This document shows positions 1 to 64,000 of a DNA stretch of 64,000 bases, piece by piece (position 1 is the first letter of the stretch; every line of letters begins with the position of its first letter). A program made the position numbers and the translations under genes. The stretch comes from Antedon mediterranea (taxonomy: Eukaryota; Echinodermata; Crinoidea; Comatulida; Antedonidae). The stretch covers positions 3,596,001 through 3,660,000 of the forward strand of contig NC_092679.1 of assembly GCF_964355755.1 (NCBI RefSeq), written 5' to 3'. The notes beneath the pieces were generated by a model that saw nothing but the letters and a program-made list of their open reading frames with translations, was not told the origin of the DNA and did not search any database.

Positions 1-365
1 TATAGACATACTCATAATTTACCAACTTATCTATATGTACTTGAAATCATTGTTTGGCTTTTTTTGAAATTATATTAATACATATTTGACCAGATTATTA
101 TCTGTCTAAGTTATAATTTTCATACCTAATTCGGAGTACTAAAACACAATTTTAAGATAATATTATCAATAATTATTTCGGTCCTAATTACAAGATACCC
201 TTATTTAATTGTATTGGCCCCAATTCGCTAATTAAATACAGTAATTAATCAAATTTAAAGAATTTATAGATTTAAATCAACTCTAGAAAGGTCAGGTCAG
301 TTATTAAAATTAGTTATATTGTCGAATGACAGATACATGCTATTATGTAATAATTATCATTCCTT
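1..365. other. 3' flank of the leftmost gene, no gene seen
   Basis: AT-rich DNA downstream of the minus-strand gene that ends at 366. I see no open exon, no repeat I can name and no clear canonical poly(A) signal in the expected orientation. Confidence 0.4.
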
Positions 366-1925
366 CTATTTTGAGTAACATCTGTATGGAGATCCATGCA
401 CTGTTTCCATTAATAAAGAAGGGTTGTGATTCACTGATGGTTCGACTAAATTGACGCTTGTAGAACGCCATACCGTAGATGCATTTTTAGACGTATTTTG
501 ATTGGTTAAAAGTTGCACTGCGTTGTATGCAGATTGTACGTGGTTTCGATTGTGATTGGCTGAAAGTATCACAGCGTTTCCGTTTGATAAATTACTCGAT
601 GTCGCCTGATTGGCTGGAGTTTGAAATGCGTTCACCAAACTACACGACACTGGCCTAGTACATTTATATTTAGCATGATTGGTTGGAAGTGTAACTCTGC
701 ATGTTCTGACACCCACTTTTTCTGAAATTACATTAGTAGGCCTAGTCTGATAATAATGCTGGCGATGATCGCTTATAGCAGGCCTGGCTTGTTGCATATT
801 TGAAACTAAAGCAGTTGAACTGCCACTAGAAGTACTCGTCTGTCCCGACGACGGGTCACAGTGTAACTCTAGGCGCCTTGGTGTTATTGTCAGTGCACTT
901 GCACTTTCTAAAAATCTTGGGCGTTTACTCGATGGGTGATGGGTTTGTACCGCCTGTGATCGTTTGCAAGGGGATATATTCAAATTGAATAAATTACTTG
1001 TGGGTAGTGATTGTGACTTATTTGGTGTTGACGTCATAAATTGTTGTGAAGTTTCATTAGACGTCATGAATGTCTGTGTACATTTGTTCGTTCTCTTTGG
1101 TGACTTTACCAATTTCTTTTTGGATTTGCGGCTCTTTCTAAGAGCTAGTAGATATACCGTTGCTTTGCGGCGACGTTGAATAAGCTTCTTAATAATGTTT
1201 GCTCGTTTGTGTTTTTCCATATTAGTAATTACGCTAACCGCTTTCCGTAATAAAATTCTGTCACCTGTTTCAAAGCTAAAGGTGAATTTCTTCTTTACGT
1301 GATCAAGAATGGCATGAGCTAGGAAATTTGCAGTGGCGCGAATTCGTGGATATAGGTCGCCTGCCTCGTCTGCCAGATTCCTACAGATTGTACGACATAT
1401 ACCAACATCTTCAGTAACAGTAAGAAAATTCTGTCGAATTGGATCGTTCACTTCGTCTGGATGCATGTTTAGTAGTATCAGATTTTCATTTGGTAACCCA
1501 TGTTTGTAACAATCACTCCACATAAACGGAGGCTGAAAAGCAAAAAATACAATTAAAATTAATTCCAATCATCTTGGTATAGCCTAGGCCTATATTTTAA
1601 AAAGTTTTATAGGCCTAGGCCCTCCAAAAATTGGAGCAGATTAATATTGTTGATTGTGACTCTACTTACCGTTGTCTTATAGTATTCTTCTACCTCTCGT
1701 GCCACAAGAATCAGTGCCTGTAGCTGGTTCCTGTCGCTGTTGATTTGATTCACATTATAAACTACAAATAATAATCATAAAACAATAAGATTAGTTAGGC
1801 CTAGCTAGAGCCTAGGCTACTAGTAGTATGTACAGGTTTATTAATAACATTTATAAAGTTATGTACTCTTTTTTAATCGTATAATAATATGTCAAACAAA
1901 ACTTATCATTACCATTTTCTTCCAT
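366..1925 (-). CDS. unrecognised basic protein with degenerate C-terminal repeats (3 coding exons)
   Basis: Exons 1913-1925, 1670-1761 and 366-1532 (stop included), joined at GT-AG sites with phases 1 and 0, give 423 residues. I chose the ATG at 1925 (GCAATGG context, purine at -3). The same frame is open upstream to an ATG at 2093, so a 56-residue extension is possible. The N-terminal third looks globular and mainly helical. A strongly basic stretch follows (IIKKLIQRRRK, then RKSRKSKKK), plausibly a nuclear or nucleic-acid-binding segment. The C-terminal half is Ser/Thr/Asn-rich and low complexity, with about four degenerate repeats of roughly 20 residues built on NAV-x-L-x-x-N-x-N (for example NAVILSANHN, NAVQLLTNQN); in the DNA they show as ATTGG words about 55-65 bp apart. 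I recognise no domain. It lies head-to-head with AFTPH. The splice structure is convincing; the function is unknown. Confidence 0.72.
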
Positions 1926-2094
1926 TGCATTGTTGTATTTCAATATTGAAATTTGTATTTTTTGTCTTCGTTTCTTAAATTGCATGCTTAAAAAACAGAA
2001 ATGTTCTTTATGTTCGCTAATGGTGCGCGCGCGTACGTCGCGCTCAACGTAACGCACATGAATTACGTCAACTTGTTTACGTTGTGATGTCATA

Positions 2095-2820
2095 CTTCGT
2101 TGGAGGAGTGCGGTGATGACCTGTACAATTAATAATTATGTTGATTATATCTTTTAGGTTGATATAATATTTTCAATTAAACTTTATTTTATATCAAATT
2201 AAGGATATGTGAAGAGGATTCTCTTTGTTACGTTACTCTTTTTTTTTTATATTTTATTTTAAATTATTTATTTTATTTTGTATTTATTTTTTTGAGGTTT
2301 TTATATAATGGTCATCTCGTGAAGTGCTAGACATGATATCATTCGTTATGAATAAAAGTCCGACCGCTAGTAGTATCACTAAGTCGAAATAAATGTTGAG
2401 ATAAAATTATTAATAATAATATTATTTTACCCGTCTACACGAGGTATATGGATGTAAGATACATCGCTATATGACATTATAATAATGATAGACGTAACTA
2501 ACTAATGTTTTGCATTTTATATATTATTTACATTACATTAGGCCTATTACATGATCATGATCATACTGTAGATCCGAATATTTTAAAATCAGTTGTGCCG
2601 TCCGTGTGTGGTGGCAGACGACTCTCTGTGTGTGTACTGTGTGCGACTGACACGCCTCCTGAAAACGCCCTCTATAGATTTGGCATTACCAAAAGATGGC
2701 GATTTTTAGCGAAAAAGAGATGAGTGTTGATGATGAGATCAGTATCAATTCAGTTATGTTTTGAAATCCTTTTGTAAGGTTGAGATAAGTTTGTGTTTAA
2801 AATTGTTATCAATAAAAGTA
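2095..2820. promoter_or_regulatory. probable divergent promoter and AFTPH leader exon
   Basis: This gap separates the 5' end of the minus-strand gene (about 2.0-2.1 kb) from the probable start of AFTPH. It holds CpG/CRE-like words next to the left gene (GCGCGCGCGTACGTCGCGC, TTACGTCA at about 2030-2070) and a YY1-like word AAGATGGCG at 2693-2701. A possible leader-exon donor AAAA-GTAAGTAG lies at 2817/2818. AFTPH coding starts just after an acceptor at 7490-7491, so an upstream non-coding exon must exist; that it lies here is an inference. Confidence 0.35.
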
Positions 2821-4183
2821 AGTAGTTTAATTGTTATGGGTTTTCATTATGAATTTACATGTATATCTGACATAATTACGGACCTGTTTTCAGCCTTCCT
2901 TCCGGTTCTGGGCCTAGCTAGCCTCGCAGTAGGTGAGGCAGCAGCAGACAGTTGGTAGATTATCGTCTGCCGTGTTTATATCGTCATCCCTTCTGGTGGC
3001 ATGCAGAGTGGTACGATCTCTAGGCCTAGTGGCCTGTTGTGTTGACAATGTCTTTTATTGATGTATTATTAATCTTTCTGGTAAAACATAACACTCAATT
3101 ATCGAAACAATATTTGTAATTATGTTTTCTTGAATTACTCAATTTTCAGGATGTAGGAGGCCTCTTTAAACTTTAAAAGATGAAACTTCTTGTTCCTATT
3201 TTATTTTTAATACTAATTATAGGCCTATGAATAGGCCTGGGTAGGTAGGCTAGACCCTGATATTCTTGTTCTTTTTTTTGTTTAAATAAAAAATGCATAT
3301 GTTCGATAAAGATCTCCTAAAAGCTTAATTAATACCAGTACTTTAATAGTGGAATGAATTTCATTAAAATATTTACACAATTGTTTACAAATTAAATTTC
3401 AATTACAATTTTATTTCTACTCATAAGTTAAATATAAAAAAGCTTAAAAATAAATCTGATTGCATTATTGAGCAGCGATTTTTGATAAATATTTATGAAA
3501 ATAATCTTTGATTCTTCTACAGTCACCAGCTACACATCATTACACTGCTTAAAGTAGTATAGGCCTAGTACTGTATACTGCAGATTAAACCAATTTTAAT
3601 AAATTAAGAATACAATTAATTCCAAAATGTAATTATTAAAAATGAAATTGTTTTCTTATGATATGACAATAGACATCCTTATTGAGTTAAAACCACCTAT
3701 TGATAAAAAATAATTAACATAATAATGAGAATATTTCCATATGATTTTTAACCTCAGGTCACTTTCAAACAATCATATTATGACCTTGTTTATTTACTTA
3801 TTTAGAATGCATATTTCATAGCCCTTTATTTTCAACAGCCCTTTATTTTAACAACCCTTTATCTTTATAATTACCATTTAATGATTGATGTTTTGTTATG
3901 GAATTTTAAAGGGTTTTGTAAAAGATCTATATTTCTTATCAGTCCCACTTTGTTAATGTAAGTATTAATGATGTCAAGAGGAATGAATGAGAACGAATTG
4001 ATTTCATAAAAAAAGATAAAAAACCATGGGTTCATGTTGTTGGTTTTGGGGTTTAAGAATATCTCGGAGTGGCTATAAGATGATTTAGGATGTGTTGATC
4101 AACTGTCTATAAGATAATTATTCACCAACTTTTTATGTTCTTGGTTTTCTCTGATTGTCAACAGAATTTTATTTCCTTTTCTA

Positions 4184-4347
4184 AAGCTCTGTCTACACTA
4201 TCATACTCGTTTGACAAAAAAAAGTGTGATCTGCCCAAATATGGTAGGTAGTGATATTACAAATATGGTAGTGATATGACATCATCATGTCAATACAGTA
4301 TGTGGGCACATCACATTTTCTCGTCACATAAAGTTTGATAATGTTTT
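4184..4347. mobile_element. MITE, GCTCTGTCTACAC family, copy 1 (right end decayed)
   Basis: Left terminal inverted repeat AAGCTCTGTCTACACTATCA is followed by the family interior (GTGTGATNTGCCCAAATATGG, ATGACATCATCATGTC). The right end (AAAGTTTGATAATGTTTTAG) has decayed. Confidence 0.7.
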
Positions 4348-4673
4348 AGAAGATGTATGGTATGACTGAAATTATATTGGTCTTTCTTTCCACCAATTCT
4401 TCATATAAAAAAATCCTTTTTTTGTAATAAATCCAATGACATTGATGGCTGGCTTATCTAACAGTATTGTATTTGTTAACATTTAGTCTGGTACTTATTA
4501 ATAGCCATACATCTGTCCTTTTGTGATGGTTCTATGCATTTTCATGTGTTTATTGCAAATCTGCCATAAGTACTGTTTAAGTCCTAAAGAACTAAATATT
4601 TCATGACCTTTAGTTTTAATCTCTTAGAAATGAATGACATCAAGATATACATGCTGACTTCATTTAACCTATA

Positions 4674-4797
4674 AAGCTATGTCTACACTTATCAAACATT
4701 GTGACAAGAACAAATGTGATAATAACATCATCATGTCCATATATAGGCACATCACATTTTGTTGTCACATAAAGTTTGATAGTGTGGACAGAGCCTT
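4674..4797. mobile_element. MITE, GCTCTGTCTACAC family, copy 2
   Basis: Short copy, about 124 bp, with both ends visible: AAGCTATGTCTACACTTATC and GTTTGATAGTGTGGACAGAG. The interior is deleted relative to fuller copies. Confidence 0.7.
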
Positions 4798-6063
4798 ACA
4801 TTGGAGCTGATACAATTTCCTACATACTGTATTGTTTTCTCTCCTATACAAGTATTAAATGTGGACAAAACATAATTGAAATATAGCTGAAGGAGGGGGG
4901 GGGGGTGGGGAATTTTATTCAGGAAATGTATCTACGTAATTTTATAATAATAGAACTGGGCAATTTTGTTTATTATGTAATCAGTAACTGTTGGTTATTG
5001 TATACACATTACAATACAAAGAAAGTTAATTGTTACGATTTTTACCACAAAATCTGTAATCTCAATCTACACCTGGTGAGAAAAACCAGAAAACTATCTT
5101 TACCATTGAAACACAATACAAATTTTTGTTCACATGGTGTTACGAACCTTAAACGCATTGTCTTATTCATATTTTCCACGTGAAAGCCTCTAGAGCATAG
5201 TCTTGTGAGTGTTGTGTACATTTCTAATACTGCTTTCCGCTTGAATGAGCCGATACACTTATACCCGTGTTTTATGCAACAAAGCTTGAGATTGTGTCGT
5301 AATTATTGTCAAATTATTTCCAGTAGTAGATTAAAGATAGTTTGAGATTTTTGCAACTGTTAGTGTAACACGGTTAGTTATCAGATAAACCATAAATAGT
5401 ACCTGACCTTACTGTATTTTACTGTAACTGTAAGTACTGTACTGAATTTTGTTTGTGTGTGTTTCATATGTTTTATTTTTTTCAAACTTCTGTTGCAGAG
5501 ACTAAAACAAACTGCAGCAACTGTAGAAAAACTGTTTAACTTGTCATTTTAGCAATCATTTTGAGGTTATACTTCAAACTATTTTATTGCATTGGCTCAG
5601 CTGCCTCATAAACTTCTCCATTGAAACATAATAAAATCATATGTTATTGCAGTAATAAAATGCAATTACTGCAGTAACTGCAGTAGAATACTTGTTGAGA
5701 TGATGATCCATCCCGTTAGTCTCTGCAATAGAATGTTGTTATGACAAAAGATAGTATATAAACCAAAGTAAAATGTGTGTATTTCCAAGTTAGCTATCTA
5801 TAATCAAATTGTTTGTAGATTCATATTATATTATTATGTTTTGCAGAGAAATTTGTATTTTTCCTCATGGGACACATTTTGTGTTTATTGTTCCTTCTGG
5901 TGTTCCTCTTCTAGCAGTGGTTTACTTCCTCATCTGTTAATATGATTATAATTATTTTATTCCAGCAGAGTTCAATCTGTAATCATTTTAAAATTGAAGT
6001 AGCTCCCAGTGTCAGTTTTGCTGTATGCAAACTAAAGCTGGGTACAACCAACATATTTGTACC

Positions 6064-6347
6064 GTATATCTTCGGGTATAATCCCACTTCTGGTCTAAGC
6101 CCACCCCCTACTTTATGTCTGAATTCACAAACAGGCATATCCCCGGGTATAGTCCAAGTACTGTATTAACTTTTTGTATGGATGTAGGCCTCTCTCTCTA
6201 GCCAGTTCAGATGAGTTTTTATAAGAAATGCTTACCATGCCAATTTTTTTTTTTTCCTGAATCAGGATTTCCTCAGGTATAGTCCCACCCCCTAAAGTCA
6301 GTCCAATTTCGTGTTCTAAGGGGGTGGGATTATACCAGAGGATATAC
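6064..6347. repeat. TIR-bearing repeat, left partner of an inverted pair
   Basis: Starts GTATATCTTCGGGTATAATC and ends GGGATTATACCAGAGGATATAC, so its ends are inverted repeats of each other. A second copy in the opposite orientation lies at 7131-7401, sharing for example the word for GCCTCTCTCTCTAGCCAGTTC in reverse complement. Both are in the first AFTPH intron. Confidence 0.65.
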
Positions 6348-7130
6348 AGGAAGTACTCTCTATGTGGAGAATTCCATTTCTCAGCTTTATGTGGTGACGA
6401 GTGTACAGTAGTACAGTGTAACAACTGACATGTTAATTTTCGACATTTACTTAGTTCGTTTATAGTAAATTACATAATATAATGTTAAAGCAAACCTTTC
6501 TTCACCTGTGGGGAGAGCTATAATATAACTTTGAAAGATACAGTGGTATATATTGTATCATAAATCCCAAAGTTGTAAGAGTTTAATTTGCTAATTGGAC
6601 TATAATTTATTTGTAAAAGATACCCCCAGGGTGGTGTTTAAGACTTCAAAGTGTTTCATTGTTGTTTATTGTTCCAAATTATGTAGGCAGTTACACAAAA
6701 GTTTGTTTTATGCTCATTTAGTTAATGATGAATGGGTCATTCTTGTGTATTGCCTCCATCGCGGCGATTGTAAAACGCTTTGTGTTCCGAGTATTATAGT
6801 CGCCATCGTGGAAATAGGGTTAAAAGTTTAATCTGTTTAGAGATCTTTTTGAAGTATTTGTGTATGCTGTAATTTGTAATGTAACATCTAAAGTAAGGTC
6901 ATTAATATTATCAGAATGAAACATCTTTGCATTTATTTCAGACTAGATGAATTATCATACAAAAAGAAATTAATTTTGATACTATAGTAATCGTATGTTT
7001 AACCCATCCAAATTATGAATTCATATAGTCGTATTGGGAGATCAATTATTAGAATATCATTAAAAGAATATTTCATTAAAAGGAAATGAATACTATTAAA
7101 TGAATAGTACGTACTTACTATAGTAGTAAC

Positions 7131-7401
7131 GTATATCCTCTGGTATAATGCCACCCCCCTCCCCCCTAGAACACACAATTGGGGTGACTTTGGGTAGGAG
7201 GGGGAGGAGAATATACCTGGGGAAACACCTGAAAAAATATGATTGGTTAGCATTTCTTGTAAAAACTCATCTGAACTGGCAAGAGAGAGGCCTACATCCA
7301 GATTAAAAGTGAATACTGGGACTATACCTGGGGATATGTATGTTTGTGAAATCAGACATAAAGTAGGGGGTTGCATTAGACCAGAATCCGAGGATATATC
7401 G
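7131..7401. repeat. TIR-bearing repeat, right partner of the inverted pair
   Basis: Starts GTATATCCTCTGGTATAATG and ends near GAGGATATATCGTATATAG. The body is the reverse complement of 6064-6347 with many point and length differences. It ends about 90 bp before the AFTPH coding exon. Confidence 0.65.
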
Positions 7402-7498
7402 TATATAGTGTGTCTCAGATGTAGAAAATGAAAGAATTTTTTGTTGATGAACATCTAATTACAGTAATAATAATTGTTTTACTTTTTTCAGCCTCACC

Positions 7499-10400
7499 AT
7501 GAGTTCAACCCACGGGCCTTTTATCCCTATGGTCTCCTCGTCACCTCCACCTATGGATGACGGTGGGTTCGATGATGATGAGGACGATTTTGGATCATTT
7601 TCTCACTACTCATCTGACCTATCTGGAACACCATCAACTCGTAAAGGTCACAAAGAATCCAAACCAGATGTATTTGTTAGTAATACTATACATAACGGAA
7701 ATGGAGACCAATTTGGTTCTTTTGGAAAAAATGGTGATGATTTTGGTGACTTTGCTGACGCCTCTAATGGAAATAGGTCATCTAATACTTTAACTAAAGA
7801 AGCTGATGAAACTCAACTGACAAATGGAAACTCGTCCAACCTAGATGATTGGCAGAATAAACATAATCAATTAGAAAAAATAGATGGTACAAAACAAACA
7901 CTTGATTTATTTTCCGAATTTCACAACTCAAATGATGGCAAAGATGCCATTTCAAAAGACAGTACGTCAATATCCAGTATGGATGATGACTTTTCTGATT
8001 TCAGTGCCTTTACATCTGGTGCAGCGTCTGGAAATTCTCCAGATGAAGAAGTTCCTTCTAGGAGGAAAGACGAACAATGTGATAATCAAATCTCAAAAAC
8101 ATTTAATCCCATTAAAAACTCTAAAGAAATTGATTTTGATACAAGATTAAAAGAATCAAGTGATGATAAGTTGGAAAATGTAAATAACTCTGAAAGTGCA
8201 ATGACCTTAGAGAAAGATAGAATAGTTCCCAAAAGCAATGCATTCCAAATTGATACCTTGAGTGACCATAATAATGGTCACTTCTATGATGATGATTTCG
8301 CAGACTTTGACTCGGAAAGGAGTGGTAAAACTGAAACTGATGGTCTGAATGACAAAACACCAGTAGGTTCCACTTTTAATCAGAAAGACAATGAATCTCA
8401 AAGTTTAACAAAAGCTAACGCTCAATGTCAAGATGATGATTTTGCAAATTTCACATCACCGATTAGAAATAATATATCTGAAACTGTTTCACATGAAAAA
8501 CAGAACACTATATCTGAAAATGTTTCCGCAGATACAGATTGTGATTTTGGTGCAATTGACTCAAGACCAGTAATTAAATCAGATGATTTTAGTGATTTTG
8601 ATTCTAAATCTGCAGATAATTTTGGTAATTTTGATTCTAAACCAGCAGAAAAATCAGATGATTTTGGTGATTTTGATTCTAAATCGGCAGATAAATCAGA
8701 TGATTTTGGTGATTTTAATTCAAAATCGGCAGATAAATCAGATGATTTTGATTCTAAACCGGCAGATAAATCAGATGATTTTGATTCTAAACCGGCAGAT
8801 AAATTGGATAATTTTGGTGATTTTGATTCAAAATCTGCAGATAAATCGGATGATTTTGGTGATTTTGATTCTAAACCTGCAGACAAATCAGATGATTTTG
8901 GTAATTTTGATTCAAAACCACCATCTTTGTCAAAAGACAATTTTAAACAACAAGCAAATGATTTTGGCAAATTTGAGTCCAAAACAAATTCTTCAGATAA
9001 TTTTGGTAATTTTGAAAACTTTACCAAGCAAGAGTTTGATGAAGAAAATAGAAAAGATGATGATTTTGGTGAAGGCTTCAAATCATTCCAACAGACTGAA
9101 GATGATGGTTTTGGAGAATTTGGAAACTTTCAAGAATCAAACACATCTGAATTCGGTGCTTTTTCTCAAAATGAGCCAAAAAAGGGTACTGATTTTGGGG
9201 AGTTTGGTACATTTCAAGAATCATCAAAGAAGGAACCAAATGACGATGAATTTGGAGATTTTGGCAGTTTTTCAAGCAGTAACAAAACTTCAGATGCTTT
9301 TGGAAAGTTTAGCACCGCATCAAGTGAACCAAAAGTAGCAGAAATACCCAAGGTATGGAAAGTTAATACTGTTATAATAAGAGCATTACAAAATATTATT
9401 TTTGATGTTTACCTTTTTGATCAATACCTCTATCTACTGTACTATGATATCTTCAATTCCCATTTGTACAAAACAATCTCCACTGTGCAAATAATTTCCT
9501 TAAGAAACAGTTTGTTTAACACTGCAACATTTACAGAACTCCACAGCAAAAAGTCAATAATTACGCTCTACAATTGCAACTAAAAATCAATATTAGTGAC
9601 AGTGTTATCATATGAAATAATAGAATATGGATTAAAACATATATATAATTGTATTTTTATAAAATTTCATTTATAGTACAGTAGATGCAATACTTGTATT
9701 ATTATTTTAATGCAAAATGTAATGTATTCAATAACAATAATATGATAATTGAAATTATTGTTGGACGGGAGCATGAATATTATTTTTTTAAACTTGTTTC
9801 TTGTATTGTAGGTGTCTGGAAACAAGTTGGAGCAGGTTTTCTGTTTTTGCTTTCCGTGTAGCAACGGCGACGTCGACACAGACAACACGATCAATCTCCT
9901 GCTTGATGTCATTAAAAAGGAAACAAATGATGAGCTTAAAAGGAACAAGAAAGGGTAATTCATTATAAACACACATTTACACCTGTTAGCTATTGTAACT
10001 GGGTAGTACATCCTATAAATATATATTCTAATTTATTTGCACATATGCTGTAGTAGACATTGTACTTTAGGATACATTGTTTGATACAGTGACCAGAGTA
10101 GTATGTGAAGCATTGAGTAGTCCTATATGAGATTGACATATTAGTATTATTTATTAGTAGTCAATATTCTAGTGAAGTAGTGTTCATGTAAGGTACAGTA
10201 AGTTTCATCTAAAGCTCTGTCCACACTATCAAACTAGTTTGACCAACATAAAGTGTGATGTGCCCAAATATGGCAATAATATGACATTGTTTCCATATGG
10301 GCATATCATTTTTTTTCCACGTAAAGTTTGATAGTGTAGACAAAACTTTAGGTACAATAAGCTTTTATTTTTTTAGCAATTTCAAGCTCAAGTTTTCAAT

Positions 10401-13400
10401 TCAGTGCCTTTGCCGATTGCACTTGTACATCATACATTTAATTCCTTTCTAGCAAAGCATCCTGTTGCTTTTCCAGCCCTCTATAATAAACGACATGCAT
10501 CTATGCTTTCAAGGCGTTTGTAAACTTATGTCTCTGTGGTCTAAGGTGTGTAGTGTATCCTAATGAACTTTAAATGTTGGGTTTTACCTTTCAGCCTTGC
10601 AGCTATAAATATATGGGATCAACTCCAGAATATGGAGAAAACAAACGCACTTACATACCAGTGGGCAAACTCAAGTAATAACAAGCAGTTACTTACTGCC
10701 CTGGCCATAGATACAAGAAACATTGTAAGTATAACTATCAATAGGCCTGCTGTTTTATTTTCATCTATACTTATTATGTATACTTCAGCTATAAATATGT
10801 TTGAATTTCTTTATTTAATGGTGGATTTTTTGGTTTGTGCTTGTTCTTCCTTCTAATAGACAGTATTACATTATGCTTAGTAAAGTTTATGTAATTGTGA
10901 AATCTCAGCTTAATGATATGATATTGCCCGGTAGCTTGTCTGCATTATCATTGTTAAAGACCCCTTCCCTGCAATTTTGGACGTTTTTTGGAAAATAATA
11001 CATATATATCACTTTAAAAACATTAAACCATGTCATTCCTTGTCTTAAATGTACGTTTTATGGTAAATTATGATAAAAAGTGAGAAACAATGCACTACCT
11101 AAGTAGCTCGCGGCGATCGACCTCTCGTGGACGGTCTCAGCCTAGCCTAGCTAGGCTTAGTTCTGTAGGCCTAGCTGGTAAACATCGGTAACGTACGAAC
11201 ATCGTACGCTAGCTATATACCTAGCCTGACGTTGTATAGTTGCTGCATTAATTATCTTTCTATTTTTGCCAGACTCCGTTGATACAAATTGGGGAAAACC
11301 CGGTATTTTCGCTGAAAAGTTAGGAGTCTTCCATTTGTTTTGGCTTCACGATCGATCGAAAAGTGGGCGAATTACAGGTGAAAAACAACAATATCAATCC
11401 GCGCGCAATGCATTTTGGGATTTATAGCGGGCCGCTATAATTATTAAAATCGATTTATTTTTCACATTTTTAACCGTTTAAAGACGAAAAAAGTTATCGC
11501 AATAGGACCATATAGTATTATTTTTACATTAAATATAGTTTGTGACCTTAAATTAGATCTAAAAAACGTAGGGAATGGGGCTTTAATAGCCAACAACTTT
11601 TTTTGGACCGTTTGTTTTAAAGACCAACACTCTTTATTCTGGTGCAGTCAGAATCATACACATTATTAAAATGACTGCCCCATGAACTTCTGCATTAAAA
11701 TATACTACAATCCTTGTTGAAGTACAAATTGTATTTACTGCAGTAACTGCAGTGGAGTGATTCTGACATTGTCCTATCCCTTATTCATCCATAAGAAATA
11801 TGTTCTACTGCCCTCTATAGAAAATGGCCGTAGCTACTTCATAATTATGTTTCCATCTGACGATATAGACAGATAATGTATAAGAACTTGTGCTAATAAA
11901 TGTTTGAATCTTATCTGCTGCCCTCTATTTCAAATGACAATTAGCTACTGGATAATGAGTTAAGGAAAGCTAGATGAATGTGAACTTCCCTTGCAATGGT
12001 TATCTCTGATCCTCACACATCTGCTTATTGGATATGTCTGTCCTGTGGGACCTTAGGGAGTTAAACCGTAATAAGCCTAGTGCCTGGCTCATTGTCGTAG
12101 CCAAGTAGCAATTCCATGATCACTTGTATATATTATTCTTACAACCTGCTGTTTGATATATATACACACTCTATAATACAGTATTAATAAGTACCGTAGA
12201 GTCCCGATTTTGAGACAACCCTATTCATGGGTCTCTTTCTCATGAACCGAATGACACGCAATATACTTAACATTACGACCAATCACAATTCAGAGGACAG
12301 CCCTGTTACAGGACACCCTAAAATTTAAATCGACACATCGCCCTTTCATAGTCCATTATGTTCGAATGGTATTATAATAACTAACCTAGACGACTATGCA
12401 CAGTACGACCTTTAATACGATGACCTACTTTTAATTTTTTAATGTTTACCGTAACTTAAAGTATAATATTAAAAATTTATGATTCATAGTATTTATAGCA
12501 GAATGCATGAATATATTTAAATACAGGAAATTATACATGCATTAGAAAAAAAAAACATTCATAATTCATCAAAATTGCAAAAAAATCATAATTGTGGTGA
12601 TCAATGAGGTATATTAATAACTCATTAACTAGTGTAATTGTATTAATAACCTCTGACCTGTGCCACACCATATATGGTAGTAGGAGTGACACTTAGGCAA
12701 GGTCAACTGTAGTGTTAATATACAGCAAGGCACCATTGCAAATATATATATATATATATAAAATATATATTGCACTGATGAAGGGCTAGTGTTGCCCGAA
12801 AGCTCTGCTAACTTTTCTGGCTGTTTACTTTATCGTTTTGATTTAGCTTTTCGCTTTTATTTTGTATCTCCATTGAGATCCAGCCACTGATACCCACAGC
12901 ATTGTCATTTTTTTCAGTAATTTGCCTTTGGATTTATATATATATATATATATAATATATCCAAGTGTGTTGTACAGTTTGTAATGCTTTACTATATGTG
13001 TTGATTGACAAGACTGTACTCAAACTCGAACTACAAAATTACACATGAAAATTTTGTTACTGCACTAAATATTATATTGTCAAACTATAATACCTTTTTT
13101 AAGTTATTTGATGCTAGCGTTTTCGTTACTTTATAGTAATTATCTATTTTCCAAAAACAATTTTTAAATGCGCAAGTCTGCATAGGGACGTCACACACCA
13201 GCCTGTGTGGAGCCTCGCTTTGCATTAAAAACTGAATTGCTGTGAAACTGTGCCAATTTTACAAAGAGAATTAACTATTTGAATGTTGACAGGATTTTTG
13301 TAAACATTAATTTGTAACATTCAAACTATATTTTTTCAGCTGTCTTCCAAGAAGAGACCAACGCCAATATTTGCATCAGATTTAGGCCTTTTGATTCCAA

Positions 13401-16400
13401 GTAAAGCAGGAGAGAAACTTGAAAAACCACAGGAAGCTGTTCCAGAAGAACCACTTGTCTCTACCAGTAAACCTGCTGCTATTCCAGATGAGGTGAGCCT
13501 AGAAAACACTTATGCTGACCTAAAGTAGAACCTTATTAAAGAGACACCATTAGGATTCAACAATGGGTCCTAATAGGGATGTCCCCTGAATAGTGTTTAG
13601 CCATAGTGTTAAACATATATTGTCCCTTGTTCAAGTGTCCCCTTTATAGAAGTGTTCCCAAAATAAGGGTGTTCCAAAGGAGGATTTGTATTTAAATTAT
13701 TAAATACATTTCAAATGTCACTTTGACATGAATGTAAAGTATGCATTGTTTTTCTGGTGTTATGTTTTTCAAGTAATGTTTTGTGTTAATAATTAATAAA
13801 TGTTAGATATTTAAATTATTCTTAATCAGCCCCATTCTCATCAGACGTTACATAATTTTGACTAATAAACAAAATAGCATAATGTGACTTTGGATTTGTT
13901 CACGAATCGGACATAATCCCAGGACAGCCAGGCATCGACACCATAGGGAAATGCATAATTAATTTCGACGTGATGCTACTAACGAGAGGAGACACCTCGT
14001 TTTACACAGCAGAAACCGTAGTTGTCCTAGTATCGTTATCTCTAACTAACGTGCAATTGAACAAAATCTTTTGTGTTGATAGATGGTAGGAACTATGTAT
14101 GTGTAGTTGTAAAATGATAAAGTGTGAAACGTACAATGCTGCAATACAGTAGAAACCAAAAGGGATTCTGGGATATCTTCTGTACTGAACAGGAATTATC
14201 TGTAACGTACACCTTAGTCTTCCATCTAAAAGGTCAAATGACACATATTTGACCTTGTGTATACAATGTGCGAATCTTAAGACAAGTTTATAGAACTTGT
14301 GATAACATTATGACTGAGTATAATCCAAGGTGTTCTGGGTACAAAATTAGATGCAAATTAGGCGGTGGAATTAGGCGGTGGAATTAGGCGGTGGAATTAT
14401 GCTCGAATTGTATTAACAATGGGATTGTCTTTTTTTCAAATTTAGTCTAAATAAGGGTGTGGCATTATACTTGGTCATATACGGTAGTGTTTTCCATTAA
14501 GCAGTTTGTATAGCAAGTGTCCTCTGTTTGAATGAGTCGCGTTTAAATAAGTGTCCTGTTTAAGCGAGTGTCCTGTTTAAGCGAGTGTCCTGCTTAAACG
14601 AGTGTCCTGTTTGAAAGAGTGTCCTGTTTAAGTGAGTGTCCTGCTTAAGCGAGTGTCCTGTTTGAATGAGTGTCCTGTTTAAGTGAGTGTCCTGCTTAAG
14701 CGAGTGTCCTGCTTAAACGAGTGTCCTGTTTGAATGAGTGTCCTGTTTAAGTGAGTGTCCTGCTTAAGTGAGTGTCCTGTTTGAATGAGTGTCCTGTTTA
14801 AGTGAGTGTCCTGCTTGAATGAGTGTCCCGTTTAAATGAGTCTCCCGTTTAAATGAGTCTCCCGTTTAAATGAGTCTCCCGTTTAAATGAGTGTCCTGCT
14901 TGAATGAGTTTCCTGTTTAAGCGAGTGTCCTGTTTGAATGAGTGTCCTGTTTGAAAGAGTGTCCTGTTTGAATGAGTGTCCTGCTTGAATAAGTGTCCTG
15001 TTTAAGCGAGTGTCCTGCTTAAACGAGTGTCCTGTTTGAATGAGTGTCCTGTTTGAAAGAGTGTCCTGTTTAAACGAGTGTCCTGTTTGAATGACTGTCC
15101 TGTTTGAAAGAGTGTCCTGTTTAAGTGAGTGTCCTGTTTGAATGAGTGTCCTGTTTGAATGAGTGTCCTGTTTGAAAGAGTGTCCTGCTTAAACGAGTGC
15201 CCTGTTTGAATGAGTGTCCTCTTTGAAAGAGTGTCCTGTTTAAGTGAGTGTCCTGTTTGAATGAGTGTCCTGTTTAAGTGAGTGTCCTGCTTTAACGAGT
15301 GTCCTGTTTGAATGAGTGTTCTGTTTAAGTGACTGTCCGGCTTGAATAAGTGTCCGGTTTAGGCAAGTTTCCTGATTTTAAAGCTCTGGCTACACTATCA
15401 AACTAGTTTGAAAAAAAGTGTGATGTGCCTAAATATTGTAGCGATATACCTAAATATGGTAGTGATATGCCTTAATATGGTAGTGATATGATATCATCAT
15501 GTCTATATGGGCACATTACATTTTTTTGTCGCATAAAGTTTAATAGTGTAGACAGAGCTTAATAGGTTTTCATTTGAGTAAATTATCCCAGTATAAATAA
15601 AGTACCTCAGTAACTAATAGCAATAAACATTTTATAGGCTACTTAATCAAATGATTAATATCCTTATTCATGTCATTGTAACATTCTTCTGTTTAATTTC
15701 TGTAGGAATCTTCTACCAAGCTTGAATTTGATTGGTCTGGGAGTGGTTTAACTAATCCATTAGATGGTAGGTACATCTAACTAATTAATATGCATAGATT
15801 ATTGACTATAATACTATTTTTTTCACTGTTTCAGAAAGAAATATTTCATTTTATGTGCAAAACTGTTTTTGTTTTTGTTTAAAATGATTTTTAAGTGATT
15901 GACAAATGTATTCATTTAAAATTGTTTCTACTTATTTTAGCTAACAGTTTAAACTTGGATTTCTTTGTCATAGAGACAAAGTCCTCGTTCAAAAGCAAAA
16001 GGTCATTTACAGGTAAAGGTCAAACTTGATACTGCCCTCATCTTTTTTTTAACTGTTGTTTTTGTTTAGCATGATCTTGGTTTCATATTTAACAATTTTC
16101 AAATATTATGGTTTTGGTTTTTTCATCTTTTTTTTTCTTTTACTACATTGTTTTTTAAATATTTCTTATAGTTTTTCTGAATACATAACTTATGATGGTT
16201 TGTTCATGCTTCTTTCTTTGATATTTAGAATTCATCTAATCTAATAAATATGTTTGTGAATTTTGTCTTTGGTAGTATAGAGATGATGTTAAAGATTTGT
16301 TTTATATTTTGTAACTAACCAACTGTTTAAAAATGTATCTATTTTTATCTAAAACATTTTCACCAAATGAATACAATTTACCTTAACTTTTATGTCAAGT

Positions 16401-19400
16401 CCAGAACTTTTTACAACAATTTTGTTGAAAATTAATTGTAAAGGTTCTTGCATTGTTCATCAACATTTTTTTTTATTAAAATGAATTTCGAATTGTTACA
16501 ATAACTAACTTTTTTCACTATAATAACTATAATATTTTAGTAATAAGTACAGAATATAAAAGGGTTATTTTGAAAAGCTTAAAACAAAAAAGCTCTGTCT
16601 ACACTATCAAACTAGTTTGACAAAAAAAAAATGTGATGTGCCCAAATATGTTAGTGATATACCCAAATATGGTAGTGATATGACATCATCATGTCCATAT
16701 ATAAGCTCATTTTGTTGTCACAAAAAGTTTGATAGTGTAGACAGAGCTTAAGAATAATAAAAATAGCATTGATTAGACCAGATTGTATTGCAATTATATT
16801 CACACCCATCAAAAGATAAAAGGAAATGAATTCAACTTACCAGGATGTTTCCAATTTCAAGATTTGTTTGTGCCAAGTACACTGTTACACAATGTCAAGT
16901 TAGGGGTCGAACAAAACACACGAAATAAAGCAAATACCGGTAAATTAATCACTCGACTACCGTGCTGGAGCGTGTGTTAATGTTTAAAAAAATTGGGATG
17001 CTTCTATGATTTGAGTTGTATGAGAAGGTAGCAGCCAACCCAACTTGGAAAAATGAAATATCGGGAAGATTTTAGCGGGAGAGCTGGAGATGATAAAAAT
17101 ATCGGGAGACTCCGTTATCGGGAGAGTTGGGAAGTCCGAGGTAGATATAATAAAAGTTGTGTATGCAGTAGATTCCCCTATTTCAAGACCCAATAAAGTG
17201 TCCCTTAATAAGGAATTGGCTGTAGTGTTAAAACACACACTCGTTTGTTTCTCGGGAAAGTGTCCCCTTAATGGAGTATCCCCTGAATAGAGTGTCCCCT
17301 TAATGGAGTATCCCCTGAATAGAGTTGTCCCAAAGGAAGGCTCCACTATATGTAGGTAATTGACACAGTTCAATACAGAAGTCTATTTTTATGATATAAA
17401 AATTTTAAAAAAATGTGGTCATTAATTCATTGCAATTGTACAGTGTATGTACGTGTACTGTGCAAATACATTATGATTGAAAACATTTTTTCGTTTTTTT
17501 CTTTCTTTTCTTACTTTCGCATGCAACATTATTTAAATTCTTTACACAAGATTTATTGTTTCATAACTTAACAATTTGAAAATTACACTTTTTTTACACC
17601 TTTCTTTTCCTTTTGAATGACGGCATAATCTAAAAATTATCTTTGGTAGCATTTATCATAATTGTGGTAAAACACATTTATTCCACCCTTTCCTTTTGGA
17701 GATACTGGTACGCTATATTTTTTACGTATAGTGCATTATTACCTATGGGACATGATAATTAGTTTATTTACTAAAGCTCTGTCTACACTTTCAAACTAGT
17801 GACAAAAAAAATGTGACATGTCCAAATATGGTATTGATATGCTTAAATATGGTAATGGTGACATCATCATGTCCATATATGAACACATCACATTTTTTTG
17901 TCACAAAGTTTGATAGTGTAGACAGAGCTTCAAGCTGTGTATATTATAAAGTACATGTCTTTTTTCTTCGTCTTTTGAGACTTATTTGGGTGTAGAGATC
18001 TAGATCAAAAACAATATACAGTAATACCTATCCAAGGTCAGATATTATGTTTGGATTGCTTAATATGCTTCATCATGTAACCGGAGGGTGAGTCACCTTT
18101 TATCAAATTAAAAGAATGAAATTATATCAATGAGGTACAGCAGGGGTAAGGCGATTATATAACAAACAATTTCAATCACTTATTTTGATTTTACTTCTGT
18201 GATTGTGATGGACAGGTTTTAAGTTTTGATTTATGTTTTTTAGTTTTGATAGTTTATGTAAAGTGTATCTTGCATATTTAACAAATCTTGTGTCAGGTAT
18301 TATCGACATTATGATATTTAATTCATAATTATTGTTATCAACAAGATGATTAATCGTAAGTGTTCCCTGAATTAGAGTGTCCCCTGAATTGGAATGTCAT
18401 CTGAATTGGAGTGACTACTGAATTGGAGTGTCCTCATAATTTGAGTGTCCCTTGAATTGGAGTGTCCTCATTATTGGAGTGTCCCTTGGATTGGAGTGTC
18501 CACTGAATCGGAGTGTCCACTGAATTGGAGTGTCCTCATAATTGGAGTGTCCTCATAATTGGAGTGTCCCTTGAATTTGAGTGTCCCCTGAAAGGAGTGT
18601 CCTCTGAATTTGAGTGTCCTCTGAAAGAATTGTCCCTTGAATTGGAGTGTCCCCTGAATTGGAGTGTCCTCTGAATTGGAGTGTCCTCTGAATTGGAGTG
18701 TCCCCTGAATTAAAGTGTCGCCTAAATTGTAGTATGCCTATCCCCTGAATCAGAGTGTCCCCTGAATAGGGATGTCCCAATGGATGGGTTATTTAATCAG
18801 AACAACATGATTAATTCTTATCAACATTATATGCAAGTGTCATCAACATATTTCATGTTCAAATGATCGTAAAATGAAATTAATCGCTTGTTAGATGTTG
18901 ATAACAAGTTGATAGACGTTCACAGCTGGGACCTTGCTTTTTTCATACAGGAAATGATATGCAGATAATAGTGTAAATCTAGTAAAAGACGCCACGATAA
19001 ATGTTTGACGCCTTCATGCGAAATCGCTAGACATGAAGTGCTATGTAACATAGATTCATTCTGTAAAATGTACAGCTTTGTCCAAAGCATGGACATATGT
19101 GCAACGCAAGTAAATTGACCAATATGACAAACGATTGTCGTCCATACTGTGATTGGTCGAATTCCTTTGAGCGTACATTGTGGTACGTCCTAATAATAAC
19201 CAGCCTTTACCAAAAATATTAGAATTTATTTTACATGTTTAAATATAACTGATGAAATACTCCTTTCTGAAATTTCAGGTTTTTTTTGTCTACTACTTTT
19301 ATTTATTTGTTATGTGTAAATATTTTTTATTTTTTAGGTGGATTAGACAGCGAGTTTCTAGGCTTGGAAATGTCTACACCATTGGCACCGCCTCCAGGTA

Positions 19401-19585
19401 CGAGCAGTATAAAACCCCTGGACAACATCTTGAAGAACATGCAGAGCTCGATGGTTGCACAGCCTAAGAAAGATGAGAATCTAAGTGAGGAGGCAAACAA
19501 TGTACTTAGTAACTTAGCACAGCTTTCATTCATGCACTCAAAGGTGTTAATGTTTCCAATGCACCCAGTAATGGACGACTCATGA
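7499..19585 (+). CDS. AFTPH: aftiphilin (AP-1/clathrin accessory protein), 7 coding exons
   Basis: Coding exons 7499-9352, 9812-9954, 10595-10724, 13340-13492, 15706-15766, 15941-16012 and 19338-19585 give 886 residues; all junctions keep frame. Aftiphilins act on clathrin-coated trans-Golgi/endosomal vesicles, binding the AP-1 gamma-ear through FGxF-type motifs. Seen here: the family-like N-terminus SSSPPPMDD then DDFGSF; more than fifteen FGxF/DFGDF-like motifs in the first exon; a possible clathrin-box-like TLDLF at residues 134-138; the conserved segments ALTYQW and ALAIDTRN in exon 3; [12 protein letters not shown] in exon 5; a clathrin box LNLDFF at residues 784-789 in exon 6; and [10 protein letters not shown] near the C-terminus. 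Vertebrate AFTPH is a little over 900 residues, so this is full length. The start ATG lies 7 nt after an acceptor, so the 5' UTR exon is upstream. The long first-exon frame past 9352 is intron read-through. Confidence 0.93.
8579..8920 (+). repeat. in-frame array of [14 protein letters not shown] units in AFTPH
   Basis: About eight imperfect units of roughly 42 bp encode [14 protein letters not shown]-like peptides (residues about 361-474); two units have lost the FG core ([11 protein letters not shown]). FGDF-type motifs are gamma-ear ligands, so the array multiplies adaptor-binding sites. It looks like a coding minisatellite. Confidence 0.85.
10211..10350. mobile_element. MITE, GCTCTGTCTACAC family, copy 3
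   Basis: AAAGCTCTGTCCACACTATC at the left and AAAGTTTGATAGTGTAGACA at the right, in AFTPH intron 2. Confidence 0.75.
10958..11582. mobile_element. TTAA-flanked non-autonomous DNA transposon, copy A (625 bp)
   Basis: Bounded by TTAA at 10954-10957 and 11583-11586. The termini AGACCCCTTCCCT and AGGGAATGGGGCT are short imperfect inverted repeats. There is no transposase frame. TTAA target duplication is typical of piggyBac-type transposition. A near-identical copy of 626 bp in the opposite orientation lies at 42750-43375. Confidence 0.8.
12744..12958 (+). mobile_element. AT-flanked retroelement fragment carrying a hammerhead-like core
   Basis: A segment of about 165 bp sits between two (AT)n tracts (about 12743-12760 and 12937-12952). 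It contains CTGATGA (12775-12781), an A, then GGGC-TAGTGTT-GCCC and GAAA (12798-12801), the order of conserved parts in a hammerhead ribozyme: core, stem II, core. The following GCTCTGC could make a 2-bp stem III. An extra A between the core and stem II, and no clear stem I pairing, argue for caution. Such motifs are known in Penelope-like retroelements and retrozymes. Confidence 0.45.
14361..14399. repeat. 13-bp tandem repeat, three copies
   Basis: Three perfect copies of ATTAGGCGGTGGA, in AFTPH intron 4. Confidence 0.8.
14518..15370. repeat. 17-bp minisatellite, about 50 copies
   Basis: Head-to-tail units of GAGTGTCCTGTTTAAGC with variants (CTTAAAC, TTGAATG, TTGAAAG). The variants recur in blocks, suggesting higher-order amplification. 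It lies in AFTPH intron 4 and is immediately followed by a MITE. Confidence 0.95.
15381..15560. mobile_element. MITE, GCTCTGTCTACAC family, copy 4
   Basis: AAGCTCTGGCTACACTATCA at the left and TTTAATAGTGTAGACAGAGC at the right. The interior AAATATGGTAGTGATATG module is repeated. Confidence 0.8.
16590..16749. mobile_element. MITE, GCTCTGTCTACAC family, copy 5
   Basis: Both terminal inverted repeats are intact (AAGCTCTGTCTACACTATCA; TTTGATAGTGTAGACAGAGC). It lies in the last AFTPH intron. Confidence 0.8.
17190..17345. repeat. short GTGTCCCCTTAAT / TATCCCCTGAATAG repeat
   Basis: Two alternating units of about 19 bp around GAGTGTCCCCTTAATGG and AGTATCCCCTGAATAG, related in sequence to both 17-bp arrays nearby and to single-copy words at 13555-13680. 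Confidence 0.6.
17774..17930. mobile_element. MITE, GCTCTGTCTACAC family, copy 6
   Basis: Left end AAGCTCTGTCTACACTTTCA, right end GTTTGATAGTGTAGACAGAG. The small plus-strand frame across it is chance. Confidence 0.8.
18358..18776. repeat. 17-bp minisatellite, about 25 copies
   Basis: Units of GAGTGTCCCCTGAATTG with CTCATAATT and TCTGAATTG variants. It shares the GAGTGTCC core and the 17-bp period with the array at 14518-15370. Confidence 0.92.
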
Positions 19586-21695
19586 TGATGTCACTATTCC
19601 ACATATTGCACATTATATATAATTCTTGTATTCCATTATTTAACCACAGCCCTTTACCATATATACTTGTTATATACTAACTACCAATAGTCTTGGAGTT
19701 TGTCACACATATATGTTTGAGCCGTTTCGCAGAAAGCAGTCAAACTCAAATATTCATGACTAAAAAACAACGGCAAAAAAAATGTTTGACTCTACGAATA
19801 TGCTCATGTCCCTTGTTAAAAAAAAAGGTTGTAGAATTACAGATCGTAGAATACCTGGTCCATTTTGGTAACCAGTTTGTGTTCTGAAAATTACCGAATC
19901 ACATCACCAGAAAACTGCACATTTGGTGTGACACTACACACCAGTTGATCTACCACTAAATTTGATGGCAGATCTAGTGGAACGCTCAACTGGTTGGATA
20001 GTATTTGGCTATTTCCTGACCTCGTAAGCGAGTGTCTTGGTGCCATACTGATCCTTAGTTGACATTTGAGGGAGTCGCAATTTCTACGACCCCATAGTTT
20101 TTTGTCCTAGAAACAGAACAGTCTCTTTTTCAAATAAAAAAATTTAGAAAATATATTTATTTTTATTGCGGTATTTTCACACATACTATGTATGATATTT
20201 GCAGCTCAGTTTTGATTGACTACATTTTCGCGTTCTTGTTTCTGTGTCATATTTAAAATTTACTAAGTGTCTCAGAAATCTTTCTACTTCAAATAAACGC
20301 TGTCCACATTTGCAGACATGTTGTAGTGCAAGGTGTGTATTATTTTATGTCAAAACCAAAAAAAAAATTACAAAAATGTACACCGATTTTGTCAACTTAA
20401 TATTGGCATAGTCACAAAAAGAATAACAATACATTTGTTATACAATCAATTCAATTCAATTCTGGTTTATTCTATATCTATCATGTAGAGATGAATTCTT
20501 CGGAAGGTTGCTGTACCTGGTAGTCGCGATTCAAAATACGGGATACTCTTAGCTGATCTGTGAGATTTAGATCTATTGGTCACTTTTACTTATGTTAACT
20601 TTTACCATTTAAAGGTATCAACTCCAGTTTTCACATTACGTAATTTATTATTGTATTTTGTTTAAAAATGTTAGTACAAATTAAGGATTTTATTTAATAC
20701 TTGTAATATATATATAAGAACCTATTCTTTAACAATTAAGAATATATAGATTTATTTGAAATATTGCTAAATAGACATTTTGAAATTTTATTCTAGCATA
20801 ATAAGATCTGGTAATTATATTTTTTCCCATTTCACCTATACATTTTAAATGATAGTACTGTACTTAATAGCTTCTTCACGAAAATTGAATATTTTCATAA
20901 TCATTTAAACCATTAGTTATTTCATAATTGTCAACAATAATGCTGACTATAGATTTATTGTTCACCTGAAAAAAATAATTGAAAACAACATTTTTGTTGT
21001 TGAATATGCTATTTTATTTCACCAAATAGTTATTCACTTCACCAAAATTGGATCAAAAACATTTACTTGAAAAAACTGTAATTTAAAGAAAAATAGTCAA
21101 ATTGTCTATCAGACAATAATGTTTTTGGTTAGATTTAACCGTTTTTGGTGTTTCATAATTATGATCATTGATTTTGTAAATAACTTAATTAAAACTGCAA
21201 ATTTATTTTATTAATGTCTAATAATAATATAATAATATTCATTCATTTTTGGAGGACAATACATATTTTTTTTTAAATACCACTTCATAACTATTTAAAA
21301 TTAAAACAGATTTCTTTTCATTGTTTTCATTAACAAATACATTCAGTGTATATCTATTAAAATCATCTAAACATTTTTCTGTTTAATCTTCTTTCCCTTT
21401 CATTTAAATTCCAACCATGTGGAAAATAATGTCACTGTTATCTAAAAATTACCACACATGTAACAAAAATTGCACTTACAAATTTAAATTTGTTATTTAC
21501 TTTTGTTGTTTAGTGATGATGTTATTTACTTAATTCATAATAATATAAATTTAATTCACCATTATTTTTATATAACTATTCATAATGTTTTGTCAGTGTA
21601 ATGTTGTATAAACTGTTACAATTGTTTGTCAATATGTATTGTTATTGTAATCTAGAGTATAATTATAAGTATATATATATATATATATATAGACT

Positions 21696-21853
21696 AAAGG
21701 CCAATTTACACAGATGAGCGGTAAAAAATATAGAATCTATGTTATTCCTTTGATGGACGGACGGTTTCGGCTAGGGATAGATCCAGATTCTAAGTGGGAC
21801 AAGCTACGCGGTTTTCTACTTGCCGTTACCACTCGTCTGTGTAAATTGGTCTT
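21696..21853. mobile_element. palindromic MITE, about 158 bp
   Basis: Left end AAAGGCCAATTTACACAGAT; right end, in reverse complement, AAAGACCAATTTACACAGAC. The inverted repeats are about 28 bp with few mismatches. It sits next to an (AT)n tract. Confidence 0.8.
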
Positions 21854-22127
21854 TTTACGTTAACTGTTCCAAAATTTGTAGATATTGATAAATTATTTTG
21901 CGTGGAAAGCGGGAATTTTAGTTAATATATGCTATTTATTAAATTAGTTTCCTAAACATGTATGAGTATAAATTTAAAAGATTTTTTTTTAAAGGTAATA
22001 TTCTTGTGAAAAATTTTCAACAAGAAGAAGTAACTTAATATCTAAAATTAAACAATTTTCTGCGTCTAATTAAAAACATTTTCTTGTTCAATTGAAGGTA
22101 TCAGTGGATTACTGTATTACAGTATGA

Positions 22128-22192
22128 CTTTGTGGTCTAATGGGTTGACACTTCACCTGTAAGTTAATTAACCCATGTTCAAATCCTATTTT
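22128..22192 (+). repeat. tRNA-derived SINE head (A and B boxes)
   Basis: TGGTCTAATGG matches a pol III A box and TGTTCAAATCC (22177-22187) a B box at normal tRNA spacing, but the cloverleaf is poor. Best read as a tRNA-like SINE head. Confidence 0.45.
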
Positions 22193-22589
22193 TTCTTCTT
22201 ATTCTATAAAATTATGAAAATGATCACTATATTTAATCAAATCAAGTTGCGAAATAAAGTCTGTTTGTCAAACGGGTTCATTTTAGCAAATATACGGTAA
22301 TATGAATTTGTTTATACAATGTTCTTGTATTCATTTCTGGTGAAAGAGAGATATATAAAAGAAAATATGTTTATTGTACACTTTTTTTTCCAACTGTGTA
22401 ATTGAACAAGAAATAAAGAAAAAAACAGTATTTGGTTATTCATACGATATTATTAATATTATTTCACACTACACAAATTCCTGGCCAGCCCAAACCCTTT
22501 TTATTCACTCCATCCTTCTTATCTCATTCTCCAGTAACTAAATTTGATGTTTCATTAAGGTTGTATAGTGAATTGTAAGTCGTAATTAA

Positions 22590-23215
22590 TTTTTTTTTTA
22601 TTTGCCTTTTGTGGAATACAGCTTGGTGGTTACCCTAGGTTGCTATTTGATCCAAGTCCTGTATGTGGCAGTACATCTCATGACATAGTGAGCCTGTGTC
22701 GCTATAGCGTGGTTCCCACTAGCACGCAACTCAACGTAACCGATGCAATGTAAGAAGAAGCTCTTCCAATAATTGTGTTTGCCCCTGTCTGCATGAAATC
22801 AAACCTGCTTGTTGCGCATCAACATTGCCATAGACTTTATCTGGTTCACTTTGCATATTTTTGAGTATATAGCGCTGTACTATGTTTTCCAGTGTTCTTT
22901 TTCCTTACAGTACGTTGTTGTGTGAAATCAAACTGATTTGATTTCATGTAGCGATGTTTTTAGCACTGTTGTGTCGTCGGTTCCCATGCAATTTTCCTAC
23001 GCAACACTATATGTTTGCTTATCACTACTTGTGCCAGCCGAACGTAATGTCCAATAAGCTTGTTTGGGGAATTGTATGTTGTAATTCATTTGTTTAATTT
23101 GCCTTTGGTGGAGTATAGCTTGGTGGTTACCCCTGGTTGCTAGAGTTGTTCAAGTCCTGTATGTGGTATAGTACCAGTATTCATCTCATCATAAGCCTAT
23201 GTGTGTCGCTACCAA
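22590..23215. repeat. diverged direct repeat, two copies
   Basis: About 120 bp at roughly 22590-22700 recurs at roughly 23085-23205; the shared words include AGCTTGGTGGTTACCC and CAAGTCCTGTATGTGG. The spacer begins and ends with GGTTCCCA words that may mark another small element. Confidence 0.55.
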
Positions 23216-23924
23216 ATTCTTGCTCATCATAGCAAGACCAGTTTAGATGCATAGGTTTTCCTCATGCTGTCATTGACAATTAATTTTTTTCTTGGATAAG
23301 TTATTTGTTTAGTAGATTACGTTAGGCTTTTCAGTGCTTAAGATTGTTTCTGTTGTTGTATTGGAACAGTAACATCCTTCCTATAAGGGTGTATTTTTGT
23401 AATGTTTTCGAGGTTGAAGTTAACAGTGAGTAATTGGAACGCTGATTAATGATTTCTGACTTTTCCTTCCTCCCGCCAAAGTATTCAACTCTCAGAACTT
23501 ATGTCATGGATTACACTGCTTAAAAACAACTCAAGGTGTGCTGTAGAAGCTGTTACTTCCTACACTGGTGTAGACGTAAACAACTGCAAAAAACGCTGGA
23601 TGCGTTCTTTAAACGTTTTTCACTTGACCATTCTTAAAAAATTAAATATCCAGTTTTAATTTATCCGAGATAAGAATAATAATAATACAGTACCACATTT
23701 ATGTGAGTAACCATGCTTAAACGCGCTTTACAGGCATTATTATTATTATTACCTCAGTCATTTTTTAAATCAAACACTTATGGAAACATACTCCCATAAT
23801 AATACAGCTAGTAATCAGCGCAAAGTTGTGTCTTGATCTAACAGGTACCCATTTATACACCTGGGTGGGGAGAGACAAATGAAAGTGTTGTGCCTAAGGA
23901 TACAATGTAATACAAGTAATGCAG

Positions 23925-23993
23925 CGAGACTTGGATTCAAACCACGACTTCACGATCAATAAGTCAGCGTCCAGCACACTGCGCCACACGCCC
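23925..23993 (-). repeat. tRNA-derived SINE head
   Basis: Read on the minus strand, TGGCGCAGTGTGCTGG resembles an A box and GGTTTGAATCC a B box. The cloverleaf is not canonical. Confidence 0.45.
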
Positions 23994-24564
23994 TCACACA
24001 TACTCTTTTTTACTTACATTTTTTTTAAACATTTTAGTTGACAGAAGGGCTGAGAATTTTGTTAAATTTAAGAGTTGTATAATAAGCTGAAACTATGTAA
24101 AAATAATGTTTCGTATTAATCTTCTGTGTTTAATGTAATAAGATATGATTGTTACCGTAATATTTGTGAAGATTGGTATCTAATTTCAATAATATTTGTT
24201 AGTTGTGAATTGGTTTTAACAGAAAAAAGGACAATATGAGTATAAATAATAGATCAATTAATCTGGACATATGGACATTATGAACTGTCAGCCTTAACCT
24301 CGATATTAAAAATATGAACTGTGACCCACTTCTGCCGTTTCAGTAATAATGTTTTAACACCTTGGTAAACTAATTAATATGAATAATATTATGGCATTAT
24401 ATTAGAAGTTGTATTGTTTAAAATATTAGTTTACGTTTTATTGTTATCATATTATTTCTTAGCACCATAGACTGTTTGTTTAAAATGATATTCATTAATC
24501 TTTGATATAGCACCATCTTTCCTGAACTAACTGATTGTCTATCCGCTATTTTGCCTTTTTTTAG

Positions 24565-24997
24565 AACAAACAAGTGGTCTCGAGGTACCAGAGTCCCTCT
24601 CTGTCCAAGTTATGACAGAACACTCCATTGTGACTCCTGAAGACACCCAATAAAGGGACACTATTTTTTGGTCAAGATGATGTTTCCACAATAGAGGTTT
24701 TGCCTTATGTTAGTAGTCTCCTAGGGGGTTCAACCCCCTTTTTTCTATTAATTGATCTTTCGATTTATATAGTCTTATAAAGTCTTTGCACATGGCGCTG
24801 CCAAAAATATCAGAAAATGTGAGTTTTGTGTAGTGACATAAAGGTGCACAATGATGTTTGTTTAATTTTCAAATGTAGGTGGTTCCAGAGCCTGGTCCAG
24901 CAATACTGAAAGTCTGATCTCCCCAACTATGTTTGCTCCTCAGAATGTCCAGTCTAACTTTTCAGACAACCTTTCTCTGTGTAGCCCTACTCATTAA
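24565..24997 (+). other. two candidate alternative terminal exons (unproven)
   Basis: Two acceptor-like sites (TTTTTTTAG before 24565; TTTCAAATGTAG before 24879) each open a phase-1 frame ending at a stop (24651-24653 and 24995-24997). The phase equals that of the last three AFTPH junctions. AATAAA overlaps the first stop. Local duplications and repeat-like words make chance a serious alternative. Confidence 0.2.
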
Positions 24998-25102
24998 TAT
25001 CTATGTACGTTCTATTTCCCAACAGAGGTTCTACTTGATGTTAATAGTCTCTTAAGGTTCAACTATTAAACATCTAACCTCTCTTTTCCCCTTTTCTCTC
25101 TC

Positions 25103-25237
25103 TGTCTCTAAACTAGTTTGACCAAAAAAAGTGTGATGTGCCCAAATATGGTAGTGTTATATGACATCATCATTTCCATATATGGGCACATAACATTTTT
25201 ATATGTCACATAAAGTTTGATAGTGTAGACAGAGCTT
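25103..25237. mobile_element. MITE, GCTCTGTCTACAC family, copy 7 (left end damaged)
   Basis: Left end reduced to TCTGTCTCTAAACTAGTTTG; right end intact. It is flanked by a roughly 40-bp duplication containing CATTAATATCTATGTACG (about 24978-25018 and 25262-25305). Confidence 0.75.
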
Positions 25238-26039
25238 AACTCTGGGACAACATTTTTCAGTGTGTAGCTGCCCTACTCATTAATATCTATGTACGTTCTA
25301 TTTCCGTGACGTGAACTGCAGGATGTCACAATGATAACCTTGAACCAGGCTGCTTATAGACAGGTTAGAAAGAGGTAACATCAATCATTGTAAAGATGGG
25401 GGAGCCTGTAAGGTAACCAGTGGGTGATCCAGGATTTTTAAATATTGGACCCCAGGGCCTAAAAGTATTGAAATGAAGGGCTGAGCTTAATTTAATGTCC
25501 TATTTTTAGAGCCTTCTCCCACCCCTGATAAATATCAGATTTTAAAGTCTGGCTTTTATACTTTTAGAAATAATGTCCATGTACAACATGTTACGATCAT
25601 TGCAGAGTAAAAAAATAAAGACCTACTAAAATTTGGGAAATAATTGTAAGGAAGCATTGATCAACCAAGTCATTGTACTCCATAAAGAACAAACTAAAAA
25701 ACGAATTGTGCTCTGTATTGGCAACAAATTGATTTAATCTATTCATATATTAAATAAAAAAATACACAAAGTAAGAATATACTAGGACAATGAAATAACA
25801 CTTTGTTAACAGATTTCTCTCTAAATCAGAATCTGCTTTTAAAGGTAAAGATATTCAATTTGCTGTTTGATAACCAGCTGTTTAGGTAGACAGTCCCTGC
25901 AGTAACCAACAACTATGGTAAAGTGTATAAACTACCTACAGTAGTAAATATATGCACTTTATAAATAGTATTTTATATCATTACATTATAGCCACCACTG
26001 ATTTATAATAATAATAATATAAACACATTAGGCAAAGAA

Positions 26040-26260
26040 CATTAATTCTAAACCGCCTGGTGATATACTGAAATTTAATTAATTAATTTGAAACGATAAA
26101 GATGAGAAAATCAGTAAGAATGAGAAAAGTCGCCCCAACCGAGACTCGAACTCGGACCGTCTGCTTGATATGCAGTTGCCCTAACCATTAGACCACTGGG
26201 GCTTTCATGGTATTGTTCAAACTCGATTGGATAGCGACTCTTCGTCGTCGTACGGCGAAA
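26040..26260 (-). repeat. repeat enclosing a tRNA-like sequence
   Basis: Flanking words (GGTGATATACTGAAA, TTAATTAATTTG, GGATAGCGACTC) recur at 44273-44400, where the tRNA-like centre is missing and replaced by a T-run. That makes the whole unit a dispersed repeat, probably a SINE. Confidence 0.6.
26132..26202 (-). tRNA. tRNA-like cloverleaf, anticodon AUC (probable SINE or pseudogene)
   Basis: 71 nt fold as a full cloverleaf: acceptor GCCCCAG/TTGGGGC, D arm GTCT/GGGC, anticodon stem ACTGC/GCAGA with one A-A mismatch, loop ATATCAA and T arm CCGAG-TTCGAGT-CTCGG. The anticodon would be AUC (Asp codon GAU), whereas animals normally use GUC. With its repeat context, a SINE head or pseudogene is more likely than a working tRNA. 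Confidence 0.45.
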
Positions 26261-27794
26261 CAATATAATATATAATATAATAATCAATAGTTTAGGTAGA
26301 AATTTTACGAGAAATATAATTTTATTATTTATTTATTTTATTTATTTAAAACATATTTATACAGATAAAAACATATCTGGTATACATTTAGCACCTGTTT
26401 TACATATGGTCCTGTTTTTTAGAAAATAAAATGTAAAAAACATCCATAAATGGGGATACCCTTTTCAGGGAAATTACCACCTATCTGATAGGACAGTGAT
26501 TAATTTACTATTGGTAATCTTTGGCCACATGTGCCTAATAAAGACATTAAAAAAAAAATAATTCCATAATCAATCAAATGTTTTAGCATCGTCAGGCTCT
26601 ATTTCTATAAATGTAACTTTATTTACACATTTTAACCTGAGAGACACGACAAACCACCAAGCGATTATGTTAATATAAATAAAATGTATCAATTTACAAT
26701 ATATTTTTAGAACAATTAATTGATTTCGTATCAATAATAGGGATAATTGAAAATTGAAAAATCATTAATAAAAGGAGACAATGATAAGAATTAATTAATA
26801 CATTAAAGATGTATTATCCCCCCAAAAACATGAAAAATGAAGATTAATAAAATCAAACTTTCAACAGGCCATTTTGCATTTTTAATAAATTTATTCACCT
26901 GTGTAGAAAAAAAACAATAATAATTTCACTTATAAAAAGACAAAATAAATTTTAACCAAAAACTGACAGATATTTAATTCTTTTTTGCTTTAAATTAAAT
27001 TTTTTCAGGTAAATAATTTTTTTTTTCCGATCCAGTTTTTGGTCAAAGTGAATAACTATTATGTGACATTACAATGACTATTCAACAAAAAATTAAAAAA
27101 AAACAATTTTTCAGGGGGACAATATTATATTTAAGTAAAATTAATATAAAGTCATATAAATCAATGTATAATCTGTTTAATTGCTTGCACCAGTCAGAAA
27201 GGGTCATAGTCAGAATCAAATAGTATTAATCTATAATAGGAACCTTTTGTAAAGCCTGAAATTGAGTATGGCAGTGAATGGCAGATGTGGTCTAACACAC
27301 ACATTTCACAACCATTGTTCACGCCACGAGCGCAAACTCATTTGTTATGGAAATCAGTTAGATCACAATACGAAGCAAGTCTGTCTACTTGCACCGTTTT
27401 ATACGTATAATATGCACTTGTACATTATACAAGGAATTAAAACCTAATTATAGTTTAATGAATATAAACCTATACTTTGAATAATTAAGTCATATCTGAA
27501 ATTTAAAACAAACATGGTCTGGTATTCAGTATTCACTATCCTCCTTGCGTTCAGAAAAAAATTAACCGTCGATGGTCATACATATAGTAAATTCCGATGT
27601 GTTTGAGAACATTATATAGATTAACATGTAGTTTAGCTTAGTTAACCCGTGTGAAAATATGACCAACCAGAAAACACTGTTAGGCCAGAAGACAAGTAAA
27701 ATATGGGAGTCCCTTTGCAAAAATGGGAGTGTTGGCATGCAACACTCAAGAAACTATAACAAAAATTAACAAATAAAACAAATTATCATAGTCA

Positions 27795-28094
27795 AAGAGC
27801 ATTATTCATATTTTTTTTAAATCTAAAAATTACCTAAATGTGTGTTAGTTGAGTTAATTCCACAAGATCATAATCCTGTATTATCAATAGACTCACTGAC
27901 AGCCACTACATAATAACAAATTATTGTAAACCAAGAGCATTATTCATATTTTTTTTTCAAATCGAAAAATGTGTGGGTTAGTTCTTTATGTTAAAATAAA
28001 AATTGAATGGAAAGATACTGTAAGTATGCATTTTATTTCAGATCATTTATCTTGTAATATCAATAAACTCACTGACAGCCACTACATAATAATC
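27795..28094. repeat. tandem duplication, two diverged units of about 140 bp
   Basis: AGAGCATTATTCATATTTTT begins each copy (about 27796 and 27934) and TCACTGACAGCCACTACATA ends each (about 27910 and 28087). Confidence 0.65.
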
Positions 28095-28105
28095 AAACAA
28101 GGATT

Positions 28106-28252
28106 AAAACTCTGTCTACACTATCAAACTAGTTTGACAAAAAAAAGTGTGATGTGCCCAAATATGGCCTTTATGGTAGTGATGTGACATCATGTCCATA
28201 CATGGGCACATCGCATTTTTGTCACAAAGTTTGATAGTGTAGACATAGCTTT
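28106..28252. mobile_element. MITE, GCTCTGTCTACAC family, copy 8
   Basis: AAACTCTGTCTACACTATCA at the left and GTTTGATAGTGTAGACATAG at the right. Confidence 0.78.
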
Positions 28253-28738
28253 AGTTGAATTAAAATCATGTTCAAGTCAATTGAATTGTTAAATAATAAT
28301 TGTGTTTTGGTTGGAAAGCATCTTTACTTCCTGAGGCAAAAACGAATTGAGACTGACGCCTACTGCTGTGATCAGGTCAGCAACTGAACAATGGGGCAAA
28401 CTAAAATGCCGAAAAGAATAACTTTTGTAGTCAGTTTTAAGCTCCTTATAATCTTCTAAACGTTTTAAATAGAATTTTAAAGACTTGTAGTCTACTACGT
28501 GACCTTCAATGATTTTAATTTTTAGTATTGAATGTTAGTTATCTAAACTTTCTGTTTTCAAAAGATCACATATTTATAGGAACATTCAGGTTGGATGAAT
28601 TCAAACAAAACAATACAATATTATGTGGTTAATAATAATAATATTAGTTATTGTACCATACAATACCTTACAAAGTAAAGTGCGAGACCGTGTTCATAAT
28701 ATGAAACTATTGTCAAATCTGTGATGTTAGGTAGTATT

Positions 28739-28860
28739 AAGCTCTGTCTACACTGTAAAAACTAGTTTGACAAAAAAGTGTGATGTCCCATATGGTAGTG
28801 ATATGACATGTCACACCACATTTTTTTTTCATTAAGTTTGATAGTGTATACAGAGCTTTA
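28739..28860. mobile_element. MITE, GCTCTGTCTACAC family, copy 9
   Basis: A 122-bp internally deleted copy: AAGCTCTGTCTACACTGTAA at the left, AGTTTGATAGTGTATACAGA at the right. Confidence 0.78.
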
Positions 28861-29789
28861 AAGGGTTTTCATTGAAAAAGTCGTGTCATTAATGTGAAAT
28901 GTAATAGTACATTATGGTTGTTAAGATGTGTGAATTTAGCATAGGTGCATTCAGTTGGTGGGAGGAGGCAGTCACACAGGCTCCACCAAAATATGCAAAA
29001 GTTATAATGCAATTAGTTCAGCACTTAATTCACTATTATTAGACCCTGTTACTCATCAGCTTCTATGAGTGAAATCCATGATACGCCACTGATTAGGAAT
29101 ATGTTTTTTTATATTGTATAAATAAATCATCTGACATTAGATCATCTCCATCTGCCTAAAGTTAGAAAAAGGTCGAAATATTTCCCAAAGATTTTAAAGG
29201 CTAGGTGCGGGCACAAAATTTCTATTGATCATACATTCCAATGATTATCGATCTATAGTTTCCCCTATGTTTCATAATTTTTGGGATTTTATTTGTGTTA
29301 CACGAGCTTGTTGAAAATAAGCACTTTCTTATCAGTGGGGGGATAGTTCAAATTACACAGTAAAATCTCTATTCTTTTGTACACACATTTTGTAAATAGA
29401 GAGGAATTTAAAAAAGCTATGAAAAATAAACGGTGTGGTAAAAAATGTTATCAGATAACTAAATATAGGTAATATAACTTGAATATTACATTTCTGATAT
29501 TTTTATTCAACTTCAGATTTTTATTTTCATGCTATAGCAAAAATTATCCACCGTATATCCACCATCTTTTTTCACCATCTAGGGAGTCACCAGACATGTT
29601 ATTACATTAGGTTAACTACCTAACTACTGAAAAAAAGTCTTCCTGGTTTTTATGGAAGAATTTTGCCAAATTTTGTATTTGATACCATATTAAGGGAAAT
29701 TCATGTTTTTTCGTCTCGATTTCTGTTACAAATATTTGATTTATGTACAATTAACCAAATATTATATTTAAAATTCATGCCTGTACCTG

Positions 29790-29942
29790 AGCTCTGTCTA
29801 TACTCTCAAACTTTTTGTGACAAAAAAATGTGCCCATATATGGACATGATTATGATATCACTCACATTTGGGAATATCACAACCATATTTAGGCACATCA
29901 CTTTTTTTTTGTCAAACTTGTTTGCTAGTGTAGACAGAGCTT
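29790..29942. mobile_element. MITE, GCTCTGTCTACAC family, copy 10 (inverted)
   Basis: The interior runs in reverse orientation: the CCCATATATGGACATGAT module comes first and TTTTTTTTTGTCAAACTTG lies at the right end. Confidence 0.78.
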
Positions 29943-29959
29943 AATAAGGATTTGTGTAA

Positions 29960-32900
29960 CCATAACAACTTTGACTATAAATATAATAAACAGCAACAAA
30001 AATAATATTTTAATTTTTTCATTTATTCTGAAATTTAAACAAAATATACAACATATACAAAATGAAGTCAACAAAACTAGACTTCTGCATTTGGGATAAT
30101 TAAATAAAAGTACTAAAAAATTAATTGTTTACATTTTCTGCCAAATAAATGTTGAAACAATACACATTTTTTGGCAAGAACATACAATTGTATTAAAAAG
30201 TACATGAAAGAGGACAGAACGAAAGTATTTGGGTCAATCAGGAGGTGATAACGCTTAGAAAAGGCGGGGCCTACCCCCAATTTTCAAATTTCTACGAACA
30301 CCTGAGATACAGAACCATTTTCAGCTTTATAATACTCTTATTAATTTTCCATTTTTACGAGGCTTTAATTTCACCATCATAATTACATTGACACACATTT
30401 TTATAAATATAATTTTGAAGATTCTTATTATTATAATTTAGGTTTACACAGTACTTATTATAAATCACTATTAAAACAAAGAGAATATTGTCAGTCAGTC
30501 ATTGCCAATTTTAAAATATTTTTATTTATCTCAAGCAAAATAATCTAGTTTTAAAAACTGTTCATCATTTGTTTTTGCAGCACTGTAAATTTTCCTTTCA
30601 AATTGACAGGAAAATGTATGTTAATTAATATATTGCTGATTGTTAAAAATATTTATTGTATGTTAAACAATCCTATCAGTTTGAATAATTATTGATTTCT
30701 TTCCCCAATCACTGACCCGCGACGAATGCACTGACCCGTGTTAAATGAGTTGACCCATGATAAATTGGAAATTCATTATCGTTGCAACTATAACACACTG
30801 GCAGGATCAATGTAATGTGCCCAGTACAATAGTAGCAGTCTTTGAATAAATTAAACGGGAATGAGGGAGGTGTCATATAAATAAAAACCTACATACATTG
30901 ATATTAATATTAAAAAAAACAGCACAGTTGAATTATTGTTACACATGAAGAATTACTTAATTATAGTAACTCTTATAACAATTAATCATATTCATATTTA
31001 TTTATTCTTAAATAATATTTCAGGCCTTCAGAATGTCCTAATTAATTTTAAATATATTTTTTTGAAAATCTAATTCTTTTACAAATAGAAGAAATAGAAA
31101 TAGTTGTCTAGAAACAAATATTGGTAGTCATGGTGAATTGTTTTTAATTATTCGCATAATCTTACTTACGGTATTTATCTCTCTTCCCTCGGTGAATTAT
31201 CGCGTTAATGTTATACAGATTTTACACACTCTGTTTAATTTATTTTCATTGTAACTAAGAATTTCATTTGAAAATTAACAATCGGATGAATAAGAATGCG
31301 AGCTATAAAATCACAATATAAATATTACATAACGTTACTTTGGTTATGTGATCATTTCTATGTACAAAAAGTAACAAAATAAATATTATTATAAGTTATA
31401 AACTACAAGAAATGAACAAATATGTGATATTGTACGTGTGCAAATAATATTTGAATTAATGTATAAATGGTTTTGTCAAAATCATTACCATTTTTGCACA
31501 GAAAAAATGAATAATATAACTAAACATTTGTTTTCTCTCTTTTCAAGTTGTTAGAAAGATATAAATATAAAAATACACAATTTGCACAATGTTTATGGGT
31601 GATTCTGGGAGGGGGGATATTTTGCACACCTTATTCGGAGTAAATAATAAATAAAAATCTTTTTTTCACATAAATTTTGAAATTGCATAAATTAAGGAAT
31701 CAGACCGTCTCATTTATTGGACGTTCATTCTCTAATTCTCATTTTAAAGGTCAAAGGCCAAAAGTATAATTTATTTTACGATGTCTTTTTGCAGACCACG
31801 TAATCATATGGTAAAAACCAGAACACTGTTAAAATTCAGTATTAACCGACGTCTAATTATTTCTATAAAAAAAATTTTTTATTTAACATAACTTTAATAA
31901 ATAAAATTGTGATTGAATAATTTATACAATAACCTGTTTTACAGTATTATTTTTTAATACACACAGTATATGGAAACGGTTTAGACATTTTTCATTTAGA
32001 ACAGTCTGGATAAAAAAAAAACATTTTAAACAGAAACAATTGCCATGATTATGTGTTATGCTACATCATGTGTGTATAATTCATAAATGACAAATGCAGA
32101 ACCCAGTACACTTAGTGCAACATTAAATACCAAAAATGACAAATTATTATTAAAATGCAGCTTGTTTTAAGTGTTTTGATGGTAAAAGGCAGAAAAAAAA
32201 TCATATACTACTATGCAGAATAGCAAACAAGTTTTACAAGTACAGGAGTATAAAAAGCTTATAAAATGTTAGCTGTAGCTATAACAACTTACTACATTAG
32301 CAGAATATCAAAATATTAAAATCAATATCAAAGCATAATTTAAATATATGAATATGCATGTTGTGGAAAATATTGGATGAGACAATCAGTATCATAGACA
32401 GTAGTATAAATTAATACATTTAGAATATCCATATGAAACATGAATATTCATGAATGCATAATCTCATGAATATGCATTTCAATTTAAATAAATACATAAA
32501 TAGCTTAATTATCAAATTGATAGTCTCCTATATTTAATTTTAAAATGCATAAATCTGTTTCCGCAGCTTTTAAAGAGAAAGTATTACACTTAATTTCAAT
32601 TTATCAAAATTGTAAATAATCTTTGATTTGTAAAGATATGCAGCAATTTGATAAGATTCAATAACAGGCGTTTAAACTGCAGTGCTCATGAAAAAAAAAG
32701 ATTTAAATAATATTGATATTAAATAGATTTGGTTTTTAACATATACAGTTACATATTAACCTACTCTTAAATATAGACATCCTATTTAACCAAGTATTTG
32801 CTAATAAACAAACAGTGTGTTGTGATATCATTGGCAAATTTGTCACAATGTATCACATGTGACACCTGTATCATCCATAAGCCATAACCTTAATAAAACA

Positions 32901-33810
32901 GGCATAACATTTGATACATATGTGACACTGTATTACATATTTTGCGATACAGAGAACAGAGAATCGTGTGACAAGGCCTGGTCATTATGTTTACATTATG
33001 GAAATTTGAAATCATTTGTAAATGAGGAATATTAATACTGTACTGTATATGAAATTCATTACTGAAAACTTTTTCTTTTTTGTACAACATACATTAATTG
33101 ATTCACAGGAGCACCGGTGATAAATTCATCAAATAATCATTATTGATAAAATGAGAGGAGAGATTGTAAGCTAGGCACGAATTGACTAGTAAAATAAATA
33201 AATTTTAAAATTTGAATTTACAGATTGCGTATATTTGGGTCTAAAATTTGTCATCTCCTCCAATCTAAATTTGAATCTTAAAAAGTTTTAAAATTAAATA
33301 AATATTCATTAATTATGCATACATAATTTATTAGCATGACCCAGCCATACTGACTTATTTTTTACTTATCATTATTGAATGTTTTTTCTGAATAAATTAC
33401 ATAAATACTTTTGTTTGGATAATCTTTACGTTTTGCTATATTTATAGTTAAAAATCACAAAATAGTTTTTTCATTTGTTTTAAATAATTTTAAAATTGTT
33501 CTAAGAATTTTGGCATTAGATGAGATACAAACAGATCTAGCCTATTCAAGTATAAATTTTTCAAACGTGTGAGCCCCCACCCTCTTTTTTACAAAATTCT
33601 TAATGTTCTATTCAAGGGAAAGTATAAACTTACAAAGATAAAAAATATTATATATCTTATTTTTAATTTCTCTATTATATTTACATTATTTTACAATATG
33701 TATTTTTTACGAAATTAGACGGAATACCAAAAGACATATAAAAACCTCATTGTCTTGAATAAGAAAGATAGATTTTTGTTTTTAGGTAGACAAAACAAGT
33801 TTGGATTCTT
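29960..33810 (-). other. long AT-rich stretch, probably 3' UTR of the SERTA gene
   Basis: Nearly 4 kb of AT-rich sequence downstream of the SERTA stop. No frame codes convincingly, and the MITE family that is common on both sides is absent. Poly(A) signals on the minus strand (TTTATT on plus) occur, for example at about 30019. Vertebrate SERTAD2 has a long 3' UTR. The assignment is an inference. Confidence 0.4.
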
Positions 33811-34623
33811 TTACATTCCCACGTCCACAAGCACATGCATTATCTGGTCGAGTTCGTCCGTGAGATCTGTCCGACAAAGTCCTTGCGTCGTTGGCGATTC
33901 TAAACTGTACGGACTTAAGTCTAAACACACAGATTTTAACAAGTCGTCGGCGGTACACATTGGAGTAACTGATTTTGAGTTTGGTATAACGGACGCTGTA
34001 ATGTCATAATCATATTGCGTGATGTCAATATCACGGAAGAAATCGTCCGGTGAGAGTTGGTCAGCGGGATTCATTAGAATGTCGCAGCTAAAGTCGTGAG
34101 CCTTTAACGAAGGAGAGTCAGTGAATATTCTCTGAGGTTTATGTATAGTATTTGGTTGGTTAGCACCAACATGAGTATTATTTGATTTTAACGTCGGCAA
34201 AGTCCTGTTATCAAGTATGTCAGAAGCACACACGTTTTCAGTTCGTTTGCATAAGTTGAGGGCACCGATTGCATCTTTCTTCACAATGTGACATAACCCA
34301 TCCTCGCCTATTCGAGGTTCTGGGTTCGCTTCATCCTCTTCTTCCTTTCCAGTCTGGTTTGCAGCGATTAAATTTGTGAGCCTTTTACAGTCGTGGAATT
34401 TACCCTCTGATCGGAGTTCTTTTTCAATTTGTCGTAACGTGTTACATATAAGAACAGAACGTCGCAAACATGGCTCGATCAGAGCACGGCTCATTTGTAA
34501 TTTGCATATTGAAATGTTAAGAACAGACTGACGTTGGACGCAATAGTGGATACCACCGCGCCCTTCTATTTCGTCTACTTCAATGAATTTGCGTTTTAAT
34601 CTGGGATTCACTAAGACAGGCAT
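33811..34623 (-). CDS. SERTA-domain transcriptional cofactor (SERTAD2/CDCA4 type)
   Basis: A single 270-residue coding exon. The acceptor TTTCTTTCAG ends 4 nt before the ATG, so the 5' UTR is on a separate upstream exon. A basic LKRK lies at residues 9-12. The SERTA motif spans about residues 26-70 (QRQSVLNISICKLQ, EPCLRRSVLICNTLRQIEKEL shortened here to its core RRSVLICNTLRQI). An acidic/aromatic block SPDDFFRDIDITQYDYD at 191-207 and the C-terminal ELDQIMHVLVDV resemble the CDCA4/SERTAD2 transactivation tail. Family members are E2F/DP co-regulators acting in the nucleus. Tail-to-tail position with AFTPH is the same as vertebrate SERTAD2; by age it may be co-orthologous to SERTAD2 and CDCA4, so I give no single symbol. 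Confidence 0.9.
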   Translation of the reverse strand: MPVLVNPRLKRKFIEVDEIEGRGGIHYCVQRQSVLNISICKLQMSRALIEPCLRRSVLICNTLRQIEKELRSEGKFHDCKRLTNLIAANQTGKEEEDEANPEPRIGEDGLCHIVKKDAIGALNLCKRTENVCASDILDNRTLPTLKSNNTHVGANQPNTIHKPQRIFTDSPSLKAHDFSCDILMNPADQLSPDDFFRDIDITQYDYDITASVIPNSKSVTPMCTADDLLKSVCLDLSPYSLESPTTQGLCRTDLTDELDQIMHVLVDVGM

Positions 34624-35627
34624 TGAACTGAAAGAAAAAAATAAGAGAAATAATTACTTATGAAAAATGATAACTCTCATTATTAATACATTAACCCTTT
34701 CACATCACCTAGAAACAACTCCTAAGTTTACACACCCCGGGCTGCACACCATACAAAATGCAGCAGTTTTCTACCAGAAAGGGATGTAAAAATATTTCAT
34801 TTTCAGGGAGTTCAGAATAAATTACCAAATTCAACAACAAAAATCAAAAATAATTTTCATTTTTGAATGAATGGATTGTCGGTACTAAATAAAAAATTAA
34901 TAGTATTAAATTAGTAGTTGAATTAATAATTTGAAAAATACAAAATAAATACTGAATTTTGTTGACATTTTAAATCAGATCTTTTATATACCTTACGAAT
35001 TGCCAATATGAAACTAAGCCGTTCCCTGCTATAATACATTAGATTTGCAGGCAAATAAAATGGTTGAATGTGAATTATTATGCTGGTATTATAAACAAAG
35101 CTAGAGCATAAAGCTTGTTTGTTTATGAAATAAAAGTTATTACAATTATTATATTAAAAGTTATAGACCACTTGTTCTATATTTCACTTTTTTTGGTGAG
35201 CCTTCATAAAAAAAAGCCATATAAACAATATATGTCTGAATTTCTGATATCATAAACGTCACTGAAATAAAATTAAAAGAAAATGTCCAGGAACAATGCA
35301 TTAAAAATAGTTGATTTATTACAAGTATGTAATAAATGTTTATCACCTAAAAAACAGTATAAAATTATCATCAGAATTTAATTCCTCAAAAGATGTATAA
35401 AATAATGTCTAACACTGTGAATTGTATGGTACATTGAGCACAGACTAGGTACACAGGCTAGGGCCTTGACCTCAATCCACGACCTACCTTATTACTAATG
35501 CACTGAATAAGAATAATTCAAAGTAACTACAGTACGTTTAGATACACTGGATTCTATATGCACTGTGTCTGCTGGTACAGTACTCTATAGATTACAATGT
35601 TATACAAACTATAATTGAGTATACTCA

Positions 35628-37213
35628 TTAGTTATCCGCACTTGGCGGATAACTCCTTGTTATTGTATGGGATCAATATTTTTTTCTGTATTATTCTTCT
35701 TTCTTTCTCGCTATTTTTGTGTAGAGCGTTTCTCTAAAATGTGTAAACATAACATTTTATAACTTTGACAACATGTGGGCATTTACGTGAAGTTGTGCAC
35801 CTCCTATTTTTGAATTACGTCAGAGTTGCGCAACGTGACTTACGCGCGATTTTATAATTTTTCATGATTGATCATAGATTAAAAACTAAAAGTGATTTTT
35901 AATTGACACTTTGTGAAAGTTTAATTTATATCATTCGCTAACTTTCTGTTTGAAAAAAATTGCGTGTTTTAAACAAAGTTACGCGCGCACGCGCATTTAA
36001 AATTTCAAAATACGCAAAAATAATTTCTAATCAACTTTCTACGCGTTTCATGTCATTTTAAGCATGTACAAAATTACCGCGCGCGCGAAAAATATTACGC
36101 GCACGGTGCACATAGAGCATGAAAATCATGTTTTTTTCTCTTGAATTGTGATTTTCCAGCCTTTCCTAGTCATTTTCAAAAAGATTAACATCATTTCAAA
36201 TTAAAATTACGTCATACGAACACGTTGATTTAGCCCATTTGCGCGCGTTTTAGTTGAAAAAGTTACAAAATGTTGTCAAAATTATGCCTATTTTGAATGT
36301 TTTATAGCTTCTCAGGATCAACGATTACCCCTAATTTTTTTAACTTAATATGTAAGCAGATATGTTGTAGATATGAATTCATGCAGAATTTTTACCTCAC
36401 GGATGTTGTGACGTCATCATATGGCCACACGAATGTAAAATATAGGATTTTTTTGTCTTTCGTTATTGCTCATCACATTCAATGGAGCGCATCACGCTTA
36501 TACGTATTTCTTTTTCTCCGAGAATTTAATATTGTCTAGGTCAATCAACTATCTTTCACATGAGATAAAAATATTTTAATTTTTATGACGTCATCATGCC
36601 TAAAAATTTTAATTACGTGGGTCATTAATTTCATCTTTACAGTAAATTTTAATCTGTAATAGCCCGTCAAAATAAAATGTGATAATCACGATTAAAACAT
36701 TTTCTGGAAGCTCTTGGATTGTAGATATGAAATCATGTGAACATTTTGCCAATCAGATGCTGTGACGTCATCATATTGCAAGTTAAATAAAAAGTCGTAT
36801 TTTCATCTTTTGCATCATAGTTCATTATATTTAAAAGAGCGCGCATCAATATTAAACGTATTCAAATTTCTTCTACACGTTAATATGTTGTTGCTGAGAT
36901 AATTTGCTTCCGAAATTGCTATCTTAGTGTTTCATCTTGATACCGTCGCCATGTTACAAATTTGAATAAATGGCGGGTCCCGTAATTTCACCTATTCTAC
37001 ACTGTATGTAACATGTATACAGATTATACTGTTTGCATGTATATACTATATGACACAAAATTGACAGAATTCAGCACTAACAACATATCATATTCTTCAG
37101 ATCAGGTCATAATGCCATAATTTTTTCTGTGTGCAATATTCTAACGTATGACGTGCACGTGGCCTTTGTCGTGCGGATAACTAACTCGTCAAAGTGACGA
37201 GTTACATGTCTAG
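35628..37213. mobile_element. putative Helentron-like non-autonomous element
   Basis: Left end TTAGTTATCCGCAC (35628-35641) has its exact inverted copy at 37171-37184. The right copy is followed at once by a hairpin AACTCGTC-AAAGT-GACGAGTT (37183-37203), then ACATGT and CTAG followed by T. Short terminal inverted repeats with the right one sitting just inside a 3' hairpin, plus internal tandem repeats, are features of Helentron/HINE elements; CTAG-T also fits a classical Helitron 3' end. No Rep/helicase frame is present. The exact 5' base is not certain. Confidence 0.6.
36330..36880. repeat. three ~177-bp monomers, each with TGACGTCATCAT
   Basis: TGACGTCATCAT starts at 36409, 36586 and 36763, spaced exactly 177 and 177 bp. 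Monomers 1 and 3 also share TTGTAGATATGAA(A)TTCATG-like sequence, so an alternating dimer is likely. TGACGTCA is the full CREB/ATF palindrome. Confidence 0.75.
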
Positions 37214-37245
37214 TTTATTGCTTACTTTTGATACAAATCTGTATA

Positions 37246-37369
37246 AAGCTCTGTCCACACTATCAAATATTATGTGACAAAATCACTACTATATTTGGGC
37301 GTATCACTACCATATTTGGGCACATCACATTTTTTTTTTCAAACTAGTTTGATAGTGTAGACAGAGCTT
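37246..37369. mobile_element. MITE, GCTCTGTCTACAC family, copy 11 (inverted, short)
   Basis: AAGCTCTGTCCACACTATCA at the left and TTTGATAGTGTAGACAGAGC at the right, in reverse interior order. It lies directly beside the Helentron-like element. Confidence 0.78.
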
Positions 37370-37552
37370 AAGAATATTTGTCCTTGTAAAGAATTATTTT
37401 AGTGTATTGACAAAAGAAACAGATTTGCCCTTTGTATTCATATGAATGTACATATTAATGATAATGATTATTGTTTATAATAACAACATTTATAATAATT
37501 AATAACAATAAAAACCATTGAAATAACTACAATTAACACCTTTACAGTATTT

Positions 37553-37873
37553 AAGGAGTGAGTACGAAATCAGTTTGAGCTCCTTATTCTCACTCCTGTG
37601 AGCAATGACCAAATAAATAATTAATAATAATAATAATAGGTTTAAATTTTAAAATGCCATTATGAAATATTGGAGTGAGTACGGAATCAGTTTGAGCTCC
37701 TTATCCTCTCACTCCTGTGAGCAGTGACTAAATAAATAATTAATAATAGGTTTAAATTTTAAAATGCCATTATGAAATATTGAAGTGAGTACAGAATCAG
37801 TTTAAGCTCCGCGGTGACCAAATAAATATAATTATTAATAGGTTTAAATTTTAAAATGCCATAATGAAATATT
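37553..37873. repeat. tandem repeat, three units of about 90-118 bp
   Basis: Each unit runs from GAGTGAGTACGGAATCAGTT to AAAATGCCATTATGAAATAT; the third is shortened in the middle. Confidence 0.88.
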
Positions 37874-40800
37874 GTTGGAATTAAGGGAAGGATAGGGATA
37901 GAAGGAAATGGTATCCACAGTAACATTAAAACATCCAGGGTATGAAAAATAATATTTTTTTATCACCAATCAACATTAAATAAAATGCTTCAAATATAAA
38001 AGGAAGAGTTTTAAAATTATATCCTCTAATTGTATTTTTATAACAACAGGAAGAACATTTAAAATCCTAACCTGGGCTCACTTTAGTATCAGTGAAAAAG
38101 CACTCCTTGAAAAGTGATGCATTTCAATCAGCAGTTAGTATATAATTAATGCAGTTATGTAATGTATGTTTGAGAAATTTGAGTAACAGAGTACAACATG
38201 CAATGTTTTATAATTAATACTGTTATGTTTGGTTTGAGAGATGTGAATAATTTGCGAGTAACAAGGTACAACATCCAATACACTTGCAGTCGTCCGCTGT
38301 GAGCTCATTCACAATGTGCATGTTTGACTTAACAGTTAGGAATCCCAAATATTACACCAATGCTGATAAAACACTAGGTCACAACAACCTGGCTGGCTCC
38401 ATACCTCAACACATTTGTAACACTCTATCTATGTAATGATGTATGTTACAAGTACTTAGTCGTGTAATGTTTATAATTCTATCAGATTTTATCAACCTAA
38501 TTAAAATTTCTACATTTGTCATTACATTAATTAAATGCTAATTTAGATTCTAATCAATATTTAAAGACTTCTTAATCTGTGACAAAATATTTACTCAAAT
38601 ACACACAGAAATTCGGCCGAATTACGAACGCAAGGAAATAAAGATAAATACTACGGAAATGCATAACAACTACACAATAACTATGATTTGCTGTTGATGA
38701 TGGGAAACCTGTGGCAAAACACAATTATTTTAAACAAATCACCGACCTACTGTACACCATGAAAATATTTTATACGTTTTACTGAATTTATTTAAATTTA
38801 TAGCAAGTTGAGAACTCTCTGCAGTTGTACTGTTTAACGTAGAATTGTTGATAATTAATGTAATTTAATAATAAAAGGAAACAAAATTCCTACTATCTAT
38901 CTAACCAGGAAAAGCAATTCTATTGTCACGTAGCATTGTACAAACATCCTTGTGGTGCCTTATGGTCCTGCCATTGTTAGTGTTTACAGGCCTACAGTAG
39001 TACTAATTGTTCTATGATCCTACTGCAAAGTACTTGAATACCTTTAGACGTATTCATAACTTGTCATAATAAAATAACAGAGGTACGCATACAGAGGCTG
39101 TCAATATTTTCATTGCTAATATACACTTGGAAATATAGGCCGAAAATATCAGGGCATCTATTTTGTTTTAAATTTAATTTTGTTTTTTTTATCTCAGTAC
39201 TGGCGTACAGTAACAACAATTAATGATCTTGATGAGTAGCAAGATAGTAATTAAAAATAATGTATCGGGTTAATCTTCTAAATACCAGTTCATAGTTTTT
39301 TTTAAACTGCTACTTTATTCCTCTATGTACTGTATATTGCAAACAATACATTTATTAACAGTACATTATTTATTAGGTTTTTTCCTGGTTTATATTCATC
39401 AACTTTTTCTTTTTTACACTTGTGTTAAACAGCGCATAGAGACTACACAGTATTTGTATTTTGCGCTATATAAATTTAAAACCATTAACCATACAGTACA
39501 CCACAATTTGAAAACATATTTATAAACTTTTCTTATCTTGTATAAAACAAATAATAACTTCCCATGAAATACTTGAATTGAATAACGTATTTTTATTTAC
39601 TTTCATTATCAAAATATTTTGCACTATACAGTTAATTTTTAAAAAACAACAAATTAGTACTGTACTGAAAAAGCTAAAATGCCTTTTCTAGAAAAAAATA
39701 TTTAGTTTTATTATCTATTATTTGAAAATAACATGACAATCTTGATGGTGCAACATAAAATCCACTGTTTCACAAAAACTGTAAGTTTCTTCCACTTAAC
39801 AACAGGGGAGGCAGCGGTTAATACCATTACTTAATAGGGGTGTTCAAACCAGTTTACAGTATTTGGCCCGAGTACCGTACCATTATCTTTTTTTTTTTCA
39901 ATTGTATGTGATGAAGATAAACACAATAATGTTTCAATTCAATTACCATACACAATAAAAGAAAAAGAAATTGATAAACGTTCGACTTTTTAAAATCAAA
40001 TGTAGTGGACATTATTAAAGGCATGTGACCATAGAGCACATACAAGGCTAGTAGTAGTACCAAATTCAAGATCATTACACGGTAGTGAAAACACATTTAT
40101 TCACCGGTCAACCAACTTACGGTAAAACCTACAAAGGTGACGAGCTTAAACGTTTAAAGTGTTTTACAGCTGTTGTTGTTCTTAACGTTTAAACACCGAA
40201 ACAAGTTCTGACTCACCTAATGCAATTAACAAATCTTACTAATTTCACGATGACCAGGTTGTTTTTTAATGCGTAAATTCAGGTGCAAGCTATTACCGAT
40301 TCTCAGCTACCCGTGTCCATAACACGGGAAGAACGCCACGTTTAGAGAACGTGTATTCGTTTGACGTATGACCCGTTTATTAAATGACTTAATAATTCCT
40401 TCCTTTATAACCATCATTAATGTGTTACTCACATCCAACATGTTGTTTTCATTAAGTCGTGAAAGTAGCAATTTTAATAAAAGAAACTAATTACTGTAAA
40501 TATAAACATTAATAAAAATAGTTGTTATATCTTCAATGGGGCAATATATAAGGTGCTACAGGTAGGAGGTGAGAAGGAGCTTTTTCAGATCCCAAATCAA
40601 AATGTCGTGTTGAATTCAAAATACTTATTAGGGGCACATTTGCCTTATCCTGTTTCTATCGGTTTATATAAATATAATATTATTATTATGACAATTTTTT
40701 TTAAAATTACTACAAAGCGGCTTTGCATCAGGGAGCTAAGTTTTAAAAAAATACAAATATTTTCAGGAATATTTTTGAGGGGGAGGGGTGACTGATCTAA

Positions 40801-41304
40801 AATTTAGGTGATAAAAAAACTTAATTACTTAATTTATAAGTTTACACAATTCCTTTGTACATAAAAGGAAATTTTAAAAACAGGAAATATATTACAATTA
40901 CTTTTACAATAGAAATCTTTTAAAACCTCAGTGTTTCATTGTCTAAGTCTTTGTTTACGTGTAAGAGTTTTATTCACAGTGGCTAAAACTCTGAAAGAGA
41001 AGATGCGCTTGACTGAGCAAGTCAACTCTATAGATAGTTAGTACAACTTCCAGTGGGAAATATTAATCCACACAACTGGAAAAATTGAATGTTTAATAGA
41101 TCTACAATTGACCGTGATTTATAGAATTTCAAGAAGGTGATCATCCTTACAAAATAGCCAATAAGAGGACAAGTAATTGAATAAATACTTAATATACTGA
41201 ATACTATACTAAAAACTTTTATAATATTTCCACTTTTTGATTTAATTTCATAAATAAAAAAAATATGATACTATTTTTTCATCACAAATTTTTGAGTAAT
41301 AACA

Positions 41305-41545
41305 AAGACACACAAATATTGAGGATGGTCACTTTGCTACTGTTTCATAAATGTATAATTGGAAGTCCTAGATATTCAGAAACACAGTAGCATTGTAAAA
41401 CAGGGGTCAATAGGATCACATGTCTAATAAATATATGAACCAAAGACCTGAAAATATTGAAGATGGCCACTTTGCCAGTGTGCCATAAAAGTATAATTTC
41501 AGTCCGATACAATGTAGGAAAGTTTAGCATTGTAAACCAGGGGTC
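41305..41545. repeat. tandem duplication, two diverged units of about 120 bp
   Basis: AATATTGARGATGGYCACTT opens each unit (about 41316 and 41453) and TAGCATTGTAAA-CAGGGGTC closes each (about 41389 and 41526). Confidence 0.7.
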
Positions 41546-42749
41546 AAGAACGCAAGTATAATTTAAACATGACTTTTATAAATAGTTACAAACAATATAA
41601 GGTACGATGCCAAAAAAGTATTTTTCAATGATACAAAAAATAATTGATAATAATTGATGCACAATTTTACAAATAAACGGAAATATTAAAACAATATTTT
41701 TAATATAAAAACATCAAATTGAATAGAAATTAATTTCTCAAAACATATTCACAAATTGCTGTAATAGAAATTATATAGCGTTTTGCAGAAACAGAATGAA
41801 ATCACTGTATTTCGCTGAATTATGACTCATGTTAAAGTTTATGAAGAAAAGGATGTAAAATGAAGTATACAGTTTTGAAATATTATAAAAGGAAGTTAAA
41901 TATGTACTTGCCTTCTTAAAACTATAAGTCGACCCATAGAACTCCAGTGAGGTGCATATGTTTCTATGCACACAGGTTCTGGTAAAATAACTCATGTGGT
42001 ATCTCTCAATGATTTTAACTACCAATAATAATTGAAAAACTTTCTAGACAGATAACCAAAAACTGCAATGCGAGAGTTTTAGCACTGAATTGTGATTTAT
42101 CCTAATATGGGAAGTCGTATTGGCATTGCTCAAAGTATCCTGTCTGTAGGCCATGCAGGAACAAAATAATGTTACTCATATAAAAAGATTATTAAAAATC
42201 GCAACCTCTTCACTTAAAACGCAATTAACTTAAAATACTTAACATTACAAATTAATAACAAAATAATTATGTTTAATAAGCCAAAATATTATGAATGAAT
42301 GTTGTTTTATTTATTTAAAATTATTATGATTTTGTGTTGGTTTAAAAAGATAGTAACATGTTTTTTTTCTGATGTGGCCAATTTCCTGTAAACTGTTTTG
42401 AATGTACGCTACTTGCTTGCGACAGCTACAAACAAAGCCTCCACTGGTTTTTTGAGATTTTGTTGGGAAGTACAGAAGTGTGACTACTATTTTATAAATG
42501 CAGCCAAAAAATAAAAGGAAGCTAGAAGCCAAGCAGTGTTACGCTTGGGCAAATAATCAAACATGATTACACAATCTCCCACCCCATATCATTCCTTTAA
42601 ATCAGCACAAATTATTGTTATACTGACAGTTCTACGGAGTTATAATTAAAATTTAATTATAAGCAAAGAAATCGCAGATGATTAGGCATTTATAAATGCA
42701 TATAAGAATTAACAGGCCAGTGATTAGCACGAACTAACGTTTACTTTAA

Positions 42750-43375
42750 AGCCCCATTCCCTACGTTTTTTAGATCTAATTTAAGATCACAAACTATATT
42801 TAATGTAAAAATAATACTATATGGTCCTATTGCGATAACTTTTTTCGTCTTTAAACTGTTAAAAATGTGAAAAATAAATCGATTTTAATAATTATAGCGG
42901 CCCGCTATAAATCCCAAAATGCATTGCGCGCGGATTGATATTTTTGTTTTTCACCTGTAATTCGCCCACTTTTCGATCGATCGTGAAGCCAAAACAAATG
43001 GAAGACTCCTAACTTTTCAGCGAAAATACCGGGTGTTCCCCAATTTGTATCAACGGAGTCTGGCAAAAATAGAAAGACAATTAATGCAGCAACTATACAA
43101 TGTCAGCCTAGGTATATAGCTAGCGTACGATGTTCGTACGTTACCGATGTTTACCAGCTAGGCCTACAAAACTAAGCCTAGCTAGGCTAGGCCTGAGACC
43201 GTCCACGAGAGGTCGATCGCCGCGAGCTACTTAGGTAGTGCATTGTTTCTCACTTTTTATCATAATTTACCATAAAACGTACATTTAAGACAAGGAATGA
43301 CATGGTTTAATGTTTTTAAAGTGATATATATGTATTATTTTCCAAAAAACGTCCAAAATTGCAGGGAAGGGGTCT
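42750..43375. mobile_element. TTAA-flanked non-autonomous DNA transposon, copy B (626 bp)
   Basis: TTAA at 42746-42749 and 43376-43379. It is the reverse complement of 10958-11582 with only scattered differences, so both copies are recent. Confidence 0.82.
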
Positions 43376-44272
43376 TTAAAGTTTCTTCATTATTTTTCTC
43401 TGTTTTTTATCTACTTCTACCTCTAACTTTTAAGTAACTTTCAAGTCTGGATCCATAAACTATAGAGAACAGGATGGCGATGGGAGGGGTAGTCAGTTTT
43501 CACCACCCACCCTTAATTCCCCAGCACAGCTTGCTGTACTTTATATTAATAATTATATTTAAAGCATCTTTGCCTCGCATGTTTTTTAACCTCTCGCTAC
43601 GGCCTTGTTAGTAGACGGAGTCAGATGCAACACATTCTTGACACCCCCTCCCCCCACACACAAAAATAAATAAAATCCACCCCCTGTCTGTCTCTTTGTG
43701 GTGTTTACCATTGAATGTAGAATGCATGCACAGAAACCAAATGGGAGTCAAGAAACATGACATTGGAAGGGCTGGCCTATCCGATTCAGAGAGCGATGAA
43801 TCATCGTCTACTGTAGTACAAGCTCAACTAATATATGCAAACAGGACACTTTAGTCTTTTGTCAGCAAACTTTCTATGGCAAACCAGCAAATTATAAATA
43901 ATAAAACAAACCAAATTATGACTTCATTATGTTTTGTATACTGTAGGCCTATATATATTTATAATCATAATGATATAAGTAACGACTGTTTATTGTTAAT
44001 GACTGAATGTGATTTACAGTCATAATAAATATGTACTTTTACATGTTTAATATGCAGTCATAAAACGTATAATATGTGTATTAAAGGCAGTAATATTGAT
44101 ATTTTCTTTTGAATATAAAAGAGATTCTTAAACAGTGATTATAGAACAATGCAAGTAATCAATTTTCAAAACGAAGTATAACGCAATGAAATATGTAAAT
44201 AATAAATAGATACTGTACGTCATCATAGATGATATACATGCCGTTAACAGTTACCATGGTATTGTATCTAAC

Positions 44273-44400
44273 AATAGGTGATATACTGAAAATGTATTAA
44301 TTAATTTGGAACGATAAGATGAGGAAATCTGTGAGAATGGAAAAAAGTCACCCCAACCAAGATTTTTTTTTGTTCAAACCCGCTTGGATAGGGACTCTTT
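44273..44400. repeat. decayed sibling of the tRNA-containing repeat at 26.1 kb
   Basis: Matches the flanks of 26040-26260 (GGTGATATACTGAAAATGTA, AAGTCACCCCAACC, GGATAGGGACTC) but lacks the tRNA-like centre, which is replaced by a T-run. Confidence 0.6.
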
Positions 44401-45590
44401 AACTTACTGTACACACAACATCTATTAAGAAAGCAACCTCTATTAAGGGGACATTTTTTGGGTGCCGAAGGTCCTCTCATAATGTACAGTAATTATCACT
44501 GTTTTACTGTATTAATTTAATTTTTAAACAATGAACTTTGATTTTGTTTGCGTATCTGTATCATTTTTATCGAATGTTTTATCAATTGCATCAGGGTGGG
44601 GTATGCACATGTTTCTATTAATAGACCATGACTCTATCACTATCTCTTTGTGACTTATTGTATCTAGGCACTAGTATTACTGTATTGCCTATTATTGAGT
44701 AACAACAATGACACATCAAAAGGGTCACAAGTTCTTGTTTTCAAATCCTCAAAATACACTAAAAAAATGTATGAAAATTGTATCGTAGATGAATTAACAT
44801 TTAGTGTACAATAACTGTGTAAGGGAGGATCCGGGATTTTTAAATGGGTGTTCACTAGCATGTATGATATAGGCTGTCAAACATATATTAAAAAGTAGTC
44901 ACAATGTCATAGCTGTAAAAATAAGGACTCCTTTGGATCTACCTCTGCTGTTAGTGCATAGCTTTAAGGAACTCATTCTGTACCCCATGTATCTTGTTGT
45001 TAATTGATACATAAATGTGCTTAATTATTAATTAATTATTATTATTAAATTATAATTATTTAATTTTGTTCATGCAATGATAATCTGTGCTCTCTGTACT
45101 TTTTGTAGCTGGCTTCTCAATTATACCAACAAACACCATAACGAAATTATATTATAATGTACTTTTCAGTTTCTGCCCAAAAGGCATTCAAATTGCACCA
45201 TGGATTGAAATTACAATCACACTAACAGTATATAAAATGTAATAATATGTTTTTGAGTGCCTGTACTGTATATACCAATTCAGTTGCTATACTAAACATG
45301 TACATTATTGTTCAGAAGTACGCAAACCCTCTCTATATCTGTTTGAATTGGTTTAATGATGTGTATGTAGTACACAACCATGTAAGAGCCAGACAAATTA
45401 AAGTACTTGTGTGATACACTTCATAATTATTATCCATCAAAATGCACCTAATAACGCTGAATAAAATGCAACCAGTAGATATTTTATATCCAGGGTAGTT
45501 TGTTAGATTTTGATGACCCGAAGCTTAAAACATATACTATAAACGCAGCTGACAATTATGTGTGCATAATTATTAAAAATAGACAGACTA

Positions 45591-45899
45591 AAGCTCTGTC
45601 TACACTATCAAACAAAGTGTGAAGTATTAAGAATTGAACAGCGCCGTCTTCAGTTCCCTTTCTAAGTGTGAATGCAGCTTTAGTCAGAAATTTTAAGACC
45701 AACCTCATTTAAGCTCAGCTGTCTACATTATCAAACTATTTTGACAATAAAAATGTGATGTGACTAAACATGGCAGTGATGCCCAAATATGGCAGTGATA
45801 TGCCCAAATATGGTGGTGATGATATGACATCATCATGTCAATATAATGGGCACATAACATTTTTTTGTCACATAGAGTTTGATAGTGTAGACAGAGCTT
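45591..45899. mobile_element. MITE family copy 12 plus a leading fragment
   Basis: A 26-bp left-end fragment (45591-45616) precedes a full copy at 45711-45899 in which the AAATATGGCAGTGATATGCCC module is duplicated. Confidence 0.75.
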
Positions 45900-47696
45900 A
45901 CGTATTATAGGTAATCTACGAAGAGCAACACAATGTTTGCTAATGAAATTAGTGAAAATCTACAGTTAAATCGCAATTTTTATTGTATACACTGTTTTAA
46001 TTACTTTTAATAGTGATAGCGTCGGCAAGTATGTATTTTGTCAATGTCAATTAATAATATCGACAATGATTTATTGTAAAAATTGGTTTTTATTCTGTGT
46101 AGTACATGTAGGGATTAATAAAATCAGGATAAAATAAATTAATAATTTAATAACATCAATAATTCAGAATAACAACTTGTTAAACTACAATGTTACAGTA
46201 TACTGTAGTAATAATAAATGTAACTACTTTTTATATCAGAATAAATAAATAAAATAAAAAACTCCACCTAAAAACTACAATTAATTTACTGTGCTATACG
46301 TTTTCTTAGCTAGCATAATGCAAAACAAGTTTACTGTATAACACAAAGTAAAGGGGGTTTCCTAAAGTTTTCAATTGAAATTGAGTATACAGATATTAAT
46401 AATAGCATGACAAGCATTTATTGTTCGTCAGTTGTTTGTGTATTGTTTTGCTTAAAATTACACAACGTTAAAAAATCCAGGATGAGTCACAGGCAGGTAA
46501 CAGTGGGTGTACACACATGGCATACAGTAGAACTATGGAAGTGGTGTAGACGGTACAATGAATACACAGTTTTTATTGACACAACAGCACTAAGTCTGGG
46601 GTGGTATTTCATTTTTTGGGGGTGGGGGAGGGCGATTAACCTTTCTTTCCAAATGATCAAATTGATTAAAATTACTAAAACATTACAAGCACTTCCTGAT
46701 GTTTACGTACTCACAGTAGGACCCAACAAATTGTCCCATTTACTTAATTAGAGTTTGCCCCTGATTTTCAGAAAAGGGGTGGCAACATATAAATACACAT
46801 TTCTTTTACGGAAATTGTACCCTTAGTACCATTTATCTGTGTAAATTAATACAAGTTAGGGGTGTCCCAAAGGACAGTTCTACAGTACTGTATAAACCAC
46901 CACCAAAAATCAGGGAAAATTTATGGATCAGCTAAACCTTAAAGATAGATATACTATTAGACAATCTTAGTTTTGGCATTGTGTTTCCAATACTAACATT
47001 TTAAGCAATTTATGTGACTGCAGTGTGTGCAGTAACTTTAAAAACCTAACTGTACCAGGAAAAACTGCTTTAATATCCTTAATATGTTTTGTATTTATAG
47101 TTAATGTAGGATATATGACCATAATATAACCATATAGAGGAAACTAGAGTACAACATAGGTGCTACACTGTATAATAATACTTTACTCCATGGTATAATC
47201 AAGGTATCATTGAACAAAATGCCCATAGTATTTGGATTAAATAATTAAGATAAGATATTCTAGGAAAATTGTCATTGTGCTACTGTCAATATCATTGTTA
47301 ATAACCTAAAATCTATTATTGAACTTTGAACTTGATGAACAATATAACCATGACCCCTACATAGGTCATGTATTTATAGAACAAATAGGCTGAAATAACA
47401 AGACAATAAGAGACTTTACCAAATTCACAAATTAATTTCTTATTTATTTTGTACCGTAATAAATGAAAAATAATATTAGAAAAAATATTTTATCAGTAAT
47501 TTGTGGGTTCTTAGAATGCAGGTGGGGGAGGAGTAAAGAAGAGAGGATCTGGGGGTGGGGGGCGGGTAAGCATTTCTTTAAGCGGATGTAATTTATCTGT
47601 CTTGCTTTTATTTACTGGCAAATAACCGATTATTTTAAAAAAAAATATTATTATTATCAATGAATTTTTCCTTGGCAGCAGAAATTTGGGCCTTTA

Positions 47697-47840
47697 GCTT
47701 GGTTCCCTAGGAACGCAATGTAAGGACGTAATTCAATGCAAGTGATTTGACCAATCACAAGCAATGGATTATTCGAACAGCCGCTTGTCATTGGTCAACT
47801 TGTTTCTGTTGCATCTCCAAAGAGTGAGAACCAAACTTGA
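47697..47840. repeat. small hairpin repeat
   Basis: Ends AGCTTGGTTCCC and GAGAACCAAACTT are imperfect inverted repeats; inside, TGACCAATCACAAGC pairs with GCTTGTCATTGGTCA. Probably a MITE. Confidence 0.5.
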
Positions 47841-48747
47841 TACATCACATATCACACATTACCATAAATTACCATAAATTACCATAAATAATGTTACCTA
47901 CTACTGTACATAGTTATGTCCGTAGCAATTGTCAACTTTAATATCCATTTTTCCTATAAATATTTTAAAATTATAGTGTAAATTGTGACTGCCTTGACCA
48001 CATTAGATTCAGTGACACTAGAAAGTTTAAGGCCTAAAGGTCAGTTGAGTGTGTTTGCTGGCAGACAATAGCTATGCCCTTGCAAATACAGTACAAAATA
48101 CTACTATAATTTGTAAAGAATACAGTTATTATAAGGTCAGCCATTATCCATGATATTGGAGTAAACAGCATGCCACTGATAATGTGTAACTACAATCGGC
48201 TAGTTAAATAAATTTTGGACGAATAAATTCACGTTTTTCAGTCAAGAATGAGAATAATATAATCAATATGTTTGATTTTAAATTGTAGTCATAAAAATCC
48301 AGTAAAATTTTATTTTAAAATTGAATATTTACACATTGAAGTAATATGTTGCATTTACTGGTGGTAAGAACACTGAACTAAATTGTTAAAATCTTAATTA
48401 TTACTGTTAATTTACATAATTGTTCATCTCGTTTGTATTGTACAGTTGTCGTAAATTAATTTAGAAATGTCTTTTTAACAAACCAATCAAAATTTAAATC
48501 TCAAAGTCAAACAAAAAAGCTAAAAAGTTTATACTGTAAATGAACTATTAACAATGTATAAAATCAGAAATATAAATATGTAGCTGGAATGGTTATTAAA
48601 TAATAATAATCTGTAAATAAACATTTTAGGTAGGGAGATATTTCTCTGATTTAAAAGTAGCAAGCATTCCATTCTTAAGATCAGATAATATAGGTTGACT
48701 ACTTAATAAAAAGGATAGGGGTATCAAAAGTCGGGTCGTGTCCTTAC

Positions 48748-49050
48748 CTTTTTTGTCCACAATGATTGAACGAGATACGGGTAGAAGGAACTTCTACATC
48801 GAAGTTCATTTCTTGGTAAGACAACGGTAAAAGCATGTCAACTTGGATGTTGATCTCAAACTACATGACGGTAGGTTTCTACCAAAGACTATCTTTGGTT
48901 CTACCTTCTTTCAAACACCATGGAAATTACAGTCAGTGTCATGAGCAGAAAATGTTTATTAAAATTTCAGGGGAAAATACCCTCTCCGATCCTTCACGCG
49001 TCAGTTTTTTTCGTTCCAGCAGCAATTGTCAAGTAAGTCGACAATGAACC
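48748..49050 (-). promoter_or_regulatory. candidate non-coding first exon and promoter of the SERTA gene
   Basis: On the minus strand, a good donor AAAAAAG-GTAAGGAC ends an exon-like segment at 48748; upstream lies ATCCAATCA (about 49060), a CCAAT-box word. Distance (14 kb) and lack of transcript data make this a guess. Confidence 0.22.
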
Positions 49051-51559
49051 GACTTGATTGGATGTCTCAGTATAGTAGCAACGTCGGGAAAACGATAACA
49101 AAGCTTTGCTCATAAAATCCCAACAAATCAAATAATTTTCTGCAACCCGACATAAACATAAGAATTGATATTATTACTGTATATCTGAATCGTTACGCCA
49201 ACATTCAAAACGAAATGTAGGGCTATAGTATACAAAGCAGCCCTACAAACGGAAAGCTTGCCAACTATACGCTTCAGTAGTTTATTTAGTTGGTTACTCA
49301 ACCAATCATGGAAGCGTGTGGCAAGTCGTGACGTAAAATCAAGGCTACCGGTACCTAATAAGGAAAGTGTGCACGTGAACAAAGCGAGCTGGTAATATTA
49401 AGGTCAAGGGTTGTATAATAATAAGTATGGTACAGTAATCTTACCATATTGTATATTATAACAAAAGTAAAACTTTTAAATGTTTAAGGTTATTGAAATA
49501 CTTTGACGATGGTAAATAATTGATGACGATTTTAATTGTAAAATGTTTAGGCCTTACTATTATTTTTTTAGTTTTTGCCGACATTGTGAAGAGATATGCT
49601 CCCGAGCCATGACAGAATTGGGGAGGGGAGGGGTGCAAGCCCGGGGGTGCAAGGGTTAAACAGGCAATAGTAACATAGCACACAATATCAATGATACTTA
49701 TAATTTTTTTTTAATGCTGTAACAAATTAATATATGCTATATTTTAATGTCACATATAGGTACGTACTGGACGTATACTCACTTTGACCAAAAATTGGAT
49801 CGAAAAAAAAACAGTAACTTAAAAAGTTAAAAGTAACACAGAGTCTTTGGTTAATTTTTTTAATTTAACAATTTTTTTTAAAATTTGGTTAATTAGTTCA
49901 TTTTGCGCGTTCCTTTTCTGCGCAAGTGAATCTTTAATTAAAAAAAAATTAAATTATCTCTATCCATGATACAATATATGCCTCGAACAGAAGGTACGGG
50001 TGTCACACATAATACTTGATGTTTTTAAATTCATGCATAGGAAAGATAAGCAGAAACTTAAAAATATCCTATGACGTATGATTCCACAAAAACGATGATA
50101 ACCCTCGCTACAGACTAACCTCTAAACAAAGTACGTATGCATACATATTATTGAGGTTTATAGCACTTCGTACTGTTATATTCGATATAAACTTTTTAAA
50201 ACTTGATGTGAAATCTTTCCCAATAACAATTGTTTCGCAGTCGAAGCAAGCGAATATCAATTTGATAAAGTTATAACGCTCTATTTTATTAAATATCTCA
50301 ACTTAGGCCTAATGTTTAGACATGATAAAGAAATTCATTACATTTATAGTCTAAAATAACACTTCGCCAATAATTTTTTTAATAACATTGAAATAATTCA
50401 TCCTCAAATTGATTGCAGGCAACAATTAAATGTCGCACATTAATAAGGAATATCCCGGAATCAATCACAGAAAAAAAATTCTAAGAAAAATGCTGTATAC
50501 GTGTGTGAACTTTATAAACATCAGTAATTGCGAGAGGGCGCTGTCTAATACAGTTATTACGAAATGCCATAACGCAGAGTCCTGAACTTAATCCATGTCA
50601 TTTTTTTATAAGGAATATTTGTTTTGGCATTGATTCAAGTATGTAAGGACAAAGAAACTATGAATTGTATCATTTGTGAGAGCTATGCTTTAGATTTAGC
50701 TAACAAAGCTTTTTTGTAATTCGCTGTAATAAAAAAATCTTACCATTTTATAATAATAACAAAGAATTTCATTTTTTCGGAGTAAAACTGAAAAGTAGCA
50801 CATGTACCCGACGGCCGTGTATGTTTTAAAACAAAATGTTCGATTTCCAGTTGATGTAATGTCATCTTTGTAGATAATTCTTACGAACAAGTAAATAAAA
50901 TATTGTGTCCGTTACGTTCCGGATTTAAAAAAAGTATTTCGGGAGACATTTACGCGGTCCATTCAGGTTAGTTACTCGGATGAGTTTGTTCTACCACTTC
51001 AGCGATAACATTGGCCGTAACAAATGTCCAAATTACCTCTAATTCACCGAAATGAGCCTACTTGGGTTATTTTTTTAATCTTGCGGGTTTTTTTTAATAT
51101 TTATTTTTTGGCTATCTTACAACTCACTTTGGAACGAAAAGTTTTTACACTAAAAACTTAATTTACAAAATAGTTTACACTACGTAACAAAACAAAACAA
51201 ATTCACAAAGTCAAATTGAGGATTTTTTCAGACATTTTAGAAGAATGTTTTTGTGACACATTGAATGATATTAATTAGGTATTAAACTGTTAACATTTCA
51301 AATGATCATACATGTCAAAATATCGTGTTAAAGCTAAATGTATACGAATCGGCAATTAAAACTGTTTTAGATCGAATCCGAAAATCGTTAAAGAGTTGAT
51401 AAAACTAGTAATTTTACCCTCATGGCTCAATTATGATCATTATGAATGTTGCATTTCTTGCACGCTTCACTGCACATTGTCTTTATCCTCCATTCCCAGG
51501 CATCTTAATTATCTTTATGTGGGCGTATACTTAAATTGATATTATTTAATATCTACGTA

Positions 51560-51720
51560 ACGCGCTGTCTGCTTCTTTGGCTTCTTCGAGATATAATAGC
51601 CAATTCATAAGTGACGTCATTGTCGTTGACGTTACGTAGTATTCTACGCGATAGTTAATGACATAATAATGTGACGGTACGTTGATGACGTAATGCAGTA
51701 TACACGTGACGTTAGGCCTA
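51560..51720. promoter_or_regulatory. CRE-rich segment
   Basis: Several TGACG-type words lie within about 110 bp (GTGACGTCAT at 51611, TTGACGTTACG, GTGACGGTACG, GATGACGTAATG, CACGTGACGTT), with ATTGGCTATTATAT just beside them on the minus strand. It looks like a promoter or enhancer, with no gene attached. Confidence 0.3.
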
Positions 51721-52478
51721 ACATACTTTTATATGTTTATAGTACTGTACTGTGCTATCGTGTTTCTTTATATTATTGTAGAATACATTCCTTATCTACA
51801 ACATTACCATAACCTACACGACAGCCTACATACATATTATTTTTAAACTGTATCGAGGAGAGGATATTGGAAGGACCAATCCGTGACACGTCGTGATCAG
51901 ATGTGTTACGTGTCGATTTCAGGATTTTAATGTATTTAATTGTAACGGTACAATTAATTTTATAAAAAAGAGATTCTCTTTTATTTTCCATTTTGGTGAG
52001 CCAGTTGACAGTATTGCTACATTACATGCAAGACATTCAGCGCTTTTCCCAATAATTTTTTTTTCAAACATTTTTTATTATTAACACTGATAACTGTGTA
52101 AAATTAATTTCGGTTAGTTTGTCCATTTTGCATTTTATGTAAATACAATCATTCTCCTCTGTACTCTAGTGGTTATTGCTCGCTCGCCATGAGCGACAAA
52201 TTGTGAGTTATAGCAGACTTTCCGTTGATGATCGAAATTTGATTTATACATGAATAAATATATTCTACACAATGTATATGCCAACAAACAACTTTATTAG
52301 AAAATATTAAGATAATATTATTTATATTTAGGATATGTAGCATTTCAGAAAACCCTCAAACAAAAATTGATACGTTGCCTCCTAGAAGATAATTTTTATT
52401 CTGTAACTTTCAGTTTTCTTTAACATAAGTTTCTCTAGAACTTGGTGAGGCTCAGTTCCGGTCCAACATGACCATCTA

Positions 52479-52669
52479 AAGCTCTGTCTACACTATCAAA
52501 CTAGTTTGACAAAAAAAAGTGTGATATGCCCAACCATGGAGGTAAAAAATTAGTTAATAATTTATACATCCATGGCCCAACTATGGTAGTGATATGACAT
52601 CATCATGTCCATATATGGGCAAATCACATTTTGTTGGCACAACAAAGTTTGATAGTGTATTCAGAGCTT
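52479..52669. mobile_element. MITE family copy 13 with an internal duplication
   Basis: Typical ends; CCATGG flanks an extra segment of about 45 bp. It lies 120 bp past the TDP1 stop. Confidence 0.75.
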
Positions 52670-52791
52670 AAGAACCATTTTTTCCCTTGCTGCTTTAATT
52701 ATGTATTGTCCAATCTTAAAATGTGTTGGAAGTAGAGTACTGTAGGCTCATTGTAGAAAGTTTTTCATTGGTTGGATAAAACATCATTTTG

Positions 52792-55700
52792 TTATGAAGG
52801 AATCCAAGCGTTTCCATGGGAATCTGGTTTCTCAGCATGGGCAATATCCCATATCCACGGAGAATCTATAGAAAAAAAATCATTTACATAAATAATAATA
52901 AATGATTTAAATCATAATTAATACAGTATTTTTCTATAAGAAATTTGGAAAATGTTCAACTCCAGACAGCTCTACTAAGAATTTAAATGTCTAAAAACCA
53001 CAAAAATAATTTTCATTTTAATCAATGATAATTGTCAATTTAGATAAGACGTTTTATTACCGTTTGGTTGATATGGCTTCAGTGGTAGATCCCAAGGGAG
53101 TGGAAAGTGTAGACAGTGTTGACTACTTTCAGTGTCATCAACTGAGAAGTGGCCACTGCCATTTTGATTCTAAAAATAGAAGAAACAAAATAATAAGTAA
53201 TTTTGAATTCTAATTTGTTCTTATTAATTAGCATTAATTAAAAATGTCGATGAATTGAATTGAAGATTAACACTTATTCTACAAAATATTTTTGTTCAGA
53301 GTTTAAAAGTAAAGGTTAAAACAAAAGAATTCCAGAATTGCATCGGTTTCATAAACTAGTTCTTAAAATGATAAATCTTCTTATATAGCCTGACTGACAT
53401 ACAGTAGCTAGAATTGTTCCATTGAAATATTAATATTGAATCCAAAATTAAATGATAGCCAACTAAGACCATTTAGGCCTTGTCTGCACTATTAAACTTT
53501 ATGTGACAACAAATGTGATGTGCCCATATATGGACATGATGATGTCATATCACTACCATACAGTATTTAGGTACCGGTATATCACTACCATATTTGGGCA
53601 CATCACACTTTTTTTTGTCAAACTATTTTGATAGTGTAGACAGAGATTTATAGCAATAGATTGGCAAAAAAACTTACAAAATTCTTAGGTAAAAACAGAA
53701 CACCAATTTCATAAGATCTGATCATCAACTGAGTGTTTTTCTTTTCCAAAGCTCCCCACGCAGCTTTCGACAAATTGGCACTTGGAATAAAAATCACAAA
53801 AAAAGAGAAAATAACTTGTCAATGAATTACCATAGTTGATTGGAATAAAATAATATTATATAAATATAATTCTTACATTTACCTCGTTACCAGAAACCAA
53901 GAGATCTTGGACTGGTCAGGAGAAACTCTGGCGTAGGTCTTGATATGCGGACTTGCTCTAGAGCGCCCTCTAACAGAGGAAGACCACTGACTGGATACAA
54001 AAAAGTCAGAAATTGGAATATTCAGATATCATAACTTTGGCCTAAACACATTTTATTAAGTTAGCTGTTTAATTTGAATGGAAAGTACCATACTTACTGT
54101 AAAAAAGTATTAAAATATTGCTGTTTAACGGCCGTCCTTGAACTGTACGGTATCGATGAACCTGCGGGGTAACCCTCTAAACTCACACGAACATTGTCTA
54201 CTGATGGAAAAATCTATGATAAAAATTAAAATCTGAGGCATAGGCCTACTGGACTTGAGGAGCTGTAAAAAGTTATCATTTATTCAATTTATGTTCTCAA
54301 TTCTGTACATCCACGTGTCACTTCTTGTTTACAAACAAACAATAAATAACAACTTACCAGCTTTAGAAGTGATGGATTTGACGTAGTTCCCTTTGGTGTT
54401 GTACTTAGGCTCTCTAACCATTCACTACATAACCATTTGTTCTTATCTGGACCTAAAGAGCCTACACTGGAGAATTGGCCAACCACAGACCAGTTCTTAG
54501 CTTCTGTGTTAGCATGTTCTTTTAATAGCTTTAAAAAAGAAAAAAAATATAGCATAATTAAAGGATGTAAAATGAATTTTACATTTGTAGGAATGAATTT
54601 GAAAGCTTCCAAGGAAATGTTGGGTTTTGGGAGCGTTTCGTATTTAGGGAGACTAATAGTTTTTCATTTTTCTTACTTTTCTGAATTTCATATGTCCCCA
54701 CTTTGTCTTGCTTTCACCTTGATGTCGGCCTGGTACAGACGCAATGATATAAACCCTTTTGACAAAAGAACACAACAATTTAATTTTGTATGTTTTTTTT
54801 ATCGGTGAATCGCAATGTTCTCTCAATAAATGTACATACATACCTGGCCTCTGTCATGTCATGTTGTAAGAGGTGCTCCTGCCACTGTGTTAACCCCTTT
54901 GTTTTATAGGCTGCGATGTACTCAAGCAGGTCAACTTTGAAATTAGTAATGGAGTTTCCCATTTGTGCAGTAGGGGTGTCATGCTTTAGTTTTGGGAAAA
55001 GTGGACTAATCCATACTCTGTAACAGATAATAAGTCTATGTTTCAAGATATTGCCATGCTACAGTTTGATGTGTAGACAGAGCTTGAGAAAAAGACATTG
55101 GCATATTAAAATGTCAACATTTCCATTGCATTTCTTATAAGTTCACAAAGTATACATTATGGCGTTATATACTTCAACCATACCCTTGAGATTTCTGGTG
55201 CCAATCCGATTCAACTAGATTCGCTGTATGTATCACAACCCGTAGTCCATCTTGGTACAATAGAATCATCATTTTACTAAAATAAATTAAATTAATATGT
55301 TTAGCATTATTTATAAAGCTCTGTCTACACTATCAACCTAGTTTGACAAAAAAGTGTGATGTGGCCAAATATGGTAGTGATATGCTTAAATATGGTAGTG
55401 ATATGACATCATCATGTCCATTATTATGGGCACATCACATTTTTTGGCACATAAAGTTTGATAGTGTAGACAGAGCTTTATGTACAAAACAGACCGGGAG
55501 TATATGTGACTAACCTATGATGAGTACCATACATTATCTCCAGCCTAGCCTGGCATAATCGGATATTAGGATATGCCGAAGCCTCCTCATGAAGGGCGTT
55601 TTTGCTATCTTGCTTTTCGCCATGTACCAATAGCAGAGGCTTAGACCTAGAGAAAGACAAACATTAGTTTTATTGCTCTACTGGTGTCAGATGACATTGC

Positions 55701-57601
55701 AGATAGTGTGATGCCAATGGGCTTGTTTGTTTGTTATTATTTCTTTATATCTGGTCGACCTCTTCAGTCAAAGATTGGTCTCTCAGAGGGTCCAGTTATG
55801 ATCAGTGGATGTGATGTACTATTACACTGGGGTAACCCCCTACTCGTCTTAAAAGATGTACTCTAGGTTCTTTAAAGTGCACATGAGCTAGATGTATACA
55901 CTGGACCTACAGTTTATACTTGTTCTACCACCAGAACCATGGAGCGACTGAGCCTCGAACCCTTGCCAATGTTATGGCTACGTAATTATGTTTCCACTGT
56001 CTTAACCGCTCAGCCACTCACTCACTGATGCATTCTTGGCTGGTATTGGAGGAATGCTATTGCAAGCCTGCCTTTTCGCAGGGGTTGTCATCTGCATATT
56101 TACCTGAATTTGGGATGATATTGTCGCATAAGCCAAGAGATGTCATGGCAGTAATTAAATTGTACTGATGCTTCAAGCTCTCCCATCGCTGGTGATAATA
56201 TTTCTGAAAGAAAGAAATCGGGAAGCTCAGCTGCATTGTGAATAACCCATGAACAACCATGGAGGTTTATTTTTACCTCCATTGTACAACTATACCCAAA
56301 AGAGGTTCTGCACATTAAAGGAAGAAGATGAGAAACCAATTATAGTATAATACTGACTAACTATATCGTGACTGCACAAAGTTCGAGACCACACCAGATG
56401 GAAACCAAGTGTGAATACATTATAGTACCTGAAATATCAACAGCTTTATTGTTAAATTTCGGGGAAATTCCTGTGACCTTTGACATGAGAAATGAGAATG
56501 GTTCTGTTGCTTGTAATGCATCAATAACTGTTGAAGTTGTTGCATTGTCAGATCCTTTTTTCTTCTTCGCTGATTGTCCACTATCATCCATGTTTATCTT
56601 CCTTTTCTTTGCTTTTGTATGGCTGGATCCTTCATCACTATCAGATTCTAAAAATAGAAAATTACTAAATCTATTTTCATTGTGAAATACTTACGTCTTT
56701 GGTTGAAATTAAAAATATACATCAATGCTTTAAATATAAGTTTTTTTCTTCAAACAATTGGTTGTTGGTTCTTCACCTGAATGATAAAATTCCTGTTGGT
56801 GGACTGGATTTTTACGATAACATTTTCGTCCATATTCGCAGCGAGGGCGTGGGTCATGCTTAACTGTCATACTCTTTTGCAAATTGTCCGATTTCTCATC
56901 ATTGGGAGACGTTTTTGATTCTGCATTTGTTTTTGGAATTTTGTAAGTGCCGTGTAAAATAGATTGACTAGAGGAAGCCTGATCATTGCAACTAGATTTT
57001 GTTGGTTTCTTTTTTTTACTGGGGGAATGTTCATCATTTTCATCTTCTGATGACCCCGAAATATCGTGACCCAGTGACAATGATAGCGCTAGTTTGGTGT
57101 CTCGGTCCTCCATCTCCCTCCGCCTCCTATCTTCTTCATCAAACTGAAATAATATTGAAAATTTCTTTTATATTAAATTAATATAGAATATAAAATTGTA
57201 ATTAATAATAATTATAATTACATTGATTTGCAAATTTGGTTTTTTTTACCGGTTATCTAACTATAAATAATAAATTATGTAGTACGTCTTATTGGATGAG
57301 TTATCACTTTATATAAAAAATTGAAATAAATATTTTATTTTTATTTTATTGGAGCCCCAGCAGAAGTTAGAACCTGGTGGGGCTCTGTAACTTTATGTAC
57401 AGCAGCTAGTGCAGCACTGTGTCTCAAACAAAGGCAACAGTCTGGCCCCCGGTCTGGCCTAGGAAACCGAGCACATGTTCAAGTCAATTGAATGCCTAAA
57501 CAATCTTCCGAATTGAATCAAATACTGTTTAGCAGAAATTAAAGTTAAATTGTAACCTTTCGTTGTAATTCAGCTGCATATTTTTCATCGGCTGTTTGCA
57601 T
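52792..57601 (-). CDS. TDP1: tyrosyl-DNA phosphodiesterase 1 with N-terminal UIM-like helix and PBZ zinc finger (14 exons)
   Basis: Exons, 5' to 3': 57557-57601, 56777-57143, 56429-56647, 56104-56203, 55515-55646, 55184-55276, 54844-55017, 54677-54755, 54358-54528, 54098-54213, 53883-53990, 53678-53780, 53061-53169, 52792-52865. All are GT-AG, in frame, 629 residues (human 608). TDP1 removes trapped topoisomerase I and other 3' adducts in the nucleus and mitochondria. Both HKD half-sites are present: H287/K289 (GTHHSKMM) and H514/K516 (PHIKTY), with [10 protein letters not shown] after the second. [12 protein letters not shown] and the C-terminal WIWDI and GNAWIPS are conserved. Residues 1-40 are an acidic/basic helix with [12 protein letters not shown]-like. 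Residues 113-137 form a PBZ finger, C117-x5-C123-x6-H130-x5-H136 ([15 protein letters not shown]), which human TDP1 lacks. The gene looks fully functional. Confidence 0.95.
53477..53648. mobile_element. MITE family copy 14 (inverted), TDP1 intron
   Basis: Left end TTGTCTGCACTATTAAACTT, right end TTTTGATAGTGTAGACAGAG. It lies between TDP1 exons 12 and 13. Confidence 0.75.
55061..55085. mobile_element. MITE terminal remnant, TDP1 intron
   Basis: Only one end remains: CAGTTTGATGTGTAGACAGA. Confidence 0.6.
55316..55479. mobile_element. MITE family copy 15, TDP1 intron
   Basis: AAGCTCTGTCTACACTATCA at the left and TTTGATAGTGTAGACAGAGC at the right, between TDP1 exons 5 and 6. It is followed within 40 bp by the exon 5 donor. 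Confidence 0.8.
55941..56020 (-). repeat. tRNA-Ser/Leu-like SINE head, TDP1 intron
   Basis: On the minus strand, TGGCTGAGCGGTTAAGAC is a class II tRNA-like A-box region and GGGTTCGAGGCT a B box. The conserved tail upstream (about 55680-55940) is probably the SINE body. Confidence 0.55.
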
Positions 57602-57789
57602 TTTTCCTCCCAAAACTTTATTTATTGCAAAACGTACATATTGTTGATTTTTTGTTTTGTCAAAAAAAATGTTTTGGTTTTTAAAAAAAAATAGAGGGCG
57701 CTCACATAATTTCTTAATTTTGTATCCTGTGGTTTGATGATTTTTTGGTACGACGGTGTCACGGTGATGATGCGTGTGCCCGTCGTTGT
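57602..57789. promoter_or_regulatory. TDP1 proximal promoter (left half of a split divergent promoter)
   Basis: 188 bp between the TDP1 ATG and the 4-bp target duplication of the inserted retroelement. With 63707-63766 it would have made a head-to-head intergenic region of about 248 bp. Confidence 0.6.
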
Positions 57790-57792
57790 TAA

Positions 57793-59157
57793 AGTGGAGC
57801 TACACTCAGACTTTCTCAGCTTATATTATGTTTAAGTATGTTTAATTGAAAGTGATTACATAACAAAAACCAGGAAAAATACGGAAATATTTTCCAAAAA
57901 CTCATTTCTAAAAAATCGGTCAGAAAATAGTGTTTTTTAACAAATTACAGTTTTTCAGTAACTTAGGGGTTATTAGTTTACAATACGTCGCGAAACGCGT
58001 TACACTTAGCGACTGACGCGTTTTAGTCGCTGGTCAACGCATTGTGGAAATGTCTCCCCTTTGGTAAATTATGTGTCGAAAAATGGGGAATAAATTTTAT
58101 ACACACAATTAATACGATTTGTTTAGGCCTAACTAATATTTCCGATAAGAATGTCAGTATAATTTACATGTAACCTCATGATTTTCACTGTACAACAACA
58201 GCATAATAATCTTATCAGATTGCTTTTAACTTTAAGCCGTCTGCTCAGCCTAGCTAGCCTTGAATTTTTGTCTAGAGGCCTTTGTATTCATAGGCATGGT
58301 CGTTTCGCCCCATTTATCGTTCCTGGGTTTTCTCGCACATTAAGAATTGTGGAACACAAAATCCTATACAGAACAAGAGTAGTAAAGAATAGTAAAGCGA
58401 TGTGCAAAAGCTTAGACCTGACTGAAAAGCAACTACTATTCAGGCACCCTATCATGGCCCATGGGTAGGCCAAGGTCGGGTGACAGCAAAACAAACTTCA
58501 CTGCTGTCAGCCTAGCCTAGCTAGAGGCCAAGCCACTAAGCAGCATCGGTACATACCTACACTCTAGTAGTAGGCCTAGGCCTAGCTTTATTGAATATAT
58601 AGATCAATCTCGTTAAATTTGACATTTTAGTAATAGTCTCATAATCACATTATTACACTGTGAAACATAATAGGGTCACATTCAGAATGTTTTAATATAC
58701 TTTTCGCCCGTCAAAAATAACATCGCGACAAAATAACAGATCGCCAGCTGCAGTAGTGTGATTGTGAAAAATGTCACGTGATCGTACTCCCTAGCAAAAT
58801 AAAAAACCCAATTGGACCTGAACGGGGGAAAGTGTCTATTTACGCAAAATTGCGCAATGTATACGTGATAAAAATACCAGAAATAGAAAGATCTGGAAAA
58901 ATTACATAAATAGACATTTTACATTTTTTTTTTGGTGAAGAAATGAATTTTTTAGGATTATTCAAATATACCCCCCTTTTGCATGTAAAAGAATAGGAAA
59001 TTACAAGGTATCCCCCCAAAACGCAAAAAGGCGTGATTTTCAAGAAAATCGTACTCATTGAAAAAAAATTCAAAAAAATATGAAGTATAAGGGATGATAT
59101 TTTTAAATAATAGTTGAAATGTATGAAAAATAGTAATTTTCTGGGTGGAGCTCCACT
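57793..59157. mobile_element. TTAA-type non-autonomous transposon nested in the LTR edge (1365 bp)
   Basis: TTAA at 57789-57792 and 59158-59161 flank termini AGTGGAGCTACACTCAGA and, in reverse complement, AGTGGAGCTCCACCCAGA. No transposase frame is seen. The target TTAA was made by the junction of the retroelement's TTGT duplication with the LTR terminus TAAAGAG. Confidence 0.85.
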
Positions 59158-59158
59158 T

Positions 59159-59405
59159 TAAAGAGATTGCTAGTCTCTTGGTTTAGTTCCTTAACTACGA
59201 TAAAAGACTACAACGTAAAATACTCACCATTATAATAGTCTTTGTATGATAATAATGAGTGAGTAGTAATAATATAGGTTTAGTTTCCGTCGTCGACTTC
59301 TCAAGTGTCCCAAACGTACTTGACGTTCCAAGATACGCACGGCGGAGCGCGTCCAGGTGTTTAGAACGACGCGCTCCGCTTAAGCATCTGTGTAGCGGCA
59401 CTACA
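59159..59405 (-). repeat. 3' LTR
   Basis: Identical to 63456-63702. It contains a 12-bp perfect hairpin GCGGAGCGCGTC/GACGCGCTCCGC (59342-59353, 59368-59379) and a terminal palindrome AAGAGA...TCTCTT. Confidence 0.93.
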
Positions 59406-59421
59406 TTCCTCCTTGTTTTAT
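59406..59421 (-). other. polypurine tract
   Basis: Minus-strand AAACAAGGAGGAA abuts the start of the 3' LTR, the usual plus-strand priming position. Confidence 0.7.
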
Positions 59422-59682
59422 TTCTTTTGTCTTCCCTCTTGTTCTTCTACACACGTACTTGCTCTTTCTTTCTTTTCTTCCACTTCATTTTTCTTCTTTT
59501 TTTTTTTTTTTAAACACAACAATAACACAACATACATATATAGAATTCCAGAAAAAGAAACTACCAAGAACCCGATAAGAATTTTGTTAAAAAAAATGAA
59601 CTAATTGGAATTAATTTTAAAATTAATTTAAATAAATTTTCATTAATTTGGTCTTGGATTTTTTTTTTTTTTTTTTTTTAAC

Positions 59683-60384
59683 CTATTCATAGGCAAACTG
59701 GGCGTGGAAGTGGAGGTTTTCCAAGAATCCCTCCAACATCCTAACCGCCGCTGCCCTCAGCTGGCCACTTCCCGGCTGAGCCAAACGCTCCACCACCTCC
59801 CGATTGGCATTGAATGCCGACCGCAGAGCAACTCTGTCGGCCCGCCTTAACTGGCATAACAGTGGCGTGGGTGAATGCCGTGCTTGGCGTGATGATGGTC
59901 CGGTCCGTTGACGTAGTGGTCCAGTTGGCTTAGGAAATCGACGGCGTCTGGGCTCCGCCGAGGTAGGCCTACCATACCTCTGGCACAGCTCCACAAATGC
60001 CCCCTTATTATCCCTAGTGGCTCTCGCCACCAGGAAAAGGAGACACCGAGTGTGGAGCAGACCCAGCGGTGACACTAACGGCGATAGAGTGTTCGACTCG
60101 GGCATCTCGAGCCCCGCCGCCTCGCCCATCGACTCCATCATCTTCCTTAGAGATTTGGTGAAGAAGAATCCAGGCTGGATTCTCCCCTCGGCGTTGAAAA
60201 GTGCTACCGCCTTGGTGACACTCCCGCCGCACTCCGGAACGAGTTTCACTAACTCCTGGATGAAACTCCAGCGCCGAGATGAGGTGGTCGACGATACCTC
60301 CGGCGATGTTTCCGTCATGAATGGCGGTATGTGGTGCGTCAGGTGTTGTTTTGGGTTTTCGGGCACCCGGCCACATCCTGCCAC
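59683..60384 (-). CDS. retroelement ORF with a C2H2-like finger at its N-terminal side
   Basis: 233 codons from the first ATG, but the frame is open about 245 nt further upstream without a Met. Just around the ATG lies FLCPVAGCGRVP followed by HLTHH, a C-x4-C...H-x3-H arrangement. The rest is Arg/Leu-rich and helical (LVKLVPECGG, LRRADRVALRSAFN). I recognise neither a gag nor a polymerase domain. The stop is followed by GTT and a run of 21 A. Possibly a gag-like or captured protein. Confidence 0.5.
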   Translation of the reverse strand: MAGCGRVPENPKQHLTHHIPPFMTETSPEVSSTTSSRRWSFIQELVKLVPECGGSVTKAVALFNAEGRIQPGFFFTKSLRKMMESMGEAAGLEMPESNTLSPLVSPLGLLHTRCLLFLVARATRDNKGAFVELCQRYGRPTSAEPRRRRFPKPTGPLRQRTGPSSRQARHSPTPLLCQLRRADRVALRSAFNANREVVERLAQPGSGQLRAAAVRMLEGFLENLHFHAQFAYE

Positions 60385-60580
60385 TGGACACAGGAATGCC
60401 CGACGTGACCGCTTACCCGATTCCCTCTGACCGCCTTCAGGATGAGGTCTTTTGTTGTCTTTCGACCGTTTGTCGGCCTTTCCCTGAGATTTAACTTTTG
60501 GTACCGCCCCAGCACTAGGTGGAACAGCACTGGTCGCCGTACCAACGAGACGGACGTCTCGGCACGCAAAGTCCGACTCC

Positions 60581-60853
60581 TTACTTTCCCGGAGTTCGCC
60601 ATACCTTCACGGCTGGCGCGGCGGGAAGCAACTCTTTACGAAAAATGGAGGGGGACTTTGGCCTCTCCGGCGATCCTGCCAAGACCTCTGGCGTCTCTCT
60701 GCCCTCAACTACTGGCGGATCTAGGTCCCCGACCTCCATCGCCACATCATCTTCTTCCAATCCAGTAGGTGAAGGTGGAGACTTTCGTTTCGCAGCTGGT
60801 TTGCCCAACGGCGGGAAGTCTTCCACCTGCAGCAGGAACAATTCCTCCTCCAC
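60581..60853 (-). CDS. upstream retroelement ORF, acidic, Pro-rich
   Basis: 90 codons from ATG; motif VEDFPPLGKP, then acidic and proline-rich sequence. It overlaps, in a different frame, the upstream open extension of the 59683-60384 frame, so the two may be one product joined by frameshift or splicing. Function unknown. Confidence 0.4.
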   Translation of the reverse strand: MEEELFLLQVEDFPPLGKPAAKRKSPPSPTGLEEDDVAMEVGDLDPPVVEGRETPEVLAGSPERPKSPSIFRKELLPAAPAVKVWRTPGK

Positions 60854-61112
60854 CCGTTACTCGATCGGAAGTAGTGCAGTTATCCATCTGTAGAACATTA
60901 AGAGGCAAAACACAAGTTTAGTACAAGATAGTATTTCTACCCCTCGATTACAAATTGTTGGGACGAAAACTCTGGCGCCTGTAACAAATAGTGATCATCG
61001 TTTCCGCCAGAGGAGTTCCATCTCTTCAGAGCTAGTTACCGAGTTATTTGTGATGTCACTGCCGTGAAGAATGTACAACGTAAGTAGTACATGGCTGCTT
61101 TCCCCTTCTTAC

Positions 61113-61512
61113 CTAAGTGAAAAGCCTCCTTCTTCTCCGCCAGGTTCCATCCACTAATTCGGGCATACCCCTCAAATCTATCCCAGAAAATGTACCAGTC
61201 ATTTTGACCGAAAAATTCCAGGTTTCTCTGAGGGCGGAAAGGTAGTCTTTTCCGACGCTCACCTCGCCATTCTTCATTATGACCGTATCAACCACGCAAG
61301 TGGTCCTTATCCACATAATAAACTCAGCGCGGATCACGTCCGAAACTTCCGCCATTACTCTCTCTTCGGACGTACTCGTTCGTATTGTCCTCATTACCGC
61401 GATCTCGATTATTGTAATCGAAACCTCGACAATCAGTCCGAACTTGACCGACATCGTCCGAGTAGCGTTTATAGCGATTACCGTCGATGTACCCCCGTGG
61501 CGACATTCCCAT
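61113..61512 (-). other. broken open frames in the retroelement leader
   Basis: Overlapping short frames, one rich in Arg, Asp, Gly and Asn (GFDYNNRDRG). Perhaps a degraded nucleic-acid-binding segment; I cannot assign it. Confidence 0.25.
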
Positions 61513-61565
61513 TCTACTACCCCGATTTAGGATACCGTCGTTCAGGCTCTCAATCTCTTGCGTCC

Positions 61566-61591
61566 CCTTGGCGATTTATTGATCGCCAAGG
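61566..61591. repeat. perfect 10-bp hairpin
   Basis: CCTTGGCGAT and ATCGCCAAGG separated by 6 nt, inside the retroelement. Confidence 0.8.
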
Positions 61592-63099
61592 AACTCGACC
61601 GCGTTCCATAGGCACAAACCTATTGGACTCGCCGCCAGTTCGTTCATCGAAACGCATGTTGTCATCGCCCGGATAATGAGAGTCGCGATTTCAGATATAT
61701 ATCCCCATTAGGAGTACCGTAGTTGGAACAGGAATTAAACCGCCTATCCGTGGTTACATTCGACACAGAGTTAACGTCAGGAATAACTGCTCCTCCTCCC
61801 CGTTAAAACTAATCGACGCATTCTTTGAAGTCACCTGATTATTAGGATTAACTTCAAGATCAGACCCTTCAAAGACCTCGTCAGTAGGCCTACTATCCTT
61901 TTATGATTTTCGCCGATGTCGGCGCATTATTATTATTTTTTTTTTTTAACAGAGCCGGTGTTTTCTTCGTTATAAGCAAACACCGAATAAAGCACGTAGT
62001 TGATGCCATAGCTATCTAGATCCGCAACTAATGTTACGTCTCCCGATCGCGTGCAAGAACTCGTTCCGACCTCCAACCATTTCCCTCAGTCTTCTTACAT
62101 TGAGCGAACTAGTTTACCATAAAACTCGCCCTTCTTCTAGTATACTCGTTCAGAATTACCGAGTTATACTGTGACTGAACTAAATTTACCGTTGGAATCT
62201 TTCGATTGAATTAGTCACCAATGAATATAGTAGGCACATTTAGAAAGAACACACAGAACAATATCACAATGTAAGCTAATAATAAATTCTTTATAATCTC
62301 AAATAAATGTCCACTTCATTGATTCCTAAAACAACTACAACCCAACAGTAAATAATCGCGTAATAATAGAATTCTGAGCATTCGCCTGAGCGTACCGGCG
62401 TGCGTATAACTAAAACTCACATCCACATCCTAAAAATAGTATTCTAAAAATAGGATGTTTCCGTAAAGTAAATAGCCAATCAGAAACTATTAGTACATAG
62501 AATTCTTTCATTGCTCAACCAATCAGAGTACGCACGTAACCGCGTCATCATCGCTTGCATTTTCATTCCCTGGATAATGCACAGCTCGCGCTGCACGACC
62601 CTCTCAGGTAGCGAGTATGCAAATGCAATGATCTGATTGGTTGCTGTAGCCTAGCCAATCGTATGATGCCCAAGAACTGCGCGGCAGTTTGTTCGAATGG
62701 AATAAGACCTGGATGAGATCTGAAACAATATCGAAAAACTATCGCCCAAAACTCGGCGGAGGATCTAGGCCTAGGCCTACCCTAATACAATTGACCAGCA
62801 TACCTTAAATACATTCTCAACCATCTTCCCTCTAATGAAAAAAGATTTTTTTTTTTTTTCAAAAAAGGCAAAGTTTTTATTTATTTTTGCGGTTCCTGAT
62901 AAACTAATAAAATAAATAAATAAATTCTTCCAACACTGCCGACTTCCAGTGAAGGAACGACGTAAACAACTGGCCCACTAATATGATAACTAATACTTCC
63001 TAGCCTAACCTAATCGTATATTTTCCGAAATCGGACATGAAACACGGGCCATGTCGTTTCGTTCTGGAATCACGAGTCCAACGGGTTAACATACAAAAC

Positions 63100-63165
63100 C
63101 CATTCACGTCACGAGCGTGAACATTCATGTCACGAGCATGAAATTCATGTCACGAGCATGAATAA
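63100..63165. repeat. three short palindromic repeats in the retroelement leader
   Basis: TTCAYGTCACGAGCRTGAA three times in about 60 bp; each copy can pair TTCATG with CATGAA. Confidence 0.75.
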
Positions 63166-63440
63166 TAATATTCTTATACTACAGTTTCATCTAGTATAGG
63201 CCAATCGTTCATTCGTCGAATATTAAATATAAAAAATAAAAATAATAAATCCTAATCAACTATTCATCCCCAACTCTCGGAGAGAACATGAACTTATAAG
63301 AAACATTCACGTTCTTATCCTCGAGACGGTGATGAATTGGCGAGGGCCGATACATTGCATGTAAATAAATAAACAACGCACGTCCAGATTCGCGTATTTT
63401 CGGCGTCATATTTCGCCAGAAAAATATCGCGTTTAATTTT

Positions 63441-63454
63441 AATCCTCGTCGCCA
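63441..63454 (-). other. primer-binding site, complementary to tRNA-Ser(GCU) 3' end
   Basis: Minus-strand TGGCGACGAGGATT starts one base after the 5' LTR. Its complement AATCCTCGTCGCCA matches the 3' end of animal tRNA-Ser(GCU) as I recall it. Confidence 0.65.
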
Positions 63455-63455
63455 A

Positions 63456-63702
63456 TAAAGAGATTGCTAGTCTCTTGGTTTAGTTCCTTAACTACGATAA
63501 AAGACTACAACGTAAAATACTCACCATTATAATAGTCTTTGTATGATAATAATGAGTGAGTAGTAATAATATAGGTTTAGTTTCCGTCGTCGACTTCTCA
63601 AGTGTCCCAAACGTACTTGACGTTCCAAGATACGCACGGCGGAGCGCGTCCAGGTGTTTAGAACGACGCGCTCCGCTTAAGCATCTGTGTAGCGGCACTA
63701 CA
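63456..63702 (-). repeat. 5' LTR
   Basis: Identical to the 3' LTR over its full length. It ends only 64 bp before the start codon of the right-edge gene and reads away from it. Confidence 0.93.
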
Positions 63703-63766
63703 TTGTTTTTAGGCTTGGCTAGTTAGGAATTTTTTTAAATTTCACTGTATTTTAGCTACACAAACC

Positions 63767-63779
63767 ATGGCTTCAAACG
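63767..63779 (+). CDS. first coding exon of a gene leaving the window
   Basis: CAAACCATGG is an ideal Kozak context; ATG GCT TCA AAC G is followed by a perfect donor GTAAGT (63780). A TATTTTAG acceptor-like word ends at 63755, so the visible 5' UTR may start at 63756 or further up. Only four residues (MASN) are seen, so the product cannot be read. In humans, TDP1 lies head-to-head with EFCAB11, which makes that a candidate by position only. Confidence 0.6.
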
Positions 63780-64000
63780 GTAAGTCTATTTTGAATACAT
63801 ATTTATATTTAAGTTCTACAATTTATTATTGTTATGCTGTAAAGTTTGAAATCCATCATAATAAACGCATAAATAAATAGGCCAGTACCGGCGTACACCA
63901 CCACCAGGCTAGGCCTGGCTAAGCTCGACTCATAAATAGAAGCCAGTTAATGAGTTAGGCTAAGCCTATCTCCCCGTGTAGAGTAGGAAAGGAGTTGTAG
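63780..64000 (+). other. start of the first intron of the right-edge gene
   Basis: AT-rich start, then GGCCTA-type words; no further exon is visible before the window ends. Confidence 0.5.

Follow-up and report, generated by a model that had tools for sequence, protein, structure and literature searches.

A nested insertion of an LTR retroelement and a TTAA-flanked DNA element between TDP1 and a C19orf47-type gene

The window (the whole stretch of DNA that was analysed, 64,000 nt) carries two divergent genes whose predicted start codons, taken from open reading frames (ORFs) and splice signals, flank an insert of 5,917 bp (57790-63706). How was this insert put together, and why does the LTR retroelement within it seem to lack a target site duplication (TSD)? 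We read it, with a probability of roughly 94%, as two successive, recent and unrelated insertions, the retroelement first and a TTAA DNA element second. The features are listed in Table 1.

Table 1. Positions of the nested elements, their joints and the flanking genes in the window.
Feature	Position	Strand	Basis or remark
Rest of TDP1 in the window	53648-57143	-	PF10283, PF06087, PDB TDP1 chains; acceptor located
TDP1, first coding exon (predicted)	57557-57601	-	ORF and sequence; exon chain inferred
TTGT, left copy of retroelement TSD	57786-57789	+	sequence; 4-bp TSD length on other copies
Non-autonomous DNA element with both TTAA copies	57789-59161		inverted repeat, copies elsewhere
3' LTR	59159-59405	-	repeat and other copies; outermost TAA shared with right-hand TTAA
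ATG with splice-donor-like GTGAGT in 3' LTR	59226-59230	-	start codon 59230-59228, GT 59227-59226
Polypurine tract AAGGAGGAA	59406-59414	-	sequence; other copies; adjoins 3' LTR
3' ORF, CPVAGC...HLTHH finger-like motif	59683-60606	-	ORF; frame broken upstream in this copy
gag-like frame fragment	61036-61287	-	by-eye likeness to gag ORF of longer relative L077
Primer-binding site TGGCGACGAGG	63444-63454	-	sequence; other copies
5' LTR	63456-63702	-	repeat and other copies; points away from C19orf47-type gene
TTGT, right copy of retroelement TSD	63703-63706	+	sequence
C19orf47-type gene, first coding exon (predicted, MASN...)	63767-63779	+	sequence; donor /GTAAGT

The locus and the joints of the nest

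The minus-strand gene had been named TDP1 in an earlier, sequence-only reading, and this was confirmed by PF06087 (Tyr-DNA_phospho), matched in seven minus-strand exon ORFs reaching down to 53648, and by PDB TDP1 chains that match ORFs of the window (5.8e-14). A PBZ finger lies inside the ORF at 56730-57167 (PF10283, 3.7e-11). The predicted ATG is at 57601-57599, exon 1 ends in a phase-0 donor (AAG/GTTACA, the slash marking the splice site), and exon 2 starts at 57143 (acceptor tatttcag/TTTGATG). Further exons of the plus-strand partner, just right of the window, carry SAM_4 (PF18017, 2.3e-29) and DUF5577 (PF17740, 2.7e-15), a domain pair that we take to be that of C19orf47; these domains rule out EFCAB11, the neighbor presumed from human gene order. 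A short T-rich stretch and an AG 11 bases upstream of the partner's predicted ATG suggest that its true start may be elsewhere; were it in 57602-57789, the insert would occupy this gene's first intron.

The original interval is represented by 188 bp on the TDP1 side and 60 bp on the other, which places the predicted start codons 248 bp apart without the inserts, exactly the spacing first proposed. Eight simple promoter motifs were tried on these 248 bp and gave a single GGGCGC, which is not informative. Each host flank has one match in the genome, itself. The empty site predicted from the joints would read ...CCCGTCGTTGT followed directly by TTTTAGGC..., and a joined 33-mer searched with up to 3 mismatches had no match in the assembly, as expected if the assembly holds one haplotype.

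The inserted length is the sum of 4,544 bp of retroelement, 4 bp of duplicated target and the 1,369 bp gained with the DNA element. The four bases immediately left of the retroelement's left-hand LTR are ACTT, against TTGT on the right, so that no TSD is seen unless the nest is read; TTGT stands on both sides only when the nested DNA element is disregarded. Chance agreement of two random 4-mers of this composition has a probability of about 0.006. The TTAA on which the DNA element landed arose from the last T of the TTGT duplication and the first TAA of the LTR, this TAA now being part of the right-hand TTAA (59158-59161), and the joint of LTR and DNA element is unique in the genome (search with up to 2 mismatches). 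These joints bear out what had been read from the sequence: a TTGT duplication around the whole nest, a retroelement only seemingly without a TSD, and one copy of its duplication displaced 1.37 kb from its LTR.

In the course of events reconstructed here, a non-autonomous LTR retroelement integrated on the minus strand between the two genes, duplicating TTGT, and the proteins of a longer relative presumably moved this element in trans. An LTR with the outer end ...CTCTTTA yields TTAA if A is the next base of the duplicated target, as was the case here. A TTAA-specific non-autonomous DNA element, with transposase presumably supplied in trans, then entered that TTAA and duplicated it, shifting the left TTGT away by the distance given above.

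The two elements and their copies elsewhere

The retroelement lies on the minus strand at 59159-63702. A direct repeat (59159-59407 and 63456-63704, 100% identity) contains the LTR proper of 247 bp, whose borders were read in 20 fetched copies out of 33 other LTR matches in the genome, where seven other full LTR pairs are present. All 19 host-side edges in the fetched copies (9 left, 10 right) are flush, with TGTAG...CTCTTTA beside differing host DNA. LTRs usually, though not universally, have the termini TG...CA; here they are TG...TA in both LTRs of the window and in 19 of the 20 others, the sole exception (L058) having its last two bases missing, a loss noted in one LTR of a fused pair on C9. 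Exact 4-bp TSDs were found on other copies (AAAC, ATAC, GTAG, and CTAT around a solo LTR), and among the five other unfused full pairs the TSD is exact in three, matches at 3 of 4 bases in one (C4:13215705) and has no match in one (C4:35554330, full-length).

The polypurine tract AAGGAGGAA precedes the LTR in 11 other copies, one with a change, and TGGCGACGAGG follows eight other 5' LTRs; we take the latter to be a tRNA-Ser primer-binding site. The element resembles Ty3/gypsy-type retroelements and their pol-less derivatives in its LTR pair, TG start, short TSD, primer-binding site right after the 5' LTR and polypurine tract before the 3' LTR. Its longer relative (L077) resembles them in a RT_RNaseH match (3.3e-20, the only pol domain matched) and a weak gag match (PF03732, 0.0025, under the family cut-off). 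The window copy differs in that no pol domain was found in five ORFs scanned, in LTRs ending TA rather than CA, and in an extra 3' ORF with no Pfam match, while the relative differs by a PHD finger. The retroelement is a mosaic, and the 3' ORF region of this copy has a 27-bp gap compared with other copies.

The DNA element is bounded by an inverted repeat (57789-57810 and 59140-59161) and has a body of 1,365 bp, or 1,373 bp with both TTAAs (57789-57792 and 59158-59161). Exact ends of this element occur 220 times in the genome (pattern search), and TTAA directly abuts the element on both sides in 30 of 39 other copies. Its borders are thereby fixed, and the proposal that the TTGT/LTR joint made a TTAA on which the transposon landed exactly is upheld. 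The window copy has three substitutions peculiar to it, a 21-bp gap and an 11-bp gap; the bases of the first gap are complete in 37 of 38 other copies and those of the second in 38 of 38. No transposase was found in the window's element. Among the matches listed, four pairs of ends are separated by more than 2 kb; three were fetched (3.1-3.4 kb), and the fourth is an interrupted copy (L055), seen in part. The three proved to be copies of this element with other DNA in them; the 10 of their 15 listed ORFs that were scanned had no Pfam match and gave no sign of an autonomous partner.

The element is probably TTAA-specific and, by its ends, of Kolobok type. The ends, 5'-AG...CT-3', agree with the 5'-RR...YY-3' pattern that PMC9587614 uses to separate Kolobok from piggyBac; TTAA duplications and terminal inverted repeats are also shared with Kolobok and its non-autonomous families, whereas neither this element nor the scanned ORFs of its three longer copies yielded a transposase, so that the likeness is one of ends. 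An element of Tc1/mariner type, targeting TA, or a piggyBac is unlikely: TA is contained in TTAA, and piggyBac likewise duplicates TTAA (PMC9587614), but a TA-only target would leave the outer T and A free to differ between copies, and the retention of the whole TTAA on both sides in those 30 copies rules that target out. The ends in turn speak for Kolobok over piggyBac.

Possible consequences for TDP1

The retroelement shares the minus strand with TDP1, and its 3' LTR lies 1.56 kb from the predicted TDP1 ATG, with the DNA element between. The earlier remark that this LTR points at the TDP1 start thus holds for direction but must be qualified for distance and the intervening element. Most likely, TDP1 retains its nearest 188 bp and stays transcribed, and a single short upstream interval is no longer common to both genes; some TDP1 transcripts may occasionally start in the LTR. 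The earlier view that the nest split a compact promoter is conjectural, and 188 bp of the interval in question are left on the TDP1 side.

A new observation is that the ATG/GTGAGT of the 3' LTR and TDP1 exon 2 agree in phase (phase 0), from which a specific transcript joining 59228 to 57143 is predicted. It is conceivable, though doubtful, that this ATG with its strong donor is a portable start serving the family's own 3' ORF, which the 3' LTR exports to TDP1 through that junction. If so, an in-frame TDP1 would start M-FDEED..., with one M in place of the 15 residues of exon 1, and the way in which a repair gene is switched on would have been altered recently by an insertion that may still be polymorphic. 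Whether a newly arrived LTR assumes control of such a gene could be tested cheaply at this locus. Slightly less probable still is a functional insertion in which the 3' LTR has become the TDP1 promoter. The common strand, a TATAT-like sequence noticed by eye in the LTR and the in-phase start would suit it; against it are the distance of 1.56 kb, the intervening DNA element, the persistence of the original 188 bp beside TDP1, and the presence of ATG/GTGAGT at 20 of the 21 other LTR sites examined, a family feature that was therefore not selected for TDP1. Titles and abstract openings returned by literature searches held nothing bearing on an LTR start codon with donor, on TDP1 with C19orf47 or a bidirectional promoter, or on a nested insertion with TTAA and LTR, and nothing on point for TDP1 with PBZ.

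Order and age of the insertions

The two LTRs are identical (0 mismatches in 247), and 2,081 bp of the retroelement (61000-63080) differ from a copy on C4 by no substitution and one 1-base indel, so that the retroelement is young, as had been claimed. The identity of the two LTRs and the near-identity of the interior to another locus could also point to an assembly artefact of identical repeats, but this is very improbable: exact TSD and TTAA signatures stand at all joints, matching duplications hardly to be expected from a misjoin, the host flanks have no second match, the LTR/element joint is unique, and both elements have copy-specific gaps.

Copies elsewhere assign the TAA of the right-hand TTAA to the LTR, and the LTR was therefore there first. 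The reverse, a DNA element beside which the retroelement later inserted with a lost or mutated TSD, might be entertained by eye, as the right-hand TTAA overlaps the LTR's left edge and no matching TSD flanks one of the other full-length copies, but it is made very improbable by the TAA being part of the LTR in 10 of 10 host-side right edges and by TTGT, mismatched around the LTR pair (ACTT), matching across the entire nest. The earlier statement that the transposon is "younger still" accordingly stands for the order of insertion and not for dates. For an insertion later than that of so young a retroelement, the private changes of the DNA element are rather numerous, though the copy from which it came may just be outside the scored set.

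Nested transposon insertions serve for relative dating, the order being read from duplications. The present nest, retroelement first and DNA element second, is alike in having the younger element at the edge of the older one, and differs in that the younger sits on the exact joint and masks the duplication of the older. It is clean but ordinary, each step being an ordinary kind of event. A missing TSD can thus be merely hidden, here by a TTAA element settled on a joint that the retroelement itself made. Any target with A as its next base gives TTAA beside an LTR ending in TTTA, so such masking may recur in other genomes, where it may mislead automatic TSD finders; in this family, TTAA is present at the LTR outer edge in 5 of 11 edges, the window's included.

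Host genes and the order of the two insertions

In the window, a profile search identified seven minus-strand exon ORFs with PF06087 matches as TDP1, and one of the seven also matched PDB TDP1 chains (5.8e-14). The N-terminal part carries a poly-ADP-ribose-binding (PBZ) zinc finger (PF10283, 3.7e-11; ORF 56730-57167, minus strand), a domain that is not known from human TDP1. A UIM-like stretch was noticed by eye before the finger. The gene to the right of the inserts has its next exons just outside the window (stretch L076), where SAM_4 (2.3e-29) and DUF5577 (2.7e-15) were detected, a domain pair known from C19orf47. Downstream of this gene is a 68-bp satellite array (L076:7162-8847) of 24.7 copies, with a higher-order unit of 271 bp.

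Features of the TDP1 locus (window coordinates)
Feature	Position	Strand	Remark
TDP1 first coding exon (predicted)	57601-57557	minus	
Retroelement LTRs	59159-59405; 63456-63702		247 bp each, identical
ATG then GTGAGT, 3' LTR	59222-59231 (ATG+GT 59230-59226)	minus	
Retroelement 3' ORF	59683-60606	minus	CPVAGC...HLTHH finger-like motif, without Pfam match
ATG then GTGAGT, 5' LTR	63519-63528	minus	same module
C19orf47-type gene, predicted start	63767	plus	right of inserts

Between the two start codons, both of them predicted, lie 188 + 60 = 248 bases of host DNA and 5,917 bases of inserted DNA, in agreement with the spacing of about 248 bp proposed by the sequence-only reading for the time before the inserts. 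Eight motifs were tried on this host interval, and none gave a clear promoter motif. A T-rich stretch followed by AG occurs 11 bases upstream of the predicted ATG of the C19orf47-type gene, so its transcription start may lie outside the 60-bp host part.

The right-hand TTAA of the DNA element (59158-59161) consists of one T plus TAA, and TAA forms the LTR edge at each of the ten right-hand host borders read in other copies, indicating that the target of the DNA element already included the LTR. Immediately to the left of the LTR stands ACTT, and TTGT, the same as on the far side, is found beyond the DNA element; two random 4-mers of this composition would match by chance in 0.6% of cases. The joint between LTR and DNA element occurs once in the genome, and no empty allele was found in the same assembly. 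On the evidence of copies of both elements elsewhere in the genome, the history proposed earlier is right, and the retroelement was present before the DNA element inserted. Outer 3' LTR edges spell TTAA in 5 of 11 cases (the window's included), so the LTR family often creates such a target, and, as the retroelement contains 25 TTAAs, landing at the joint requires no special cause. The nested insertion is a neat example of processes already known.

LTR-borne start codon and predicted splice donor

The primer-binding site in the minus-strand interior of the retroelement, TGGCGACGAGG, directly follows the right-hand LTR, and the polypurine tract, AAGGAGGAA, directly precedes the left-hand one; the LTR nearer TDP1 is therefore the 3' LTR. 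Among 21 other LTR places that were read, 20 carry the ATG|GTGAGT module, and in the remaining one the match is cut short; L072 and one match in L077 represent a single LTR and enter this count once. The module agrees in phase (phase 0) with TDP1 exon 2, whose acceptor lies before 57143, and the predicted intron from the LTR donor (59227-57144) is 2,084 bp long. The first donor of TDP1 itself is AAG|GTTACA, which is farther from the usual donor consensus. A TDP1 transcript started in the LTR and spliced into exon 2 is a prediction from sequence; the LTR-supplied ATG|GTGAGT is what is new here and is the part of the locus worth testing. The module is also in phase 0 with an acceptor-like CTGCTGCAG before the retroelement's own 3' ORF, onto which the element may splice its LTR start codon.

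Copies and origin of the retroelement

The genome contains 35 LTR matches, including the window's two; among the 35 are seven other full LTR pairs, with LTR starts 4,285-4,331 bp apart. For edge comparison, 20 of the 33 other matches were fetched; all 19 host-side edges (9 left, 10 right) are flush at the same bases, and the only fetched match short of its end (L058) belongs to a fused pair on contig C9. In that pair (C9:975918-985014, L056-L059), two copies are fused tail to tail with their 3' LTR ends meeting, two bases lost at the joint, no host DNA between them and no matching outer duplication. Exact 4-bp target duplications flank one solo LTR and three of the five other pairs that are not fused; of the remaining two, one has three of four duplication bases matching and one has none.

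No pol domain was detected in five ORFs scanned in the window's copy. A longer relative (C5:16524300-16531900, L077) shares the 3' ORF and carries RNase H (3.3e-20) and a weak gag signal below the cut-off, and we infer that the window's family is a pol-less derivative moved in trans. A PHD finger (PF00628, 1.2e-9; L077:2796-3080) lies between RNase H and the 3' ORF of this relative. In the stretch read, all nine copies compared (L078-L086) keep the 3' ORF as an open frame of 315-333 aa, so the ORF may be important for the element; the window's copy lacks, as one gap, 27 bp present in eight of the nine.

Aligned over 2,703 columns with a copy on contig C4 (L090, C4:35556204-35558910), the window's retroelement differs by 8 substitutions. 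All of them fall at 63081-63564; the stretch 61000-63080 has none, and one 1-base indel. In its LTR and leader the window's retroelement differs from the C4 copy, and its LTR has the same sequence as LTRs on C1 and C9. Judged by this pattern, it is a mosaic, of the kind that would arise by template switching or conversion.

The DNA element and relative age

The DNA element has a body of 1,365 bp between its two TTAAs. Among 236 candidates, 40 matches were scored, including the window's; TTAA is flush at both ends in 30 of the 39 others, and the other nine have no flush pair, their ends being worn, cut or shifted. The 17-base end has 220 exact matches in the genome. PMC9587614 gives a terminal-base rule that tells Kolobok from piggyBac, and the termini, 5'-AG...CT-3', agree with the Kolobok side. 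No transposase was found in three longer copies, of whose 15 listed ORFs 10 were scanned against Pfam, so the element resembles Kolobok by its ends and is a putative member.

Counting the window's, eight LTR pairs were compared: five are identical, two have 5 and 6 mismatches, and one has no mismatch but two bases missing at the fused joint. In a comparison of 39 copies of the DNA element (the window's and 38 others, partial copy L055 being dropped), 3 substitutions are private to the window's copy, whose terminal branch is 0.005 against a median of 0.003. At these rates the two LTRs would be expected to differ by 1.1 to 2.5 changes, and P(none) is 0.33 to 0.08, so that zero differences are unsurprising. 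These private substitutions and gaps may be older than the arrival of the DNA element at the locus.
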